From the NCBI GenBank assembly GCA_025059875.1, contig JANXCT010000004.1, positions 62,001 to 126,000 of the forward strand: a DNA stretch of 64,000 bases. The letters run 5' to 3'. Within the stretch, counting starts at the first letter, position 1. Each line of letters opens with the position of its first letter. The DNA is from Candidatus Kapaibacterium sp. Its GTDB lineage: Bacteria; Bacteroidota; Ignavibacteria; Kapaibacteriales; HRBIN21. The notes beneath the pieces were generated by a model. That model worked only from the letters and a program-made list of their open reading frames with translations, did no database searches and was not told the origin of the DNA. Shown here piece after piece: positions 1 through 64,000 of the stretch. The translations under genes and the position numbers were made by a program.

Positions 1-577
1 TCCCATCCATAGAGAACACAGCATCCGTGGCTATCACCTTAAAGCGCGCTCCCTCGGCCTCTGCCTGCCGGAGCTTCGCTTCCAAGTCAGTCATGTCGCA
101 GTTCTTGTACCGATAACGCTTCGCCTTCGTTAGGCGGATACCGTCAATGATGGAGGCATGGTTGAGCTCATCAGAAATGATAGCGTCCTGCTCCGTGAAG
201 AAAGGCTCGAAGAATCCACCGTTTGCGTCAAAACAGGCAGCGTAGAGGATGGTGTCCTCTGTGCCGCAGAATTCCGCAATCTTACGCTCCAGCTCCCTGT
301 GCAAATCCTGGGTGCCACAGATGAAGCGGACGCTGGACATTCCAAAGCCATGGGTGGCCATTGCCCGCTTTGCGGCTTCTATAATCCGGGGATCTGCCGA
401 GAGTCCCAGGTAGTTGTTGGCACAAAAGTTCAGAAGCTCGCGTACTTGACCATTCCAGCGAACTCGGACTACCGGCCCTTGGGGACCTAGGATTTCTCGC
501 TCCTCTTTGTAGAGCCCTGTCTCCCGAAGGACTGCTAACTCTCGCTGGAGGTGTTCCCGAAAGGCTGGGTCGTACAT
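1..577 (-). CDS. kbl: Glycine C-acetyltransferase (2-amino-3-ketobutyrate CoA ligase), 3' part outside window
   Basis: This PLP enzyme interconverts 2-amino-3-oxobutyrate plus CoA with glycine plus acetyl-CoA, and works with threonine dehydrogenase in threonine breakdown. About 192 N-terminal residues are in the window and the reading frame runs off base 1. The start is the ATG at 577-575 (MYDPAFREHL). Family landmarks are NFCANNYLGL, the GFGMSSVRFICGTQ stretch, DAIISDELNHASIIDGIRL, and the start of the ATDAVFSMDG segment. It lies 32 bases after the amidohydrolase stop codon. A TAAATTTG motif overlaps that stop, so kbl may have its own promoter. Related alpha-oxoamine synthases (BioF, HemA) are less likely because the SSVRFICGTQ and SDELNHASIIDG wording is typical of Kbl. 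Confidence 0.9.
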   Translation of the reverse strand, partial: MYDPAFREHLQRELAVLRETGLYKEEREILGPQGPVVRVRWNGQVRELLNFCANNYLGLSADPRIIEAAKRAMATHGFGMSSVRFICGTQDLHRELERKIAEFCGTEDTILYAACFDANGGFFEPFFTEQDAIISDELNHASIIDGIRLTKAKRYRYKNCDMTDLEAKLRQAEAEGARFKVIATDAVFSMDG

Positions 578-604
578 TGGGCATCCCTTTATGCTCGGAG
601 GCCA

Positions 605-612
605 CAAATTTA
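605..612 (-). promoter_or_regulatory. Bacteroidota-type -7 element (TAAATTTG) for kbl
   Basis: Read on the minus strand, TAAATTTG matches TAnnTTTG exactly and ends 27 bases before the kbl ATG. It overlaps the stop codon of the upstream amidohydrolase gene. The -33 TTG element is not clear. The assignment rests on the motif recurring upstream of other genes in this window. Confidence 0.4.
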
Positions 613-2148
613 CATATGCCGCGACACCCAGCGTCGCTCCCCAGCCACGTAAACGGCAACGACGCCAATGGAGGCTATTTCTTCTGGCGGCATCTCTGCC
701 GGATTTGCGTCCACAATGACGAAGTCGGCATCATACCCCGGAAGTAGCAACCCACGACGATCTTCCATCCCACTGGCATAGTGGGCCCACGTCGTGTAAG
801 CTGCCAGGGCCTCGTCAACCCTCAGGCATTCTTCTGGCATCCACGGAGCGGCTTCGCTTGGCGGTCGGCGCGTGCAGAATGCCGAAATGCCGGCCAGAAC
901 GTTCGGTGGCTCTACCGGGAAATCAGAACCAGCGGCAAGGGGAAGGCCAGCCTCGAGCAGACTACGCCACGGATACGGGATGCTCGCCCGCCCATACCCC
1001 AGCCGTCGCCGAGCCATGGGAGCGTCGTGGACACAATGCAGAGGCTGGACCGAAGCAATGCAGCCAGCCTCTACCATTACTGGAATGTCCTCCGGATGGA
1101 CGAGCTGGGCATGTTCTATTCTCAGTCGCTGTTCGAGCTCCCCAATACCTCGCTGACGGATTGCCGCGTAGACGTGAGCCACCTGTCGGTTCGCCGCATC
1201 CCCAATGGCGTGGATTGCCACGTGCCACCCCACCTCCATGGCCTTTGCAACTGCTAACTCCAAGCCCTCTGTGGTAAACAGGAGAAAGCCCTTGTGCGAC
1301 TCGAAGTCGGCATATGGTTCGAGTAATGCTGCTCCATACGATCCCAAAGCTCCGTCAGCGTAGAACTTGACCCCGCGGAGTTGAAAGAACTCCCCTGTTG
1401 CTGGAAGCAGCCCTGCTTGGGCCCACTCCCCTCGCTGAGCCCGTACGTAGCTCTGTACGCGGATGGACAGGTGTCCCGCTTGGGCCAACTCCTGGAAGAT
1501 CGGAACCCACGCTACGTCAACGTCCATGTCGTGCACTTCGGTGATGCCGTATTGAAGGAGCTGGGCAGTCGCTCGTAGGATAGCCTGCCGTACTTCTTCC
1601 GGGCTCGGGGGAGGAATACACCGTAGTACGAGCTCCATCGCAGTATCTACCAATACCCCCGTGGGCATACCCGAGGCATCTCGAACGATGAGCCCACCTG
1701 AGGGGTCTGGGGTTTCAGCGGTAATGCCCGCTCGGCGCAGTGCCTCGGAATTCACCCAGAGCGCATGTCCATCAGTCCGGGATAGAGCAACGGGTACGTC
1801 AGGGAAGAGTGTATCCAACACTGCCGCGGTCGGAAGGACTGCCGGCGCCCACTCTTCATGGTTCCAGCCGCGTCCTACCAGCCACTCCCCACGGTTCGGC
1901 TCCCAGCAGCGTAGCACTTCTAAGCATTCCTCCGCGCTACGGCACCCCTGTAGTCGGGGCTGGACAAGCTCCAGGCCGAAGTGGACGATGTGACCGTGAG
2001 CATCTACGAAGCCAGGTAAAATCCAGCATCCCGGATAGTGCACCCTCCCGGCCTCTGTCTCTACAACGACCTCACCTTCTGCTGGGCTGAAGTCCCAGAT
2101 CCGACCACCGCGAATGCGGAGCCACAACTGCTGTGCCTGCAGAGCCAC
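610..2148 (-). CDS. Metal-dependent amidohydrolase, YtcJ-like (Amidohydro_3)
   Basis: This is a 512-residue TIM-barrel hydrolase of the amidohydrolase superfamily; the substrate is unknown. Visible metal-site motifs are the first-strand VDAHGHIVHFG near residue 49, GWHVAIHAIGDAANR near 305, RIEHAQLVHPEDI near 342, and AAGSDFPVEPPN near 405. A small N-terminal beta segment precedes the barrel and the chain returns to it at the C-terminus (PGYDADFVIVD), as in YtcJ and related enzymes. Translation starts at GTG 2148, three bases after the ferredoxin stop, so the two genes are almost certainly co-transcribed. The family contains many hydrolases of cyclic amides and N-acyl compounds. No signal peptide is seen, so it should be cytoplasmic. 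Confidence 0.85.
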   Translation of the reverse strand: MALQAQQLWLRIRGGRIWDFSPAEGEVVVETEAGRVHYPGCWILPGFVDAHGHIVHFGLELVQPRLQGCRSAEECLEVLRCWEPNRGEWLVGRGWNHEEWAPAVLPTAAVLDTLFPDVPVALSRTDGHALWVNSEALRRAGITAETPDPSGGLIVRDASGMPTGVLVDTAMELVLRCIPPPSPEEVRQAILRATAQLLQYGITEVHDMDVDVAWVPIFQELAQAGHLSIRVQSYVRAQRGEWAQAGLLPATGEFFQLRGVKFYADGALGSYGAALLEPYADFESHKGFLLFTTEGLELAVAKAMEVGWHVAIHAIGDAANRQVAHVYAAIRQRGIGELEQRLRIEHAQLVHPEDIPVMVEAGCIASVQPLHCVHDAPMARRRLGYGRASIPYPWRSLLEAGLPLAAGSDFPVEPPNVLAGISAFCTRRPPSEAAPWMPEECLRVDEALAAYTTWAHYASGMEDRRGLLLPGYDADFVIVDANPAEMPPEEIASIGVVAVYVAGERRWVSRHM

Positions 2149-2151
2149 AGC

Positions 2152-2499
2152 TTAGACCCGAACGCGTCCGGGATCTATCTGGTCGAGATAAGCCTTCTTT
2201 GCCTCCAACTGCTCCCGAGTCTCCGGTGCCAACGGATCCGGCAAACAGCAGTCAACTGGGCAGACCGCGGCACACTGGGGCTCGTCGTAGAACCCAACAC
2301 ATTCTGTACACTTGTCCGGCACAATAAAGTAGTACTCCTCCGACCAGAAGTCTCGCTGATAGCCGCTCGGAGAGTATGATCCCCGATACGTCTGGCCTCC
2401 CAACGTCCACTCAGCACCGGGCTCGTAGATGGCGGTATTCGGACACTCGGGTTCGCAGGCCCCGCAGTTGATGCAGTCTGCTGTTATGTAGAGTGCCAT
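2152..2499 (-). CDS. Ferredoxin with two [4Fe-4S] clusters (YfhL-like)
   Basis: This small electron carrier of about 115 residues begins MALYITADCINCGACEPECP. The first cluster motif is C-x2-C-x2-C-x3-CP near residues 9-19. The second is CTECVGFYDEPQCAAVCPVDC near 66-86, where the longer spacing between the second and third cysteine is typical of YfhL-type ferredoxins. An in-frame GTG four codons upstream (2511) is possible. However, AAGGTG lies 9 bases before the ATG at 2499 and acts better as a ribosome-binding site, so the ATG is preferred. It is the first gene of a minus-strand run with the amidohydrolase and kbl. A TAATTTTG promoter motif lies 28 bases upstream. Confidence 0.88.
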   Translation of the reverse strand: MALYITADCINCGACEPECPNTAIYEPGAEWTLGGQTYRGSYSPSGYQRDFWSEEYYFIVPDKCTECVGFYDEPQCAAVCPVDCCLPDPLAPETREQLEAKKAYLDQIDPGRVRV

Positions 2500-2527
2500 T
2501 GCTAGGTGCACCTTGAATGTTGTAGCC

Positions 2528-2535
2528 CAAAATTA
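2528..2535 (-). promoter_or_regulatory. Bacteroidota-type promoter (TAATTTTG) for the ferredoxin operon
   Basis: TAATTTTG on the minus strand matches TAnnTTTG. A TTG lies 17 bases upstream of it (near 2553-2555), a plausible -33 element. The start codon lies 28 bases downstream of the motif. On the opposite strand, a TAATTTG at 2597-2603 may serve the divergent sugar-transferase gene. Confidence 0.5.
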
Positions 2536-2643
2536 CAACTTGCGGCTCCTTCCAATCCACCATTGGCGGAAGGCTCCTCGTATCCGCGGCATTCCCTAAT
2601 TTGCAGTTAGGCAGTAGGGGGAGGTGGGGGGCAGAGTTAAACT

Positions 2644-4104
2644 GTGAGGGCCGCTTTGGCGGGCTTGAAGAGGCTTATGCGAGCTTTCCCAAGATACCCG
2701 GCATACAAGCTGGTGCTGGCTGTCGGGGATTACCTCTGCATCCTAGGGGGCTACAGCATAGCTGTAGCTGCTCTGGCGCATGGCTTCGGACGCCCCGATG
2801 CCTGGACGCTACTACAGCAATGGCAGCCGTGGATAGCTTTCGCTTGCTTTGGCCTACTCTGGCTTGTCATCCTCCAGCACAACGGACTCTACAAGCTCCG
2901 CTCTATCCGCTCATCGTCACGGCAGACCGTGCTCATACTCCGCTCCGGATTCTACGCGCTCGTTGGCTTTGCCGTCATCGCCTTCTTCCTGCGACCTCCG
3001 CACTGGTTAGATAGCCGCCTTATTACGGGGGCAACATTCTCCGCAGGGCTCTTCCTCCTCCTGGGATGGCGCCTTGTCGGGTTCCGACTGTTGCAGCGCT
3101 TGCTGCTGCGCAATGCTCGCTTCCAACGCCGCACAGCTATCGCCGGCACAGGCGCACTAGCGCAGCTCATTGCAGAGCGTCTCCTCGTTGATGACAACCA
3201 TGACTACAAACTCGTAGGCTTCCTTAGCGATCTCCTACCTCCCGGAACTCCAGTGTTGAATGGTTACCATGTTCTCGGCTCTTGGCGCACTCCAAGTACT
3301 GATGCGACCATTGAGCACGTCATCTACGCCGAGCCTCGGCTGTCTCCTGAAGAGCTATTGGAATCTGCTGCTAAGTGGATTCAGCGGAATGCGACGGTGT
3401 CTACAGTAGCTGAGCTTTACCCTACACTGATCCCCGAGCAGATGATGGACGACGTTGCTGGCTTACGGTTCGTTTCCTTCGCTGGAGCAGGTGCTCGCTA
3501 CCCTTTCCTCTTGCTGAAGCGCATCTACGACACCGTCATCGCTGCGAGCATTCTCTTGCTTTGTCTCCCCCTCTTTGTGGTCATTGCAATTGCCATCAAG
3601 CTGGATTCACCCGGCCCTGTCTTCCATCGGCAGCAGCGGATAGGTCGGTACGGCAAGCGCTTCCTGATGTACAAGTTTCGGACAATGGAAGTGGGCGAAG
3701 CTGCGTACCAGGAGTGGGCTGAGAGCATCCAAGAGCACATTTCCGCTAATAAGCCCTTGCGGAAGATTGTGCCCCAGCAACGCCTCACCCGTGTTGGCCG
3801 CTGGCTACGACGCTGGAGCCTAGATGAGCTGCCTCAGCTATGGAACGTACTACGTGGCGAAATGAGCCTCGTTGGTCCGCGGCCGTTGCTCCCTAAGGAG
3901 GTTGCATACTTCCCTGAGTGGCAGCGCTGGCGCCATCTCATCCTGCCTGGCTGCACGGGGCTGTGGCAGATCTCTGACCGTTCCCATACTTTTGTACAGA
4001 TGCTCCTGCTGGATATCTACTACGTCCAGAATGCGTCTCCATGGCTTGATCTCTACGTCGTGCTGAAGACAGTCCCATACATGCTCCGAGGGCAGAACCG
4101 CTAA
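2644..4104 (+). CDS. Exopolysaccharide-initiating sugar transferase (polyprenyl-phosphate glycosyl-1-phosphate transferase)
   Basis: This membrane enzyme of about 486 residues moves a sugar-1-phosphate from a nucleotide sugar onto undecaprenyl phosphate, the first committed step of capsule or EPS repeat synthesis (WbaP/EpsE type). The N-terminal part has several hydrophobic helices and a CoA-binding-like domain (TAIAGTGALAQLIAERL near 160). The C-terminal Bac_transf domain starts with a helix near 290-320, followed by PGPVFHRQQRIGRYGKRF, YKFRTM, SLDELPQLWNVLRGEMSLVG, GPRPLLP, and the PGCTGLWQISDRS motif. The GTG at 2644 is the longest start; the ATG at 2677 (MRAFPRYPAY) is also possible, with GAAGAGG only 3 bases before it. 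A Gfo/Idh dehydrogenase and a Wzi-like protein follow directly. Confidence 0.87.
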   Translation: MRAALAGLKRLMRAFPRYPAYKLVLAVGDYLCILGGYSIAVAALAHGFGRPDAWTLLQQWQPWIAFACFGLLWLVILQHNGLYKLRSIRSSSRQTVLILRSGFYALVGFAVIAFFLRPPHWLDSRLITGATFSAGLFLLLGWRLVGFRLLQRLLLRNARFQRRTAIAGTGALAQLIAERLLVDDNHDYKLVGFLSDLLPPGTPVLNGYHVLGSWRTPSTDATIEHVIYAEPRLSPEELLESAAKWIQRNATVSTVAELYPTLIPEQMMDDVAGLRFVSFAGAGARYPFLLLKRIYDTVIAASILLLCLPLFVVIAIAIKLDSPGPVFHRQQRIGRYGKRFLMYKFRTMEVGEAAYQEWAESIQEHISANKPLRKIVPQQRLTRVGRWLRRWSLDELPQLWNVLRGEMSLVGPRPLLPKEVAYFPEWQRWRHLILPGCTGLWQISDRSHTFVQMLLLDIYYVQNASPWLDLYVVLKTVPYMLRGQNR

Positions 4105-4109
4105 CACCC

Positions 4110-5156
4110 ATGGTCGTCGCTGTTGTAGGCTGTGGGTACTGGGGGCTAAACCTTATCCGCAACTTCCTCCAGTTCCAATCCGTAGATACTGTCATCGCTT
4201 GTGACCTCGATGAGCACCGCTTGGAAACGGTCCGGCAGCGTTTCCGGTGGATTCGGACCTCTGCTGATCCCTTCTCCGTTCTTACTGATCCGACCGTCGA
4301 TGCCGTTGCCATTGCAACCCCGGTTGCCTCCCACTTTGAGCTAACTCGCATAGCACTGCTCCATCGCAAGCACGTCCTAGTGGAGAAGCCCATGGTGCGC
4401 CGCGCCACCGAGGCAACAGAGCTCCTCACCATTGCGGAGGCCCAAGGCCTAACACTCATGGTCGACCATACGTTTCTCTTCACGGATGCTGTCCAAAAAC
4501 TTAAAGAGCTCCTCGTGCTGGGAGAGCTTGGAGAGCCTCTCTACTTCGATTCAGTGCGTGCTAATCTAGGTCTCTTCCAACCCGATGTAAACGTCGTTTG
4601 GGATTTGGCTTCACATGATGTCTCCATCCTTCTCTATCTCCTCGATAGCGAGCCCCCAACCGCCGTTTCTGCTGTCGGCATTCGACATTACTATGAACTA
4701 GAAAACTTAGCCTATGTGACCGTATACTACAACGACTCCTTCTTGGCGCATTTCCACGTGAATTGGCTTTCCCCCGTTAAGATCCGCACAATTTGCCTGG
4801 GAGGCTCTCGCCGAATGGCCGTCTACGATGATATGGAGACAAGTGAGAAATTACGTGTCTACGACCGCGGCGTGGAGATTACCTCCAAGGAGGGTGAAGA
4901 ACGACTCCGCGTCCAATACCGAGCTGGGCAGATGTACGCTCCTCCACTTCCCAACCATGAAGCCTTGGGACGGGTCATCCACCATTTTTTGGAATCCATC
5001 CATACAGGCCAGCGGCCGATTAGCGACGGATACTTTGGACGGGCCGTAGTTAGCATCCTCGAAGCTGCCGAGGAATCGCTTGCGCGCCATGGACAGCGCG
5101 TCCCTCTGTGTCCAGACCTGGTCTCCTACCCGACCCCCCAGTTACTGTCGCTATGA
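4110..5156 (+). CDS. Gfo/Idh/MocA-family NAD(P)-dependent oxidoreductase
   Basis: This 348-residue dehydrogenase has an N-terminal Rossmann fold (VVAVVGCGYWGLNLIRNF), the family strand AVAIATPVASHFEL and the catalytic-region motif HVLVEKPM near residue 90. It is followed by the alpha/beta substrate domain (TLMVDHTFLFTDAV, VWDLASHDVSILLYLL). Relatives oxidise or epimerise nucleotide sugars and inositols. Its position, 5 bases after the sugar-transferase stop and overlapping the Wzi-like gene by ATGA, makes a role in preparing a sugar for the exopolysaccharide likely; this is inferred from context. It is soluble and cytoplasmic, with no signal peptide. Confidence 0.85.
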   Translation: MVVAVVGCGYWGLNLIRNFLQFQSVDTVIACDLDEHRLETVRQRFRWIRTSADPFSVLTDPTVDAVAIATPVASHFELTRIALLHRKHVLVEKPMVRRATEATELLTIAEAQGLTLMVDHTFLFTDAVQKLKELLVLGELGEPLYFDSVRANLGLFQPDVNVVWDLASHDVSILLYLLDSEPPTAVSAVGIRHYYELENLAYVTVYYNDSFLAHFHVNWLSPVKIRTICLGGSRRMAVYDDMETSEKLRVYDRGVEITSKEGEERLRVQYRAGQMYAPPLPNHEALGRVIHHFLESIHTGQRPISDGYFGRAVVSILEAAEESLARHGQRVPLCPDLVSYPTPQLLSL

Positions 5157-6766
5157 ACTCATACCGCCTGTTCCCCTTGCTCCTCTGGACCGTGGGCGGC
5201 TACTGCTTGGCGCAAAACGTAGACCCCGCCTCTGATCCCTGGACCTATGAAGCTGCCTTTCGGCAAGTCCTCCTGGGCAATGCTCCCCTGCAGAGCATCG
5301 TCCTCTGGCCTATACCCCTTGCAGAGGTCGTCTCGCTCCTGCCGCAGAACGAACATCCCGCTTACGTCCTCTGGTACAACTCTGCCTCCTCCGTAGGCTC
5401 GCGCTTCCTCCCCCAAATTGCCCGCCACCGGTTCCTTGCTACAGTTGCTGACACTGGCTTCCAGATGCTCCTGAACGCCAACATTATGCTCCGTGGTGGT
5501 GCTGTCCGATATGGGGATACTACCAGCACTCCTCTCTTAGCCCGCCTGGGAGGGCAGGCCTTCGTGCGGTATGGTGCCAACGCTGAAGGATTTGTGGACA
5601 TCTCCAACGGAGCACGGTTCGCTGGTTCTCCAGAAGCAGCACTCCGGATTGACCCCAGTCTGGGGCGCACGCTGAAGTTCACCATTGAGGCGCGCCGCTA
5701 CTTCGACCGTTTCGCAGGCTACCTCCAGCTACGGTGGGGCCAGGCTAGAGTACGCTTAGGGCGAGAACCTTTGAGCATCGGCTATAGCCCGATTGACAAT
5801 CTCATCCTCTCGCCAGTTGCCCCAATGCTCGACGGCATCCTCCTGGACATCGCCCACGGCCCCTTCCGGTTCTCTTACCTCCATGCGGCGGCAGAGGGGA
5901 CCGATACCGCAGGACAGCCTGTGCAGTCGAAGTACATTGTCCTCCACCGAGTAGGATGGATGCCGCTATCTGCTCTCTGTGTGGCACTCTACGACATGGT
6001 TGTCTACTCCGGCCGAGGCCTAGACTTTGCATACCTCAATCCCCTCGCGTTCTTCGTTTCCGCAGGTCTTCAGACAGCCGAGCGGAGTAACCGCGATAAC
6101 TCTCTGCTAGCCCTGGAAGTAGCGCTCCGCCCTCAGCCGCGCGTACTCCTCTACGGAACGCTGTTGGTAGACGACCTGAACTACTCCACCCTCTTCGACA
6201 CCTCTGTCGCTGGCAACACCAACAAGTTCGGCTTTCAGCTCGGTGCAGCGACTCTCCTGCCAATTGGCCAGCACGGTATGCAGCTAGCGGCGGAGTACGT
6301 ACGGCTCGGGCCATTCGTGTTTTCACATCGGACGATTGTCAATTCGTGGACACATCTGAACGCACCTCTGGGCTACGCAATGCAACCCAATAGCGACCGA
6401 TGGGCTCTGCAGCTTCGCTATTGGTTGGCTCCCCGAGCCACATTGACTCTGAGCGCTGATTACACTCGGCACGGAGAAAACCTCCTCGGCCCTGACGGAA
6501 AGGTCCTCACGGAGATCCGCAACGGTGAGCGGCTTCCCGTCGGCAATGTCGGTGGAGATATCCTCCGGGGTGACGGTGACATGTTAGCCCCCAATCGCTT
6601 CCTTCGAGGGAAGCGGAGTGATGCCCGTCGCTACTCCGTAAGCGCGGCGATAGAGGTAGTACCGAACGTCGTACTGCTCGTGACTGCTAGTTACCTCAAT
6701 CGCACCGGCGGATCGAATCCTCTAGGGCAACTATGGGGCAGCGCAGAGCTCAGGCTCGGCTACTGA
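5153..6766 (+). CDS. Outer-membrane beta-barrel protein, probably capsule assembly Wzi family
   Basis: This exported protein of about 537 residues starts at ATG 5153 (ATGA overlap with the upstream stop). That start gives a clean signal peptide, MNSYRLFPLLLWTVGGYCLA, then Q. The longer frame from 5108 has no signal peptide at its N-terminus. The mature part is rich in alternating beta-strand residues and aromatics, has many arginine/glycine strands (RLGREPLSIGYSP, RFSYLHAAAEG), and ends with the barrel-like SAELRLGY. The Wzi assignment rests on the pattern of Y/R-rich strands and the capsule-gene neighbours, not on a signature motif. Another porin-like family is possible. Its 3' end overlaps convergent rpsA by 7 bases. 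Confidence 0.6.
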   Translation: MNSYRLFPLLLWTVGGYCLAQNVDPASDPWTYEAAFRQVLLGNAPLQSIVLWPIPLAEVVSLLPQNEHPAYVLWYNSASSVGSRFLPQIARHRFLATVADTGFQMLLNANIMLRGGAVRYGDTTSTPLLARLGGQAFVRYGANAEGFVDISNGARFAGSPEAALRIDPSLGRTLKFTIEARRYFDRFAGYLQLRWGQARVRLGREPLSIGYSPIDNLILSPVAPMLDGILLDIAHGPFRFSYLHAAAEGTDTAGQPVQSKYIVLHRVGWMPLSALCVALYDMVVYSGRGLDFAYLNPLAFFVSAGLQTAERSNRDNSLLALEVALRPQPRVLLYGTLLVDDLNYSTLFDTSVAGNTNKFGFQLGAATLLPIGQHGMQLAAEYVRLGPFVFSHRTIVNSWTHLNAPLGYAMQPNSDRWALQLRYWLAPRATLTLSADYTRHGENLLGPDGKVLTEIRNGERLPVGNVGGDILRGDGDMLAPNRFLRGKRSDARRYSVSAAIEVVPNVVLLVTASYLNRTGGSNPLGQLWGSAELRLGY

Positions 6767-8715
6767 GCCGCGCTACTTTGTGGAGAATCTGTGGAGTCAG
6801 GGTCTGCTTGCTCTGACTGACTATACCCATCTGCAGCAGACGTTTCCTCCGACGCAGTAGCAGATGCTTTCGCCTCCTCCAGCCCTGCATCCGAGCTGTC
6901 AGCCTTCTTTGCCCTCTGTCGCTTCTGGGTCGGCCTAGACTTTGAGGAAGCTTCTGCAGCAGCTTCCTTCTCTGATGCGCCCAGGGACGGTGACTCTATG
7001 AAGGCGCTCTTCTCGGCCCCAGGAACTGGGTGCTGTGCATTGTAAGCATCGATCGTTGCCCGATCCTTTGTGCGCAGGTACTCCACAACGGAGAGCACAA
7101 TCTTCCGCGCTTCCCGATCAAATTCTACGACCTTCAGCGGCAAGATGTCCCCCACCTGGAAGTAGTCTGGGATTGAGGGCACTGGCGCAAAGGAGAGCTG
7201 CGATGCTGGGACGAAGCCATCAACACCATCAGGAAGCTCAACGATAACACCTCGCTGCAGGATGCGCTCGATTCGTCCCTCTGTTTCAGCCCCCACCTTG
7301 TACTTCTCAGCGAAGTACTCCCACGGATCAGGCTGGAGCTGCTTGTGGCCCAACGCAATTCGGCGCTGTTCCGGATTTACCTCCAACACCACGACCTCTA
7401 ACTCTTGACCACGTCGGACGAGCTCTCCTGGGTGCCGAACCTTCTTCGTCCAGGAAAGGTCGCTGACGTGCACCAATCCCTCCACGCCGGGCTCCAGCTC
7501 AACGAAAACGCCAAAGTTGGTAATGTTTCGCACAATCCCCTTGTGGCGGGACCCAACAGGATACTTCTTCACCAGTTCCTGCCATGGATCGGGCTGGAGC
7601 TGCTTGAGTCCCAAGGCCAACTTCCGCTCCTGCTTATCAATGCTCAGCACCATCGCCTCTACCATCTGCCCCAGCGAGAGCACCTGGGAGGGGTGCTTGA
7701 TGTGCTGCGTCCATGACATCTCACTGATGTGAATCAGCCCCTCTATGCCCTTCTCAATCTCGACGAAGGCTCCATAGTCCGTAATGCTGACAACCTTACC
7801 GCGGACGATGGTACCTGGCTGGTACTTGTCACCAATCGTCTCCCACGGATGCGGCGTCAGCTGTTTGATACCAAGGGAGATTCGCTTCTTCTCCTCGTCA
7901 AAGTCGAGGACGACGACTTTGACCGTCTGGTCGAGGGACACAATCTCACTGGGATGGTTAACGCGCCCCCAGGAAAGGTCTGTGATGTGCACTAGACCAT
8001 CCACTCCGCCCAAGTCCACGAAGACTCCGAAGTCCGTAATGGCCTTCACTGTACCCTCCAACACTAGCCCACGGTCTAGCTGGTTCAGGATGCGCTGGCG
8101 CTGTTCAGCAATCTGATCCTCAAGGAGGACCTTGCGGCTAACCACAACGTTCTCCCCGGGCTGATTCAGCTTCACGATCCGCACCTCTATCGTCTTGCCA
8201 AGCCAAGCGTCAAAATCACGCACCGGACGGATATCCACCTGTGAACCTGGCAGAAAGGCCTCCATTCCCATGAAGTCAACAACGAACCCCCCCTTGACCC
8301 GCCGCATGATTGTGACGGGGACGGTCTGCTGCTGCTCGTAGAGCTCTCTGGCTCGCTCCCACGTGCGTAGGAGTTCTGCTTGGCGCCGCGACAAGATGGC
8401 TCGTCCTTCGTTGTCTTCTGCCTTTTCCACGAAGACCTCTATCTCCTCCCCGATTTTAGGATCGCTGCTGAACTCACGCCGTGGCACAACCCCCAAGGAC
8501 TTTGCTCCAATGTCAATCAGCACCTCATTCTTGGTGGTGCCTACCACCCGCCCCTTGACAACCTCGCCCTCTCGCAGCCGGGAGAGTGTGCCTTCGTACA
8601 GCTTGGCCAATGTAGCATCGTCAATACCTGCCGGCACAGCTCCGCCTTCTAAGAGCTCTTCCAAAAGGCGCTGTCGCTGATACGACGGGGGTGGTGTGCC
8701 TGTCAGGCTCTCCAT
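6760..8715 (-). CDS. rpsA: 30S ribosomal protein S1
   Basis: This 651-residue RNA-binding protein of the small subunit helps structured or weak-leader mRNAs bind the ribosome. Six S1 (OB-fold) repeats are visible, at about 45-115, 128-200, 215-285, 300-375, 387-460 and 472-545. Examples are GTVKAITDFGVFVDLGGVDG, GKVVSITDYGAFVEIEKG and GIVRNITNFGVFVELEPG. The last 75 residues form a low-complexity Ala/Ser/Glu/Lys tail (EKEAAAEASSKSRPTQKR), unlike the E. coli protein. The start is ATG 8715 with GAAGG upstream. The 3' end overlaps the convergent Wzi-like gene by 7 bases. The upstream 110-base gap holds a TTAATTTG promoter-like motif (8802..8795) inside an AGCTTT/AAAGCT hairpin. Confidence 0.95.
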   Translation of the reverse strand: MESLTGTPPPSYQRQRLLEELLEGGAVPAGIDDATLAKLYEGTLSRLREGEVVKGRVVGTTKNEVLIDIGAKSLGVVPRREFSSDPKIGEEIEVFVEKAEDNEGRAILSRRQAELLRTWERARELYEQQQTVPVTIMRRVKGGFVVDFMGMEAFLPGSQVDIRPVRDFDAWLGKTIEVRIVKLNQPGENVVVSRKVLLEDQIAEQRQRILNQLDRGLVLEGTVKAITDFGVFVDLGGVDGLVHITDLSWGRVNHPSEIVSLDQTVKVVVLDFDEEKKRISLGIKQLTPHPWETIGDKYQPGTIVRGKVVSITDYGAFVEIEKGIEGLIHISEMSWTQHIKHPSQVLSLGQMVEAMVLSIDKQERKLALGLKQLQPDPWQELVKKYPVGSRHKGIVRNITNFGVFVELEPGVEGLVHVSDLSWTKKVRHPGELVRRGQELEVVVLEVNPEQRRIALGHKQLQPDPWEYFAEKYKVGAETEGRIERILQRGVIVELPDGVDGFVPASQLSFAPVPSIPDYFQVGDILPLKVVEFDREARKIVLSVVEYLRTKDRATIDAYNAQHPVPGAEKSAFIESPSLGASEKEAAAEASSKSRPTQKRQRAKKADSSDAGLEEAKASATASEETSAADGYSQSEQADPDSTDSPQSSAAQ

Positions 8716-8826
8716 GCACTACAACCTTCGGCGATTAGTGGTACACACAGATTGAGAACGCAGCCTGTTCCTCAAGGCTCCAGGAAAAGCAACGCAAATT
8801 AAGCTTTTTGCGCCAAAGCTCAGGTA

Positions 8827-10170
8827 TCACCGAATCCGAACTTCACGCCGCTCCCACTCCATATCGAAGATCGGAAGCCGCTCTACAAGGTGCTCTAGCC
8901 CGAGTGCCCGCAGGAGATACGGTGGAAGTGCCCGGAAACGGAGACGGACCGAGACCTCCAAACCACGATCGCGGCGCCATCCCCCTGGTGGAGGAGCGAT
9001 CGTGTAGACGGCCGTCCGCGTGTCGAAGGCAGGGATGGTCCGAAACTCCACCGCATGAGCTTCCCAGAAGAAGGCCGGTTTGCCATTCCGGAGTGCCGTA
9101 CCGTTGAAGAGCACCAGGCTCGTATCCAGAGGTGCGCGACCATTTTGGACGTCCAGACTGTGAAGCGTCCGCAAGTCTCCATGGGAGTCTAAGGTCCCGC
9201 TCTCGTACACCACTCGCCCAGTCGTCGCTTCGCGGACGATGACTTCTAGCCACATTTGCCGCATGAAGATAGAGCCGGTGGGGATATCATGGCCCGTAAT
9301 GTTATTCGCCAGCACAACACGGATACGCAGCGCACTATCTCGATGGAGCTCTGAAGGAACTGTCAGCAGCATCCGAAGAGCATTCTGGAGCATGTATTCG
9401 ACGGCTTCCATCATTTGCTCCCGCCCTGGGAAGTCCGAGAGCGGAACGTCCACTCCAGGCATCAAGTGACTGTGGCGACGACGAGTGGGACCATTCGGTA
9501 CAATCGGCTCAGGTGTCCAGGGCATATGGCAGACCTGGCATGTAATCCCTCGGCCGGGGTACGTGCTTTCACGCCACTCCGTGTAAGTCCGCTCCACCAA
9601 CACCCCTAACGGATTGATGACATCATGACAAGGCGCACAGGCTTCAGACTGGGACAGGCGTGGCTCGTACTCAGAGCGGTGGAAGGAATTTGGCAGCGGA
9701 TCCGGAACATTCCCTATACGGGTTCCATCCAGACGGAAACGCACAACACTCCGCCCCGGCGGGTGAGGGAGTGCCATCATGTGACAGACATCACACGTAA
9801 CTCCCTGCCGGGCAAGCTGAGAGAGCTGCTCCTTCCGTACTCCCGGCGACGTCTCCCCGAAGAGTGAGCCGAACGGAGTATGGCAGCGCATACAGAACTG
9901 GTCATCAACGACTTGTTGTCCTCGGAGCATCAGCTCATTGAGTGCATGGAAGACGGGATCCTCGACTGCGTAGGCGTGCATGGAGATGCGCCACTCTTCG
10001 TAGTGTTTCGGATGGCACGGCTGGCACTGCTCCGCTACAGCTACCAATCGACGCAGGGCCTCAGCCGTATCGGGCTGCCCCGCAGGACGCTGAGGAGCTG
10101 CAGGCTGCTCTCTCGAGCACCCGCTCCATACAACTGCCCCTACTACGGCCACAATGAGCCATCCAATCAT
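8827..10170 (-). CDS. Pentaheme c-type cytochrome lipoprotein
   Basis: This periplasm-facing protein of about 447 residues carries five CxxCH heme sites: CQPCH (49-53), CMRCH (93-97), CDVCH (126-130), CAPCH (178-182) and CQVCH (211-215). The spacing resembles the cytochrome c554 / multiheme family. The C-terminal half has no heme motif and looks like a beta-rich domain (LRIRVVLANNITGHDIPTGS). Starting at ATG 10170 gives MIGWLIVAVVGAVVWSGC, a lipoprotein signal with a lipidated cysteine at 18. The longer frame from 10218 would bury this signal. The ATG overlaps the stop of the upstream FGE-fold gene (ATGA), so both are coupled. A role in extracytoplasmic electron transfer is likely; the donor and acceptor are unknown. 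Confidence 0.82.
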   Translation of the reverse strand: MIGWLIVAVVGAVVWSGCSREQPAAPQRPAGQPDTAEALRRLVAVAEQCQPCHPKHYEEWRISMHAYAVEDPVFHALNELMLRGQQVVDDQFCMRCHTPFGSLFGETSPGVRKEQLSQLARQGVTCDVCHMMALPHPPGRSVVRFRLDGTRIGNVPDPLPNSFHRSEYEPRLSQSEACAPCHDVINPLGVLVERTYTEWRESTYPGRGITCQVCHMPWTPEPIVPNGPTRRRHSHLMPGVDVPLSDFPGREQMMEAVEYMLQNALRMLLTVPSELHRDSALRIRVVLANNITGHDIPTGSIFMRQMWLEVIVREATTGRVVYESGTLDSHGDLRTLHSLDVQNGRAPLDTSLVLFNGTALRNGKPAFFWEAHAVEFRTIPAFDTRTAVYTIAPPPGGWRRDRGLEVSVRLRFRALPPYLLRALGLEHLVERLPIFDMEWERREVRIR

Positions 10171-11279
10171 ATTCGCGATCTCACCAAACGAAACCCTACC
10201 GCTGGCCCACGGTACCACGGAGAGAAAGGCATACGCGCAGCCGAACGCACGACAAAGCTCCCCGTACTCCAGGCTCCCCCACGTACGACCCGTCGGTCTC
10301 CCGATGGCGGCCCTGCTGGATCCTGAGCTGGCGTAGAAGTATACGCTGTACTACTGTACCAATCCCAGCACCACTCCGCAACATTCCCGAGCATGTCGTA
10401 AAGCCCAAAGCCATTCGGCCGCTTCTGTCCCACAGGATGTGTTCGGTCGTTGCTGTTCCGGCAGTACCATGCAAGCTCTTCAAGGAGCGGTTCTTCCTCG
10501 TCGCAGCCGCCCCAAGGCTGGCGGAGGTCGCCTGCGTATGTATCGGTTGTCGTACCTGCGCGGCAGGCATATTCCCACTCTGCTTCCGTCGGAAGACGGT
10601 AGCCGTTGGCCGTGCGATCCCATATGATGGAGTCACCACTACGGAGATAGCATGGTCGCAGACCATGCCGCAGTGACAACCGATTGCAGAAGTCTACGGC
10701 CTCCCACCACGTAACGTTCTCCACCGGTCGCCGAGGATCCCGAAACCAGCTAGGATTGTAGCCCATCACTGCCGTCCAGAGCGCCTGAGTAACCTCAGTA
10801 GTACACACCCAGATTGGGACGGTCAGCTCTACCTCTCGGACTGGCTGTTCAGCAATGTCCCGCAGAGAGCCCTGTTGGAAGCGACCCGCTGGAAGCAACA
10901 CCATCTCTGGCGGAGGCGGGGTCGGACGGATGTTCGCTATCAACGTACCCACGGCCCAGAGAGCTCCCGTGCTCTGGTCGAAGAGGCGCGCTACCACCGT
11001 GTACGTCCCTGCTTCAGAGAAGCGATGGCGTGCCCGGTCGCTCCCGACGACAACGAGTTTCGGAGACCCATCTCCGAAGTCCCACTCGATCCGCCACCAT
11101 GCAGGCTGACGGGCTGTTACAGCAACGAACTCATACTCTTGCCCCGGTTCTCCCTCTGTGCCTCCTAGCAGCGTCGTCTGGAGAATGAGGCTCCGGTCTG
11201 GTGGTAGCCAGAGCTCGTCTACCGCGCTCTCAGCGCAGCCGGCCAAGCACCCCAAGACACCGAGAACAACCCACCACAT
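10167..11279 (-). CDS. Lipoprotein with PKD-like and formylglycine-generating-enzyme (SUMF1) fold domains
   Basis: This exported protein of about 370 residues starts at ATG 11279, with GGGAG about 6 bases upstream, giving MWWVVLGVLGCLAGC, a lipoprotein signal. Residues about 60-120 resemble a PKD/Ig domain (WRIEWDFGDGSP, FSEAGTYTVVARLF). Residues about 130-370 are an FGE-sulfatase fold: MVLLPAGRFQQGS, TEVTQALWTAVMGYNPSWF, PVENVTWWEAVDFCNRLS, YRLPTEAEWEYACRAG, GLYDMLGNVAEWCWDW, RVVRGGAW. The paired cysteines of true FGE, normally just after the GGSW segment, are absent (GGAWSTGSFVVRSAARM). It therefore cannot be a normal sulfatase-activating enzyme and is more likely a binding or structural member. 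It is coupled to the pentaheme cytochrome. Confidence 0.82.
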   Translation of the reverse strand: MWWVVLGVLGCLAGCAESAVDELWLPPDRSLILQTTLLGGTEGEPGQEYEFVAVTARQPAWWRIEWDFGDGSPKLVVVGSDRARHRFSEAGTYTVVARLFDQSTGALWAVGTLIANIRPTPPPPEMVLLPAGRFQQGSLRDIAEQPVREVELTVPIWVCTTEVTQALWTAVMGYNPSWFRDPRRPVENVTWWEAVDFCNRLSLRHGLRPCYLRSGDSIIWDRTANGYRLPTEAEWEYACRAGTTTDTYAGDLRQPWGGCDEEEPLLEELAWYCRNSNDRTHPVGQKRPNGFGLYDMLGNVAEWCWDWYSSTAYTSTPAQDPAGPPSGDRRVVRGGAWSTGSFVVRSAARMPFSPWYRGPAVGFRLVRSRI

Positions 11280-11350
11280 GAGGAACTCCCTACCACCAGA
11301 AGTAACGACTAATGAAGAGGCCTCGTGCAAGGGGCTTGCGGCAAAAGCCG

Positions 11351-11358
11351 TATTTTTG
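11351..11358 (+). promoter_or_regulatory. Bacteroidota-type -7 element (TATTTTTG) for the tyrosine-kinase operon
   Basis: TATTTTTG matches TAnnTTTG and lies 40 bases before the ATG at 11399. GGAGG at 11386-11390 then acts as ribosome-binding site. It sits in the 119-base divergent gap between the FGE-fold lipoprotein and the kinase. Confidence 0.45.
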
Positions 11359-11398
11359 GCTCTGCCCACCTCCCACCGATAGCCACGGAGGATTTACG

Positions 11399-13774
11399 AT
11401 GCCGACCCCGGCGAGGCAGCGCAACACCTACCAGCGCAACGGACTTGCTAACATTTCGCTCCAGCGCCATTTCACGCTCGTGGACTACCTTCACCTCCTC
11501 TGGCAAGGAAAGTGGTGGATCCTCGGCATCACGGGCGTCGTCGTTGCGGCGGCATTCTACTACACCTGGACTCGACCCTTCGTATACGAGGCCTCAGCAC
11601 GCCTGTTGGTCAACACAAGTCGTCCTCCAACAGGGATTGTCCTCGTCGGCCTCGCAGGACAGGACGAGCGCATGCTCCGTAACGAGCTCATGCAGATGAA
11701 TGCTCATGAGACCATGCAGGCCGTTGCGGAAGCCCTCCTCCAGAAAGCACGCGCTGGTCACCGCCTCAGTATCACCACTTTTGCAAAGCCAAATTCCCCT
11801 TCGCCACGTAGCTGGGAAGACAGTGTAGCGGCTGTAGCAAGCCGCATCCGTAGCGTCGTCAGCCTCATCCCTACACGGGACGCTGACATTGTGGATATCC
11901 GAGTGCGGACGAATGAGCCAACGGAAGTAGCTCTGATTGCAAACACCTTTGCTGAGGTCTATGTTCAAGTCAACGAGCGCAACAACCGCGCGAATGCTCG
12001 TCGTGTGCGGGAGTTCCTACAGCAACAGTACGAATGGACGCGCGACACTCTAGCGAAAGCCGAACAGATGCTGCAAGACTACATGAGCCGTACCGGCGCA
12101 ATGGAGTTGGATGCCCGCGCCAATGCGCTCGTCACTCAGCTCTCCGAGTTGGACGGAAAAGCCAGTGAAGCACGGATTGCCCGTGACGCCTTGAAGCAGG
12201 CACTGGAGCAGTACCAGCAGCAGCTCCGCGAAATAGAGCCGAGACTGGCCGAAGAGCTAGCCACTGTGTCTTCGCCCTACATCGAGACCCTCCAGCAGCA
12301 GATTGCTCAGTTGGAGGTTCAGCGGGACCTCATCATCGCCAGCAAGCCCTTGGTGGCGAGCCCCGTCTACTTCCAGACACAGATGCAACAGCTGGAAGAG
12401 CAGCTGGCTGAACTGAAAGAGAAGCTTCGCCAACGGACCGAAGAGCTGAAGCGCTCCAAACTAGGAACCCTCCCTGCCTCTCCTGAGGGAGGCGGGCCAA
12501 CAGCAGCCTTGCAACACCTGCGACAGAAGGTCTTTGAGCTCAGTGTCCAACTCCAAGCAGAGGAGGCACGCCTTAAAGCGACTGAACAAGCTCGCCAGCG
12601 AGCCGAAGCAGAGTTCCGCCAACTGCCAGCCCAGAGCATTGAGCTAGCTCGACTCCGCCGCATCACCGGAGGTCTGGAGAAGCTTCACGAGCTTCTCTCC
12701 GAAAAGCTCAACGAAGCGATCATTGCTGAACAGTCGGTGTTTGCAACCGTGTCTATCTTGGAAAAGGCGGTACCCCCCAAGCGTCCGATCAGCCCGAATC
12801 GCTCCCTGAACATGATGATAGCGACAATCGTCGGCCTCTTGCTCGGCATCGGATTCGTTCTAATCAGAGTCTTCTCCGACACTACCATCCGTTCGCCAGA
12901 AGACCTAGAAAGTAAGGGGCTAGTAGTCCTTGCGGCGATTCCTCGGATTCCGCCTGAACTGACTGCTCAGGATGCGGCAATGATTGCCCAGACAGAAGAG
13001 GATGCTGCCTTCTACTCCCGCTTCCCCGCCGAGCAAGTGATTCCACCTCACCTGATTACGCACTACAGCCCGAAGTCCCCAATAGCCGAGAGCTACCGCT
13101 CCGTTCGTACCGCTCTCCAGTTCGCTACAGTAGATACCCCCCATCCGCTGGTTGTCGTCACAAGCTCCGTGCCGCAGGAAGGGAAGACGACCACAAGCGT
13201 CAATACCGCAATTACCTTCGCCCAGGCAGGGTACCGCACGCTACTGATTGACGCGGACCTGCGTCGTCCATGTGCTCACAATATCTTCGGCTTCGGGCGT
13301 GAACCGGGGCTAGTCAACGTCCTAATTGGAGAGGTGCCCCCAGATCAGGCCTGCCGACCAACGGGGCTCAGGAACCTGGACATCCTAACCTGCGGGCCTA
13401 TTCCCCCAAATCCTTCCGAACTCTTAGGCTCGGAACGTACACGGCAACTCTTCCAACAGCTCCGACAGCAATACGACATCGTTCTCGTCGACACACCACC
13501 CGTTATCTCCGTCACCGATGCCCTAGTTCTTGCTCCTCTCGCACATGCCTACCTCCTTGTGGCTCGAGCCAACGAGACGAAGATTGATGCCCTACTGAAA
13601 GCCCAGGAACTCCTGGAGCGCATTTCCGCCCGCATCATCGGCGTTGTGCTCAACGAGTTCGACATCTCCACCACGTACGGCTCGTACTACCGCTACTACC
13701 GGTACTACAAGTACTACCACTACTACACCGACTCCGAAAAGCGCCGCAGTACCCTACGGAGCCCGATCAAGTGA
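11399..13774 (+). CDS. Wzc-like polysaccharide co-polymerase / tyrosine autokinase (BY-kinase)
   Basis: This inner-membrane protein of about 791 residues controls chain length and export of capsule or exopolysaccharide and phosphorylates itself on tyrosine. It has an N-terminal Wzz domain with a helix near residues 37-58 (WWILGITGVVVAAAFYY) and long coiled coils (about 190-470). A second membrane helix lies near 480 (LNMMIATIVGLLLGIGFVLI). The kinase domain carries Walker A VPQEGKTTTSVNTAI, Walker A' LLIDADLRRP and Walker B IVLVDTPPVIS. The C-terminus is a tyrosine cluster with 14 Tyr within about 22 residues, the expected autophosphorylation tail. The start at 11399 is chosen over 11312 because of GGAGG 8 bases upstream. 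It begins the long plus-strand run to uvrC. Confidence 0.9.
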   Translation: MPTPARQRNTYQRNGLANISLQRHFTLVDYLHLLWQGKWWILGITGVVVAAAFYYTWTRPFVYEASARLLVNTSRPPTGIVLVGLAGQDERMLRNELMQMNAHETMQAVAEALLQKARAGHRLSITTFAKPNSPSPRSWEDSVAAVASRIRSVVSLIPTRDADIVDIRVRTNEPTEVALIANTFAEVYVQVNERNNRANARRVREFLQQQYEWTRDTLAKAEQMLQDYMSRTGAMELDARANALVTQLSELDGKASEARIARDALKQALEQYQQQLREIEPRLAEELATVSSPYIETLQQQIAQLEVQRDLIIASKPLVASPVYFQTQMQQLEEQLAELKEKLRQRTEELKRSKLGTLPASPEGGGPTAALQHLRQKVFELSVQLQAEEARLKATEQARQRAEAEFRQLPAQSIELARLRRITGGLEKLHELLSEKLNEAIIAEQSVFATVSILEKAVPPKRPISPNRSLNMMIATIVGLLLGIGFVLIRVFSDTTIRSPEDLESKGLVVLAAIPRIPPELTAQDAAMIAQTEEDAAFYSRFPAEQVIPPHLITHYSPKSPIAESYRSVRTALQFATVDTPHPLVVVTSSVPQEGKTTTSVNTAITFAQAGYRTLLIDADLRRPCAHNIFGFGREPGLVNVLIGEVPPDQACRPTGLRNLDILTCGPIPPNPSELLGSERTRQLFQQLRQQYDIVLVDTPPVISVTDALVLAPLAHAYLLVARANETKIDALLKAQELLERISARIIGVVLNEFDISTTYGSYYRYYRYYKYYHYYTDSEKRRSTLRSPIK

Positions 13775-15150
13775 TGCCCTCTGCAGCCGACTACGTAGAG
13801 CGGAATTGGGGCCGCTTTCTCGAGGAGTTGAACTCTCTACTTCAATTCCCGAGCGTTAGTACAGATCCAAAGCATGCTGAAGATGTCAGAAGCTGTGCTG
13901 AATGGCTCCGCGAGCACTTGGCTACACTTGCTCCAACACATCTAGAACTCATCTCAACGGCAGGGCACCCTATTGTCTATGCCTCCTGGGAGACAGACCA
14001 GAACGCCCCGACCGTGCTGATCTACGGGCACTACGACGTGCAACCGGCCGATCCCATCGAGCTTTGGGAGACCCCACCCTTTGAGCCGAGCATCCGTGAC
14101 GGCCGCATCTACGCTCGCGGTGCAACGGACAACAAAGGCCAGTTCTTCGCCCACGTGAAGGCCATAGAGACCCTCCTGAACTCCGACGAGCGGCTCCCAC
14201 TCAATGTCAAGCTCCTACTAGAAGGGGAGGAGGAGATCGGGAGCGTTCACCTGCGCCCGTTTCTGGAAGAGCACCGGAAGATGCTTCGGTGCGATGCTGT
14301 CCTGATCTCCGATACGGCGTTGTACCGAGATGACCTCCCTACGCTCTGCTATGGCCTGCGCGGGCTGTGCTACTTGGAGGTAACTGTCCGCGCTGCGTCT
14401 GCGGACCTGCACTCCGGAGTCTTCGGCGGTGTTGTGGACAATCCCATCCTCGCACTAGCTCGCATTCTGAGCGGACTCCGCGACGGTTACGGACGCGTCA
14501 CCATTCCTGGCTTCTACGATGACGTCGTCGAGCCGAGTCCAGAAGAACGCCAACGGCTTGCAGTGTTGCCCTTTGAGGAAGACACTGTAAAGCGGGAGCT
14601 TGGTGCCCCTATGCTGTTTGGGGAAGCAGGGTATACCATTCTCGAGCGTCGCTGGCTGCGCCCCACGCTGGACGTGAACGGCATCGTCGGAGGCTACATC
14701 GGGAGCGGAGCCAAGACGGTACTGCCAGCCGTTGCATCAGCGAAGCTCTCCATGCGCCTTGTGCCCAATCAGCGGGTAGACGATATCGCTGCTAAGGCGG
14801 AGGCCGCTATCCGAGCTCTGGCCCCGCCGACAGTAGAGGTAGAGGTCCGCCGACTTCACGGAGCTAATCCCGTGCTCATCCCGATAGAGAGCCTCCCAAT
14901 GCAGGCAGCAGCTCGCGCCTTAGAGTGCACCTTCGGACGCCCTCCAGTATTCGTGCGTGAAGGTGGCACCATCCCAGTCGTGGAGTGGTGCACGGAGCTC
15001 TTGGGCGCCCCTGTGGTGCTCATGGGGCTGGGCTTAGAGAGCGAGGGAGCACACGCTCCGAATGAGCACTTCCACCTGAAGAATTTCTTCCGCGGAATCC
15101 TAGCATCGGTCGAATTCCTGCGCGAGTATGCCCATGTCGCTTCGTCTTAG
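13774..15150 (+). CDS. M20-family metallopeptidase (dipeptidase-like)
   Basis: This 458-residue zinc peptidase of family M20 is of the CNDP/ArgE-DapE-like dipeptidase type. Metal and catalytic positions are visible: VLIYGHYDVQPAD (His, Asp), GRIYARGATDNKGQ (Asp), LLEGEEEIGS (Glu-Glu), LISDTALY (Asp) and NEHFHLKNF (His). The dimerisation domain includes DLHSGVFGGVVDNP. ATG 13774 overlaps the stop of the kinase gene (TGATG); the GTG one codon earlier is also possible. Substrates cannot be read from sequence; the closest architecture cleaves dipeptides. No signal peptide is seen. Confidence 0.88.
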   Translation: MPSAADYVERNWGRFLEELNSLLQFPSVSTDPKHAEDVRSCAEWLREHLATLAPTHLELISTAGHPIVYASWETDQNAPTVLIYGHYDVQPADPIELWETPPFEPSIRDGRIYARGATDNKGQFFAHVKAIETLLNSDERLPLNVKLLLEGEEEIGSVHLRPFLEEHRKMLRCDAVLISDTALYRDDLPTLCYGLRGLCYLEVTVRAASADLHSGVFGGVVDNPILALARILSGLRDGYGRVTIPGFYDDVVEPSPEERQRLAVLPFEEDTVKRELGAPMLFGEAGYTILERRWLRPTLDVNGIVGGYIGSGAKTVLPAVASAKLSMRLVPNQRVDDIAAKAEAAIRALAPPTVEVEVRRLHGANPVLIPIESLPMQAAARALECTFGRPPVFVREGGTIPVVEWCTELLGAPVVLMGLGLESEGAHAPNEHFHLKNFFRGILASVEFLREYAHVASS

Positions 15151-15472
15151 CCTCGGGTGTTGGGTAGCTCTCGCTGCTGTTACCCTTCTCTGTGACGGCT
15201 GCGCTAGTGCCCGTCCCCAAGGCAGTGTCATTGAACTTTACGGTGTCATCAACCCTCTGCGACTCGATTCCCGCGTGTGCTGGATTCTGGAGACTGGCGG
15301 CATGCGGGACAAAGCATTCTACGAGCTTCGCGGACCCGACCGAATCCTACAGCGTCTGCAGCAGGAGAACCTTCGGGCCCGTATCCGAGGAGTCCTGCGC
15401 CCTGAGTGCACCCCAACGTGCGGTGTTGGGACATGCGTGGAAGTGATAGAGATTCTGGAGCTGCAGCGATGA
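15134..15472 (+). CDS. Small putative lipoprotein, function unknown
   Basis: This short protein of about 112 residues starts at ATG 15134 inside the end of the M20 peptidase gene. The N-terminus MSLRLSLGCWVALAAVTLLC ends in a cysteine a few residues later (DGC), giving a weak lipobox. The rest has several cysteines (CTPTCGVGTCVEV) and reads as a small beta domain. I do not recognise a family. It is followed by another lipoprotein gene overlapping by ATGA, suggesting a coupled pair acting in the envelope. Confidence 0.65.
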   Translation: MSLRLSLGCWVALAAVTLLCDGCASARPQGSVIELYGVINPLRLDSRVCWILETGGMRDKAFYELRGPDRILQRLQQENLRARIRGVLRPECTPTCGVGTCVEVIEILELQR

Positions 15473-16878
15473 AAGTCCTCCTCGTCGGGCTCTGTACACT
15501 CGTCCTCAGCCTCGGCGGCTGCGCAACGGCGACCGATGTCCTCCAGACGCCATGGATCCGCATAGAGCGTGACGTCTACACCATCATCGTCCGGGATACC
15601 GTTCGACAGACGCACCTCCTCAATCCTCCTGGTGAAGCTGATCGAGGCATCCTGTTCCCGAATGCGCGGCATACGACGATAGAGCACACCGCTACTTTCC
15701 GCGATAGCACCGTAGAGCGGCACTACCCAAACTTCATCCGCCTCGGTGTCTTCGAGAGCGTCGGGCTGCTAGGAACAGCTCCTTCTGACGAGGCCTACGA
15801 TTCCGGCCTCTTTGGGCTCTTTCCCGAGGCCCTGGAAGAACAAGGGGAGCCATCCACCGACTCACGAGTGTTCACTGGAGCATGGCGCCGTTTCGGCATC
15901 CTAGAGTATCGCTTCCCATGGTTCTACGGGGCACGACACTGGAGTGTTGGCAGCGTGAGCCTTGAGGTCTTCCAGCTCAGCCGGCAGGAGAGGTCGTGGT
16001 TCATCGGAGTCCTACCGTTGTACATCTGCAAGCGCTGGTACTTCCGCGAGCTTCCCCCATACGTTACAGCCGCAGTCAGCCTTGGGACTAGTCTCTTCCC
16101 CTCGCAGTACCTCAACCTCACTGGCTCGCTGGAACTCGGGTCGCTCGGTGGAGTCAACCTCCGAGGCTATGTAGGCTTCCTATGGGGACAGACTCCTGCA
16201 CGGCAAGGACAGAACGAAGGACCTATAGGGCAAGGACAGAGTGAAGGAAGCAGTACTGCTCAGCTCTACGCCGGTTTAGGGACCTCTTTGCTAGACTTCC
16301 TCAACCGCGAAGAGGAGCTGCAGCAGGAATGGAGCGAACATCGGCATTCGGCCTGGAGTGTAGGGATAGGCCATGGAGCCTTCCTCCGTACGAGCGCGTC
16401 GCAGTCTATCTGGACAGAGGGGTCCTCACCGCTTATCTCTGGACTGCTTCTGCGAGTCATGCCTGTTCAACTAGCACTCCCGCTGCGACCTCAGGGCTTC
16501 TACCTTGGGACCTCCTTGACAACCATCCTCATCCTGGGGATGAATCAAGGGGCCATCGGTATCCTCCCACTCCGCGCAGGATACTGGTTCGAGCTCGTCC
16601 CTGCAGGGCTCTATGGGGACCTCGGAGCGGAAGCCCTGTACTACCCCTCCAATGCCGTGAATCTCTCTGCGCGACTCATACTCCGCCTCTCAGAGATTGC
16701 CAACATCTTCCTCACAGCCGGTTTCACCAACGGTTCTGTACTCCGCGGCAGGGAATGGTGGGACATCCTCAATGACGCTGGCCGGTTCAGTGGGTGGTAT
16801 ATCGGAATCGGGACGGGAGCTGGCGAACGCCTGTTCCGGCCTTCCGAAGTGTGGTACTTCCGCTCTCCGTCACACTAA
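15469..16878 (+). CDS. Large putative lipoprotein, probably envelope-associated, function unknown
   Basis: This protein of about 469 residues starts at ATG 15469, overlapping the previous stop by ATGA. The start at 15469 gives MKVLLVGLCTLVLSLGGC, a good lipoprotein signal; the longer frame from 15406 does not. The middle and C-terminal parts look like amphipathic beta strands with aromatic ends (YFRELPPYVTAAVSLGTSLF, FIYLGTSLTTILILGMNQG-like stretches), suggesting a barrel or beta-rich outer-membrane domain. Near 16196-16250 the DNA carries an imperfect tandem repeat coding for GQNEG / GQSEG. No family is recognised. Confidence 0.7.
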   Translation: MKVLLVGLCTLVLSLGGCATATDVLQTPWIRIERDVYTIIVRDTVRQTHLLNPPGEADRGILFPNARHTTIEHTATFRDSTVERHYPNFIRLGVFESVGLLGTAPSDEAYDSGLFGLFPEALEEQGEPSTDSRVFTGAWRRFGILEYRFPWFYGARHWSVGSVSLEVFQLSRQERSWFIGVLPLYICKRWYFRELPPYVTAAVSLGTSLFPSQYLNLTGSLELGSLGGVNLRGYVGFLWGQTPARQGQNEGPIGQGQSEGSSTAQLYAGLGTSLLDFLNREEELQQEWSEHRHSAWSVGIGHGAFLRTSASQSIWTEGSSPLISGLLLRVMPVQLALPLRPQGFYLGTSLTTILILGMNQGAIGILPLRAGYWFELVPAGLYGDLGAEALYYPSNAVNLSARLILRLSEIANIFLTAGFTNGSVLRGREWWDILNDAGRFSGWYIGIGTGAGERLFRPSEVWYFRSPSH

Positions 16879-16894
16879 AACAGAGGTCCGGCCA

Positions 16895-17971
16895 ATGGCA
16901 GAGCACCTCTACTACCGAGACTACCTGGCATTGGACAGCATCCTCTCGGCACAGCACCCCCGTAGTGCACAACATGGTGTCATAGCCCACGATGAGCTAC
17001 TCTTCATCATTGTGCACCAGGTCTACGAACTGTGGTTCAAGCAGGCACTCTACGAGCTAGACTCCGTCATCCGCATCATTGGTCAGTCGTATGTCCCCGA
17101 GCATGAAGTCGCCACCGCCCTATTTCGAGTAGAGCGCATCAATCGCATCCTAGAGCTGGGGATTGCGCAGTTCGACCTCCTGGAGACCATGACCCCATTG
17201 GACTTCTTGGCTTTCCGCGACCTCCTACACCCCGCTAGCGGCTTCCAGTCACTCCAGTTCCGGCTTCTAGAAGTACGGCTTGGGTTGGACGAAGAGGCAC
17301 GCGTACTCCGAGGCTACGAGCTCAGCCTGGATGAACGTGACCGCCAACAGCTACAGCAAGCACGCTCCCAGCCGACCCTCTTTGGGGTTGTCCAGGCTTG
17401 GTTGGAGCGGATGCCCTTCCTGGAGTTAGGTGACTACCGCTTCTGGGATGCCTACCGCGAAGCTGCCTTGAGGATGTTTGCCCGCGAACGCCGAGCCGTT
17501 GAGGAGCATCCGGTACTATCGCCAGAGGAAAAGCAGCAGAAGCTCCAGCAGATTCAGCTCAATGCTGCTGACTTCGGGGCCCTCTTCGACGCTGCACGCT
17601 ATGCTGAGCTCCAGCGTACGCGCCAGCGCCGCCTTTCGCACCGGGCCACATTGGCAGCACTCTTTATCATGCTGTACCGAGACTATCCCCTGCTACAGCT
17701 CCCTTCCCGTTTTCTGGACTCTCTCATCCGGTTAGACCAGCGCATGAGCCTCTGGCGCTACCGACATACCGTCATGGTCAATCGCATGATCGGGCGCAAA
17801 GTCGGCACCGGCGGTTCCAGCGGCTACGACTACCTGCTCCAGACTACCGTCCGACAGCACATCTTCCAGGACCTTGCCAGCTTAGCGAACTACCTACTCC
17901 CACCGGCTGAAATTCCACCGTTGCCGCCCGAAGTAGAAACCCGTCTGCGCTTCGCTGCCGAGCTGAGCTGA
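16895..17971 (+). CDS. kynA: Tryptophan 2,3-dioxygenase
   Basis: This heme enzyme of about 358 residues opens the indole ring of L-tryptophan to N-formylkynurenine, the first step of the kynurenine route to NAD or of tryptophan breakdown. Family motifs are HDELLFIIVHQVYELWFKQ (substrate and heme pocket), SGFQSLQFRLLE, and the C-terminal RHTVMVNRMIGRKVGTGGSS followed by GYDYL. It is longer than the ~280-residue Xanthomonas enzyme. The start at 16895 (MAEHLYYRDYL) has AGAGGT 8 bases upstream. The frame stays open back to 16697, but that stretch is the preceding gene read in another frame. No other kynurenine-pathway gene is in the window. Confidence 0.92.
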   Translation: MAEHLYYRDYLALDSILSAQHPRSAQHGVIAHDELLFIIVHQVYELWFKQALYELDSVIRIIGQSYVPEHEVATALFRVERINRILELGIAQFDLLETMTPLDFLAFRDLLHPASGFQSLQFRLLEVRLGLDEEARVLRGYELSLDERDRQQLQQARSQPTLFGVVQAWLERMPFLELGDYRFWDAYREAALRMFARERRAVEEHPVLSPEEKQQKLQQIQLNAADFGALFDAARYAELQRTRQRRLSHRATLAALFIMLYRDYPLLQLPSRFLDSLIRLDQRMSLWRYRHTVMVNRMIGRKVGTGGSSGYDYLLQTTVRQHIFQDLASLANYLLPPAEIPPLPPEVETRLRFAAELS

Positions 17972-17977
17972 AAGCAT

Positions 17978-18706
17978 ATGCCACAGCTACGCCTCCAGCA
18001 TTGGCTTGCTGAAGCATACGAAGTCCTCCTCCACCTCCTCGCCCCTCGCTGCTGCTGTATCTGTGGGCAGTGGACGGAGGAGATCGCCGGACTCCATCGG
18101 TTCGTTTGTCAGCCCTGTTGGGAGAACCTCCCCGTGGCACCACCGCCGGAAGAGCTGTACAATCAACTGCTGCAGAACTTCCCGAATGATGAACTAGCTC
18201 TCTCTGGAGTCGCTGCGCTCTTCGGACTACGGGAGGGCACGCTGCCAATGCGGCTCATCTACGCACTCAAGTACCACGGATGCTGGGAGCTTGGAAGGGA
18301 ATTAGGACGTGTGCTGGGAATGGTCCTCCCGAAACTCCTACCGTATCAACTGGAGGCTCTCATCCCTGTCCCGATCCACCCAGCGCGGCGCCGCGAACGC
18401 GGCTACAATCAAGCCGAAGCGATTGCCGAAGGTATCTCCGATGTAACAGGCATACCGCTGTACCGGGACGCCCTCCGACGCTGCATAGCGACAGCCTCTC
18501 AGACACAACTGACGGTTGAACAACGTCGGCAGAATGTTGCTGGGGTCTTTGCCGGAGGCACCCAGGCTGCAGTAGTACGCTCTGCCAATCTGCTGCTCGT
18601 CGATGATATCCTCACTACAGGTTCTACGCTCAATAGCTGTGCAGAGGCTCTCCTATCACTCGGAGCTCGCCGAGTATTTGCGATTGCTGTTGCAAAAGCC
18701 GCTTGA
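17978..18706 (+). CDS. comF: ComF-family phosphoribosyltransferase-like protein
   Basis: This 242-residue protein starts 6 bases after kynA. The N-terminus has a zinc-finger-like cysteine set (CCCICG ... CQPCW). A phosphoribosyltransferase fold follows, with YALKYHG, the ALIPVPIHPARRRERGYNQ segment typical of ComF, and the PRPP-loop-like LLVDDILTTGSTLNSCAEAL. ComF helps internalise single-stranded DNA during natural transformation in some bacteria; a broader role in DNA metabolism fits its position before a helicase gene. Confidence 0.88.
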   Translation: MPQLRLQHWLAEAYEVLLHLLAPRCCCICGQWTEEIAGLHRFVCQPCWENLPVAPPPEELYNQLLQNFPNDELALSGVAALFGLREGTLPMRLIYALKYHGCWELGRELGRVLGMVLPKLLPYQLEALIPVPIHPARRRERGYNQAEAIAEGISDVTGIPLYRDALRRCIATASQTQLTVEQRRQNVAGVFAGGTQAAVVRSANLLLVDDILTTGSTLNSCAEALLSLGARRVFAIAVAKAA

Positions 18707-18751
18707 GTCTGCAACCGTGGTGAAGCCAACAACGTCCCCCGTGCAAGACCG

Positions 18752-20767
18752 ATGGCGAGTGAGAAGGTAATCCGAATTCTTCGAACTCCTACTGGCCATC
18801 GCCCGTACCGGCTGCCATACGAGAAAGAGCTCAATCCTGCCCAGCTCCAGGCAGTTATGCACCAAGAGGGGGCAGCGCTGGTCATCGCAGGAGCAGGCAC
18901 CGGAAAGACACGAACGCTCGTCTACCGCGTTGCCCGGCTGGTGGAGGACGGGGTGCCGCCGGAGAGCATCCTGCTACTGACCTTCACCCGTAAGGCAGCG
19001 CGGGAGATGCTACACCGCGCTGCACGACTACTGGACGGACGCTGCGAGCGTGTCTCCGGTGGCACCTTCCACTCGTTCGCCAACGCCATCTTACGCCGCT
19101 ACGGCGATGTCCTCGGCCTGCCGTCGAACTTCACTATCCTGGACCAAACCGATGCCCAAGATGTCCTCAACCTTCTTCGCTCCGAGCTCCTCCGCGAGCA
19201 GCGCCGTGAGCGCTTCCCTCAGAAGCAGACGCTCTACGACATCCACAGCGCTGCGATCAACCGCTGCCGAAGCGTTGAGGACATCTTGCGCACAGACTAC
19301 CCGCACTTCCAGCACTTGGCTGAAGAGCTAGAACGGCTCTTCGCTGCCTACAGCCGCTACAAGCGTCAGCACGGCTTGGTAGACTACGATGACCTCCTGC
19401 TGCTCCTCATTGAGCTGCTGGAGCACCATCCTGGCATCCTGCGCCGCCTCCACGCTCAGTTCCGCTACGTCATGGTGGACGAGTACCAAGACACCAACCC
19501 CCTTCAGCACCGCATTAGCCTACTGCTTGCTGGTCCAGAGGAGAACATCCTCGCCGTCGGCGATGATACCCAGAGCATCTACTCGTTCCGCGGGGCCGAT
19601 TTCCGCAATATCCTCGAGTTCCCGAAAGCATTCCGGCAGTGCACCTACATCCGACTCGAGGAGAACTACCGTAGCACTCAGCCGATTCTCAACCTTGCGA
19701 ATGCCATCATCGCGCGCGCAGCGTACGGCTACCGCAAGCAGCTCTACAGTAGGCAGACCGACGGACCTCTACCCGCAGTGATCCGAGCCGAAGATGAGCA
19801 CCAGCAATCCCTCTTCGTCGCGCAGAAGGTCCTAGAACTACGCGAACAAGGGCTGCCGCTGTCGGAGATTGCTGTTCTGGCCCGCAGCAGCCATCTGTTC
19901 TTTGACCTAGAGCTGGAGCTGGCACGAGCGGGGATACCCTTCCGGAAATTCGGCGGGCTGAAGTTCACGGAGACGGCGCACGTCAAGGACGTGTTGGCAC
20001 TCATCCGCATCGTGGACAATATTGCTGATGTCGTGAGCTGGCACCGCGTCCTGCTGCTATTAGAAGGGGTTGGTCCTCGGACAGCTCGCCGCATCGTGGA
20101 TGCCATACGCCAGGGGCTCCTACGATGGGAAGACGCCCACTGCATGGATGCCATCCTCCCTGGCACGCCGACGGTGGCACGCACAGCCGTCCTACAGCTC
20201 TGGGAAGCCCTCCGTGGCCTCTTCCTCCGGCACGACCCTCTGCCAGAGCTGCTGCACCAGGCAGCCCTCCTCTACCGTCCGCTGCTGCAGCGCCACTATG
20301 ATGACCATCACAAGCGCTGGAAGGACATCGAAGCACTCATAGCATTGGCAGCACGCTACCAGGAGTTGCGCGATTTCCTAGCCGATATCGCCATAGAGCC
20401 GCCTACCGAAAGCGTTGCAGAGGCAAAGCCGCCAGGAAGCGACGAGGAAGCCCCGTTAACGCTCTCAACGGTTCACTCTGCCAAAGGGCTGGAGTGGAGC
20501 GCGGTCTTCATCCTCTGGATGACCGATGGATGCTTTCCCGTAACGTGGGCCTACGACTCGCTGGACGCCTACGAGGAGGAGCGCCGCCTCTTCTATGTGG
20601 CCTGCACGCGGGCAAAGCGGTACCTCTACATCCTCTACCCTACCCGCGCTCTCGACCGCGAGAGCGGCTGGGTACTCTCCAAGCCTTCCCCATTCCTTGC
20701 AGAGCTACAGGATGGCCTCGTAGAGCGCTGGATTCTCGTAACAGAGGACAGCCTCGGCAAGGGATAG
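18752..20767 (+). CDS. UvrD/PcrA-type ATP-dependent DNA helicase
   Basis: This superfamily 1A 3'-5' helicase of 671 residues carries the Q motif (LNPAQLQAV), motif I GAGTGKTRTL, Ia LTFTRKAAREM, II YVMVDEYQDTN, III AVGDDTQSIYSFRGAD, IV YIRLEENYRST, V LSTVHSAKGLEW and VI EERRLFYVACTRAKRYLY. Compared with UvrD/PcrA (about 720-750 residues) the C-terminal tail is short and no Tudor-like domain is evident. uvrC lies two genes downstream in the same run, which supports a repair role. The exact subtype (UvrD, PcrA, Rep) cannot be decided. Confidence 0.92.
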   Translation: MASEKVIRILRTPTGHRPYRLPYEKELNPAQLQAVMHQEGAALVIAGAGTGKTRTLVYRVARLVEDGVPPESILLLTFTRKAAREMLHRAARLLDGRCERVSGGTFHSFANAILRRYGDVLGLPSNFTILDQTDAQDVLNLLRSELLREQRRERFPQKQTLYDIHSAAINRCRSVEDILRTDYPHFQHLAEELERLFAAYSRYKRQHGLVDYDDLLLLLIELLEHHPGILRRLHAQFRYVMVDEYQDTNPLQHRISLLLAGPEENILAVGDDTQSIYSFRGADFRNILEFPKAFRQCTYIRLEENYRSTQPILNLANAIIARAAYGYRKQLYSRQTDGPLPAVIRAEDEHQQSLFVAQKVLELREQGLPLSEIAVLARSSHLFFDLELELARAGIPFRKFGGLKFTETAHVKDVLALIRIVDNIADVVSWHRVLLLLEGVGPRTARRIVDAIRQGLLRWEDAHCMDAILPGTPTVARTAVLQLWEALRGLFLRHDPLPELLHQAALLYRPLLQRHYDDHHKRWKDIEALIALAARYQELRDFLADIAIEPPTESVAEAKPPGSDEEAPLTLSTVHSAKGLEWSAVFILWMTDGCFPVTWAYDSLDAYEEERRLFYVACTRAKRYLYILYPTRALDRESGWVLSKPSPFLAELQDGLVERWILVTEDSLGKG

Positions 20768-20768
20768 C

Positions 20769-21494
20769 ATGGTAGCGGACCACCAGTCCTTGACGGGCAT
20801 TGTCTGGGTCACAGGCGCAAGCAGCGGCATTGGAGCAGCGATTGCTCAGCATCTGAGCTCACAAGGATACGTCGTCGCCGCTAGCGCTCGGCGTACAGAC
20901 CGACTCCAAGAGCTGGCACGTTCCAACCACTCCCTCTACGCTTTCCCATGCGACTGCGCTGACGCCGATGCTGTACGCCAGACAGTGAAGGCTTTGGAAG
21001 AGCGTTTCGGGGCTATCCACGCCTTCGTCCACTGTGCCGGGAGCGCACTCTTCAAGCCCTTCACGGACATCTCCCTGAAGGAGTTCGCCGAGCTTTTCCG
21101 CAACAACCTCTGGAGTGCCTTCGTGTGTACGCAGGCGGTACTACCTGGCATGCTTCGGCGTGGACGGGGGACCGTAGTCCTTGTAGGCTCTGTTGCTTCC
21201 TTGAAGGCGTTCCCACAGTCCTCCGTTTATGGCGGACTCAAAGCTGCTGCTGCTCACATGCTCCGGAGCCTTCGCGAGGAAGTGCGTTCACATGGGATCA
21301 AGGTCGTCAACGTCCACCTCGGTGCAACAGAGACCCCGCTGTGGCCACCCGACATGCGACATCGCTGGAGAGACCGAATGCTACAGCCCGAACACGTGGC
21401 CGAAGCCATTGGCTCCCTCCTTGCCTTGGCCTCCAATTCCCAACTGCTGCCAGAAGAGCTGGTGCTACGCCCACAGCTTGGCGATCTCCCATGA
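20769..21494 (+). CDS. Short-chain dehydrogenase/reductase (SDR)
   Basis: This classical SDR of 241 residues has the cofactor motif VTGASSGIGAAIAQHL at the N-terminus, SARR after the second strand (an NADP preference is likely), CAGS, and the catalytic serine in LVGSVASLK. The YxxxK pair is SVYGGLKAAA. The substrate is unknown. The start is 2 bases after the helicase stop, and the stop overlaps uvrC by ATGA. Confidence 0.88.
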   Translation: MVADHQSLTGIVWVTGASSGIGAAIAQHLSSQGYVVAASARRTDRLQELARSNHSLYAFPCDCADADAVRQTVKALEERFGAIHAFVHCAGSALFKPFTDISLKEFAELFRNNLWSAFVCTQAVLPGMLRRGRGTVVLVGSVASLKAFPQSSVYGGLKAAAAHMLRSLREEVRSHGIKVVNVHLGATETPLWPPDMRHRWRDRMLQPEHVAEAIGSLLALASNSQLLPEELVLRPQLGDLP

Positions 21495-23347
21495 GTCGGC
21501 AAACGGCATCCCACTTATTTGCCGAAGCCGCGGCAACTGTGGAGGCTCTACCCACCCTACCGGGTGTCTACCTCTTCCGGAATGCAGCAGGCACCGTCAT
21601 CTACGTGGGCAAGGCGAAGAACTTACGCCAGCGCGTGCGCTCGTACTTCCAGCCTAGCCGACCGACAGATGCCAAGACGCAGGCGTTGGTGCGAAACATC
21701 GCCCGAATCGAGTACATCGTCACCGACACCGAAGTGGAGGCCCTCATCTTAGAGAACACGCTCATCAAGCGCCACAAGCCGCGCTACAACATCCTACTGC
21801 GGGACGACAAATCCTACCCCTTCATCCGAGTCACGCACGAACCTTACCCTCGCATCTTCCTCACCCGCCGCCTTGTCCGTGATGGAAGCCTCTACTTCGG
21901 GCCATATACCGACGCAAAGTACGCTCGGCATCTCCTACGGACCCTGCGAGCGCTCTTCCCCATCCGAAGCTGTGACCTCCCGCTGAGTGAGGAGTCCATC
22001 CGTCGTGGCAAGTTCCGCGTCTGCCTGGACTATCACATCGGAAAATGCCTCGGCCCATGCGAGGGACTCATCTCCCAGGAGGAGTATCGCCGCTACATCC
22101 GCCAGGCGGTCGAGGTCCTGCGTGGACGTACCCGCCATCTCCAACGCGAGTTAGAGCAGCAGATGCATGCCTTGGCAGCTCAACTCCGATTTGAGGAAGC
22201 AGCACAGCTCCGGGACCGCTTGCGCATTCTCCAGGAGCACACAGACCGGCAGAAAGTCATAAGCTCAGATCCGGTTGAATACGACGTGCTCGGGATCGCT
22301 GTCCAGGATACGATAGCCTGTGCTGTCTTCCTCAGCGTTCGTGAGGGGAAGCTCATCGACAAACGGCACGTCTTCCTCCACCACACTCATGCCTACACTC
22401 TCCCTCAGCTCATCCAAGCTGCTTTAGAGCAGTGGTACTTGGAGCACCAAGAAGTCCCCGAAGAGCTCCTTCTCCCAGAGCTACCCGAGCAAGCTGAGCT
22501 GATTGGACAGTGGCTGAGCCACAAGCGTGGAGCACCCGTTCGCCTTGTAACACCTCGAGCTGGAGAGCGAGCACAGCTCATCCGGATGGCAGAGCTCAAT
22601 GCCCGAGTGCTCCTGGACGAGCACCTCCTCCAACGTGCCAAGCGAGCAGGACGTATTCCCCACCCACTCCAAGCTCTCCAACAAGACTTGCGGCTCCCTA
22701 CCCTCCCTCGACGAATCGCTTGCATTGACAACTCTCACCTGCACGGTGCCGAACCCGTCTCTGCACTGGTAGTCTTCGTAGACGGGAAGCCGCATAAGGC
22801 AGAGTACCGCCGCTTCCGCTTGGAGCAAGCTCCCGGGAACGATGATTTTGCCGCCATGCGGGAGGTCGTCAGCCGATATGCTCGCCGAATCTTGAACGGG
22901 GAAGATGCTGCTCCGGACCTTCTCCTGATCGATGGCGGCAAAGGACAGCTCTCAGCGGCTGTAGAGGCTCTCACTCAGTGCGGTCTCTATGGCCAGTTTA
23001 CCGTCTTAGCTCTGGCCAAGCGTTTGGAAGAGCTCTTCCGCCCAGGAGAGCCTGACCCAATCCTCCTTCCGAAGACCTCAGAGAGTCTGCGCCTCCTCCA
23101 GCGCATCCGCAACGAGGCCCACCGGTTTGCAGTAGAGTACCATCGCCTTCGACGTCGCAAGTACACTCTGCAAACCGAGCTGACCCAGATTCCTGGGATT
23201 GGTCCCCAAAGGGCACAGCGCTTACTAAATGCCTTCGGATCGGTGGAGAGTATACGTGCTGCTTCCCTAGAGGAGCTCAAGCGCGTTCTACCGAGCCGGT
23301 ATGCTGAAGCCGTTTACCGCTACTTCCGCCCCGAGTCCGCAAAATAG
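21491..23347 (+). CDS. uvrC: Excinuclease ABC subunit C
   Basis: UvrC makes both incisions flanking a DNA lesion in UvrABC nucleotide-excision repair. The protein is about 618 residues. It has the N-terminal GIY-YIG nuclease (LPGVYLFRNAAGTVIYVGKAKNLRQR region), a UVR motif for UvrB binding (RFEEAAQLRDRLRIL), the RNase-H-like nuclease domain (CIDNSHLHGAEPVSALVVF, LLIDGGKGQLSAA), and a C-terminal helix-hairpin-helix (IPGIGPQRAQRLLNAFGSV). ATG 21491 overlaps the SDR stop; the frame is open back to 21125, but only from 21491 does it match the family. It ends the long plus-strand run. Confidence 0.96.
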   Translation: MSRQTASHLFAEAAATVEALPTLPGVYLFRNAAGTVIYVGKAKNLRQRVRSYFQPSRPTDAKTQALVRNIARIEYIVTDTEVEALILENTLIKRHKPRYNILLRDDKSYPFIRVTHEPYPRIFLTRRLVRDGSLYFGPYTDAKYARHLLRTLRALFPIRSCDLPLSEESIRRGKFRVCLDYHIGKCLGPCEGLISQEEYRRYIRQAVEVLRGRTRHLQRELEQQMHALAAQLRFEEAAQLRDRLRILQEHTDRQKVISSDPVEYDVLGIAVQDTIACAVFLSVREGKLIDKRHVFLHHTHAYTLPQLIQAALEQWYLEHQEVPEELLLPELPEQAELIGQWLSHKRGAPVRLVTPRAGERAQLIRMAELNARVLLDEHLLQRAKRAGRIPHPLQALQQDLRLPTLPRRIACIDNSHLHGAEPVSALVVFVDGKPHKAEYRRFRLEQAPGNDDFAAMREVVSRYARRILNGEDAAPDLLLIDGGKGQLSAAVEALTQCGLYGQFTVLALAKRLEELFRPGEPDPILLPKTSESLRLLQRIRNEAHRFAVEYHRLRRRKYTLQTELTQIPGIGPQRAQRLLNAFGSVESIRAASLEELKRVLPSRYAEAVYRYFRPESAK

Positions 23348-23521
23348 TTCCATAGCCCTCCAAGCCCTTCCCTGCTTCCCCAATCTTGCGTAAAGGGCAT
23401 GGCAACAGTAGCTCGCAGTCGGCGTCGCACTTGTTGGCGTACTTTTATACCCGCAAAACGCTCGAACAACAGAATGGCACCATACATGCACTGTCCTATT
23501 TGACGCACCCAACTGGCAGAA

Positions 23522-24046
23522 ATGCGACCACATGTAGCCCGTCGGTCTCTCGCCTGGCTTTGCATCGTCGGTTGGGGATGGGTTGGTGGAATCCTCAGTG
23601 GATGCCACAGCACTGCTCGGTTTGCACACCTAGAGGCCAAGCCGAGCCAATCTGAAGCCTCCGAGAGAGAGCCGAGACTATTCGAAGAGCGTCTTTGGCG
23701 GGAGATAGAGCGGTGGTTAGGGATTCCGTATTGTCGTAGTGGCATAGGCACTGAATGCGTCGACTGCTCTGGCTTCGTACAGCAGGTCTACAAAGCTCTG
23801 GGCGTCTCTCTGCCTCGGACGAGCGCAGAACAGTCAAAGGTAGGGCAGATAGTGAGCGGCGAGCCTCTACCTGGCGATCTAGTCATTGCTGCCCACAACC
23901 TACAAGTGCGCCATATCGGCATCTACTTAGGCAATGGGAGGGTCGTTCACGCCTCCCGCAGCCGCGGAGTCGTGATAGACCCACTCTCTGTCTTCAGCTC
24001 CATTGCTCCAGATATCTCCTTTCGCCGCGTCATCGCAACAAGGTAG
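23522..24046 (+). CDS. NlpC/P60-family cell-wall peptidase, lipoprotein
   Basis: This 174-residue protein has a signal ending WVGGILSGC and a C-terminal NlpC/P60 domain. The catalytic Cys is in VDCSGFVQQVYKALG, the His in RHIGIYLGNGRVVHAS, and PGDLVIA completes the fold. Such enzymes cut peptidoglycan stem peptides between D-Glu and the diamino acid. The 174-base gap upstream holds no clear promoter apart from an A/T-rich TACTTTTATAC near 23441. A TGGCAGAA sequence directly abuts the ATG. Confidence 0.88.
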   Translation: MRPHVARRSLAWLCIVGWGWVGGILSGCHSTARFAHLEAKPSQSEASEREPRLFEERLWREIERWLGIPYCRSGIGTECVDCSGFVQQVYKALGVSLPRTSAEQSKVGQIVSGEPLPGDLVIAAHNLQVRHIGIYLGNGRVVHASRSRGVVIDPLSVFSSIAPDISFRRVIATR

Positions 24047-24098
24047 CTGAGTGCGCGCATAAACATGGCGCAGTTGTATGCCATTCGTACATCGCAAG

Positions 24099-24126
24099 TG
24101 GCAGAAACGCTGCCAACATGGCAGAA
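24099..24126 (+). promoter_or_regulatory. TGGCAG inverted and direct repeats upstream of hsp20
   Basis: TGGCAG (24099-24104) and CTGCCA (24110-24115) form a perfect 6-base inverted repeat with a 5-base spacer. TGGCAGAA then recurs at 24119-24126, exactly 20 bases (two helical turns) from the first copy. It lies about 120 bases before the hsp20 ATG. It matches neither CIRCE nor HAIR, the known heat-shock operators. An operator function is inferred. Confidence 0.35.
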
Positions 24127-24146
24127 CTACGGGCCCTGCACGAGCT

Positions 24147-24162
24147 TGGCACGAAATTTTCA
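24147..24162 (+). promoter_or_regulatory. Sigma-54-like -24/-12 sequence upstream of hsp20
   Basis: TGGCACGAAATTTTCA resembles TGGCACG-N4-TTGCA with one mismatch, but that mismatch is in the conserved GC of the -12 element. It is about 80 bases before the hsp20 start. It could also be chance. Confidence 0.2.
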
Positions 24163-24241
24163 TCTGGTCAAGCTACGGCTCCCACGAGGGAGCCAAGAAG
24201 CTGATGTGGTATGTTACATAGCCAAGCCAGGAGGTAGAGCC

Positions 24242-24691
24242 ATGACGACGCTGGTGAGGTTTGAGCCTTTCCGGGGCTTTGAGAGCATGCTGCGACGTTT
24301 CGAGGAGCTCTTCGACGACATGGTCCGCTCCTTCCCTGCTCGCTTCTTCGAGACTTCCGGCTTCTCGCCGAGAGTGGATATTGCGGAGGATGAGCAGAAC
24401 ATCTACATCTACGCTGAGCTGCCCGGGGTGCGCAAGGAGGACGTGAAAGTCAGCATCTCGGAGGACCGAGTGCTCACTGTCCAGGGCGAGAAGAAGGAGG
24501 AGAGAAAGGAGGAGGGGCGGAACTTCCTGCGGATGGAGCGCGTCTTCGGGAGCTTCTGTCGGAGCTTCGCGCTGCCAGAGAACGTCAAAGTTGACGGAGT
24601 CGACGCCAAGTTTGAGAATGGCGTCCTGACAATCACGCTCCCGAAGGTAACGCCCTCCAAGCCGAAGGAGATAGAAGTGCAGGTCCGCTAA
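24242..24691 (+). CDS. Small heat shock protein, Hsp20/alpha-crystallin family
   Basis: This 149-residue ATP-independent chaperone holds unfolding proteins for DnaK. The alpha-crystallin domain spans about 40-149, with GFSPRVDIAEDEQNIYIYAE, LPGVRKEDVKVSI, and the C-terminal GVLTITLPKV. The I-x-V-like tail (IEVQV) sits at the very end. ATG 24242 is chosen because AGGAGG lies directly upstream at good spacing; the open frame back to 24065 has no family similarity. It is followed by dnaK after a 138-base structured leader. Confidence 0.95.
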   Translation: MTTLVRFEPFRGFESMLRRFEELFDDMVRSFPARFFETSGFSPRVDIAEDEQNIYIYAELPGVRKEDVKVSISEDRVLTVQGEKKEERKEEGRNFLRMERVFGSFCRSFALPENVKVDGVDAKFENGVLTITLPKVTPSKPKEIEVQVR

Positions 24692-24718
24692 GCATGCACA
24701 GCATTCTCCTCGACAAAG

Positions 24719-24753
24719 CCGCACGGGAAGGGGATTTCCCTCCTCGCGTGCGG
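24719..24753 (+). terminator. Hairpin between hsp20 and dnaK (weak terminator or leader structure)
   Basis: CCGCACG (24719-24725) pairs with CGTGCGG (24747-24753), and GGAA/TTCC (24726-24729 / 24736-24739) pair inside it. GTCTTTGTT follows, which is a poor U-tract. It could attenuate read-through from hsp20 or shape the dnaK leader. Confidence 0.4.
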
Positions 24754-24759
24754 GTCTTT

Positions 24760-24818
24760 GTTCGCACTCTGAAATGTTGTTCGCAGAACGTTGTACAACA
24801 CAGAGCACAACACAGAGC
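24760..24818 (+). repeat. Repeat-rich dnaK leader
   Basis: Three layers of repeats sit just before dnaK. GTTCGCA occurs at 24760 and 24779 (19 bases apart). GTTGTACAAC at 24790-24799 is a perfect palindrome. The 12-mer ACAACACAGAGC is duplicated in tandem at 24795-24806 and 24807-24818. No Shine-Dalgarno sequence is visible before the dnaK ATG. Role unknown. Confidence 0.6.
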
Positions 24819-24829
24819 GTTGCACAGCC

Positions 24830-26743
24830 ATGGGACGGATTGTAGGCATTGATCTCGGAACGACGAACTCGGTCATTGCGATTATGGAGGGCGGCCAGCC
24901 GGTGGTCATCCCGAACAGTGAGGGATCTCGGTTGACCCCCTCCGTTGTTGCTTTCACTAAGACCGGCGAGCGTCTGGTAGGCGCCGCCGCTAAGCGGCAA
25001 GCGATTGTCAACCCCAAGAACACCATCTACTCCATCAAGCGCTTCATGGGGCGGCGTCCGGAGGAAGTGAAGGAAGAAATGCTCATGGTCCCCTACAAGG
25101 TCGTGCCTTCTCCCGATGGCAACGCCGTCCGCGTCGAGATAGAGGGGCGACTCTACGCTCCAGAAGAGATTTCTGCGATGATTCTGCAGAAGCTGAAGAC
25201 CGATGCCGAAGCTTACTTGGGAGAGAAGATCACCGATGCCGTCATCACGGTGCCAGCATACTTCAACGATGCCCAGCGACAGGCAACGAAGACCGCTGGG
25301 GAGATTGCCGGGCTCAACGTGCGTCGTATCATCAACGAGCCAACAGCCGCTGCGTTGGCCTACGGCCTCGACAAGCGTGGGCGCACGATGACGGTAGCAG
25401 TCTACGACTTAGGAGGCGGTACGTTCGACATCTCCATCCTGGAGATCGGCGAAGGTGTCTTCGAGGTCAAAGCCACTAGCGGAGATACCCACCTCGGCGG
25501 GGATAATTTCGACCAGCGGCTCGTGGACTACATCGCCGACGAGTTCCTGAAGCAGGAAGGCGTCGATCTCCGCAAAGACCCAATGGCGCTCCAGCGCCTC
25601 CGGGAAGCTGCCGAGAAGGCCAAAATCGAACTCTCCCAGCTCCTGCAGACGGAGATCAACCTGCCTTTCATCACTGCGACCTCTGAGGGACCGAAGCACC
25701 TCCAGATGACGATCACGCGGGCCAAGTTCGAGAGCCTCTGCGAAGACCTCTTCCAGAAGACGTTGGAACCCTGCCGCAAGGCCTTGGAAGCGGCCAAGCT
25801 GGCCCCACATCAGATCGACGAGGTCATCCTCGTCGGGGGTTCTACCCGCATTCCTCGTATCCAGCAGTTGGTGCGCGAGTTCTTCGGCAAGGAACCCAAC
25901 AAAGGCGTCAATCCTGACGAAGTCGTGGCCGTCGGGGCTGCGATCCAAGCGGCTGTGCTAGCCGGAGAGGTCCGCGACGTCCTTCTGCTGGACGTCACAC
26001 CGCTCTCGCTTGGGGTAGAAACACTCGGCGGCGTTATGACGGTACTGATCCCAGCAAACACTACGATCCCAACACGCAAGACCGAGATCTTCACAACGGC
26101 CACGGACAACCAGACATCGGTGGAAATCCATGTCCTGCAGGGCGAGCGTCCGCTGGCGAAGGACAACCGCTCCTTAGGTCGCTTCCACCTGGATGGAATT
26201 CCACCAGCACCGCGCGGCGTACCGCAGATCGAGGTCACTTTCGACATTGATGCCAACGGCATCCTCACTGTCACTGCTCGCGACAGGGCAACGAACAAAG
26301 AGCAGAGCATCCGAATCACTGGTGCCAGCACGCTGAGCAAGGAAGAAATCGAGCGAATGAAGCGAGAGGCCCAAGAGCATGCTGAGGAGGACCGGCGACG
26401 TCGAGAGGAGATCGAACTACGAAACCAGGCTGATGCCTTGGTCTACTCCACAGAGAAGCAGCTCCGAGAGCTGGGTGAGAAGCTCTCGCCGGCCGACCGA
26501 GGACGGATCGAGCAAGCAAAGGAGCGCCTCCAGACAGCCCTAAAGAACAATGCGCCAGTCACAGAGCTTCGGGCCGCGATGGACGAGCTCAATCGAGCGT
26601 GGAATGAGGTCTCTGTACGACTCTACCAGCAGGCCCCTACTACGACCTCGAGCTCAGGGGATGGCGGGAGCTCTGCCAGTGGTAGGGGCGATGGACGTGT
26701 AGAGGAAGCTGACTATCGGGTGGTCGACGACGACAAGCGGTGA
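24830..26743 (+). CDS. dnaK: Molecular chaperone DnaK (Hsp70)
   Basis: This 637-residue ATP-driven chaperone works with DnaJ and GrpE, which are not in the window. Its nucleotide-binding domain starts [20 protein letters not shown] and includes [15 protein letters not shown] and [15 protein letters not shown]. The linker [16 protein letters not shown] leads into the substrate-binding domain. A helical lid and a Gly/Ser-rich stretch precede the acidic tail ([12 protein letters not shown]), the usual DnaK ending (EEVDDD-like). The start is ATG 24830; 13 extra codons upstream have no counterpart in the family. A strong terminator lies 23 bases after the stop. Confidence 0.97.
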
Positions 26744-26766
26744 GGTTCTGAAGGCGCAGTCTCACG

Positions 26767-26796
26767 GGGGCACCGACAGCAGTCGGTGCCCCTTTT
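26767..26796 (+). terminator. Intrinsic terminator of dnaK
   Basis: An 11-base perfect stem (GGGGCACCGAC / GTCGGTGCCCC) with an AGCA loop is followed by TTTT. It is oriented for the plus strand and lies just beyond the stop of the convergent upp remnant. Confidence 0.9.
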
Positions 26797-26800
26797 GCCT

Positions 26801-27477
26801 TCAAAGTTGTTCCTCATCCTCTTCCCTCCCCGTCCCGTGTGCACGGTCACCAGCATCACCTAGCCCAGGCAAGGTAAAGCCCTGGGCATTAAGCCCATAG
26901 TCAATCGCTGCAGTCACGATCGGCACAGCGGGGTGATGCTGACGGAAACGCTGAATTCCTTCCGGAGCAGCAATGATGCATACGGCCGTCAACGACGTTG
27001 CTCCCTGATGCCGCAGGAACTCTACTGCTGCTTGCATACTCCCCCCTGTAGCCATCATGGGGTCCAGGACAAAGACCCGTGCTTCCGGCTGTAACGGCGG
27101 GAGATTAGCGTAGTAGAGCTCTGGCTCTAAGGTCTGCTCGTTGCAGCGTAGTCCAAGGTAGCCAATTCGAGCCTCGGGGAACAGTCGTAGGAAGGCCGGC
27201 AGCAGGAGCATCCCAGCGCGAAGAACTGGTACCAGTACGAGGGCTCCACCTGCCGATAGGCTACTGTCCGGCAGAGCGGGGTCTCTACCTCCACGGGCTC
27301 GAGTGTTAACCGTGTCGTCGCTGCAGCCGCTAAATAGAAACCCAACCGCTCGGCTGCAGCACGAAACTCTGCCCGGCTTGTAGCCGCAGAGCGCAAGATG
27401 GCTAATTCATGGCGAGCAGCCGGATGCTCCGCAACCCAGACCCCCGGCTGCCGCTCTACCACCAGGGTGGGAACCAT
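26801..27477 (-). pseudogene. upp: Uracil phosphoribosyltransferase, broken by a frameshift
   Basis: Two frames together make one UPRT, the salvage enzyme making UMP from uracil and PRPP. The first (from ATG 27477) holds the N-terminal half (EHPAARHELAILRSAATSR, EFRAAAERLGFYLAAAATTR, VEVETPL). The second continues from VLVPVLRAGMLLLPAF through the PRPP loop VLDPMMATGGSMQAAV to GFTLPGLGDAGDRAHGT. The frame changes at the GGG at 27241-27243 (CCC on the coding strand); one extra C would restore a protein of about 225 residues. No classical slippery heptamer is present. It is either a real mutation or an assembly error. The start overlaps the tatD-fusion gene by 22 bases. Confidence 0.85.
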
Positions 27478-28841
27478 ACTAGCCCTATCCGCGGCAATGA
27501 GAGGTAGAAGCCCACCTGAGCATCCCTCTGGTTCTCGCGGCTCAGGAAGACCCGTCGTTCCTCACGGCCCAGGGCAAAATCTAGACGCCACTCCATCCAG
27601 GGCATGAACATCCCCCAGGAGGTAGGCACGTTGAAGCGAAGCCCAATTCCGGCAACAACCGCTGCCTTATTCTCAGGCCGTTCATTGATTCGATTGAAGA
27701 GTGCTGCCCCTCCAAGTGTACCGTAGAAGTTCACCCGCCCATACGGGTTCGGAGTGGCGTGGATGCACAGCTCAAGAGCCTGGTAGATGTCTGGCCGGTC
27801 TTGTCCCCACGGCCGTTGGGGGCTCTTCAGTACCTTTGTGTTCCGGGAGTACACATAGGCTGCCTCCACACTGAGGTGGTCGAGAAACTCGTAGAAGAGG
27901 TGCAGTCCAAATGCCGGCAGTCCTTCGTAGGAGAAGGTCTGATCCTCTCCCGTCGGGAAACGGCGCAACTCGACAATAGTATTCGTCGCTGCGTGGAGTC
28001 CAATCCCGAAGGACTTGGAGTACAGATGCTTCCCTACCTCTTGCGCTAGTCCCGTAGTCACGAAGAGGCAGACGGAGACAGCGAGCTTGAAGAAAGCACG
28101 TGCCACCCGTGCAGTGGTTTCTGCTACTTGTTCGAATGTCCGCCCTGTTAGTTCGGCAATCTTCTCTACGACGTAACGCACAAACGCTGGTTCGTTCCGC
28201 TTGCCACGATGGGGATGGGGAGCCATGTAAGGGGCATCGGTCTCCACCATGAGGCGATCCTCGGGCACCCGTGCTATCAATGCTGCGACGGCACTCTTGC
28301 GGTAGGTGATGTTGCCCGTTACAGAGACATGGAAGCCCAGCCTCAAAGCGCGCTGCAGGTATGCTTCGTCACCGGAGAAGCAGTGCAATACCCCTTGCAG
28401 GCTGCCATCCTGTTCCTCTTCAAGTATCCGCAACACATCCGCATGCGCATCCCGGTTGTGGATGATGACCGGCAGGTTGCAGCGCTTAGCAATCCGGAGC
28501 TGCTCTCGGAAGAGCTCCTGCTGAACCGACGGCGGAGCCAGGTCATGGTAGTGGTAATCCAGCCCAATCTCTCCGATGGCAACGACCTTAGGCATGGTCG
28601 CTTCTTCTTCCACCGCGGCTAGGGCTGCAGCATCTGCCTGCAGTGTAGCATGAGGATGGATACCTACGGCCCGGTAGACCTCTGGAAACTGGTCCGCAAT
28701 GTGCCGCGCTTTGGGAAAGCCTTGAGGGGAAATCGCTGGCATGATAACAGCCTCTACCCCGGTATCGTGAGCACGCTGTAGAACGGCAGCGCGGTCATCG
28801 TCGAAGATTGGCAGGTCTATGTGGGCATGCGTATCGATCAT
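27456..28841 (-). CDS. TatD-family deoxyribonuclease fused in frame to an outer-membrane-type domain
   Basis: Residues 1-252 are a complete TatD metal-dependent hydrolase: IDTHAHIDLP, VVAIGEIGLDYHYHD, VIIHNRDAHADV, VLHCFSGDEA and VETDAPYMAP. It ends VAETTARVARAFFKL, where the family normally stops. Instead the frame continues into a signal-peptide-like segment (AVSVCLFVTTGLAQ, about 254-267). A beta-rich region of about 190 residues follows, ending in an aromatic stretch (IGLVWFPPWW), as in small outer-membrane proteins. An in-frame GTG at 28106 (V246) would give an independent exported protein. Either a tatD stop codon has been lost or a second gene starts inside this frame. It overlaps bcp by ATGA and is followed by the broken upp. 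Confidence 0.8.
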   Translation of the reverse strand: MIDTHAHIDLPIFDDDRAAVLQRAHDTGVEAVIMPAISPQGFPKARHIADQFPEVYRAVGIHPHATLQADAAALAAVEEEATMPKVVAIGEIGLDYHYHDLAPPSVQQELFREQLRIAKRCNLPVIIHNRDAHADVLRILEEEQDGSLQGVLHCFSGDEAYLQRALRLGFHVSVTGNITYRKSAVAALIARVPEDRLMVETDAPYMAPHPHRGKRNEPAFVRYVVEKIAELTGRTFEQVAETTARVARAFFKLAVSVCLFVTTGLAQEVGKHLYSKSFGIGLHAATNTIVELRRFPTGEDQTFSYEGLPAFGLHLFYEFLDHLSVEAAYVYSRNTKVLKSPQRPWGQDRPDIYQALELCIHATPNPYGRVNFYGTLGGAALFNRINERPENKAAVVAGIGLRFNVPTSWGMFMPWMEWRLDFALGREERRVFLSRENQRDAQVGFYLSLPRIGLVWFPPWW

Positions 28842-29317
28842 GCTCGAGAGTGCTGCTGGAGGGCTATAAGACGCTGGAGCACCTCTTCTGCATGCCCGTC
28901 TACGCGGACCTCGGGAAAGACCGCTCGAATGATGCCATCGGGATCGATGATGAAGGTTGTTCGAACAACCCCTGTTGATGGACGCCCATAGAGCTGGCGA
29001 ACACGCCAGACACCATACTGCTGTGCGATATGCCCCCCGGAATCACTGATGAGCACGAACGGTAGCTGGTAGTGCTCCTTGAAGCGCTGGTGCGAGCGAA
29101 CGCTATCGGGACTGATTCCCACAACCGTGGCTCCTCGCTGTGCGAGGGTTGCGTAGACGTCCCGGAACGCACACGCTTCACGTGTGCAGCCCGGCGTGTT
29201 GTCCTTTGGGTAGAAGTAGAGCACTACCCACTGCCCGCGCAGCGCTGAGAGGCGAAATGGGAGACCACGATCATCCAAGGCTTCAAAGTCCGGCGCCGGC
29301 ATTCCCGCGGACAGCAT
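28838..29317 (-). CDS. bcp: Thioredoxin-dependent peroxiredoxin, BCP/PrxQ type
   Basis: This 159-residue thiol peroxidase reduces hydrogen peroxide and organic peroxides using thioredoxin. The peroxidatic cysteine is in YFYPKDNTPGCTREACAFRD, and the second cysteine five residues later is the BCP-type resolving cysteine. TTFIIDPDGIIRAVF is the usual C-terminal strand. It starts 5 bases after dnaX and its stop overlaps tatD by ATGA, so all three are likely one transcript. Confidence 0.95.
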   Translation of the reverse strand: MLSAGMPAPDFEALDDRGLPFRLSALRGQWVVLYFYPKDNTPGCTREACAFRDVYATLAQRGATVVGISPDSVRSHQRFKEHYQLPFVLISDSGGHIAQQYGVWRVRQLYGRPSTGVVRTTFIIDPDGIIRAVFPEVRVDGHAEEVLQRLIALQQHSRA

Positions 29318-29322
29318 CCGAA

Positions 29323-30915
29323 TCAGCCCTTGCTGTTCGCCCCTGGCATCTTGGTAGAAGGAACGCGTCGGGCAGAGAGTAGCAACTGGAGGTGTTGCTC
29401 CACCTTAGCCAGAGTCTCCTCCTGTGGGTCGGAGATAGTGCCTGGAGTCATTGCGCTGTCATTCAAGCGGACCGAAACTGGCCTTCCCAGGAACTCTTTC
29501 AGCTCATCCCGGAGCTGCGGCAACTGCTGACGGACCAGCTCCTCGAGGAAGCTGTGCGAGGTCGTAAGAACGACTGTCTCTCCCTCTACCTGCACAGCAA
29601 GCTCCTTGGCTTGATATGCTGCTCGAATGGCGATGTTTGAGGTCTGCTCCAAGAACTTACGTACGCTCTGCTCCAATTCCTGTGGCCCAGCCCCTACGGA
29701 AGCCGAAGCTGGGACACTCGTGACAGTATAGGGCGGCCGGGCCTCCGCAGAGTTCAAAGCAGCAATCCCTTGGGATTGCGTAGCCAGTGTATTGAGCAGC
29801 CGCAGCAGTTCGCCGAACTCCACGGCGCTCTCCAGCAGCGCCATCTGCACCAATCCCACTTCCAGCCGGACTCTCGGCTGGCTGCTGTACCGCAATGCCT
29901 GCTGCGTAGTCTGGAGGATGGTCAGCCAATTGAGGAGGTCAGGCAGAGCGAGCCACTGTGCTTCTTCCTCGTACCGACGAGCAACCTCCGGTGGCACGTC
30001 CAGCAACCGAGCGGAACCTATAGCTCGAACGGTGACCAGATGGCGCAGATGCTCTAGGAGGGCTTCCGCAAACTCGTGAGCGTCGTAGCCACGACGGATG
30101 ACCTCGTGCACCAGCTCCAGAACGCCCTTAACATCATGCTGTTGGAGAGCTGCCGTAAGCCGGAAGAGAGTCTCCGTATCTACGATGCGCAGGAGTGAGG
30201 TGAGCTGTTCTAGTCGTACCTCCGTCCCACAGAACGCAATGGCCTGATCCAGGAGGGCCAAGGCATCCCGAAGAGAGCCCTCGGCCTTCCGGGCCAGCGC
30301 ATAGGCAGCGGCTGGCTCCAAGTAGATGGCCTCCTGCTGGGCAATGCTGCGAAGGTGTTCAGCGATGAGCTCCACGCTGAGCCGCCGGAAGTCGAAGCGT
30401 TGGCAGCGGCTGAGAACCGTTGGGGGAACCCGCTGGGGCTCCGTCGTTGCCAGCACGAAGACCAGATGGGGCGGTGGTTCTTCCAGGAGCTTCAGTAGGG
30501 CATTGAACGCCGACAGCGAGAGCATGTGGACTTCGTCGACGATGTAGATCTTGTACCGCCCCGCGGCTGGTGGGAACTTCGCGCTCTCCCGCAGTCGGCG
30601 TACATCCTCGACACTGTTGTTCGAGGCCCCATCAATCTCCAAGACGTCCAGAGACCGTCCCTGGAGGATCTCCTGACACGGAGGGCATTCATTGCAGGGC
30701 TCTCCATCTGGGCGCAGTTGCTGGCAGTTCAGCGCACGGGCGACGATGCGCGCTGTCGTAGTCTTACCAACCCCTCGAGGACCGCAGAAGAGGTAGGCGT
30801 GGTAGATCCTCCCCATGCGGATGGCGTTCCGCAGGGTCGTCGTCACGTGCTCTTGCCCGACCACTGTTGCAAACGTCAGCGGCCGCCACTTTCGCGCCAG
30901 GCCTACGAAGGACAT
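29323..30915 (-). CDS. dnaX: DNA polymerase III subunit gamma/tau
   Basis: This 530-residue AAA+ clamp-loader ATPase loads the sliding clamp. It has Walker A GPRGVGKTTTARIVARALNC and a zinc site beginning in ARALNCQ and continuing CNECPPCQE. It also has the DVLEIDGASNNSVEDVRRLR segment, Walker B VYIVDEVHMLS and sensor TTEPQRVPPTVLSRCQ. The C-terminal region beyond about 370 is divergent and shorter than E. coli tau. It heads a minus-strand run with bcp, tatD and upp. The divergent gap of 50 bases to the S8 protease is very short. Confidence 0.95.
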   Translation of the reverse strand: MSFVGLARKWRPLTFATVVGQEHVTTTLRNAIRMGRIYHAYLFCGPRGVGKTTTARIVARALNCQQLRPDGEPCNECPPCQEILQGRSLDVLEIDGASNNSVEDVRRLRESAKFPPAAGRYKIYIVDEVHMLSLSAFNALLKLLEEPPPHLVFVLATTEPQRVPPTVLSRCQRFDFRRLSVELIAEHLRSIAQQEAIYLEPAAAYALARKAEGSLRDALALLDQAIAFCGTEVRLEQLTSLLRIVDTETLFRLTAALQQHDVKGVLELVHEVIRRGYDAHEFAEALLEHLRHLVTVRAIGSARLLDVPPEVARRYEEEAQWLALPDLLNWLTILQTTQQALRYSSQPRVRLEVGLVQMALLESAVEFGELLRLLNTLATQSQGIAALNSAEARPPYTVTSVPASASVGAGPQELEQSVRKFLEQTSNIAIRAAYQAKELAVQVEGETVVLTTSHSFLEELVRQQLPQLRDELKEFLGRPVSVRLNDSAMTPGTISDPQEETLAKVEQHLQLLLSARRVPSTKMPGANSKG

Positions 30916-30935
30916 AGCTGCACTGCAGCGGCTTG

Positions 30936-30943
30936 TAATTTTG
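30936..30943 (+). promoter_or_regulatory. Bacteroidota-type -7 element (TAATTTTG) for the S8 protease
   Basis: TAATTTTG lies 22 bases before the protease ATG at 30966, inside the 50-base divergent gap with dnaX. No clear -33 TTG is seen. No ribosome-binding site of normal strength precedes the ATG. Confidence 0.45.
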
Positions 30944-30965
30944 CTGCACCGGGGGGTCTACACAA

Positions 30966-33863
30966 ATGCAAACTACGAAAACGCCTCCACCCTCAGGGTG
31001 GACATGTCGGATTGGCAAAGTGGCGATAGCCCTCGCCCTCATTGCCTTCGGCGGAGGCAGTCCTCTTACTGCTATTCCCCATCCTCACCAAGCAATGCTT
31101 CCACCAAACCCGTCAGTGGGGCGACTGGACCCAGTGCTGAGCGGAGTCGTACTCCTCCGGCTCCGTCCCGAACATGCTTCCCAGCGCTTGCAGACCCTAC
31201 CGCCCCTCCCTCTGCAGGTCCGACGAGCCCAGCCGCTACTCCGATGGGAGCAGAGCCTCCGAGCTGGATTTCAACGTCGGCAACTCAGTGCTGTGGAACG
31301 AACCACTGCTCTGCGGCTCGAAGAAGCCCTTCTACGCACCTTCGTTGTAGAGTACACCGACCCGTGGGAACCGGAATACGCTTGCAAACTCCTGCGCCAA
31401 TCCTGTCCCGCCGTTGAGCTCGCCGAGCCGTACGTCGTCAGCCTACCGTGCTTCACCCCGAATGATCCCCTGCTGCCGCGCCAGCAGCTCCTCTGGACCA
31501 TCAACGCCTTCAATGGCTGGGAGCTTGCCCAAGGGGACAGCACTGTCGTCATCGGGATCGTGGACACCGGCGTCCTCTACATGCACGAGGACCTTCTCAG
31601 CTCCCTCTGGTACAATCGCTCGGAGATTCCCGACAACGGCGTAGATGACGATGGCAACGGCTACGTTGACGATTACCTCGGCTACAACTTCGCTGCCGAA
31701 CGGGACGGTACTTCTCCGGGCGACCCGCGCAACCGAGGGGAGGGCCATGGGACGGGAGTTGCTGGGATCGCTGCGGCTACAGTCAACAACGCCAAAGGGA
31801 TCGCCGGCATCGCCTACCGCTGCCGCTTCTTCCCCATCAAAGCTGCCCCAGAGGGCGTCCCCGCCATCTACTACGGCTACCAGGGCATCCTCTACAGCGC
31901 CCTCATGGGCTTCGCTGTGGTCAACTGCAGCTGGGGAAGCCGGACGTACTCGTGCATTAACCGGTCAGTTGTGGAGTACGCTATTGCCCGCGGGACGCTG
32001 GTAGTGGCGTCGGCGGGGAACACCCCTGTGAGCACTACAGCGTGGTATCCGGCAGGCTACCCCGGAGTGGTGGGGGTGGGGAATACCTACCCAGATGACC
32101 GTCTGCAGCCACAGTCGGCCTACGGAATCGGAGCAACACTTCTGGCCCCTGGCGAAGGAGCCTGGACTACCTCCAATGACGGGGAGGACGACTATACTAC
32201 CTTCGGTGGAACCTCGGCTGCGGCTCCCATCGTTGCAGGAGCAGCAGCACTCTTACGCGCACTGCACCCACAGTTGGGTCCCCTGCAAGTACTGGCTCTT
32301 CTGCGCCGTACAGCAGACGACATCCGCGCTCTCAACCCTGACATTGCTGCAGCGCTTCCGGGGCGGCTCAACTTATGGGCAGCGCTCGCCACACCGCCGG
32401 CAGAAGCCCCAGGCCTAGTACTCCCCGAACTCCTCGTCCGCTCTGCCGAGGGTCGTCAACGACGCCGGTGGCAACTCGGCGACACCCTCTGGCTGTGGAT
32501 CCGAGCGCGGAACGTGCTAGGAAGCGCTACGAACGTCACCTGCACGCTCCGCCTCGGCTCTGACTCCAGCCCAGCGCTCCACCTCCTGGACACGCTATGC
32601 AAAGTAGCCGCGCTGCCGGCTGCTTCCTTCTGCGAACTCGGCCCCTTCCGTGCTGTTGCCACCACCGCCTCTGTGGACCCCGTACTCCTACGCTTGGAGC
32701 TCCGCGATAGCATTGGGGAGTATCGTGATGCCCTCTTCGTCACGCTCGTCCCAGTCCCCACTACAATCACCTTTGCCAACGGTACAGCAGAGTTCAGCAT
32801 TGCCGACGATGGAGCGCTCGGTTTCGCAGACTATCCCACCAACGCCCAGGGTAGCGGCTTCCGCTACCGGGAGTTCTGCTCCCTGCTCTACGGCGGAGGG
32901 CTGGTTGCTACCGACAGCCTCCAAGGTCGTGCCGTTAGCGCTGCACCTTCTGGCTTCACGCGCGACCGAGACTTCGCCGTCCTGAAACCCTTCGCCGAAC
33001 CCAACGAGGAGCTGAACCTCGTCAGTGATGCCAACGCTCCACTCGGAAGCCGGATTGGACTCCTCCTTCAGCAGCAATTCCTAGGCTTCGCTGCGGAGAG
33101 CTCCGGCGTTGCGCGCTTCTTGGTCACCGCCTGGAATACTTCCGGCATCCCGCTCCGCGATATCGCCATCGGATACGTGATGGACTGGGACCTGAGTCCT
33201 GCTGGCCGCAGCGACCGCGTCCGCTTCTTTCCTGAAGCAGAGGAGCCAACAGTTGAGCTGCCGCACGGAGCCGAGGTCATAGAGCATTCGGACTCACTCA
33301 TCGTCGGGGCATGCGCCATTGCGCTGATTCCCGAAGCAGAGGTGCAGTGTGCAGGCTTCAGCACTATCTTGCTCTACGATGGAGACGGGCTGACTACGGC
33401 GGAGAAGATCCGATTGCTCAACAGTGGCAGCAGCCTCCAGCACGACAGCACCGGCGATGTTGCGCTTGCCGTCGGAGTGCGCTTCCGTGGTGTCTGGGAA
33501 CCCAACCAGCGGCGGCAGTTCCTGTGCTGCTTCGGCGCTGCGGAAAGCTCTACCGCACTCGCCGAACTCTTCCGCGAGTGCGTCCGGTATGCTCGGATCC
33601 TGTCCTCTCCCGAGCCGATTCCACGGCCAACCCGCCTAACGATATCATACCACGACGGCTTCCTCATCGGCGAGCTCCCTGCCGGGGGAGTATGGACACT
33701 CGAGGTCTGGGACTTCCTGGGACACTGTCTCCAGCGAGAAATGCTCCCTCTGTCGGCCGGGCCAATACGTCTTCCACTGCCGCCAAGCGCTACCGGAGTC
33801 CTGCTGGTGCGGCTCAGCTCGGTCCACTCGTCGTGGCACCAAGTCATCGTGCGCCTTCCGTAG
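30966..33863 (+). CDS. Secreted subtilisin-like (S8) serine protease with a probable T9SS C-terminal domain
   Basis: This 965-residue exported protease has a signal peptide core VAIALALIAFGGGS. The catalytic Asp is in IGIVDTGVLYMHEDL (about 198), His in GHGTGVAGIAA (about 260) and Ser in FGGTSAAAPIVAGAAALL (about 413). An Asp-rich insert NGVDDDGNGYVDDYLGYNF is probably a calcium site. A large beta-rich region of about 500 residues follows. The last ~75 residues (WTLEVWDFLGHCLQ, GVLLVRLSS) resemble a type A T9SS sorting domain, somewhat degenerate. It shares its whole layout with the minus-strand protease ending at 38976, so the two look like diverged paralogues. Confidence 0.88.
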   Translation: MQTTKTPPPSGWTCRIGKVAIALALIAFGGGSPLTAIPHPHQAMLPPNPSVGRLDPVLSGVVLLRLRPEHASQRLQTLPPLPLQVRRAQPLLRWEQSLRAGFQRRQLSAVERTTALRLEEALLRTFVVEYTDPWEPEYACKLLRQSCPAVELAEPYVVSLPCFTPNDPLLPRQQLLWTINAFNGWELAQGDSTVVIGIVDTGVLYMHEDLLSSLWYNRSEIPDNGVDDDGNGYVDDYLGYNFAAERDGTSPGDPRNRGEGHGTGVAGIAAATVNNAKGIAGIAYRCRFFPIKAAPEGVPAIYYGYQGILYSALMGFAVVNCSWGSRTYSCINRSVVEYAIARGTLVVASAGNTPVSTTAWYPAGYPGVVGVGNTYPDDRLQPQSAYGIGATLLAPGEGAWTTSNDGEDDYTTFGGTSAAAPIVAGAAALLRALHPQLGPLQVLALLRRTADDIRALNPDIAAALPGRLNLWAALATPPAEAPGLVLPELLVRSAEGRQRRRWQLGDTLWLWIRARNVLGSATNVTCTLRLGSDSSPALHLLDTLCKVAALPAASFCELGPFRAVATTASVDPVLLRLELRDSIGEYRDALFVTLVPVPTTITFANGTAEFSIADDGALGFADYPTNAQGSGFRYREFCSLLYGGGLVATDSLQGRAVSAAPSGFTRDRDFAVLKPFAEPNEELNLVSDANAPLGSRIGLLLQQQFLGFAAESSGVARFLVTAWNTSGIPLRDIAIGYVMDWDLSPAGRSDRVRFFPEAEEPTVELPHGAEVIEHSDSLIVGACAIALIPEAEVQCAGFSTILLYDGDGLTTAEKIRLLNSGSSLQHDSTGDVALAVGVRFRGVWEPNQRRQFLCCFGAAESSTALAELFRECVRYARILSSPEPIPRPTRLTISYHDGFLIGELPAGGVWTLEVWDFLGHCLQREMLPLSAGPIRLPLPPSATGVLLVRLSSVHSSWHQVIVRLP

Positions 33864-33882
33864 AACAGCCGTAGGACTTGGG

Positions 33883-34662
33883 ATGTCGCTCGTAGAGGTC
33901 TTGCCTGCTGAAGGCTATCGTCGGCTCCGACTCAACCGCCCAGAGAAGCGGAACGCCCTCAGCCCGGAGCTCCTCCGAGAACTCAGTCTCCAACTCCATC
34001 AGGCGCAGGAAGACCCCAGCGTACGGGTGATCGTCATAGAAGGAGCTGGGCCAGCATTCTGTGCCGGAGCCGACCTGGCCTATTTGCACCAGTTGACCCA
34101 GTATACGCCGATGGAGAATCTTGCCGACTCGGAGCTCTTGATGCGGGTCCTCTGGCAGCTCTACACGTATCCCAAGCCCACGATTGCCAAAGTCCATGGT
34201 CCGGCCATCGCTGGTGGCTGCGGACTAGCGAGCGCCTGCGACATCATTGTGGCAGCACGCAACGGTGCTCGTTTTGGCTACTCCGAGGTCCGCTTAGGAT
34301 TCGTCCCGGCGCTCGTCGGTGTCCTCTTGGTCCACAAGATTGGCGAGCAGCGGTCCCGGCGCCTGCTACTAACGGCTGAGCTCATCTCTGCTGAGGAAGC
34401 CGAACGGCTGGGGCTTGTGAGCTACGTGGTGGAAGATGAGCAGTTGGACGCTTTCGTGGAGGAATTGGCTCAGCGGTTGGCTTCGTATAGCGCCGCATCA
34501 CTCCAGCTTACGAAGGCCATGCTGAGCGCTGTCCAGAGCATGCCGCCGGAGAGCGCCCTTCACTACGCCGCCGGGCTCAACGTCTTAGCCCGCACAACAC
34601 CGGAATTCCGTGCCGGCATCGAGAGCTTCCTCCAACAACGGGGATCGTCTCACAACGCCTGA
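33883..34662 (+). CDS. Enoyl-CoA hydratase/isomerase family protein
   Basis: This 259-residue crotonase-fold enzyme has RLNRPEKRNALSPELL, the oxyanion-hole segments GAGPAFCAGADLAYL (first) and KVHGPAIAGGCGLASACDI (second), and FGYSEVRLGFVPALVG. Glu in the GYSEVRLGF stretch fits one catalytic Glu of hydratases. The position normally carrying the other Glu is not Glu here (AIAGGCGLA), as in methylglutaconyl-CoA hydratase-like members. It is probably part of acyl-CoA or branched-chain amino-acid breakdown; the substrate is not decided. It starts 20 bases after the protease gene. Confidence 0.88.
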   Translation: MSLVEVLPAEGYRRLRLNRPEKRNALSPELLRELSLQLHQAQEDPSVRVIVIEGAGPAFCAGADLAYLHQLTQYTPMENLADSELLMRVLWQLYTYPKPTIAKVHGPAIAGGCGLASACDIIVAARNGARFGYSEVRLGFVPALVGVLLVHKIGEQRSRRLLLTAELISAEEAERLGLVSYVVEDEQLDAFVEELAQRLASYSAASLQLTKAMLSAVQSMPPESALHYAAGLNVLARTTPEFRAGIESFLQQRGSSHNA

Positions 34663-34669
34663 GCTGCCC

Positions 34670-35446
34670 ATGACATCGCCGGGCTGGTTACTTTTAGCCG
34701 GAGCCCTGAGCCTCACAGTCGCAGAGGCCCAAATCAAGGTGGTCACCCTCTTGCGCGGCACAGTTGTAGACCGCCAGACGGGGACTCCTGTGGGGACCGA
34801 ATTTGAGGTCCGTGACGCCAACGGTAAACTCGTCCAGCAGGGGCGCTCGGACTCGCGTCGCGGTACCTTCGAGCTGGTCCTCACCCCGGGACAGCGCTAC
34901 CTCATTTCCTTCCGGGGCTATAACGTGCTGCGGCAGACTGACACCGTTGACGTGCCACCCAGCGACCAGTATACGGAGCTTTCGCAGACCTTCCGTGTCC
35001 AGGTGCTACGGCCTGGGATGGAGCTACTCCGCATCCATGCCTTTGACCCCGGCAGCACTACCCTGCGGCCATCCGCGCATGCGGCGCTGAACGAGCTCAA
35101 GGAGCTCCTCAACCGCAACCGCTCTCTGCGGGTGAATGTGCACATCGCAATCCTGGATACGCGACTCATAGATGAACCAGCCCCACCCCAACGCCAGCGA
35201 TGGGAGAAGCGCCAAAGTAGAGCCACGGTCCCGCCCGCTCCTACCCCAACGCTCCTGGAGCGAGCCCAACGGCTCTTGGAAGCCCGAGCTGACGCCGTAC
35301 GCCGCTACCTAATGCCCAACGTCCGAGATGCTGAGGAGCGTATCCGAATCACGCCAGAGATTCCCCCACTACCAATCGTCCGTCCAATCCCAGAGGCTCC
35401 AACAGTGACCGTGTTCGTGGACCAAGTGCGCGACCTATTGGAGTGA
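34670..35446 (+). CDS. Exported OmpA-like protein with an N-terminal carboxypeptidase-regulatory-like domain
   Basis: This protein of about 258 residues starts at ATG 34670, giving signal MTSPGWLLLAGALSLTVAEA, then Q. Residues about 25-110 look like a CarboxypepD_reg/Ig-like domain (LRGTVVDRQTGTPVGTEFEV). Residues about 120-240 resemble an OmpA peptidoglycan-binding domain (FDPGSTTLRPSAHAALNELKE, LLEARADAVRRYLM), with a Pro-rich insertion in the middle. An outer-membrane or periplasmic anchor role is likely. Similarity in the OmpA part is moderate. Confidence 0.7.
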   Translation: MTSPGWLLLAGALSLTVAEAQIKVVTLLRGTVVDRQTGTPVGTEFEVRDANGKLVQQGRSDSRRGTFELVLTPGQRYLISFRGYNVLRQTDTVDVPPSDQYTELSQTFRVQVLRPGMELLRIHAFDPGSTTLRPSAHAALNELKELLNRNRSLRVNVHIAILDTRLIDEPAPPQRQRWEKRQSRATVPPAPTPTLLERAQRLLEARADAVRRYLMPNVRDAEERIRITPEIPPLPIVRPIPEAPTVTVFVDQVRDLLE

Positions 35447-35453
35447 CGCCTTG

Positions 35454-36305
35454 ATGCAGCCCCCCCAGCCGCCATGGGCCTCCGCTGCAGAGCTCCCTCC
35501 TGAAGCGCACGTCACCATCCACCATCGCCTCCGCACCGACTCCATCCGCTTCAGCCTTATCATCCCGACGTTCCAAGAGCAGAGCGTTCTGGCCACAACG
35601 CTGGAATCCTTCCCAGAAGCGCTCCGGAACCGCTACGGTGTGGAGCTCATCATTAGCGACGGTGGCAGCACAGACGCAACGCTGGAGATTGCGCACCTCC
35701 ATGCAGACATCGTCGTCGCCCACACCGGCCCCTATCGCCAGAGCATCGCCCAGGGTCGGAATTGGGGAGCACGGGTGGCCAGTGGCTCCATCCTCCTCTT
35801 CCTCAACGCCGACTCCGTCCCGGCTGATCCTGAACGCTTCTTCTGGCACATCCACCGCTGGGCGGAAGAGGCACCGGACGAAGTAGCTCTAGCATGCCCC
35901 GTGTACGTCCATCCAGCCGTAGCCGTATGGAAGGACCGAGCCTTCCACAGCCTCTACAACCGATACTTTGCACTCCTCAACGCCTGTGGCTTGGGCATCG
36001 GACGGGGAGAATGCCACATCGTACGGCGATGGGGATTTGAGTGGGTTGGCGGCTACAACGAGCAGCTCTATGCTGGCGAAGATTTTGACCTCTACCGCCG
36101 GCTCCGCCGCTTAGGGCGAATTCGTATGGCTTGGGAACTACCGATCTACGAATCGCCGCGTCGCTATCGGCGCTACGGCTACGCTCGGACACTCTGGCTG
36201 TGGACCATCAATGCCTTCGCCGTCCTCTTCCTGCACCGCTCGATTGCCCGCTCCTGGGAGCCTATCCGGGAACCGTCGGACAAGGTGCCGCAGATGTCAT
36301 GTTGA
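35454..36305 (+). CDS. Glycosyltransferase family 2
   Basis: This 283-residue GT-A fold enzyme shows SLIIPTFQEQSVLATTLES, ELIISDGGSTDATLEIA (nucleotide-binding Asp), the DxD-like LLFLNADSVPAD, and a C-terminal acceptor region (GGYNEQLYAGEDFDLYRRL). A hydrophobic segment near 250 (WLWTINAFAVLFL) suggests membrane association. ATG 35454 is preferred over the TTG one codon upstream. The last 7 bases overlap purM. A role in envelope glycan synthesis is likely; the sugar is unknown. Confidence 0.87.
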   Translation: MQPPQPPWASAAELPPEAHVTIHHRLRTDSIRFSLIIPTFQEQSVLATTLESFPEALRNRYGVELIISDGGSTDATLEIAHLHADIVVAHTGPYRQSIAQGRNWGARVASGSILLFLNADSVPADPERFFWHIHRWAEEAPDEVALACPVYVHPAVAVWKDRAFHSLYNRYFALLNACGLGIGRGECHIVRRWGFEWVGGYNEQLYAGEDFDLYRRLRRLGRIRMAWELPIYESPRRYRRYGYARTLWLWTINAFAVLFLHRSIARSWEPIREPSDKVPQMSC

Positions 36306-37285
36306 CCTACCGAGATGCCGGCGTCGACATTGACGCTGCTGATGAGCTCCTGCGTCGCCTGAAGCCCCTTATTCGCTCTACCTTCACTCCCGGCGTGATA
36401 GCCGACATTGGCCACTTCGGGGGCTTCTTCGACGCTCGCTTCAGCGACTACGAACACCCCGTCCTGGTGGCTAGCACCGATGGAGTCGGGACGAAGGTGA
36501 AACTTGCCATCCGTCTAGGGAGCCACAGCACAGTCGGGCAGGACTTGGTCAACCACTGCGTCAACGACATCCTCTGCTGCGGCGCCCGACCGCTCTTCTT
36601 CCTGGACTACTTCGCCTGTGGGAGGCTGGACATCGGCGTCGCTGAGCAAGTCATCGGCGGCATCATCACTGCCTGCCGGAGTAATGGCTGTGCTCTTCTC
36701 GGCGGTGAGACCGCCGAAATGCCCTCCGTCTACGCCCCAGGAGACTACGACCTCGCTGGCACCATCATCGGCGTCGTGGAATACTCTCACATCCTCGACG
36801 GCCGCTCCATCCAGCCAGGGGACGTACTGATTGGCCTTGCCTCTACAGGGCTACACACGAACGGCTATTCCCTGGCGATGGCGGCTCTTCGAGACCATGA
36901 CCTCGAAACCTACATGCCCGAGCTTGGGAGCTCGCTGGGCGAGGCTTTGCTGGCAGTCCACCGCTCGTATGCGGCAACGCTCCTGCCCGTGCTGCAGCGC
37001 GGGCTTGCAAAGGGAATCGCCCACGTGACAGGTGGCGGTATCGTGGGGAACTTGCAGAGAATCCTACCCCGTGGCGTCGTCGCTGAGATTATGTGGGATG
37101 CATGGCAGGTGCCGCCACTCTTCCGCTACATCCAACGCGCCGGTGCTATTCCAGAGGAGGAGATGCGGCGCGTCTTCAACCTTGGGATTGGCATGGTCCT
37201 GGTGATTGCCCCAGAGCATGTCAGCGAGGTGATGGCCCTCTGCGCTGAGGAGTCTCCCGTTGTCATTGGAGAGATCCGGAAGGCC

Positions 37286-37303
<18 letters not shown>
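36299..37303 (+). CDS. purM: Phosphoribosylformylglycinamidine cyclo-ligase (AIR synthetase)
   Basis: This 334-residue enzyme makes aminoimidazole ribotide from FGAM with ATP, step 5 of purine synthesis. Motifs are [17 protein letters not shown] at the N-terminus, [37 protein letters not shown] and [15 protein letters not shown] 36299 is chosen; the frame upstream to 36131 is antigenically unrelated sequence shared with the GT2 gene. It overlaps GT2 by 7 bases. Its 3' end overlaps convergent fumC by 18 bases. Confidence 0.95.
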
Positions 37304-38680
<1,377 letters not shown>

Positions 38681-38717
38681 CTGCGCCTTACTTGGGTTCG
38701 TTCTACCACGCGGGTGG

Positions 38718-38725
38718 CAAAATTA
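38718..38725 (-). promoter_or_regulatory. Bacteroidota-type -7 element (TAATTTTG) for fumC
   Basis: Minus-strand TAATTTTG matches TAnnTTTG, ending 37 bases before the fumC ATG in the 74-base gap after the H1-like gene. No clear -33 TTG is seen. Confidence 0.45.
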
Positions 38726-38754
38726 GCCTTTGAGTTGTGCCCACTGCCGCTACC

Positions 38755-38973
38755 TCACTCCTGCTCGGACTGCTTCAAACGGCGCTTTGGCCTCGGAGGG
38801 AAAGTGCGGCGGAGCTGTTGGATTTCATCCCGTATCGCTTTGGCTAAGCGGCGAAGTTCTTGCATCCGCTTGCGCAGCCGGATACCGGCCCGTCGGTTCT
38901 GCTTGAGGTAGAAGCGTTCAAAGTCTGCCTGGCAACTCTTCACCAACTCAAGCAGCTCCTCGTACCGCTGCAT
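38755..38973 (-). CDS. Histone H1-like (Hc1 family) small basic protein
   Basis: This 72-residue protein is rich in Lys/Arg and is probably a helical DNA- or nucleoid-binding factor. The sequence YEELLELVKSCQADFERFYLK, then NRRAGIRLRKRMQELRRLAK and IRDEIQ, follows the pattern of Bacteroidota proteins annotated as histone H1. The C-terminal tail is Pro/Arg/Lys-rich (PPRPKRRLKQ). It starts 2 bases after the second S8 protease stop, so it sits last in that operon, an unusual partner. Confidence 0.8.
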   Translation of the reverse strand: MQRYEELLELVKSCQADFERFYLKQNRRAGIRLRKRMQELRRLAKAIRDEIQQLRRTFPPRPKRRLKQSEQE

Positions 38974-38975
38974 GT

Positions 38976-41837
38976 TCAGCGCGCAATGACCAAGGGTACG
39001 ACCATCCCTTCAGCGCCTGCCATAGTGTAGAGGAAGTAGGGGCCACTGCTGAGTTCCGCAGGTGGAATGACGAAGCGATGAGTCCCGGGCTGGTAGAGCC
39101 CCTCAGCAAGTTCTGCAACGAAGCGCCCGAGCGGATCTACCAGGCGGATGCGGACGTAGCGCCGTTCCGGCAGACTCAGCACAAGCGTTGGCACTGGCAT
39201 CCCCGGTTGCCAAGGGTTGGGGAAGAGCCAGGCCGATATGCGACTCGGTAGCGGAGTCCATGGGACGGTATCCACCCCGAGGGTTGCTGCAGCTTGTCGG
39301 GCAGCAGCAGCAGCTTGCCGAAGTCCCTCCACATCCGCTCCCGCTACCAGCGCCAGCACAACTTGCGCTGTATCCCCTGGCCCAAGCTGAATAGGCCCCC
39401 CTGCCAGCACGAACGAAGCATCCGTGCGATTGGACCGCAAGCGGGCAAGGCCGCTACTCATCGTACGCCATTTCTCTTCCCGCGTGAATCCATCGTAGAC
39501 TCCCGGATTGTCGGGACCACGGCCGTCGTTGTCGATGGCGAAGAAGTTCACCGGCTGCCGACTCAGGAGTATCGCTCCTGCCAAGGGCATCGGTACTGGA
39601 CAACTCTCGCAGACGACGTACCCAACCCCCGAGACACTGTCGTAGAGCGCCCGATCGCCCATGGCTGAGGGACTGATGTCCCAGTCCATGTACCAGCCGA
39701 CGTGGAGGGTGGTAAACGCCGAGTCCGTCTGGTTGACGATGTCATAGACAACCAACACGAAATCACTCCGCTCAGCCTGAGAGAACTGGTAGATGCGCTG
39801 CCGGACGGCAACCCCCGCATCTTCAGGCCTCCGTTCGTCGGCGAAGACGGCCTCAGCCTCCAGTGCGGCATGGGGACCGGGCTGGAAGAGGCGGAGGACC
39901 TGCCGTGTTACGAACGAGCGGTCCTGCTGGTCTTGCAGTGCTCCCCGGGCAACGTTGGAGAGCCGTCCCGCAGAGATGCCAACCATCAACGCTCCCTCGA
40001 AGAGCAGATTGGGACTGCCACGCCATCGGAAGCCATCCCCTTGCGTATTCTCTGGGTAGTCGTTGAAGGCAATGTTGCCGCGGCTGTTGAAGGTGACAGC
40101 AATGTTGTTCGCCGCCAGTGTCCGATAGACTGGGCGCACAACGGTTGCAGTCCAACCACGGCCGATGAGCCGGCGCCCATAACGCACGTTGATGCGAAAC
40201 TCCATGATGGCGTTGTGCGGCACCGTAGGAGCAATCCGCAACAGGAACGGCTCTGGCAAGCGCCGATACTCTCCTGTTGCCATACCAGAGAGGACAATCC
40301 GCTGCCGCAGATACTCCGGTGCTGGCACCAAGGGGGTAAAGATGTCCACCACTACGCTGTCAACAGCATCCAGGATGTTCCGGACTCCCACAGACACCTG
40401 CAACGTGTCGCCAGCATCGAAGAAGCCATCGCCATCAACATCGGTGATGGCTATGCTATCAACGAAGCAGGCGAATAGGGTCGGCTCCGCAAGCGCCCTG
40501 TATGCGTTAACCCGCCCCCACCCCAGCAAGCCCGATAGCCAGGGCTGACGCTGGGTAACGTCGTCAGCAGCCATCATCACTCGAGCTATCGCCTGCAACG
40601 GAGAGTACTGAGGAAAGCGCTGTCGCACTAACGCCACCACGCCGCTCACGACGGGTGCCGCCATTGAAGTACCGCTCATCCTCGTGTAAAGCCCCCCGGG
40701 GAGGAGGGACAGAATCTCATCGCCAGGGGCTGCAATGTCCACGGTCTCGTGGTAGTTGGAGTACGGTGCCTTATTGTCAGCCGAATCCGTTGCTGCGACG
40801 GAAAGTACCTCAGGATACGCTGCTGGATAGAAAGGCCCCCTGCGCCCATCGTTCCCCGCGGCAGCCACGATGACAGCTCCCATTGCAACGGCCGTTCGAA
40901 CCACCTCGTACTCTACCTCAGAACGCCCCGGCCCGCCCCAACTACAATTGATGACCGCCGCTCCCATCGAGGCCGCGTAGAGGATGCCCTGGTAAGCATT
41001 GTGCACCGATTGCGCTCCCGGCTCATCAGGTCCAATCTTCACCGCCAGCAGGCGGACCTTGGGGACAATGCCGGCAATCCCTCGAGCATTGTTGATGATT
41101 GCCCCGACAATCCCGGCCACGTGCGTCCCGTGAGAATTCCCTGGCCGAGGGTCATTGTCTTGCTGGTTCCCCGAACCGGCTGCAAAATCCCAGCCCCGCC
41201 AGTCGTCAACGAATCCGTTCCCATCGTCATCCACACCATTCGAGCGCTTATCCCGCCCAGCAGCATCCGTTCCAAGCTCGCCGGGATTCAGGAAGATGTT
41301 GTCCGCCAGGTCGGGATGCTCCATGTCAATGCCTGTGTCTACAATGGCCACCACAATCGGCTGCACATCAGCCGGCATCAAGTCCCACGCCTCAAAGACG
41401 CGGGCCACGTTCAGCGCGTACTGTCCAGCCACGAGTGGGTCGTTCGGAACCTCGCAGAGAAACCGCTCCGGTAGAAGCTCGACGTACTCCACCTCCGGAT
41501 GGCGTTTTAGCTTCCGGAGGAGCACCGCCGTGTCCACTGCACTCGGCAACTCCACTACGACAATCCGCTCAAGCTCCCTGAGGCGCTGGAAGAGCGCTAC
41601 ACCACCTTGCTGCTGTGCCCGCTGGTAAAGTGCCTGGAACAGTCCCTCAGGGACCAGCGGAGCGGCTACATGCATCCCGGCTACTTGCATCACAAAGGCC
41701 AGTGTCCCACGACGCCCACCTGCACTCCACTCCTTAAGCGATGGAGCAGTAGCCCGTAGCTTGAGCACCACAGGGACCGCCTCCGCCACCGCAAGACCTC
41801 CAAGGAGGCATGCAACCACTCCTATGCGGTGCCACAT
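38976..41837 (-). CDS. Secreted subtilisin-like (S8) serine protease with T9SS type A sorting domain
   Basis: This 953-residue exported protease has the signal MWHRIGVVACLLGGLAVAEA. The catalytic Asp is in VAIVDTGIDMEHPDL (about 164), His in NSHGTHVAGIVGAI (about 236) and Ser in MSGTSMAAPVVSGVVALV (about 387). It has the same Asp-rich insert (NGVDDDGNGFVDDW) as the plus-strand paralogue. A DVDGDGFFDAGD motif and beta domains follow. The last ~80 residues are a good T9SS type A domain: AWLFPNPWQPG, VRIRLVDPLGRFVAELAEG, and a Gly-Pro-Tyr turn before the final strand. It is expected at the cell surface or outside. Confidence 0.92.
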   Translation of the reverse strand: MWHRIGVVACLLGGLAVAEAVPVVLKLRATAPSLKEWSAGGRRGTLAFVMQVAGMHVAAPLVPEGLFQALYQRAQQQGGVALFQRLRELERIVVVELPSAVDTAVLLRKLKRHPEVEYVELLPERFLCEVPNDPLVAGQYALNVARVFEAWDLMPADVQPIVVAIVDTGIDMEHPDLADNIFLNPGELGTDAAGRDKRSNGVDDDGNGFVDDWRGWDFAAGSGNQQDNDPRPGNSHGTHVAGIVGAIINNARGIAGIVPKVRLLAVKIGPDEPGAQSVHNAYQGILYAASMGAAVINCSWGGPGRSEVEYEVVRTAVAMGAVIVAAAGNDGRRGPFYPAAYPEVLSVAATDSADNKAPYSNYHETVDIAAPGDEILSLLPGGLYTRMSGTSMAAPVVSGVVALVRQRFPQYSPLQAIARVMMAADDVTQRQPWLSGLLGWGRVNAYRALAEPTLFACFVDSIAITDVDGDGFFDAGDTLQVSVGVRNILDAVDSVVVDIFTPLVPAPEYLRQRIVLSGMATGEYRRLPEPFLLRIAPTVPHNAIMEFRINVRYGRRLIGRGWTATVVRPVYRTLAANNIAVTFNSRGNIAFNDYPENTQGDGFRWRGSPNLLFEGALMVGISAGRLSNVARGALQDQQDRSFVTRQVLRLFQPGPHAALEAEAVFADERRPEDAGVAVRQRIYQFSQAERSDFVLVVYDIVNQTDSAFTTLHVGWYMDWDISPSAMGDRALYDSVSGVGYVVCESCPVPMPLAGAILLSRQPVNFFAIDNDGRGPDNPGVYDGFTREEKWRTMSSGLARLRSNRTDASFVLAGGPIQLGPGDTAQVVLALVAGADVEGLRQAAAAARQAAATLGVDTVPWTPLPSRISAWLFPNPWQPGMPVPTLVLSLPERRYVRIRLVDPLGRFVAELAEGLYQPGTHRFVIPPAELSSGPYFLYTMAGAEGMVVPLVIAR

Positions 41838-41865
41838 TCCTTACACCCGAAGCCTGGTGGGACCC

Positions 41866-42627
41866 TTACCGAATGTCGGAGCTTCCGAGCCGAATGCGCT
41901 TGTAGAGTCGCTGCGTTCCACCGATGCGGACCTCAGCGACGTAGTCCCCTGGTGGAACTTCACGCCCTTGGTCATCGCGCCCATTCCACGTCAAGCTGTA
42001 CCGGCCAGGACGCTGGACTCCATCGTAGAGTGTCGCAACCAGCAGTGCCTGTACCGAGTAGACGCGCACCTGCACATGCGATACCGTCTGCACTTCATAG
42101 CGAATCGTTGGAGAGAGGTCCTCTGTCAACCCGATGAACTGGGCAATTGCAGCTAGCGGGATGGCTACACCACTTCCAGGAGTCCGCCGCAACGTCGCGG
42201 TAGGCAATGCCTGCGCCTGCTGGAGGGCATACGCATGCTGGACAAGCTCCTCACCCGTAGGGACTAGTACCGCCGGGTCGAGGCGGAGATTCCGAAGAGC
42301 ACTCTGCCATGGAGGGAGCAGTACCTGCTCCTGAGCTGCTAACCAGGCCGGCGAAGATTCCCGGAGAGCAGCCTGGAACCGCGAGAGTGGAGTTAGCGGT
42401 GTGCGCAGGGCCCGAACGTAGGCGCTGTCCTGCTCCGGCGTTGTCTGCCGGAGCTCCTCAGTGGGCAATGGAACGGGCTGGATGAGCGTATCGGTCTCCT
42501 CTTGCCACCCTAATGCCCGCTGTGGCGGCAGTGGCTGCTGGAGCGGAGCCGGTACTTGAGCTCTGAGGACTGCAACGGCAGTCAAAAGCGTAGCAAGCAC
42601 TGCCGACCTGTACCGATACCCCATCAT
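41866..42627 (-). CDS. Exported protein with C-terminal FlgD Ig-like domain
   Basis: This protein of about 253 residues starts at ATG 42627, overlapping the SurA-like stop (ATGATG). The signal is YRSAVLATLLTAVAVLRAQ. The middle is Pro/Gln/Leu-rich without recognised motif. The last ~80 residues match the FlgD Ig fold, which recurs in secreted Bacteroidota/Chlorobi proteins: VQVRVYSVQALLVATLYDG, GRYSLTWNGRDDQGREVPPG and DYVAEVRIGG. Its position between a SurA-like chaperone and a T9SS protease suggests an envelope role. Confidence 0.72.
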   Translation of the reverse strand: MMGYRYRSAVLATLLTAVAVLRAQVPAPLQQPLPPQRALGWQEETDTLIQPVPLPTEELRQTTPEQDSAYVRALRTPLTPLSRFQAALRESSPAWLAAQEQVLLPPWQSALRNLRLDPAVLVPTGEELVQHAYALQQAQALPTATLRRTPGSGVAIPLAAIAQFIGLTEDLSPTIRYEVQTVSHVQVRVYSVQALLVATLYDGVQRPGRYSLTWNGRDDQGREVPPGDYVAEVRIGGTQRLYKRIRLGSSDIR

Positions 42628-43904
42628 GGACGCACCTCCCACGGAAAACGGCGGCGTAGTTCAGCAACCCATCGCCGATACTCCTGCTCCCGCTTCCACT
42701 GCTGGCAGAAGCGCTCAACGTATCCGGCATCCTCGGGGAGGCTTGCTGGATGCTGTGGTACCATGCGCTTCCGGTAGAGGAGCTGCAGCCCCGGCCGATG
42801 CGGGTTGGCTAAGTACGGCAACGGCTCCGAAATCCCGCCATCGGGCAACTCCTCGATGGCCTTCCGAAGCTCCTGCGAGAGGCCGTCCAGCGGAACTAAC
42901 CCTAAGGCCCCACCGAACCCCTTCGTATCCGGCTCCTCCGAGTAGAGGCGCGCTAATGAGTCGAAAGGAGCCCCTTGGATGGCAAGCTCTCGCAACCGTA
43001 GGAGCTCCAAACGTACCCGCTCTGCATCAGCCCGCAGGCGAAAGAGGATATGCCGCGTCCGCACAGCATCTTGCCGACGGTCCAGCACTTGGATGAGGTA
43101 GTAACCGATGGGGGTCTCGACTGGCGGGGAGATCTCCCCCACCTGCAGCGAAAAGGCTACGCGCTCGTACTCCGGCAACAGCTTACCACGCTCTACCCAG
43201 CCGATGTCTCCGCCAGCAGCGGCTGAACCGCGGTCATCGCTGTAACGGCGCACGAACTCAGCAAAATCCTCACCCCGCAGGAGGCTATCGCGCACTCGGC
43301 GAGCAAGCTCCATCACCTGCTGCCGCGCCGCAGAGTCCGGCTGGACATACCGAACCAGGTGGTACAGCTCTACCTGTGCCGGCACAAGCGGCAGGGAATC
43401 CCGGTAGCGTTGGTAGAACTCCTCCAACTCCCGAGCACTGCAGCGAATCGTCCCAAACCGCTGCTGCTGCAACTTCTCCACCAGGAGCCGCTTGCGCACC
43501 TCCTCTCGATACTCCCGCCGAATCCGCTCAACAGGCATCCCGTAGAGCTCTGCTACTCGGCGCTCTGAGCCTACCTGCTGCACCAATAGCTGGAGCTGGA
43601 ACTCCAGGCGTTGGGTGACCTCATCGTCGCTGACCACGATGCTGTCCTCCTGCGCCTTCAGCAGCATGAGCTTCTCGTCAATGAGCGCCTCTAACGCGCG
43701 CCGCCGTAGGATACTATCTGCCAGCTCAACCCCCGCAGGGAGCTGCTGCCGGAAGAGCTGGACCTGCGCTTCGACATCGGAAGCGAAGATGGCCTCACCA
43801 CCAACGATAGCCACGACACGGTCCAGTGGCTGACCTTCTTGGAGCTGGGCACGGACGACAAGCGGCATGCATAGGGCTGCAATTGCGCACCAGACCATCC
43901 TCAT
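42624..43904 (-). CDS. SurA-like periplasmic peptidyl-prolyl isomerase
   Basis: This exported chaperone/isomerase of about 426 residues probably helps outer-membrane proteins fold. The signal is VWCAIAALCMPLVVRAQ. A SurA N-terminal helical domain follows (DRVVAIVGGEAIFASDVEAQ, the usual opening). The first parvulin-like domain includes DFAEFVRRYSDDRGSAAAGGD and IGWVERGKLLPEYERVAFSL. A second, weaker one begins RTRHILFRL and includes LYSEEPDTKGFGGALGLVPL. ATG 43904 overlaps the upstream stop (ATGA). Confidence 0.9.
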   Translation of the reverse strand: MRMVWCAIAALCMPLVVRAQLQEGQPLDRVVAIVGGEAIFASDVEAQVQLFRQQLPAGVELADSILRRRALEALIDEKLMLLKAQEDSIVVSDDEVTQRLEFQLQLLVQQVGSERRVAELYGMPVERIRREYREEVRKRLLVEKLQQQRFGTIRCSARELEEFYQRYRDSLPLVPAQVELYHLVRYVQPDSAARQQVMELARRVRDSLLRGEDFAEFVRRYSDDRGSAAAGGDIGWVERGKLLPEYERVAFSLQVGEISPPVETPIGYYLIQVLDRRQDAVRTRHILFRLRADAERVRLELLRLRELAIQGAPFDSLARLYSEEPDTKGFGGALGLVPLDGLSQELRKAIEELPDGGISEPLPYLANPHRPGLQLLYRKRMVPQHPASLPEDAGYVERFCQQWKREQEYRRWVAELRRRFPWEVRP

Positions 43905-44215
43905 GGCTTTCTCGTTTGCTCCACCATCTTCGGTGTGGAGACGTCCAGCAGGAGAGCTCTGTGTTGGGCTGCTACCGCCTCCAGCCACGACCTCACAGCA
44001 GGTTTCAGCGGGACGCCCTCCAACGGGAGCTGCTGCAGAGCTTCGGCTAATACCACACTCATCTGCTCCGGCGGGAGCGCTCGATTCACAACGATGAGCC
44101 GCCGATCTCGGAAGACGCAGTAGCCCCCGCGGAAACGCCCGTGCTCACGCCGCACCTGAATCCCGCATCGGCGAGCTACTTCCAGCAACTCCTTCACCAA
44201 CCGCTCCGGTCCCAT
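43901..44215 (-). CDS. Small conserved-looking protein, function unknown
   Basis: This protein of about 104 residues starts at ATG 44215 (MGPERLVKELLEVARRCGIQ) with GGAG about 8 bases upstream. The pattern RGGYCVFRDRRLIVVNRALP suggests a compact alpha/beta domain, and the pattern seems familiar from Bacteroidota/Chlorobi hypothetical proteins, but I cannot name it. It is soluble, with no signal. Its first 71 bases overlap the end of the upstream membrane-protein gene in another frame, and its stop overlaps the SurA-like gene by ATGA, so all are coupled. Confidence 0.65.
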   Translation of the reverse strand: MGPERLVKELLEVARRCGIQVRREHGRFRGGYCVFRDRRLIVVNRALPPEQMSVVLAEALQQLPLEGVPLKPAVRSWLEAVAAQHRALLLDVSTPKMVEQTRKP

Positions 44216-44750
44216 CGCTCTGCTCCAGGGGACGCCAGATGAAGAGAAGCAAGACGGTCCACTCCGCGTATGCTGCCAACAGCCCAATACTCCCCCCTTG
44301 GCGGACCCGCTTCAGAACGAGCGGCTCCACAACCTCCAGCGATGGAGCCCCTCCTGCAAACAGCATCACCAGGGGTATATCGAACCGAGCCACCAACCAC
44401 ACCTCCGCTGCAAGCGCCAGCGCCGCCAATACTGCCGCCATCACAAGCCAACCGTGCTGGCGTAACTGCCGCCACCGATAGGCGACGCTGCCTGCAACCC
44501 CAACGAAGAAGACCACGCCGCCGGCCCATACGTACGGACTGCTGTTGACGGCCACTCGGTAACTCTGCAGTCGTTCGGCTGGCAGGTAGTGCCCCTCCAG
44601 CTCTACCGTGCCCGGCTGGAACACCGAAAAGAGCGCCACCGAACGCACCACGCTCCCGCCGAGTAGGAGTGCCCCTCCAACAACCACGCAACTCAGCCAC
44701 CAGCGCCATACCCATGGCCGGCGGGATACCTGCCCTTCCGCGCATACCAT
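44145..44750 (-). CDS. Integral membrane protein, function unknown
   Basis: This 201-residue protein has about four hydrophobic helices (WLSCVVVGGALLLGGSVV, YVWAGGVVFFVGVAGSVAY, GWLVMAAVLAALALAAEVWL, and one near 160). A topology like the DUF4293-type membrane proteins of Bacteroidota is possible but not certain. The last ~35 residues are Gly/Ser-rich and low-complexity, and they overlap the next gene by 71 bases. A TAAGTTTG promoter motif lies 33 bases upstream. It is the first gene of the minus-strand envelope operon. Confidence 0.65.
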   Translation of the reverse strand: MVCAEGQVSRRPWVWRWWLSCVVVGGALLLGGSVVRSVALFSVFQPGTVELEGHYLPAERLQSYRVAVNSSPYVWAGGVVFFVGVAGSVAYRWRQLRQHGWLVMAAVLAALALAAEVWLVARFDIPLVMLFAGGAPSLEVVEPLVLKRVRQGGSIGLLAAYAEWTVLLLFIWRPLEQSDGTGAVGEGVAGSSSPMRDSGAA

Positions 44751-44783
44751 TCCAGCCTACCGCAACACCGCGAGAATCGCTCG

Positions 44784-44791
44784 CAAACTTA
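44784..44791 (-). promoter_or_regulatory. Bacteroidota-type -7 element (TAAGTTTG) for the envelope operon
   Basis: TAAGTTTG on the minus strand matches TAnnTTTG and lies 33 bases before the membrane-protein ATG. The 117-base divergent gap also serves the plus-strand epimerase, for which no clear motif is seen. Confidence 0.45.
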
Positions 44792-44867
44792 GTGCCTCCA
44801 TGCCTTCACTACGCACTCGCAGACGTACGTCATTGCGCCTGCCGTCTCACCCGGAGTCCCATCCACA

Positions 44868-45836
44868 ATGCCTACGCGCGTCCTTGTCACTGGCGCTGGC
44901 GGCTTCATAGGGCACCATCTGGTGACCTTCCTGGTCGAACGTGGTTACTGGGTCCGAGGGGTTGACCTGAAGCCCCCCGCTTACGAACCGACACGCGCGC
45001 ACGAATTCCTCCTCTTAGACCTGCGCCGCTGGGAAGACTGCCTCCGAGCCACCGAAGGGATCGATCACGTCTACAACTTAGCCGCTGACATGGGTGGCAT
45101 CGGCTACATCAGCCGCTATCATGCCGATGTTGCCCGCAACAACATCCTCATCAACGCCCACATGCTGGAAGCCACCCGCCTCAATGGCGGACAGCGCTTC
45201 TTCTTCTCCTCCTCAGCCTGCATCTACCCGCAGTACCGCCAAAGCACCCCTGACGTGACCCCTCTACGAGAAGAGGACGCCTACCCAGCCGACCCCGAAG
45301 AGGGCTATGGCTGGGAGAAGCTCTTCGCCGAGAAGCTCTGCCAGTACTACGCCGAAGACTACGGCCTGGAGGTACGCGTTGCCCGATTCCACAACGTCTA
45401 CGGCCCAGTCGGGGAGTATGAAGGGGGGCGCGAAAAGGCGCCTGCTGCTATCTGCCGCAAGATCGCGCTCGCTAAGGACGGGGACACAATTGAGATCTGG
45501 GGTGACGGCAACCAGACGCGCTCCTTCATGTACATCGCCGACTGCGTCGAAGGCATCTACCGCATCATGCTCTCGGACATCCGACAGCCGCTGAACTTAG
45601 GAAGCGACCGGCTCGTGACGATCAACGAGCTGGTGGACATCGTGGCCCAGATTGCCGGCAAGCGCATCCACAAGCGCCATGACCTTACCAAACCTCAGGG
45701 CGTCCGTGGCCGTAACAGTGACAACACCCGGCTACGCCAACTCCTCGGCTGGGAACCGCAGACGCCACTGGAAGTCGGGCTGGAAGCCACCTACCGCTGG
45801 ATAGAAGACCAGCTGCGCCGGGCAGGACGAATCTGA
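44868..45836 (+). CDS. NAD-dependent nucleotide-sugar epimerase, GDP-mannose 3,5-epimerase-like
   Basis: This 322-residue extended SDR has [18 protein letters not shown] and [20 protein letters not shown] (a GME-like ADMGGIGY). The catalytic [10 protein letters not shown] and [11 protein letters not shown] provide the YxxxK pair. The substrate domain includes [20 protein letters not shown]. This wording is typical of GDP-mannose 3,5-epimerase, which makes GDP-L-galactose; a related dehydratase or epimerase cannot be excluded. It likely supplies a sugar for the surface polysaccharide. Confidence 0.85.
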
Positions 45837-45867
45837 GTCGGTACCACCCAAGCAGACGCTCAGCCTA

Positions 45868-48800
45868 ATGCCACGGTCACCCGATATCCGCAGCGTCCTC
45901 ATCATCGGCTCAGGCCCCATCGTTATCGGACAAGCGTGCGAGTTTGACTACAGCGGTACCCAGGCCTGCAAGGCTCTGCGGCAGGAAGGGCTCCGCGTCA
46001 TCCTCGTCAACTCCAACCCGGCCACTATCATGACCGACCCTGAGTTGGCCGATGCCACCTACATTGAGCCCATTACCGCAGAGTTTGTGGAGAAGATCAT
46101 CGCCCGCGAGCGCCCCGACGCGCTCCTACCCACCATGGGCGGGCAGACTGGGCTCAACGTCGCCGTTGAGCTTGCAGAACGAGGTGTCCTTCAGCGCTAC
46201 GGTGTCCGCCTCATCGGCTCTTCACTGGAGGCGATCCGCAAAGCCGAAGACCGAAAGCTCTTCCAAGAAGCCATGCGGCGCTGTGGGTTGGAGACGCCAC
46301 GCGGAGCTTTCGTCCATTCCGTTGAGGAGGGCCTCCGTGCGATTGAAGCGATTGGTTTCCCTGCCATCCTCCGGCCTTCTTTCACCCTCGGAGGTACAGG
46401 CGGTGGGATCGCCTACAACATGGAAGAGTACCGCGAACTACTCGCCGCAGCCCTCGTTGCCAGCCCAATCCGGCGCGTGCTGGTGGAAGAGTCGGTGCTG
46501 GGCTGGAAGGAGTATGAGCTGGAAGTCATGCGCGACCGCAGGGACAACGTTGTGATTGTCTGCTCGATCGAGAACTTCGACCCGATGGGCGTTCACACAG
46601 GGGACTCCATCACCGTTGCCCCCGCCCAGACCTTGACAGACCGAGAATACCAGCAGATGCGCGACGCCGCCATCCGCATTATGCGGGAAATCGGCGTGGA
46701 GACTGGTGGCTCGAATATCCAGTTTGCGGTCGACCCCAAGACGGGGCGCATGGTAGTCATCGAGATGAACCCGCGCGTCTCCCGCAGCTCGGCGCTGGCT
46801 TCTAAAGCCACAGGCTTCCCCATCGCCAAGATCGCTGCAAAGCTGGCAATAGGCTATACGCTGGATGAAATCCTCAACGACATCACCGGCAAAACCCCTG
46901 CATGCTTCGAACCCGCCATCGACTACGTCGTGGTCAAGATCCCACGGTGGGACTTCGAGAAGTTCCCAGAGGTACCCGACGAGCTTGGAACCCAGATGAA
47001 GTCGGTCGGCGAGGCCATGGCCTTTGGGCGTACCTTCAAGGAGGCCCTCCAGAAGGCTATCCGAAGCTTAGAGCAGGGGCGCTTCGGCTTCGGGTTCGAC
47101 CGTCCCGAATACCTGCAGCCACTCAGCGAGGAAGAACGCGAACCCCTGCGGGCAAGGCTCCGCCGGCGCCATTCCCGGTCTATCTTCGACCTCTGCGACG
47201 CCCTCCGGCTGGGAATGAGCACGGAGGAAATCCACGAGTTGACGGGCTACGATCCATGGTTCATCGAGCAATGCCGAGAGATCGTCACCGCAGCCCACGA
47301 AGTCATCAGCTTCCGGCACCAGAATGGCTGTCAGGGCACTGAAGCACTACGGCAGCTCGGCCCCGAACGGGTCCGCCGCCTCAAGGCTCTGGGATTCTCC
47401 GACGTGCAGTTAGCTGTGCTGACCGGCAGTACCGAGGCCGAAGTAGCGGACTTCCGGCGCCAGCACGGCATCCGTCCCGTCTACAAGACCGTGGATACCT
47501 GCGCTGCGGAGTTCGAGTCCGAAACCCCTTACCACTACTCCACCTACGCCCCTGGGGAGAATGAGTCCATTCCCTCGCGCCGTCCAAAGGTCGTCATCTT
47601 GGGCAGCGGCCCCAACCGCATCGGGCAGGGGATCGAGTTCGACTACTGCTGCGTCCAAGGCATCTTTGCCCTGCGGCGCTTAGGGTACGAGGCGATCATG
47701 ATCAACTGCAACCCAGAGACCGTCTCCACGGACTACGACATCGTGGACAAGCTCTACTTCGAGCCACTCACTGCCGAAGACGTCCTCAACATTCTGGAGC
47801 ACGAGCAACCAGACGGGATCATCGTAACGTTGGGTGGTCAGACTCCGTTGCGGCTCTCCCACCGACTCCAAGCTGCTGGCTTCCGTCTACTGGGTACCTC
47901 ACCCGAAGGGATCGACTTGGCAGAAGACCGCGAACGCTTTGCACACCTACTGGACACGCTTGGCATCCCCTGTCCACCGTGGGGCGCCGCGCGATCGGAA
48001 GAGGAGGCCGTCAACATCGCACGCCAAATCGGCTACCCCGTGCTGGTTCGGCCATCCTACGTCCTCGGAGGACGGGCAATGCAGATCTGCTACCGCGAGG
48101 AGACTCTCCGTCGGTACCTCCGCGAAGCCTTCGCTGCTTTCCCAGAGCGCCCCGTGCTCATTGACCGCTTCTTGGAGCATGCCTACGAATTCGACGTTGA
48201 CGCCGTTAGCGATGGCGAGACCGTTCTCATCGCTGGTGTCCTACAGCACATAGAGGAAGCCGGCATCCACTCTGGCGATTCCACCTGCGTGCTGCCCCCG
48301 TACAACATCACTCGCGAGCAACTGGAAACCCTCTGCGACTACACTCGCCGAATTGCCCGAGCGCTCCAGGTCGTGGGTCCACTCAACGTCCAGTATGCAC
48401 TGCAGCAAGGAACGATCTACGTGCTGGAGGCTAACCCCCGAGCTTCGCGCACGATGCCGTTCGTCGCCAAGGCCACGGGCATTCCCATCTTGGAACTGGC
48501 CCTTCATGCGATGGTAGGCAAGAAGCTGTCCAACCTCAACGTCCCAGAGTTCCGGCTGGACCTAGGGTATGTGGCCGTGAAGGAATCGGTCTTTCCCTTC
48601 ACCAAGTTCCCCCAGGTGCATGTCTTCCCCGGACCGGAGATGCGCTCTACGGGCGAAGTCATGGGGATTGACTCCTCCTTTGGACGTGCCCTCATCAAAG
48701 CCCACATCGCAGCGGGGAATCGCCTCCCGACTAATGGCGGCCGTGTCTTCATTTCGCTGGCTGACTACGACAAAACCCAGCAAGCCGTTGAAATCGCTCG

Positions 48801-49137
48801 CGGATACCTTGAACTAGGCTTCGAGCTCTGGGCCACTGCAGGAACAGCAGCATTCCTCCGCCGCCACGGTCTCCCGGTGACACCTGTGCGGAAACACTAC
48901 GAAGGGCGCCCCAGCATCATTGACTACATCACCGACGGCAAGGTGGACATCCTCATCAACACGCCACTCGGAGAGAATGCCCGGTATGACGAGCACATCA
49001 TGGGCCGCACGGCGATGCGCTATCGGATCCCCTTTTTCACAACACTCGCAGCAGCCGCTGCATCCTTACGCGGACTGGCTGAACTACGCCGGGCCGAGCT
49101 CCAGGTGAAGCCGCTCCAAGAGTACTATGCTGAGTAG
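45868..49137 (+). CDS. carB: Carbamoyl-phosphate synthase large subunit
   Basis: This 1089-residue enzyme makes carbamoyl phosphate from ammonia (delivered by CarA), bicarbonate and two ATP, for pyrimidine and arginine synthesis. The two homologous halves begin [20 protein letters not shown] and [20 protein letters not shown]. Each half has an ATP-grasp domain ([32 protein letters not shown]). An MGS-like regulatory domain ends the protein ([19 protein letters not shown], then [12 protein letters not shown]). carA is not in the window. Confidence 0.97.
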
Positions 49138-50056
49138 CCGATTGGCAAGCTGCCGCACCGTCGGAGAAGCCCTGGCCAAAATTACGCAGGTCCTGTCTAC
49201 CGCAGGATTGGACAGCCCACGGCGTACCGCCGAACTCCTGTTGTGCCATGTTCTGGGATGGGACCGACTTCGGCTCGTACTGGAGCGTTCTACACCTCTG
49301 CCGCCCACTGCTCGCCGTCGACTCTCACTGCTCCTCAGACGCCGCCTCCGCCGCGAGCCTGTACAGTACCTGCTGCGAGAGACCGAATTCTTCGGCCTCC
49401 GGCTCTCGCTCCGGCGTGGGGTCTTCATCCCACGGCCAGAAACAGAGCTGCTGGTGGAAGAGGCACTAGCCTTGCTCCGCAGAGGCTCTCTACCCCATCC
49501 AGTCCGCGTCTTGGACATCGGAACCGGCTCCGGCTGTATTGCCCTGGCGATCGCCTACCACTGCATGAGAGCCGATGTGCTTGGGATTGACACTTCGCTG
49601 CGAGCGCTCCTTGTAGCTCGCTACAATGCCCGGCGCCTGGGACTCCGGAACGTCCGTTTTGCCCGCGTCGACATCCTCCGCGAATTACCACCTGAGCAGC
49701 CGTTCCACCTTATCGTCTCCAATCCGCCGTACATTCCTGCCGCTGACCTTCCACACTTGCAGCCCGAAGTCCGCCTCCACGAGCCTCGTGAGGCGCTCAC
49801 GGACGGTGGTGACGGCTTAGGCTTCTATCGCCGATTTGCTCAGATCTTCCCAGTACTGCTCTCGCCTGGCGGCCTCTTCCTCCTGGAGGTAGGAGCAGGA
49901 AGTATGAACTCCGTTGCTGAGCTCTTCCGCCCGAATGCCCGGTGGCTACGGATCCGAAAAGACTACGCTGGCCACGACCGTATTCTCGTGGGAACTTTGC
50001 AGCCCTCTTCTGTAGCAGACCCCCCAGCACTCACTAAATTCGCGCGTTCGCTTTAG
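49127..50056 (+). CDS. prmC: Release factor glutamine methyltransferase
   Basis: This 309-residue enzyme methylates the GGQ glutamine of RF1 and RF2. The N-terminal helical domain is followed by [15 protein letters not shown], the SAM motif [16 protein letters not shown], and the catalytic NPPY motif in [14 protein letters not shown]. The C-terminal [18 protein letters not shown] is typical. It overlaps carB by 11 bases. Confidence 0.94.
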
Positions 50057-50070
50057 TCCTCTCCCGCCCA

Positions 50071-52365
50071 ATGAGCAGCGTGCTGACTTTCGCATTTGGA
50101 TTCCCCCGCCTTGGAGAGCGCCGACAGTACAAGACGCTCCTTGAGGGCTACTGGTCCGGCTCCGTGGACGAAGAGGGACTGCTACAGGGCATGGCCGCCC
50201 TCCGCGAGGAACGGCTGCGAGAGTACCGCTCGATGGACCTCATCCCGAGCAACGAGCTCTCCCTCTACGATCCCATGCTGGACACCGCCGTGATGGTTGG
50301 GGCTCTTCCTCAACGAATCGGCCCCTACGACGGGCTGTCTTCCTACTTTGCCCTAGCTCGCGGCAAGCAAGCCTTGGAACTGACGAAGTGGTTCAACACG
50401 AACTACCACTACCTCGTCCCGGAGCTCGAACAGCCTAACTTCCAGCTCTCGCGGAACTTCCCGCTGGAAGACGTCCGCTTCTATCGCCAGCGAGGGGTAG
50501 AGACGGTTCCCACGATCATCGGCCCCTATACCTTCCTGCGGCTTTCCAAGCGCTCACACTCCTCCAACGGTGTCCTCCGCATCACGCCCCTAAGCGACGA
50601 AGAGTTCCACGTGTTCAGCTCAGCGTTGCTGCCCGTATACGTGGAAGTTCTGGAGAGCCTACGCAGCGAAGGGGTAGCTCTTGCTGTGCTCCACGAACCC
50701 GCTCTTGCTCTAGACGTCCCGAACGCACACTGGGAGTTGGTGGCGCAATGGTATGGTGAACTCAGCCGCTGCGGGCTCCCACTGTGGGTGCTCTGCTACT
50801 ACGACAGCGTCTCCGACTTCCAGCGGTACTGCGAGCTGCCTGTGGCCGGTATCGGGCTGGACTTCGTCTCGAACTCCGAGAACTGGGAAGCCCTCCAGCG
50901 CTTCGGCTTTCCGAGGGAGAAGGCCCTGATTGCCGGCATTGTCAGCGGACGGCAGGTCTGGCGCTCGGATTTGGAAGAGCTTCTACGCTTCGTCGAAAGC
51001 CTTACCCGACTTGCCGATAGCGTTGTTCTCGCCCCGTCCTGTCCCCTGTGGCACCTACCGATTACGACAACCGTAGAATCACGCCTTCCGGAGGGACTCC
51101 GAGAGCGCTTGGCATTCGCTCGGGAGCGGATCGAGGAGCTGTGGCTACTGAAGGCGGCATGGGAAGGCGACACTTCTGCCTTACAGCGTGTCAAGGAGCA
51201 GTCGGCCCTCGTGCACCAACCCTTTGCTCGCAATGAACGGGTGCGCCAGCGCCTAGCAGCTCTAACGGAGAGTGACTTCCACCGAAGCCCCCCCGCAGCC
51301 GAACGCCGCGCTCTCCAACGCAAGCTCCTACACCTCCCCGTACTGCCAACGACGACTATTGGGTCCTTCCCCCAGACGGCCGAACTACGCCGCCTTCGAG
51401 CCCAATACCGCCGTGGGGAGCTCTCTGCTGAGGAGTACGATACCGCTATCCAGCAGTACATCCGCCACGCTATCGCCATCCAAGAGGAGCTGGGGTTGGA
51501 TGTGCTCGTCCACGGGGAGTTCGAGCGCAGCGACATGGTGGAGTACTTCGCTGAACGCTTGGAGGGGTTCGCCACAACTGAACACGGCTGGGTACTCTCC
51601 TACGGCTCCCGAGTCTACCGTCCGCCCATCATCTACGGAGACGTCTGGCGTCCCCAACCGATGACTGTGCGTGACATTACGTATGCCCAGTCGCTTACCC
51701 GTAAGCCCGTCAAGGGGATGCTCACCGGCCCAGTGACAATGCTCCTCTGGAGCTACTGGCGCCCTGACATTCCGGCTGAAGAGTTAGCCTACGAGATAGC
51801 ACTAGCCCTAGCCGATGAGGTCCGCGACCTGGAGAATGCTGGCATTCGCATCATCCAGATAGACGAGCCTGCCTTTCGGGAAGGAGCCCCACTGAAGCGG
51901 CGCCACTGGGATGAGTACTTCCGATGGGCAACACGAGCCTTCCGCCTTTGCCATGCCCGAGCTCGCCCGGAGACACAGATCCACACCCACATGTGCTATT
52001 CGGAGTTCAACGACATCCTGCCCTACATCGCCCAATTGGACTTCGACGTGCTCTCCATCGAGGGCTCGCGCAGCAAGGGGGAGATTGTAGACAGCTTCTC
52101 TCAGCTCCCGCCGGGCAGCCTCCACGTCGGAGTTGGCGTTTACGACGTCCACTCCCCTGCTGTTCCCAGCCCTGAAGAGGTCGAGGCAATCCTCCAACGC
52201 GTTCTCAATGTGTTGCCGCCAGAGGCTGTATGGGTCAACCCCGACTGCGGGTTGAAGACTCGGAAATGGGATGAGGTCATCCCTGCACTCCACAACATGG
52301 TCACCGCAGCCCGCCGTGTGGCTCAGAGACTCGAGTACCACACCACACAGCAAGATCGCTCATGA
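50071..52365 (+). CDS. metE: Cobalamin-independent methionine synthase
   Basis: This 764-residue zinc enzyme transfers a methyl group from methyltetrahydrofolate-triglutamate to homocysteine. The N-terminal half starts FGFPRLGERRQYKTLLEGYW; the C-terminal barrel carries TTTIGSFPQTAELRRLR, LVHGEFERSDMVEYFAE, QIDEPAFREG, and the zinc ligands in HTHMCYSEFNDI and WVNPDCGLKTRKWDEV. Both halves are present and full length. No riboswitch is seen in the 14-base gap upstream. It overlaps the next gene by ATGA. Confidence 0.96.
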   Translation: MSSVLTFAFGFPRLGERRQYKTLLEGYWSGSVDEEGLLQGMAALREERLREYRSMDLIPSNELSLYDPMLDTAVMVGALPQRIGPYDGLSSYFALARGKQALELTKWFNTNYHYLVPELEQPNFQLSRNFPLEDVRFYRQRGVETVPTIIGPYTFLRLSKRSHSSNGVLRITPLSDEEFHVFSSALLPVYVEVLESLRSEGVALAVLHEPALALDVPNAHWELVAQWYGELSRCGLPLWVLCYYDSVSDFQRYCELPVAGIGLDFVSNSENWEALQRFGFPREKALIAGIVSGRQVWRSDLEELLRFVESLTRLADSVVLAPSCPLWHLPITTTVESRLPEGLRERLAFARERIEELWLLKAAWEGDTSALQRVKEQSALVHQPFARNERVRQRLAALTESDFHRSPPAAERRALQRKLLHLPVLPTTTIGSFPQTAELRRLRAQYRRGELSAEEYDTAIQQYIRHAIAIQEELGLDVLVHGEFERSDMVEYFAERLEGFATTEHGWVLSYGSRVYRPPIIYGDVWRPQPMTVRDITYAQSLTRKPVKGMLTGPVTMLLWSYWRPDIPAEELAYEIALALADEVRDLENAGIRIIQIDEPAFREGAPLKRRHWDEYFRWATRAFRLCHARARPETQIHTHMCYSEFNDILPYIAQLDFDVLSIEGSRSKGEIVDSFSQLPPGSLHVGVGVYDVHSPAVPSPEEVEAILQRVLNVLPPEAVWVNPDCGLKTRKWDEVIPALHNMVTAARRVAQRLEYHTTQQDRS

Positions 52366-54035
52366 GGCTAGAGTCGCAGACCGTACTGGTGCTCGGCGGC
52401 TGGGGGTTGGTAGGGTCTGCCGTCTGCCGCCGCATTCTCCAAGAATCCCCGAAGCGACTCATTGTCACCTCCCTGCGCCGAACAGAAGCAGAGGAAGCGG
52501 CTGCCGACTTCCGCCGACTCTTCCCCTCTGTCAGCATCGAGGCCTGGTGGGGGGATATCTTCGTCCGCAGCGCCTGGAAGGACCTTCCCCGTAGCGACCT
52601 TCTTGCCAATCCTACAACACGGGCTGCCCTCATTGAAGATATCCTCAGCGAGCTGGAAGAAACACGCCTCCAACAGTCTGCACTCTACGAACTCCTCACC
52701 ACCACTCGCCCCGACATCGTCGTCGACTGCATCAACACTGCCACCGCCATTGCCTACCAGGACATCTACAGTGCTGCCGCTGCCGTTTGGCATGGTCTTC
52801 AGCACCACGAGTTTCCCGTGGAAGCCACGGAACGCCTTCTGAGCAGCCTCTACATTCCGCAACTGATTCGCCACATTCAGATCCTCTACCACAGCCTCCT
52901 CGCTGCCGGCACTCGCCTGTACTTGAAGGTTGGCACGACAGGGACCGGCGGTATGGGATTGAACATCCCGTATACCCACAGCGAAGAGCGGCCTTCACGA
53001 GTCCTCCTGGCGAAGTCCGCCGTTGCTGGAGCCCAATCCTTACTGCTGTTCCTCATGGGCCGTACTCCCGGAGCCCCAATCGTCAAAGAGGTCAAACCTG
53101 CCGCCATCATCGCTTGGAAGCGAATTGCCTACGACACGGTACTCTTCCGTGGGCGTCCGCTCATGCGCGTTGATCTCCCCCCTGAAGAGGCCTTGGAGCT
53201 CGGGGATACTCTCCCTAGCCATCCACCGACAGCCCTCCGTCGCTTCGAAGAACCGCTGCGCTCTGTCTTCATTGACACGGGAGAGAATGGAGTTTTCGCC
53301 CGGGCTGAATTCGAGACCGTCAGCGCTCTCGGACAGATGGAACTTGTCACACCCGAAGAGATCGCCGATATCGTCGTCCGTGAAATCCTTGGTGGTAACA
53401 CCGGTCACGACACGATTGCTGCGCTCGACAGCGCCGTATTGGGTCCCAGTTACCGCGGCGGTGTCCTACGCCACATCGCTCTGGAAGAGCTGCGCCGGTT
53501 AGAGCAGCAACACGGTAGTGAAGGAGTTGCCTTCGAGATGCTCGGCCCGCCGCGACTCACGAAACTACTCTACGAAGCCCATCTCCTACGGCGAGCCTTT
53601 GGTACCCTCCAGACAGTGCTCGAACACACCCCAGAAGATTTGGCAGCAAGCCTCTGGAACCTCCTCTGCCGCGACGACCGCTTGCGTTCGCAGATCCTGA
53701 CCGTCGGCCTTGCCATCCTCCTGCCCGATGGACGCCACTACTTGCGCGGCGCTGAGCTGAAAGTCCCAAGCCCAGAGGAAGACCACCGCTGCACCCCAGA
53801 AGCCATCAACCGCTGGTGCGAATCAGGCTGGATTGACCTTCGCCCCTGGAACATGGAACGCTGGCAAGCACGCCTTCGGAAGATGGCCGCCCTTGCCCAA
53901 GCCGACAACACAGACAAGAGCTCCGCCGTGGGGGAATGGTATCTACAGTGGTCTCAGCTCCAAGCCCTCAACGAGGGAAGCCTCGCTGCTTGGATTCTGA
54001 CCTACGAAGAGCATGGCACCCGCGCCAAGCGCTGA
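52362..54035 (+). CDS. Rossmann-fold protein (SDR/epimerase-like), function unknown
   Basis: This 557-residue protein begins with a dinucleotide-binding strand (TVLVLGGWGLVGSAVCRRIL) and has a long insertion before RPDIVVDCINTATAIAYQD. A segment LYLKVGTTGTGGMGLNIPYT, with a Lys about where SDR catalytic residues sit, follows. The C-terminal ~200 residues are helical and unfamiliar. It is much longer than ordinary epimerases. It is translationally coupled to metE (ATGA) and to purN (23-base overlap), which hints at one-carbon or sugar metabolism, but no function can be assigned. Confidence 0.7.
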   Translation: MRLESQTVLVLGGWGLVGSAVCRRILQESPKRLIVTSLRRTEAEEAAADFRRLFPSVSIEAWWGDIFVRSAWKDLPRSDLLANPTTRAALIEDILSELEETRLQQSALYELLTTTRPDIVVDCINTATAIAYQDIYSAAAAVWHGLQHHEFPVEATERLLSSLYIPQLIRHIQILYHSLLAAGTRLYLKVGTTGTGGMGLNIPYTHSEERPSRVLLAKSAVAGAQSLLLFLMGRTPGAPIVKEVKPAAIIAWKRIAYDTVLFRGRPLMRVDLPPEEALELGDTLPSHPPTALRRFEEPLRSVFIDTGENGVFARAEFETVSALGQMELVTPEEIADIVVREILGGNTGHDTIAALDSAVLGPSYRGGVLRHIALEELRRLEQQHGSEGVAFEMLGPPRLTKLLYEAHLLRRAFGTLQTVLEHTPEDLAASLWNLLCRDDRLRSQILTVGLAILLPDGRHYLRGAELKVPSPEEDHRCTPEAINRWCESGWIDLRPWNMERWQARLRKMAALAQADNTDKSSAVGEWYLQWSQLQALNEGSLAAWILTYEEHGTRAKR

Positions 54036-54639
54036 GCAGTGCCCCCCCGTTCGTGTCGCTATCTTCGCCTCTGGGCGAGGCAGCAATGCTGAAGCTCTCC
54101 TGCGCTTCTCCCAACGACCAGAAGCCCTATACCGCGTCGTGTTCATTCTCAGCAACAACTCTACCGCAGGGGTCCGGCAGGTTGCCGAACGCTACGGAGT
54201 CCCATTCATCCATCTCAGTAGCCACACGCACCCCGATCCCACAGCATACACCGAAGCCCTCCTGGCGATCCTCCGAGAGCATAGGGTAGAACTGATAGCG
54301 CTAGCTGGCTACCTCAAGAAGGTACCACCAGCCATAGTAGAAGCCTACCCCGGACGCATCTTGAACATCCACCCCGCACTGCTACCACACTTCGGCGGTC
54401 CGGGGATGTACGGACTCCGTGTCCACGAAGCCGTCTTACGTGCTGGAGAGACCTACTCTGGCGTCAGCGTCCACCTGGTAGAAGAGGAGTACGACACTGG
54501 TCCCGTACTCGCCCAGATCCGCATTCCTGTATTGCCAACCGACACTCCGGAGAGCCTAGCAGAGCGGCTCCTTCCCTACGAGCACGAGCTCTACCCTCGG
54601 GTCCTCCAGCAGCAAGCCCGCATCCTACGCCACCGCTAA
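54013..54639 (+). CDS. purN: Phosphoribosylglycinamide formyltransferase
   Basis: This 208-residue enzyme transfers a formyl group from 10-formyl-THF to GAR, step 3 of purine synthesis. Motifs are VRVAIFASGRGSNAEALL, VVFILSNNSTAGVRQVAERY, LAGYLKKVPPAIVEAY, and the catalytic NIHPALLPHFGGPGMYG with the downstream Asp (VEEEYDTGPVLAQ). The start lies 23 bases inside the preceding gene. purM is present elsewhere in the window rather than adjacent. Confidence 0.95.
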   Translation: MAPAPSAEQCPPVRVAIFASGRGSNAEALLRFSQRPEALYRVVFILSNNSTAGVRQVAERYGVPFIHLSSHTHPDPTAYTEALLAILREHRVELIALAGYLKKVPPAIVEAYPGRILNIHPALLPHFGGPGMYGLRVHEAVLRAGETYSGVSVHLVEEEYDTGPVLAQIRIPVLPTDTPESLAERLLPYEHELYPRVLQQQARILRHR

Positions 54640-54723
54640 CCCCTAACTGCTGACGGGCTCTCCGCGGAAGTTGTATTTTTACGCCTCTATAAAGCATGTC
54701 GGATCCCGCCCGGGAGATCTGCA

Positions 54724-56856
54724 ATGAGAGTCTACGATGCACAGCACGTGCGGAATGCCGTCCTGTTGGGTCATGCCGGCTGTGGGAAGACTAGTCTTGC
54801 AGAGGCCATTCTCTACTTTGCCGGAGCAACGACTCGCAAGGGAAGCGTTGCTGAGCGCAACACTGTTTCAGACTACCATGAGCTAGAACACGAACGCGGT
54901 ACCTCCGTCTTCGCAAGCCTCCTTACCTTCGAATGGGAGGGATTCAAGATCAACCTCCTCGACACCCCAGGCTACGACGACTTCATTGGCCAGGTGCTGC
55001 CAGCAATCCGGGTAGCAGATGTTGGCTTCCTCCTTGTCAACCTTCAGAGCGGCGTCGAAGTTGGCACCGAGCTGGTTTGGAAATTCGCGGAACGGGAGCG
55101 GCTCCCGATTGTCCTCGTCTTGAGCAAGCCCGATATAGACCAGGCCGATTTCGAGCGCACGGTACAGCAAATCCGACAGCGCCTGAGCTCAAACATCGCT
55201 ATCATCAGCTATCCTGTAGGTACAGGTGCCCAGTTTCGGGGCATCGTAGACATCATTTCCCAGCAGTTCTTCGGAGCCGATGCCCCGAAAGCACCAGCCC
55301 ATCCCCAGCCACTGCCTCCTGAGGAGAATGAGCGCGTCCAAAACTTCCGGGAAGCACTTATGGAAGCCGTCGCTGTTGCTGACGAAGCGCTCATGGAAGC
55401 TTACTTCAGCAACGGCGAGCTAAGCCAAGAGGAGCTTCGGCACGGGTTACGGCAGGCCACGCTCCAGCGGTCTATCTTCCCCATTCTTTGCGTTGGCGCG
55501 CATCGGGACATTGGCATCTCACAGTTCCTGCAGTTCCTGACTCACACAATCCCTACGCCCGCAGAGTGCCTCAGAGTGCGGTCTCAGGGCCAGTTCCCCA
55601 CAAGTGACCCCTCTGGGCCAGCGGTTGCCTTCGTCTACCGAACCCTCTCCGAGCCGAGCTTGGGGGATATGAGCTTCTTCCGAGTCTACTCCGGTACCCT
55701 ACGGGCGGGCATGGAGTTAGTGAACGCGCAGACGGGCAGCGTAGAGCGCCTACCACAGCTCTTCACCGTCCTTGGCAAGAAGCGTACTGAAGTCTCTCCA
55801 ATCGCTGCTGGTGACCTTGCTGCCACAGTCAAACTCCGCAACACTCACACAAACAATACCCTCCATGACCGGGGTACTGATGGCTTTGTCATCCCACCAA
55901 TCGAGTTTCCGCCCCCTCGGGTCCGCGTGGCCGTCGTTCCCGTGCGAAAGGGTGATGAGGAGAAGGTTGGTGCTGCCCTGCATCAGCTCTACGAAGAAGA
56001 CCCGAGCTACCGGGTTGAACATGCCCAAGAGCTTCGCCAGATTATCCTCCACGGCCAAGGGGAACTCCACTTGGCAGTAGCGCGATGGTTGCTACAGAAC
56101 CGTTTCCGTGTGGAAGTTGAGTTCGCCGAGCCACGCATCCCCTACCGTGAGACCATCCAAAAGCCTGCTAAAGGCTACTACAAGCACAAAAAGCAGACTG
56201 GTGGTGCCGGCCAGTATGCCGAGGTCCACCTCCTCATTGAGCCATACGCAGAAGGCATGCCCGACCCAGCAGGACTCACTGTCCGCAGTAAAGAAGAGTA
56301 CGACCTCCCGTGGGGCGGCAAGCTCGTGTTCCTAAACTGCATCGTTGGGGGCGTCATAGATGCCCGCTTCATGCCAGCCATCTTGAAGGGGATTATGGAG
56401 AAGATGCAAGACGGTCCGCTGACGGGCTCGTATGTCCGAGACATCCGCGTCAGCGTCTTCGACGGAAAGATGCACCCCGTGGACTCCAACGAAGCAGCAT
56501 TCAAGATTGCCGGCATGATGGCCTTCAAGAACGCATTCTTAGAGGCTGACCCAAGGGTGCTGGAGCCCATTTACGAAGTCACGATCACCGTGCCTGACGA
56601 GTTCGTCGGCGCCGTCATGAGCGATCTCCCCGCCCGCCGGGCAACGATCCTTGGTGTGGAAAGCGACGGACCCTATCAGCGCATTCGTGCCCACATGCCG
56701 TTAGCAGAGCTGGATAGGTACGCCGCGGCCCTCCGCTCGCTGACTCAAGGGCGGGCTACGTACACTCAGCGCTTCGTCGAGTATGTCCCCGTTCCTCCCC
56801 ACATCCAGCAGAAGCTCGTTGCAGAACACCGTGCCCAGGCTACGGCAGAAGTCTAA
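54724..56856 (+). CDS. Elongation factor G paralogue (EF-G2-like)
   Basis: This 710-residue translational GTPase has the five-domain EF-G layout. G1 is GHAGCGKTSL (16-25), the switch region is HERGTSVFASLL, and G3 is DTPGYDDF (80-87). G4 is SKPD (134-137) rather than the canonical NKxD, so nucleotide recognition may differ. Domains III-V include GQGELHLAVARW, the domain IV segment KQTGGAGQYAEVHL, and a C-terminal MPLAELDRYAAALRSLTQGR. Bacteroidota and Chlorobi carry such a second EF-G opening with a V-Y-D motif (here MRVYDAQHVRNAVLLGHAG); the canonical fusA is presumably elsewhere. A TATTTTTA motif (54674) lies upstream. Confidence 0.87.
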   Translation: MRVYDAQHVRNAVLLGHAGCGKTSLAEAILYFAGATTRKGSVAERNTVSDYHELEHERGTSVFASLLTFEWEGFKINLLDTPGYDDFIGQVLPAIRVADVGFLLVNLQSGVEVGTELVWKFAERERLPIVLVLSKPDIDQADFERTVQQIRQRLSSNIAIISYPVGTGAQFRGIVDIISQQFFGADAPKAPAHPQPLPPEENERVQNFREALMEAVAVADEALMEAYFSNGELSQEELRHGLRQATLQRSIFPILCVGAHRDIGISQFLQFLTHTIPTPAECLRVRSQGQFPTSDPSGPAVAFVYRTLSEPSLGDMSFFRVYSGTLRAGMELVNAQTGSVERLPQLFTVLGKKRTEVSPIAAGDLAATVKLRNTHTNNTLHDRGTDGFVIPPIEFPPPRVRVAVVPVRKGDEEKVGAALHQLYEEDPSYRVEHAQELRQIILHGQGELHLAVARWLLQNRFRVEVEFAEPRIPYRETIQKPAKGYYKHKKQTGGAGQYAEVHLLIEPYAEGMPDPAGLTVRSKEEYDLPWGGKLVFLNCIVGGVIDARFMPAILKGIMEKMQDGPLTGSYVRDIRVSVFDGKMHPVDSNEAAFKIAGMMAFKNAFLEADPRVLEPIYEVTITVPDEFVGAVMSDLPARRATILGVESDGPYQRIRAHMPLAELDRYAAALRSLTQGRATYTQRFVEYVPVPPHIQQKLVAEHRAQATAEV

Positions 56857-56878
56857 GCAACCCCCTGGGATGGTGCTG

Positions 56879-56886
56879 TAATTTTG
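56879..56886 (+). promoter_or_regulatory. Bacteroidota-type -7 element (TAATTTTG) for nuoJ
   Basis: TAATTTTG lies 40 bases before the nuoJ GTG. Downstream, GTGCTGCT is repeated 12 bases apart (56889 region). Confidence 0.45.
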
Positions 56887-56926
56887 CGTGCTGCTCTGAG
56901 TGCTGCTGACACGGAGGGATAGAGTC

Positions 56927-57439
56927 GTGAGTACTGAGGTCGTGTTCTTCTTCTTGTTTGGAGCTGCTGCAATCGGCTCCGCCTTAGCAGTCATCACGCG
57001 CCGCAATCCGCTAGCCTCTGCTCTGTGGATGATTGCCTACTTCCTCATGCTGGCAGGGCTCTACCTGACACTCCAAGCGTCGCTGATTGCCGTCATGCAG
57101 GTTCTCATCTACGCTGGCGCCATCATGGTGCTGGTGATCTTTGTCGTCATGCTCCTAAATCTTGGCAACCCTGAACAGCTAAGGGAACACTTCAACCCGA
57201 GAGTCGTCTTGGCCAGCGCTCTGGGAGCTTTGCTAGTGCTGCAGTTCCTAGTCCTCTTCGTAAGCCGTCCAACGGGCTACTCTGCGCCCTCTCCGCGTGC
57301 TGCCGAGATTGGCTCTCCGGAAACTCTCGGACGAGTGCTCTTCACAGACTACCTCTTCCCGTTCGAGGCAGTCTCTCTCCTCCTGCTGGCAGCAGTCGTT
57401 GGCGCCGTCGTCCTGGCGAAGCGGAAACTAGAACCATAG
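56927..57439 (+). CDS. nuoJ: NADH-quinone oxidoreductase subunit J
   Basis: This hydrophobic subunit of about 170 residues belongs to the complex I membrane arm. Helices are VVFFFLFGAAAIGSALAVI, LWMIAYFLMLAGLYLTL and the typical VMQVLIYAGAIMVLVIFVVM (helix with the conserved Tyr-Ala-Gly-Ala-Ile). The start is GTG 56927 with GGAGG about 10 bases upstream; the frame upstream to 56900 has no family match. nuoK follows after 12 bases. No other nuo gene is present. Confidence 0.92.
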   Translation: MSTEVVFFFLFGAAAIGSALAVITRRNPLASALWMIAYFLMLAGLYLTLQASLIAVMQVLIYAGAIMVLVIFVVMLLNLGNPEQLREHFNPRVVLASALGALLVLQFLVLFVSRPTGYSAPSPRAAEIGSPETLGRVLFTDYLFPFEAVSLLLLAAVVGAVVLAKRKLEP

Positions 57440-57451
57440 AGCAACACTCCG

Positions 57452-57760
57452 ATGACGCGCCTTCCGCTGGAGGCGTACTTGCTCTTGTCGGCAACCCTAT
57501 TCACGATTGGGGTTGTCGGTGTGCTAACCCGCCGGAATGCCATCGTCATCCTGATGGCGATAGAGATCATGCTCAACGCCGTCAACCTTTCCCTGGTCGG
57601 CTTCTCATCGTACTTAGGGAACCCTGAGGGACAGCTGTTGGTCTTCTTCGTGATGGCTGTGGCAGCGGCGGAGGCTGCCGTCGGATTAGCAATCGTGATC
57701 GCGCTCTTCCGGAACCGGCAGACTGTCTACGTTGACGAAGTCAACATCATGCGCTGGTAA
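57452..57760 (+). CDS. nuoK: NADH-quinone oxidoreductase subunit K
   Basis: This 102-residue subunit with three helices takes part in proton pumping. It contains [36 protein letters not shown] (Glu conserved in the second helix) and [20 protein letters not shown] (the second conserved Glu). It belongs next to nuoL in most genomes; here hpnC follows. Confidence 0.95.
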
Positions 57761-57843
57761 GCCTGCCAGGTGGTGTCCAGATACCACGCAAGGAACGGTG
57801 GGAAGACCTCCAGGAGCTCTGCCGCGCCGACGGAGGCAAATAC

Positions 57844-58707
57844 ATAGTCTCTACCCTCAGCGATGCTTCACGCTTCTGTCTGCGCTGGGCTCGTCAGCAC
57901 TACGAGAATTTCCCTGTAGCCTCTCTGTTGCTGCCCCCACAGACCCGGGTTCACGTTGCCCATCTATACGCGTTCGCCCGCCTGGCCGATGATATCGCTG
58001 ACCACCCCACAGCCTCCCCAACCGAAAAACTCCAACTCCTGGAGATGCTAGAGCAGAACCTCCTCGAGGCTCTCCGAGCTGAGTCCCTTCCGGGCAACCC
58101 CGTCTTGGCAGCCTTCCGCTCCACGCTCCGCTCAACCAGGCTTCCGCTGAGCCTCCCCAAACGGTTGCTTGTGGCATTCCGCTACGATGCCTGCTTCCAA
58201 CCGTTTGCCACTTGGCAAGATGTGGAGTGGTACTGTCACCATTCAGCTAATCCGATCGGGGAGGCTCTGCTCTTCCTCCATCAGAGCTGTACTCCACAGG
58301 CCCTCTGCGCTTCCAATGCTCTCTGCACCGCACTCCAGGTGCTGAACTTCTGGCAAGACCTCTCGGTTGACCTCCCGCGCGGGCGCTGCTACTTCCCACA
58401 ACAGCTCTTAGAACGGCATGGACTCCCTGAGCCCACAGCGCTGTGGCAGAATTCTACTAAATTGCGACTGTGCCTTGCAGAGGTAGCTGCCTTTGTCCAG
58501 CAGCGACTGGAATGGGCAAAGACTCTCTGGCGAGCCGCTAGCCACCCTCGGCTACGGTGGCAGATTGCCCTGACGTTGGCTGCTGCAGATACGCTCTATA
58601 AACGCTTGGTGGATCTGGGTGACCGCGTGCTCAGCTACCGCCCACAGTTGAGTGGCATAGATGGAATTGTCCTTCTCATACGGAGTTGGCGGTACCGGAG
58701 CCGCTGA
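57844..58707 (+). CDS. hpnC: Squalene/phytoene-synthase family protein HpnC, probable AUA start
   Basis: This protein of about 287 residues cooperates with HpnD (and usually HpnE) to make squalene for hopanoids. The motifs HYENFPVASLLLPPQ, AFARLADDIAD (first Asp-rich motif) and FWQDLSVDLPRGRCYFPQ (second) are seen. The only standard start in frame is TTG 57928, but the conserved FPVAS segment is encoded upstream of it, back to SDASRFCLRWARQHY. No ATG, GTG or TTG lies between the upstream stop (57733) and 57928. ATA 57844 has GGAGG exactly 7 bases before it and is the likely start. The 3' end overlaps hpnD by 47 bases. Confidence 0.8.
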   Translation: MVSTLSDASRFCLRWARQHYENFPVASLLLPPQTRVHVAHLYAFARLADDIADHPTASPTEKLQLLEMLEQNLLEALRAESLPGNPVLAAFRSTLRSTRLPLSLPKRLLVAFRYDACFQPFATWQDVEWYCHHSANPIGEALLFLHQSCTPQALCASNALCTALQVLNFWQDLSVDLPRGRCYFPQQLLERHGLPEPTALWQNSTKLRLCLAEVAAFVQQRLEWAKTLWRAASHPRLRWQIALTLAAADTLYKRLVDLGDRVLSYRPQLSGIDGIVLLIRSWRYRSR

Positions 58708-59581
58708 GCTGCCCCCAGGTTTCTCCACCACCGCTCCATACCAAAGCAGCTTCGCCTACTCCTTTTTCCTGCTACCTCGTCCACAGCGAGAAGCCTTGGA
58801 GACCGTGTACCGCTTCGCGAATGCAGTTGATAGCCTCGTCGACAACACCCCCAACGATTCGGAAGGAGTGCTTGCCAAGAAGCGGCAGTGGCTTGCTTGG
58901 TGGCGGCACCAAGTAGAGAGCATTTACACCGGACGAGGCTTCCACCCAGCGCTCCTTCCCTTAGCCCACGTTGTGGAGCGCTTTCAAATCCCGAAGCAAT
59001 ACCTACTCCTTCTCTTGGATGGCTGCGAGCGTGATCTCGTCCAGCGACGGTACCGCACCTTCGAAGAGCTCAAGGAGTACTGCTACTGCGTTGCCAGCAG
59101 CATTGGACTCATCTGCATCGAGATCTTCGGCTACAAGCATCCCCAGACCCGCCAGTACGCAATCTACCTAGGCTACGCTCTGCAATTGACGAACATCTTG
59201 CGTGATGTCAAGCTGGACAAGGATCGGGGCTACGTCTACCTCCCCCAGGAAGATCTAGAGCGCTTTGACTACACCGAGGAGGATCTCTTCGAAGAACGTT
59301 ACGATGAGCGCTTCGTGGAGCTCATGCGGTTTGAAGCCCAGCGAGCACGAAGCTTGTACCATACCGCCCGAATGTATCTCCATCCCGATGACCGAGCCAC
59401 GCTCTTCGCTGCGGAAGCTATGGACTCCATCTACTACCGTCTGCTGGAGAAGATGGAGCTGGGAGACTTCCAAGTCTTCCGACACCGCTACCGAGTCTCA
59501 CTCCCTCACAAGCTCTGGATTGCCTTCAAGACATGGCTCTCCAGCTACCTCCTCATTCGTCGCCTTCGAAACCTGGTGTGA
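58661..59581 (+). CDS. hpnD: Presqualene diphosphate synthase HpnD
   Basis: This 306-residue enzyme condenses two farnesyl diphosphates to presqualene diphosphate. Motifs are SSFAYSFFLLPRPQREALE, FANAVDSLVDN (a DxxxD motif in which the usual DD is reduced), CYCVASSIGLICIEIFG and LQLTNILRDVKLDKDRGYVYLP. About 24 residues precede the normal family start, encoded in the overlap with hpnC. Together the pair points to hopanoid or squalene synthesis; HpnE and the squalene cyclase are not in the window. Confidence 0.92.
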   Translation: MELSFSYGVGGTGAAELPPGFSTTAPYQSSFAYSFFLLPRPQREALETVYRFANAVDSLVDNTPNDSEGVLAKKRQWLAWWRHQVESIYTGRGFHPALLPLAHVVERFQIPKQYLLLLLDGCERDLVQRRYRTFEELKEYCYCVASSIGLICIEIFGYKHPQTRQYAIYLGYALQLTNILRDVKLDKDRGYVYLPQEDLERFDYTEEDLFEERYDERFVELMRFEAQRARSLYHTARMYLHPDDRATLFAAEAMDSIYYRLLEKMELGDFQVFRHRYRVSLPHKLWIAFKTWLSSYLLIRRLRNLV

Positions 59582-59635
59582 GCAGCCCCTTCCAGAATTT
59601 TCCGAGGTTCGTTCTACCACAGCATCCTCCCGACT

Positions 59636-62383
59636 ATGGAACGGCGCCTTTATCTGGTAGATGGCATGTCTCTGCTCTTCCGAGCATACCATGCCCTCAT
59701 GCGCACGGGCCTTCATGCTCCAACCGGCGAACCAACGTTCGCTACCTTCGGCTTCGCAAACATGCTCTTAGCGCTGCTCCGAGCTGAGCAGCCCGAACTT
59801 TTGGCCGTCGTTTTCGACACCCCCACCCCCACTTTCCGCCACGAGCAGTATGCCGAGTATAAGGCCACCCGCCAAGCCCCGCCGGAGGATTTAGCAATTC
59901 AGCTACAGCATGTCAAAGAACTCCTCGACGCGCTCGGTATCCCTCGCATAGAGCTCCCTGGCTACGAAGCAGACGACGTCATTGCGACGCTTGCCCGTCA
60001 GGCAGCTGATGCTGGCTATACCGTCTTCTGTGTCACCTCCGACAAAGATTTCTTCCAGCTCCTCTCTGACCGCATCTGCGTGCTCCGCCCCACAACACAG
60101 GAAGGAACGAGCTACCAGCTCTGGGACCTCGAACGCTTACAGCAGGAGTGGGGGCTACAACCTGAGCAGATTGTTGACTTCTTGGCCCTCGTTGGAGATC
60201 CTGTGGACAATGTCCCTGGCGTCCAAGGGGTCGGGGAAAAGACCGCCCTACAGCTTCTCCACCGCTTCGGCTCCCTGGAGGGCATCTTCGCTCATCTAGA
60301 TGCCCTAGACAAGCCCTCCCTCCAGCAACGCCTTCGCGAGAGCTCCGAGGCAGCATTCTTGTCGCGCGAGCTAATACGGTTGCACGTAGATGCTCCGGTA
60401 GAGTTCTCTCCAGATGCCCTCCGCCGCCGCTCTCCAGACGTTGCGGCCCTAAGGCAACTGCTGGAGCACCTTGCTATGCGGAGTCTGCGAGACCGGCTTA
60501 GTACGCTCTTCCCAGAGCTCCAGCAGAGCGCAGTTCCGGGACCGATGACTTCTGTCACCGCTGTGCACCTCGTCGCTGTGACTTCTACCACCGCGATTGA
60601 GGACATGCTCACCCGCCTTCGCCAGGCTGAGTGGATATGCATAGAAGCAGAGACCAGCGGTACTCACGTTGACGCCCAACCCACAGCTCTCCTCCTCTAC
60701 CCTGGAGGAGAAACTGCCTACTACCTGCCGTTACCGCCTCCTACCCCCACCTCTACCCTACAGCTTACCCAGACTACTCTCTTTGAGTCCCCCACTCCCC
60801 AGCAGACCGATGATAGCTCACGCACGCCGGAAATTCTAGCAAAGCTAACCCAGACCCTCCAATCCCACTCAATCCGAGTATGTGGGCATAACACAAAACG
60901 CCTCCTGCTGGCTCTCAAGCACCACTCCGTCGCTCTGCCGATTGGTTTCGACACAATGCTAGCCAGCTACGTGCTCAACCCTGACGACCAGCACAACATA
61001 GAGCCCCTGGTGCAGAAATGGCTTCCGGAGCTACCTACTATTCGCTGCGAAACCGAGAAGGATATTCCGCCAGAGGCCTCCGCTCTCTGCGAGAATGCCG
61101 TGCACACGTTCCATCTGCGCAAAGTTTTGGAAGAGGAGCTCCGTCAGCACGAGATGTTGTGGCTGGCCGAAGAGATTGAGTTTCCGCTGGCGGAAGTTTT
61201 AGCTCAAATGGAGTGGAACGGTGTGGCTGTGGACCCTGCGATACTGTGCGAGCTAGGTACCCAGTACCGCCGCGAGCAAGAAGAGCTCCGCCAGCGCATC
61301 TATGCTGAGGCTGGCGTAGAGTTCAACATAGACTCACCGAAGCAGCTCGCTGAAGTCCTCTTCGAGAAGTTGCACCTGCCGCCCCTGAAGAAGACAAAGA
61401 CCGGCTACAGTACCGATGTCTCTGTTCTCTCAGAGCTGGCGCTGAGCTATCCGATCGCAGCCTTAATCCTGGAGTATCGCCAACTGGGAAAGTTGCTCTC
61501 CACCTACATCGAAGCGCTACCCCAGTTGATCAATCCTCGCACCGGACGGATCCACACCACCTACAACCAAACTGGAACGAGCACTGGACGCCTCTCCTCC
61601 AGTAACCCTAACCTGCAGAACATTCCCGTCCGTGGCGAGCGTGGCCGTGAAATCCGCAAGGCCTTCATCGCACAACGTCCGGATTACGTCCTGCTATCAG
61701 CCGACTACTCTCAAATTGAGCTGCGGATCATGGCATACATGAGCGGCGATGAAGGCCTCATTGCTGCCTTCAAAGCCGGGCACGACATCCATGCCGCTAC
61801 CGCTGCTGGGCTCTTCGGAGTACCCCTAGAGCAAGTAACCCTCGAGATGCGTCGGGCTGCAAAGGTGGTTAACTTCGGCATCATGTATGGGCTTCAACCC
61901 TTTGGTCTCGCTCAGCGCTTGAGGATTTCGAAGACCGAGGCTCACCACATCATTCAGCAATACTTCGCCCGTTACCCCGGCATCCGTCGGTACATGGAAG
62001 AGACTATCGAACGAGCCCGCCGGCTTGGATACGTGGAGACTCTGTGCGGACGCCGCCGGTACTTCCCGACCATTAGAAGCCGGAATGCAACCGTCCGCGC
62101 TGCTGCAGAACGGGCAGCCATCAATGCTCCGATTCAGGGTTCCGCCGCTGACATGATGAAGCGAGCGATGCTAGCCATCCACCACCGCCTCCGCTCTGAA
62201 CGCCTCCGCACAATGATGATCCTCCAGGTCCATGACGAACTGCTCTTTGAGGTCCCTGAAGAAGAACTCCCAATCGTCCGCGAGCTCGTACGGACGGAGA
62301 TGCAGGCTGCACTCCCGCTCGGTGATATCCCGATCGTGGTAGAGCTTGGAGTTGGCCGCACTTGGGAAGAGGCTCATGCGTAA
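59636..62383 (+). CDS. polA: DNA polymerase I with degenerate proofreading domain
   Basis: This 915-residue repair and lagging-strand polymerase has a 5'-3' exonuclease domain (about 1-290: LELPGYEADDVIATLAR-like stretch, VTSDKDFFQLL, GVGEKTALQLLHRFGSLEG). The central 3'-5' exonuclease-like domain (about 320-500) has lost its key residues: Exo I reads IEAETS instead of DTET, the Exo II region has HNTKRLLLA without the Asp, and Exo III reads CENAVHTF without the Asp. The polymerase domain is intact: LSADYSQIELRIMAYMS, RRAAKVVNFGIMYGL, APIQGSAADMMK, LQVHDELLFEV. It is comparable to Taq polymerase in lacking proofreading. Confidence 0.93.
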   Translation: MERRLYLVDGMSLLFRAYHALMRTGLHAPTGEPTFATFGFANMLLALLRAEQPELLAVVFDTPTPTFRHEQYAEYKATRQAPPEDLAIQLQHVKELLDALGIPRIELPGYEADDVIATLARQAADAGYTVFCVTSDKDFFQLLSDRICVLRPTTQEGTSYQLWDLERLQQEWGLQPEQIVDFLALVGDPVDNVPGVQGVGEKTALQLLHRFGSLEGIFAHLDALDKPSLQQRLRESSEAAFLSRELIRLHVDAPVEFSPDALRRRSPDVAALRQLLEHLAMRSLRDRLSTLFPELQQSAVPGPMTSVTAVHLVAVTSTTAIEDMLTRLRQAEWICIEAETSGTHVDAQPTALLLYPGGETAYYLPLPPPTPTSTLQLTQTTLFESPTPQQTDDSSRTPEILAKLTQTLQSHSIRVCGHNTKRLLLALKHHSVALPIGFDTMLASYVLNPDDQHNIEPLVQKWLPELPTIRCETEKDIPPEASALCENAVHTFHLRKVLEEELRQHEMLWLAEEIEFPLAEVLAQMEWNGVAVDPAILCELGTQYRREQEELRQRIYAEAGVEFNIDSPKQLAEVLFEKLHLPPLKKTKTGYSTDVSVLSELALSYPIAALILEYRQLGKLLSTYIEALPQLINPRTGRIHTTYNQTGTSTGRLSSSNPNLQNIPVRGERGREIRKAFIAQRPDYVLLSADYSQIELRIMAYMSGDEGLIAAFKAGHDIHAATAAGLFGVPLEQVTLEMRRAAKVVNFGIMYGLQPFGLAQRLRISKTEAHHIIQQYFARYPGIRRYMEETIERARRLGYVETLCGRRRYFPTIRSRNATVRAAAERAAINAPIQGSAADMMKRAMLAIHHRLRSERLRTMMILQVHDELLFEVPEEELPIVRELVRTEMQAALPLGDIPIVVELGVGRTWEEAHA

Positions 62384-62623
62384 GTGCTGTTGCCCTCCAA
62401 GAGCCAAGGCACCTTTTCAGCTCCCAATCCCATCCATATCATAGGGTCTACTTGCGACCGTTCATTCGCGATATCCTACCAATCGTTTTCAGAGTATGCC
62501 GTCCACAGAATCCTCCCTTGTGGCTTACCGCGCAGCCATAGCAGTTTTGCGTCCGCAGATCTAACCTACGTGAGGGGTACTCCCTACGAAGCAGACTCCC
62601 CCACCTTTCCCCACCCTGATGGC

Positions 62624-62659
62624 GCTTGGCGCCCCCTACCGGGGGCACCAAGCTTTTTT
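62624..62659 (+). terminator. Strong intrinsic terminator downstream of polA
   Basis: GCTTGG and GCCCCC pair with GGGGGC and CCAAGC around a TACC loop, with one internal mismatch, followed by six Ts (62654-62659). It is oriented for plus-strand transcripts and lies about 240 bases after the polA stop. Confidence 0.9.
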
Positions 62660-63105
62660 AGGAGGAGGTATCTGGGCTGCACTTGTTCCTTACACCGCGG
62701 GTTCTTAGATATGGGCATGGAGAAATTGGCACCGTAAGGACCCAACACAGCCCGTCCGACTGTATTCATGTAGCTGCCAAAAACGAATCGAGCTGAACCT
62801 TTCCATCTGTCAAGGAGCAACTTCTCTTGCGATTCCCGGAATCCTCCGGCCCTATCTTGCAGCACCTCCTACTGGCTAGCCTCCCACAAGGCGACGACGT
62901 GGACGGCCTTAAATCTGTATCGGCCAAGCAACATCGTACCATCTGGCTATTCTGGGAGTCCCTCTGAGTCTTGGGACGCACAACTATGACCCCTGCCTCC
63001 TACAAGGGGCCGCCAGCAGCGATAAGTAGAGGAGCCAGCCACACCCCAACGGCAGAGACGTGCAGAAGAGGAAAGCGTGTGCCAATGTTTGCTCCAAAAC
63101 TTCTG

Positions 63106-63113
63106 TAAGTTTG
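63106..63113 (+). promoter_or_regulatory. Bacteroidota-type -7 element (TAAGTTTG) for the Lrp-type regulator
   Basis: TAAGTTTG matches TAnnTTTG. TTTG occurs 14 bases upstream (63088-63091), shorter than the usual -33/-7 spacing. The GTG start at 63148 lies 34 bases downstream. Confidence 0.45.
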
Positions 63114-63147
63114 CAACCAGCTGAAGTTGCTCTTGCAAGATCCTGAC

Positions 63148-63612
63148 GTGAAAAAGTTTCCAGAAGTCAAAGACATTGATCGCCTTATTTGCTCTCTGCT
63201 ACAACGCAATGCACGCTTGACCCTCCGAGAATTAGCTCGGCAGGTTAAGCTCTCCGTGCCAACGGTACGCGAGCACATCCGGAGATTGGAGGAACAGGGC
63301 ATCATTGAGGGGTACTTCACGAAGCTCAACCACAGAGTCTTCGGCTACGACATCACAGCGTTCATCTCCGTGTTCGTGGAGTCCAGCGTCCACTACCCAG
63401 AGTTCCTTGCCCGCTGCAAGCGGCGTCCGGAAATCTTGGAATGCCATGCCATCACCGGCGAGGCATCGCACCTCCTGAAGGTTCGGACGCACGACACAGC
63501 CTCGTTGGAGCAGTTGCTGGCAGACATCCAGCGCTGGCCAGGTGTCCGGCGAACGCTAACTAGTCTGGTGCTCTCCACGCACGTTGAAACCCTCGCCTTC
63601 CCAATACGGTAG
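63148..63612 (+). CDS. Lrp/AsnC-family transcriptional regulator
   Basis: This protein of about 154 residues has an N-terminal winged helix-turn-helix (DIDRLICSLLQRNARLTLRE, LARQVKLSVPTVREHIRRLE, QGIIEGYFTKLNHRVFGYDI). A C-terminal RAM/AsnC ligand-binding domain follows (AFISVFVESSVHYPEFLARC, VLECHAITGEASHLLKVRT-like stretch, VRRTLTSLVLSTHVET). The start is uncertain: GTG 63148 gives MKKFPEVKD, TTG 63127 adds seven residues. Its direct downstream neighbour is glutamine synthetase, a common Lrp-type target; control of glnN is an inference. Confidence 0.9.
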   Translation: MKKFPEVKDIDRLICSLLQRNARLTLRELARQVKLSVPTVREHIRRLEEQGIIEGYFTKLNHRVFGYDITAFISVFVESSVHYPEFLARCKRRPEILECHAITGEASHLLKVRTHDTASLEQLLADIQRWPGVRRTLTSLVLSTHVETLAFPIR

Positions 63613-63639
63613 GTCAGTCCCACTCTCCTGGTCTGTGCG

Positions 63640-64000
63640 ATGGCAGCGCCACATCATAGCTACGATGTCATTGCGGCTGCTAAGAACTGGCGACTCAATG
63701 GGATACCTACACAGCCAGCGGTACCTGTGGAGGAGATCTTCGCACAGAACGTCTTCACAATCGAGCTCATGCAGCAGCGCCTCTCGAAGCCCGTTTTCCG
63801 GTCGCTGCTAGCAACTATCCGTGAAGGGCGGCAATTGGATCCTTCGATTGCCGACACGGTCGCTTTGGCGATGAAGGAATGGGCACTGGAGCGAGGTGCA
63901 ACACACTACGCCCACTGGTTCCAGCCGCTGACCGGTAGCACTGCTGAGAAGCACGAGAGTTTCATCACTCCAAATGCTGGCGGTGGGGCAATTGCCGAGT
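63640..64000 (+). CDS. glnN: Glutamine synthetase type III, 5' part only
   Basis: The first ~120 residues of a GSIII are present and the frame continues past base 64000. The N-terminus [20 protein letters not shown] is followed by [20 protein letters not shown], the GSIII-specific opening. It continues with [28 protein letters not shown], the early catalytic-domain segment. GSIII makes glutamine from glutamate, ammonia and ATP and is typical of Bacteroidota and Cyanobacteria. It starts 27 bases after the Lrp-type regulator. Confidence 0.93.

Follow-up and report, generated by a model that had tools for sequence, protein, structure and literature searches.

The hpnC gene of this Candidatus Kapaibacterium genome very probably has an AUA codon (57781-57783) at its translation start, behind a Shine-Dalgarno (SD)-like sequence and near the nuoK gene. 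The leading reading, to which we give an even chance, is that this AUA is a genuine, weak start coupled to nuoK; we infer from the sequence all three of its parts, namely the true presence of the AUA in the genome, its use and the help given by coupling. The initial annotation had also proposed an AUA start for hpnC, but at ATA 57844. Comparison with congeneric species retains the AUA, the SD-like sequence and the proximity to nuoK, and places the start instead at 57781. All coordinates are those of the window, i.e. the whole stretch of 64,000 nucleotides that was analysed. The features that bear on this start are as follows:

57452..57760, plus strand: nuoK, the gene 5' of hpnC (NCBIfam NuoK NF004322, 128.9 bits, above the cut-off of 128)
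57768..57775, plus strand: SD-like sequence AGGTGGTG, with 7 of the 8 bases of AGGAGGTG, 5 nt before ATA 57781
57781..58707, plus strand: hpnC, 308 amino acids if counted from ATA 57781 (TIGR03464, 233.6 bits; Pfam SQS_PSY, 185 bits)
57781..57783, plus strand: ATA at the probable hpnC start position; the same codon is GTG in 4 of 5 congeners
57799..57843, plus strand: conserved N-terminal extension WEDLQELCRADGGKY, upstream of ATA 57844 and identical at 7-9 of 15 residues with each congener
57844..57846, plus strand: ATA, internal Ile codon; AGG, CGG, CGT, CAG and CGC in the congeners
57928..57930, plus strand: TTG, first canonical start codon in the hpnC frame; an internal Leu codon that lies 49 codons from the start of the gene and has no SD
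58661..59581, plus strand: hpnD, the gene 3' of hpnC (TIGR03465, 268.7 bits; cut-off 278.6)

Position of the hpnC start

The hpnC frame follows a TGA stop at 57733-57735 and is then open up to 58707. As first annotated, it contains no ATG, GTG or TTG before TTG 57928, and a conserved segment, HYENFPVASLLLP, is encoded ahead of that codon. Five congeners, all other species of the genus of the window genome, formed the comparison set, with the window species represented by one genome, and their hpnC genes were aligned on a conserved Trp codon, which in the window is TGG 57799. At exactly six codons before this Trp, four of the five congeners have GTG and the window has ATA 57781-57783. The fifth (G002) has its GTG four codons before the Trp, i.e. 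two codons later than the others. With the codon six places ahead of the Trp taken as the first, the window protein has 308 amino acids and those of the congeners 308, 308, 307, 307 and 307; from its own GTG the G002 protein has 305, and the congener range is then 305-308. Protein similarity changes over the same region: the window matches each congener at 0-1 of 15 residues in the codons before 57781 and at 7-9 of 15 from the Trp onward, and over these latter 15 codons the differences from four of the five congeners are mostly in the third position. Judged by this alignment, codon 57781 is in all likelihood the start position of hpnC.

As would be expected of a genuine AUA start, AUA occupies the codon homologous to the start of the congeners, and the frame offers no usual start codon. 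On the other hand, the AUA is not kept in relatives, since all five congeners start with GTG, and this counts against a genuine AUA. The observation owes its weight to the conservation of the protein far upstream of TTG 57928 and also some 20 residues upstream of ATA 57844, where the congeners display the pattern W-E-D/E-L..LC..DGG. Remoter members of the order share the N-terminal extension, mostly with an ATG start (e.g. MKFSSDELIELSTQSGGTFAV...HYENFPV). The HpnC proteins of Ca. Kapaibacterium SKYG35 (G005), HRbin21 (G003) and S1_Bin_METABAT_74 (G004) are 61-64% identical to that of the window and are products of the same gene. As in the window, nuoK lies directly upstream and hpnD downstream, and the proteins are of equal length from the aligned start; unlike in the window, these genes start with GTG and have weaker SD-like sequences.

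The signal on which ATA 57844 had been proposed as the start is present: GGAGG at 57832-57836 is followed by 7 bases and then by ATA at 57844-57846, with a predicted duplex of -9.5 kcal/mol. Since 3.6% of random positions reach this value, the score is weak evidence by itself. As a signal, GGAGG is not conserved: it belongs to GGA GGC, the two codons for a conserved Gly-Gly, which the congeners encode as GGT GGA, GGG GGA, GGT GGC, GGG GGA and GGG GGG. An alignment of related genomes had been suggested as a check, and none of the five congeners has a start codon at the position of 57844. Part of the conserved protein is encoded by the 20 codons that separate the two ATAs. We regard ATA 57844 as an internal codon, because both the protein conservation and the shared extension begin upstream of it, and a start there is hardly credible. 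The argument from protein length, also made in favor of 57844, is correct for HpnC of other phyla, the TIGR03464 model matching the long form only from about residue 36 onward; it does not carry over to the order of the window genome, in which HpnC has an N-terminal extension.

A start further upstream, at an in-frame CTG (57763, or 57754 beside the nuoK stop), would yield a slightly longer protein. CTG is a permitted rare start, both of these codons are near the nuoK stop, and one congener (G001) has GTG at the place of 57754. Nevertheless, the residues upstream of 57781 are the unconserved ones (0-1 of 15) and the SDs of the two CTGs are weak (-2.9 and -1.0), which makes such a start very unlikely.

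Shine-Dalgarno sequence, coupling and RNA folding

The duplex predicted between AGGTGGTG and the anti-SD of the genus (...GGATCACCTCCTTT, taken from two congeners because 16S is missing in the window genome) has an energy of -9.8 kcal/mol, versus -3.3 to -6.5 kcal/mol for the GTG starts of the congeners. This energy is reached by 3% of random window positions, a frequency at which a chance SD counts against the reading of AUA 57781 as a start. A better SD next to a poorer start codon would fit compensation, and this pattern, seen in one species, is consistent with it.

In the mechanism that we propose, hpnC would be translated from AUA 57781-57783, at the position occupied by GUG in the sister species. 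The initiator fMet-tRNA would read AUA with a third-position mismatch, and the start would be weak. A survey of codon-anticodon pairs with IF3 found that only the third base tolerates departures and that weak pairs are disfavoured (PMC10158994); IF3 is present in the window genome. Two features may compensate for the weak codon. One is the unusually good SD AGGUGGUG, 5 nt upstream of the AUA and better than that of any congener. The other is the nuoK stop (TAA 57758-57760), 20 nt upstream of ATA 57781, a distance suited to translational coupling; the two genes are also close in the congeners. Ribosomes that terminate at this stop could re-initiate on hpnC, and SDs are described as enhancing re-initiation after an upstream stop (PMC2268962). 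The predicted outcome is low-level initiation at AUA 57781, to which both the SD and the ribosomes that complete nuoK would contribute.

In a possible hairpin of 7 bp (57770-57787, GUGGUGU-CCAG-AUACCAC), the AUA is base-paired to a portion of the SD. In the folding model this small hairpin could cover both the SD and the AUA at 37 C, which may count against use of the AUA, while RNA folding around the hpnC start displays no signal above shuffles. A more elaborate and rather improbable version of the coupling has hpnC expressed only by re-initiation from nuoK, with the AUA and SD held in the hairpin; squalene synthesis in this species would then be kept low and tied to the translation of respiratory complex I.

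Identity and integrity of hpnC

The window protein scores 233.6 bits against TIGR03464 (squalene synthase HpnC), under the curated cut-off of 250.45, and for this reason it is named HpnC-like, by best match and context. TIGR03464 is by far its top family, with the HpnD family at 99 bits. Membership in the SQS/PSY group is indicated by the Asp-rich motifs ADDIAD and NFWQDLSVD, by the HYENFPV segment and by the Pfam SQS_PSY match of 185 bits, and the protein aligns with the solved HpnC structure 4hd1. The pathway context agrees as well: hpnD adjoins hpnC and hpnE is present in the genome (G000:C1:107666-108943, 355 bits, above its cut-off), and both HpnD and HpnE are intact. Each of the six genomes of the genus (G000-G005) encodes HpnE, and a hopene cyclase (TIGR01507, PF13243) was found in none of these six. 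Squalene in this genus may have another fate, such as C30 carotenoids, a route that is reported for Methylobacterium (PMC10448405).

There are no internal stops in hpnC, and its pN relative to the congeners (0.25-0.36) is similar to that of the congeners relative to one another (0.21-0.38). The dN/dS values are rough because dS is near saturation. The gene is intact and under purifying selection, and a decaying pseudogene was rejected on this substitution pattern. The same evidence bears on the suggestion that HpnC is truncated, starting from TTG 57928, or that the gene has been newly silenced, both of which we consider highly improbable. A gene caller would choose TTG 57928, since no usual start codon precedes it in the frame; it has no SD, and 49 residues would be lost, among them HYENFPVAS, which aligns with 4hd1. 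As to silencing, there is no sign of relaxed selection, though a very recent event would leave none.

Sequence error, variant or missing base

To see whether unusual starts are a general habit, start codons were surveyed automatically in 47 window genes that have matches in congeners and in 237 congener genes, part of the flagged congener genes being inspected by eye. Four of the 47 window genes were flagged: hpnC, one frameshifted gene (27241) and two genes in which the homologous position does hold a usual ATG. Thus hpnC is the only one of the 47 compared genes that clearly has no usual start. The frameshifted gene (approximately 26804-27480, minus strand) is uracil-phosphoribosyltransferase-like, a name given from its sequence rather than from a family-library match, and compared with two congeners it appears to have lost one base from a C run near 27241. 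It may be a real pseudogene or the product of an assembly indel. Most other two-frame tblastn junctions were disregarded, as they resemble stop-to-stop frames that extend into adjacent genes. The one-base indel at about 27241 is the only such defect found in 64 kb; it demonstrates at least one defect in the assembly or the genome, and this counts against the AUA reading.

The start may be at 57781 with ATG or GTG as the true codon in the organism or in the greater part of its population. The ATA would then be an error of base calling or of the consensus, or else a variant of the strain by which HpnC is reduced. We consider this somewhat unlikely; the initial annotation had already named a mutated ATG and a misread base as alternatives. 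In its favor are the GTG starts of all congeners, the single base that separates ATG from ATA and the presence of one other defect in the window. However, single-base consensus errors are usually rare, two changes would be needed to reach ATA from the GTG of the congeners, a double error is unlikely, and an error would leave the improved SD beside the ATA unexplained. A variant finds some precedent in a natural-looking ATG>ATA knock-down that arose in rpoS of laboratory-kept E. coli (PMC12864459).

Alternatively, one base could be missing, by error or in reality, between 57776 and 57798, in which case the true start would be an off-frame GTG at 57773 or 57770. Two adjacent GTG codons do occur out of frame at 57770-57775, at a distance of three to four codons from 57781 on its upstream side and 8 nt before the ATA, and the C-run indel offers a parallel in another window gene. 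With one such indel in 64 kb, a missing base near hpnC is possible and not likely. Moreover, the start would then be nine codons before the Trp, a position used by no congener, its SD would be weak (-2.9), and the ATA with a good SD at the exact homologous codon would be left as a coincidence. Taken together, these points make a missing base distinctly unlikely.

Comparison with known AUA starts

AUA starts are already known elsewhere, and hpnC would add one more. In S. aureus they were identified by ribosome profiling for infC, ccpN and citZ, and reporters for ccpN and citZ gave about 10% of the activity of AUG, with ccpN reaching up to 30% in rich medium (PMC13009471). The AUA start of ccpN is kept between S. 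aureus and B. subtilis (PMC13009471); conservation is not required for citZ. The hpnC gene resembles these three genes in having an AUA at the start position, and for infC and ccpN strong extended SDs are described next to it. It differs from these experimentally mapped starts in that its AUA occurs in one species, belongs to a biosynthetic gene after nuoK and is known from sequence alone. As a separate observation, the beginning of the infC frame in the window genome (L132) contains the codons GTG ACG ATA CAG.

For E. coli, a level of up to 1% of ATG is cited for ATA, yet with the ATG>ATA change in rpoS the protein drops by no more than 5-fold (PMC12864459). As in that case, a usual start would have been replaced by ATA in hpnC, and rpoS keeps some expression. 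The rpoS change is a laboratory-acquired mutation with a known parent, whereas for hpnC the former state is deduced from other species.

A gene caller restricted to ATG, GTG and TTG would begin HpnC at TTG 57928 and so shorten it by 49 residues, with loss of the HYENF segment. If the start at AUA 57781 is genuine, it would show that a metabolic gene of an uncultured phylum can naturally start with AUA where close relatives have GUG, next to a stronger SD, and it would provide a small test case for a good SD and translational coupling offsetting a poor start codon.
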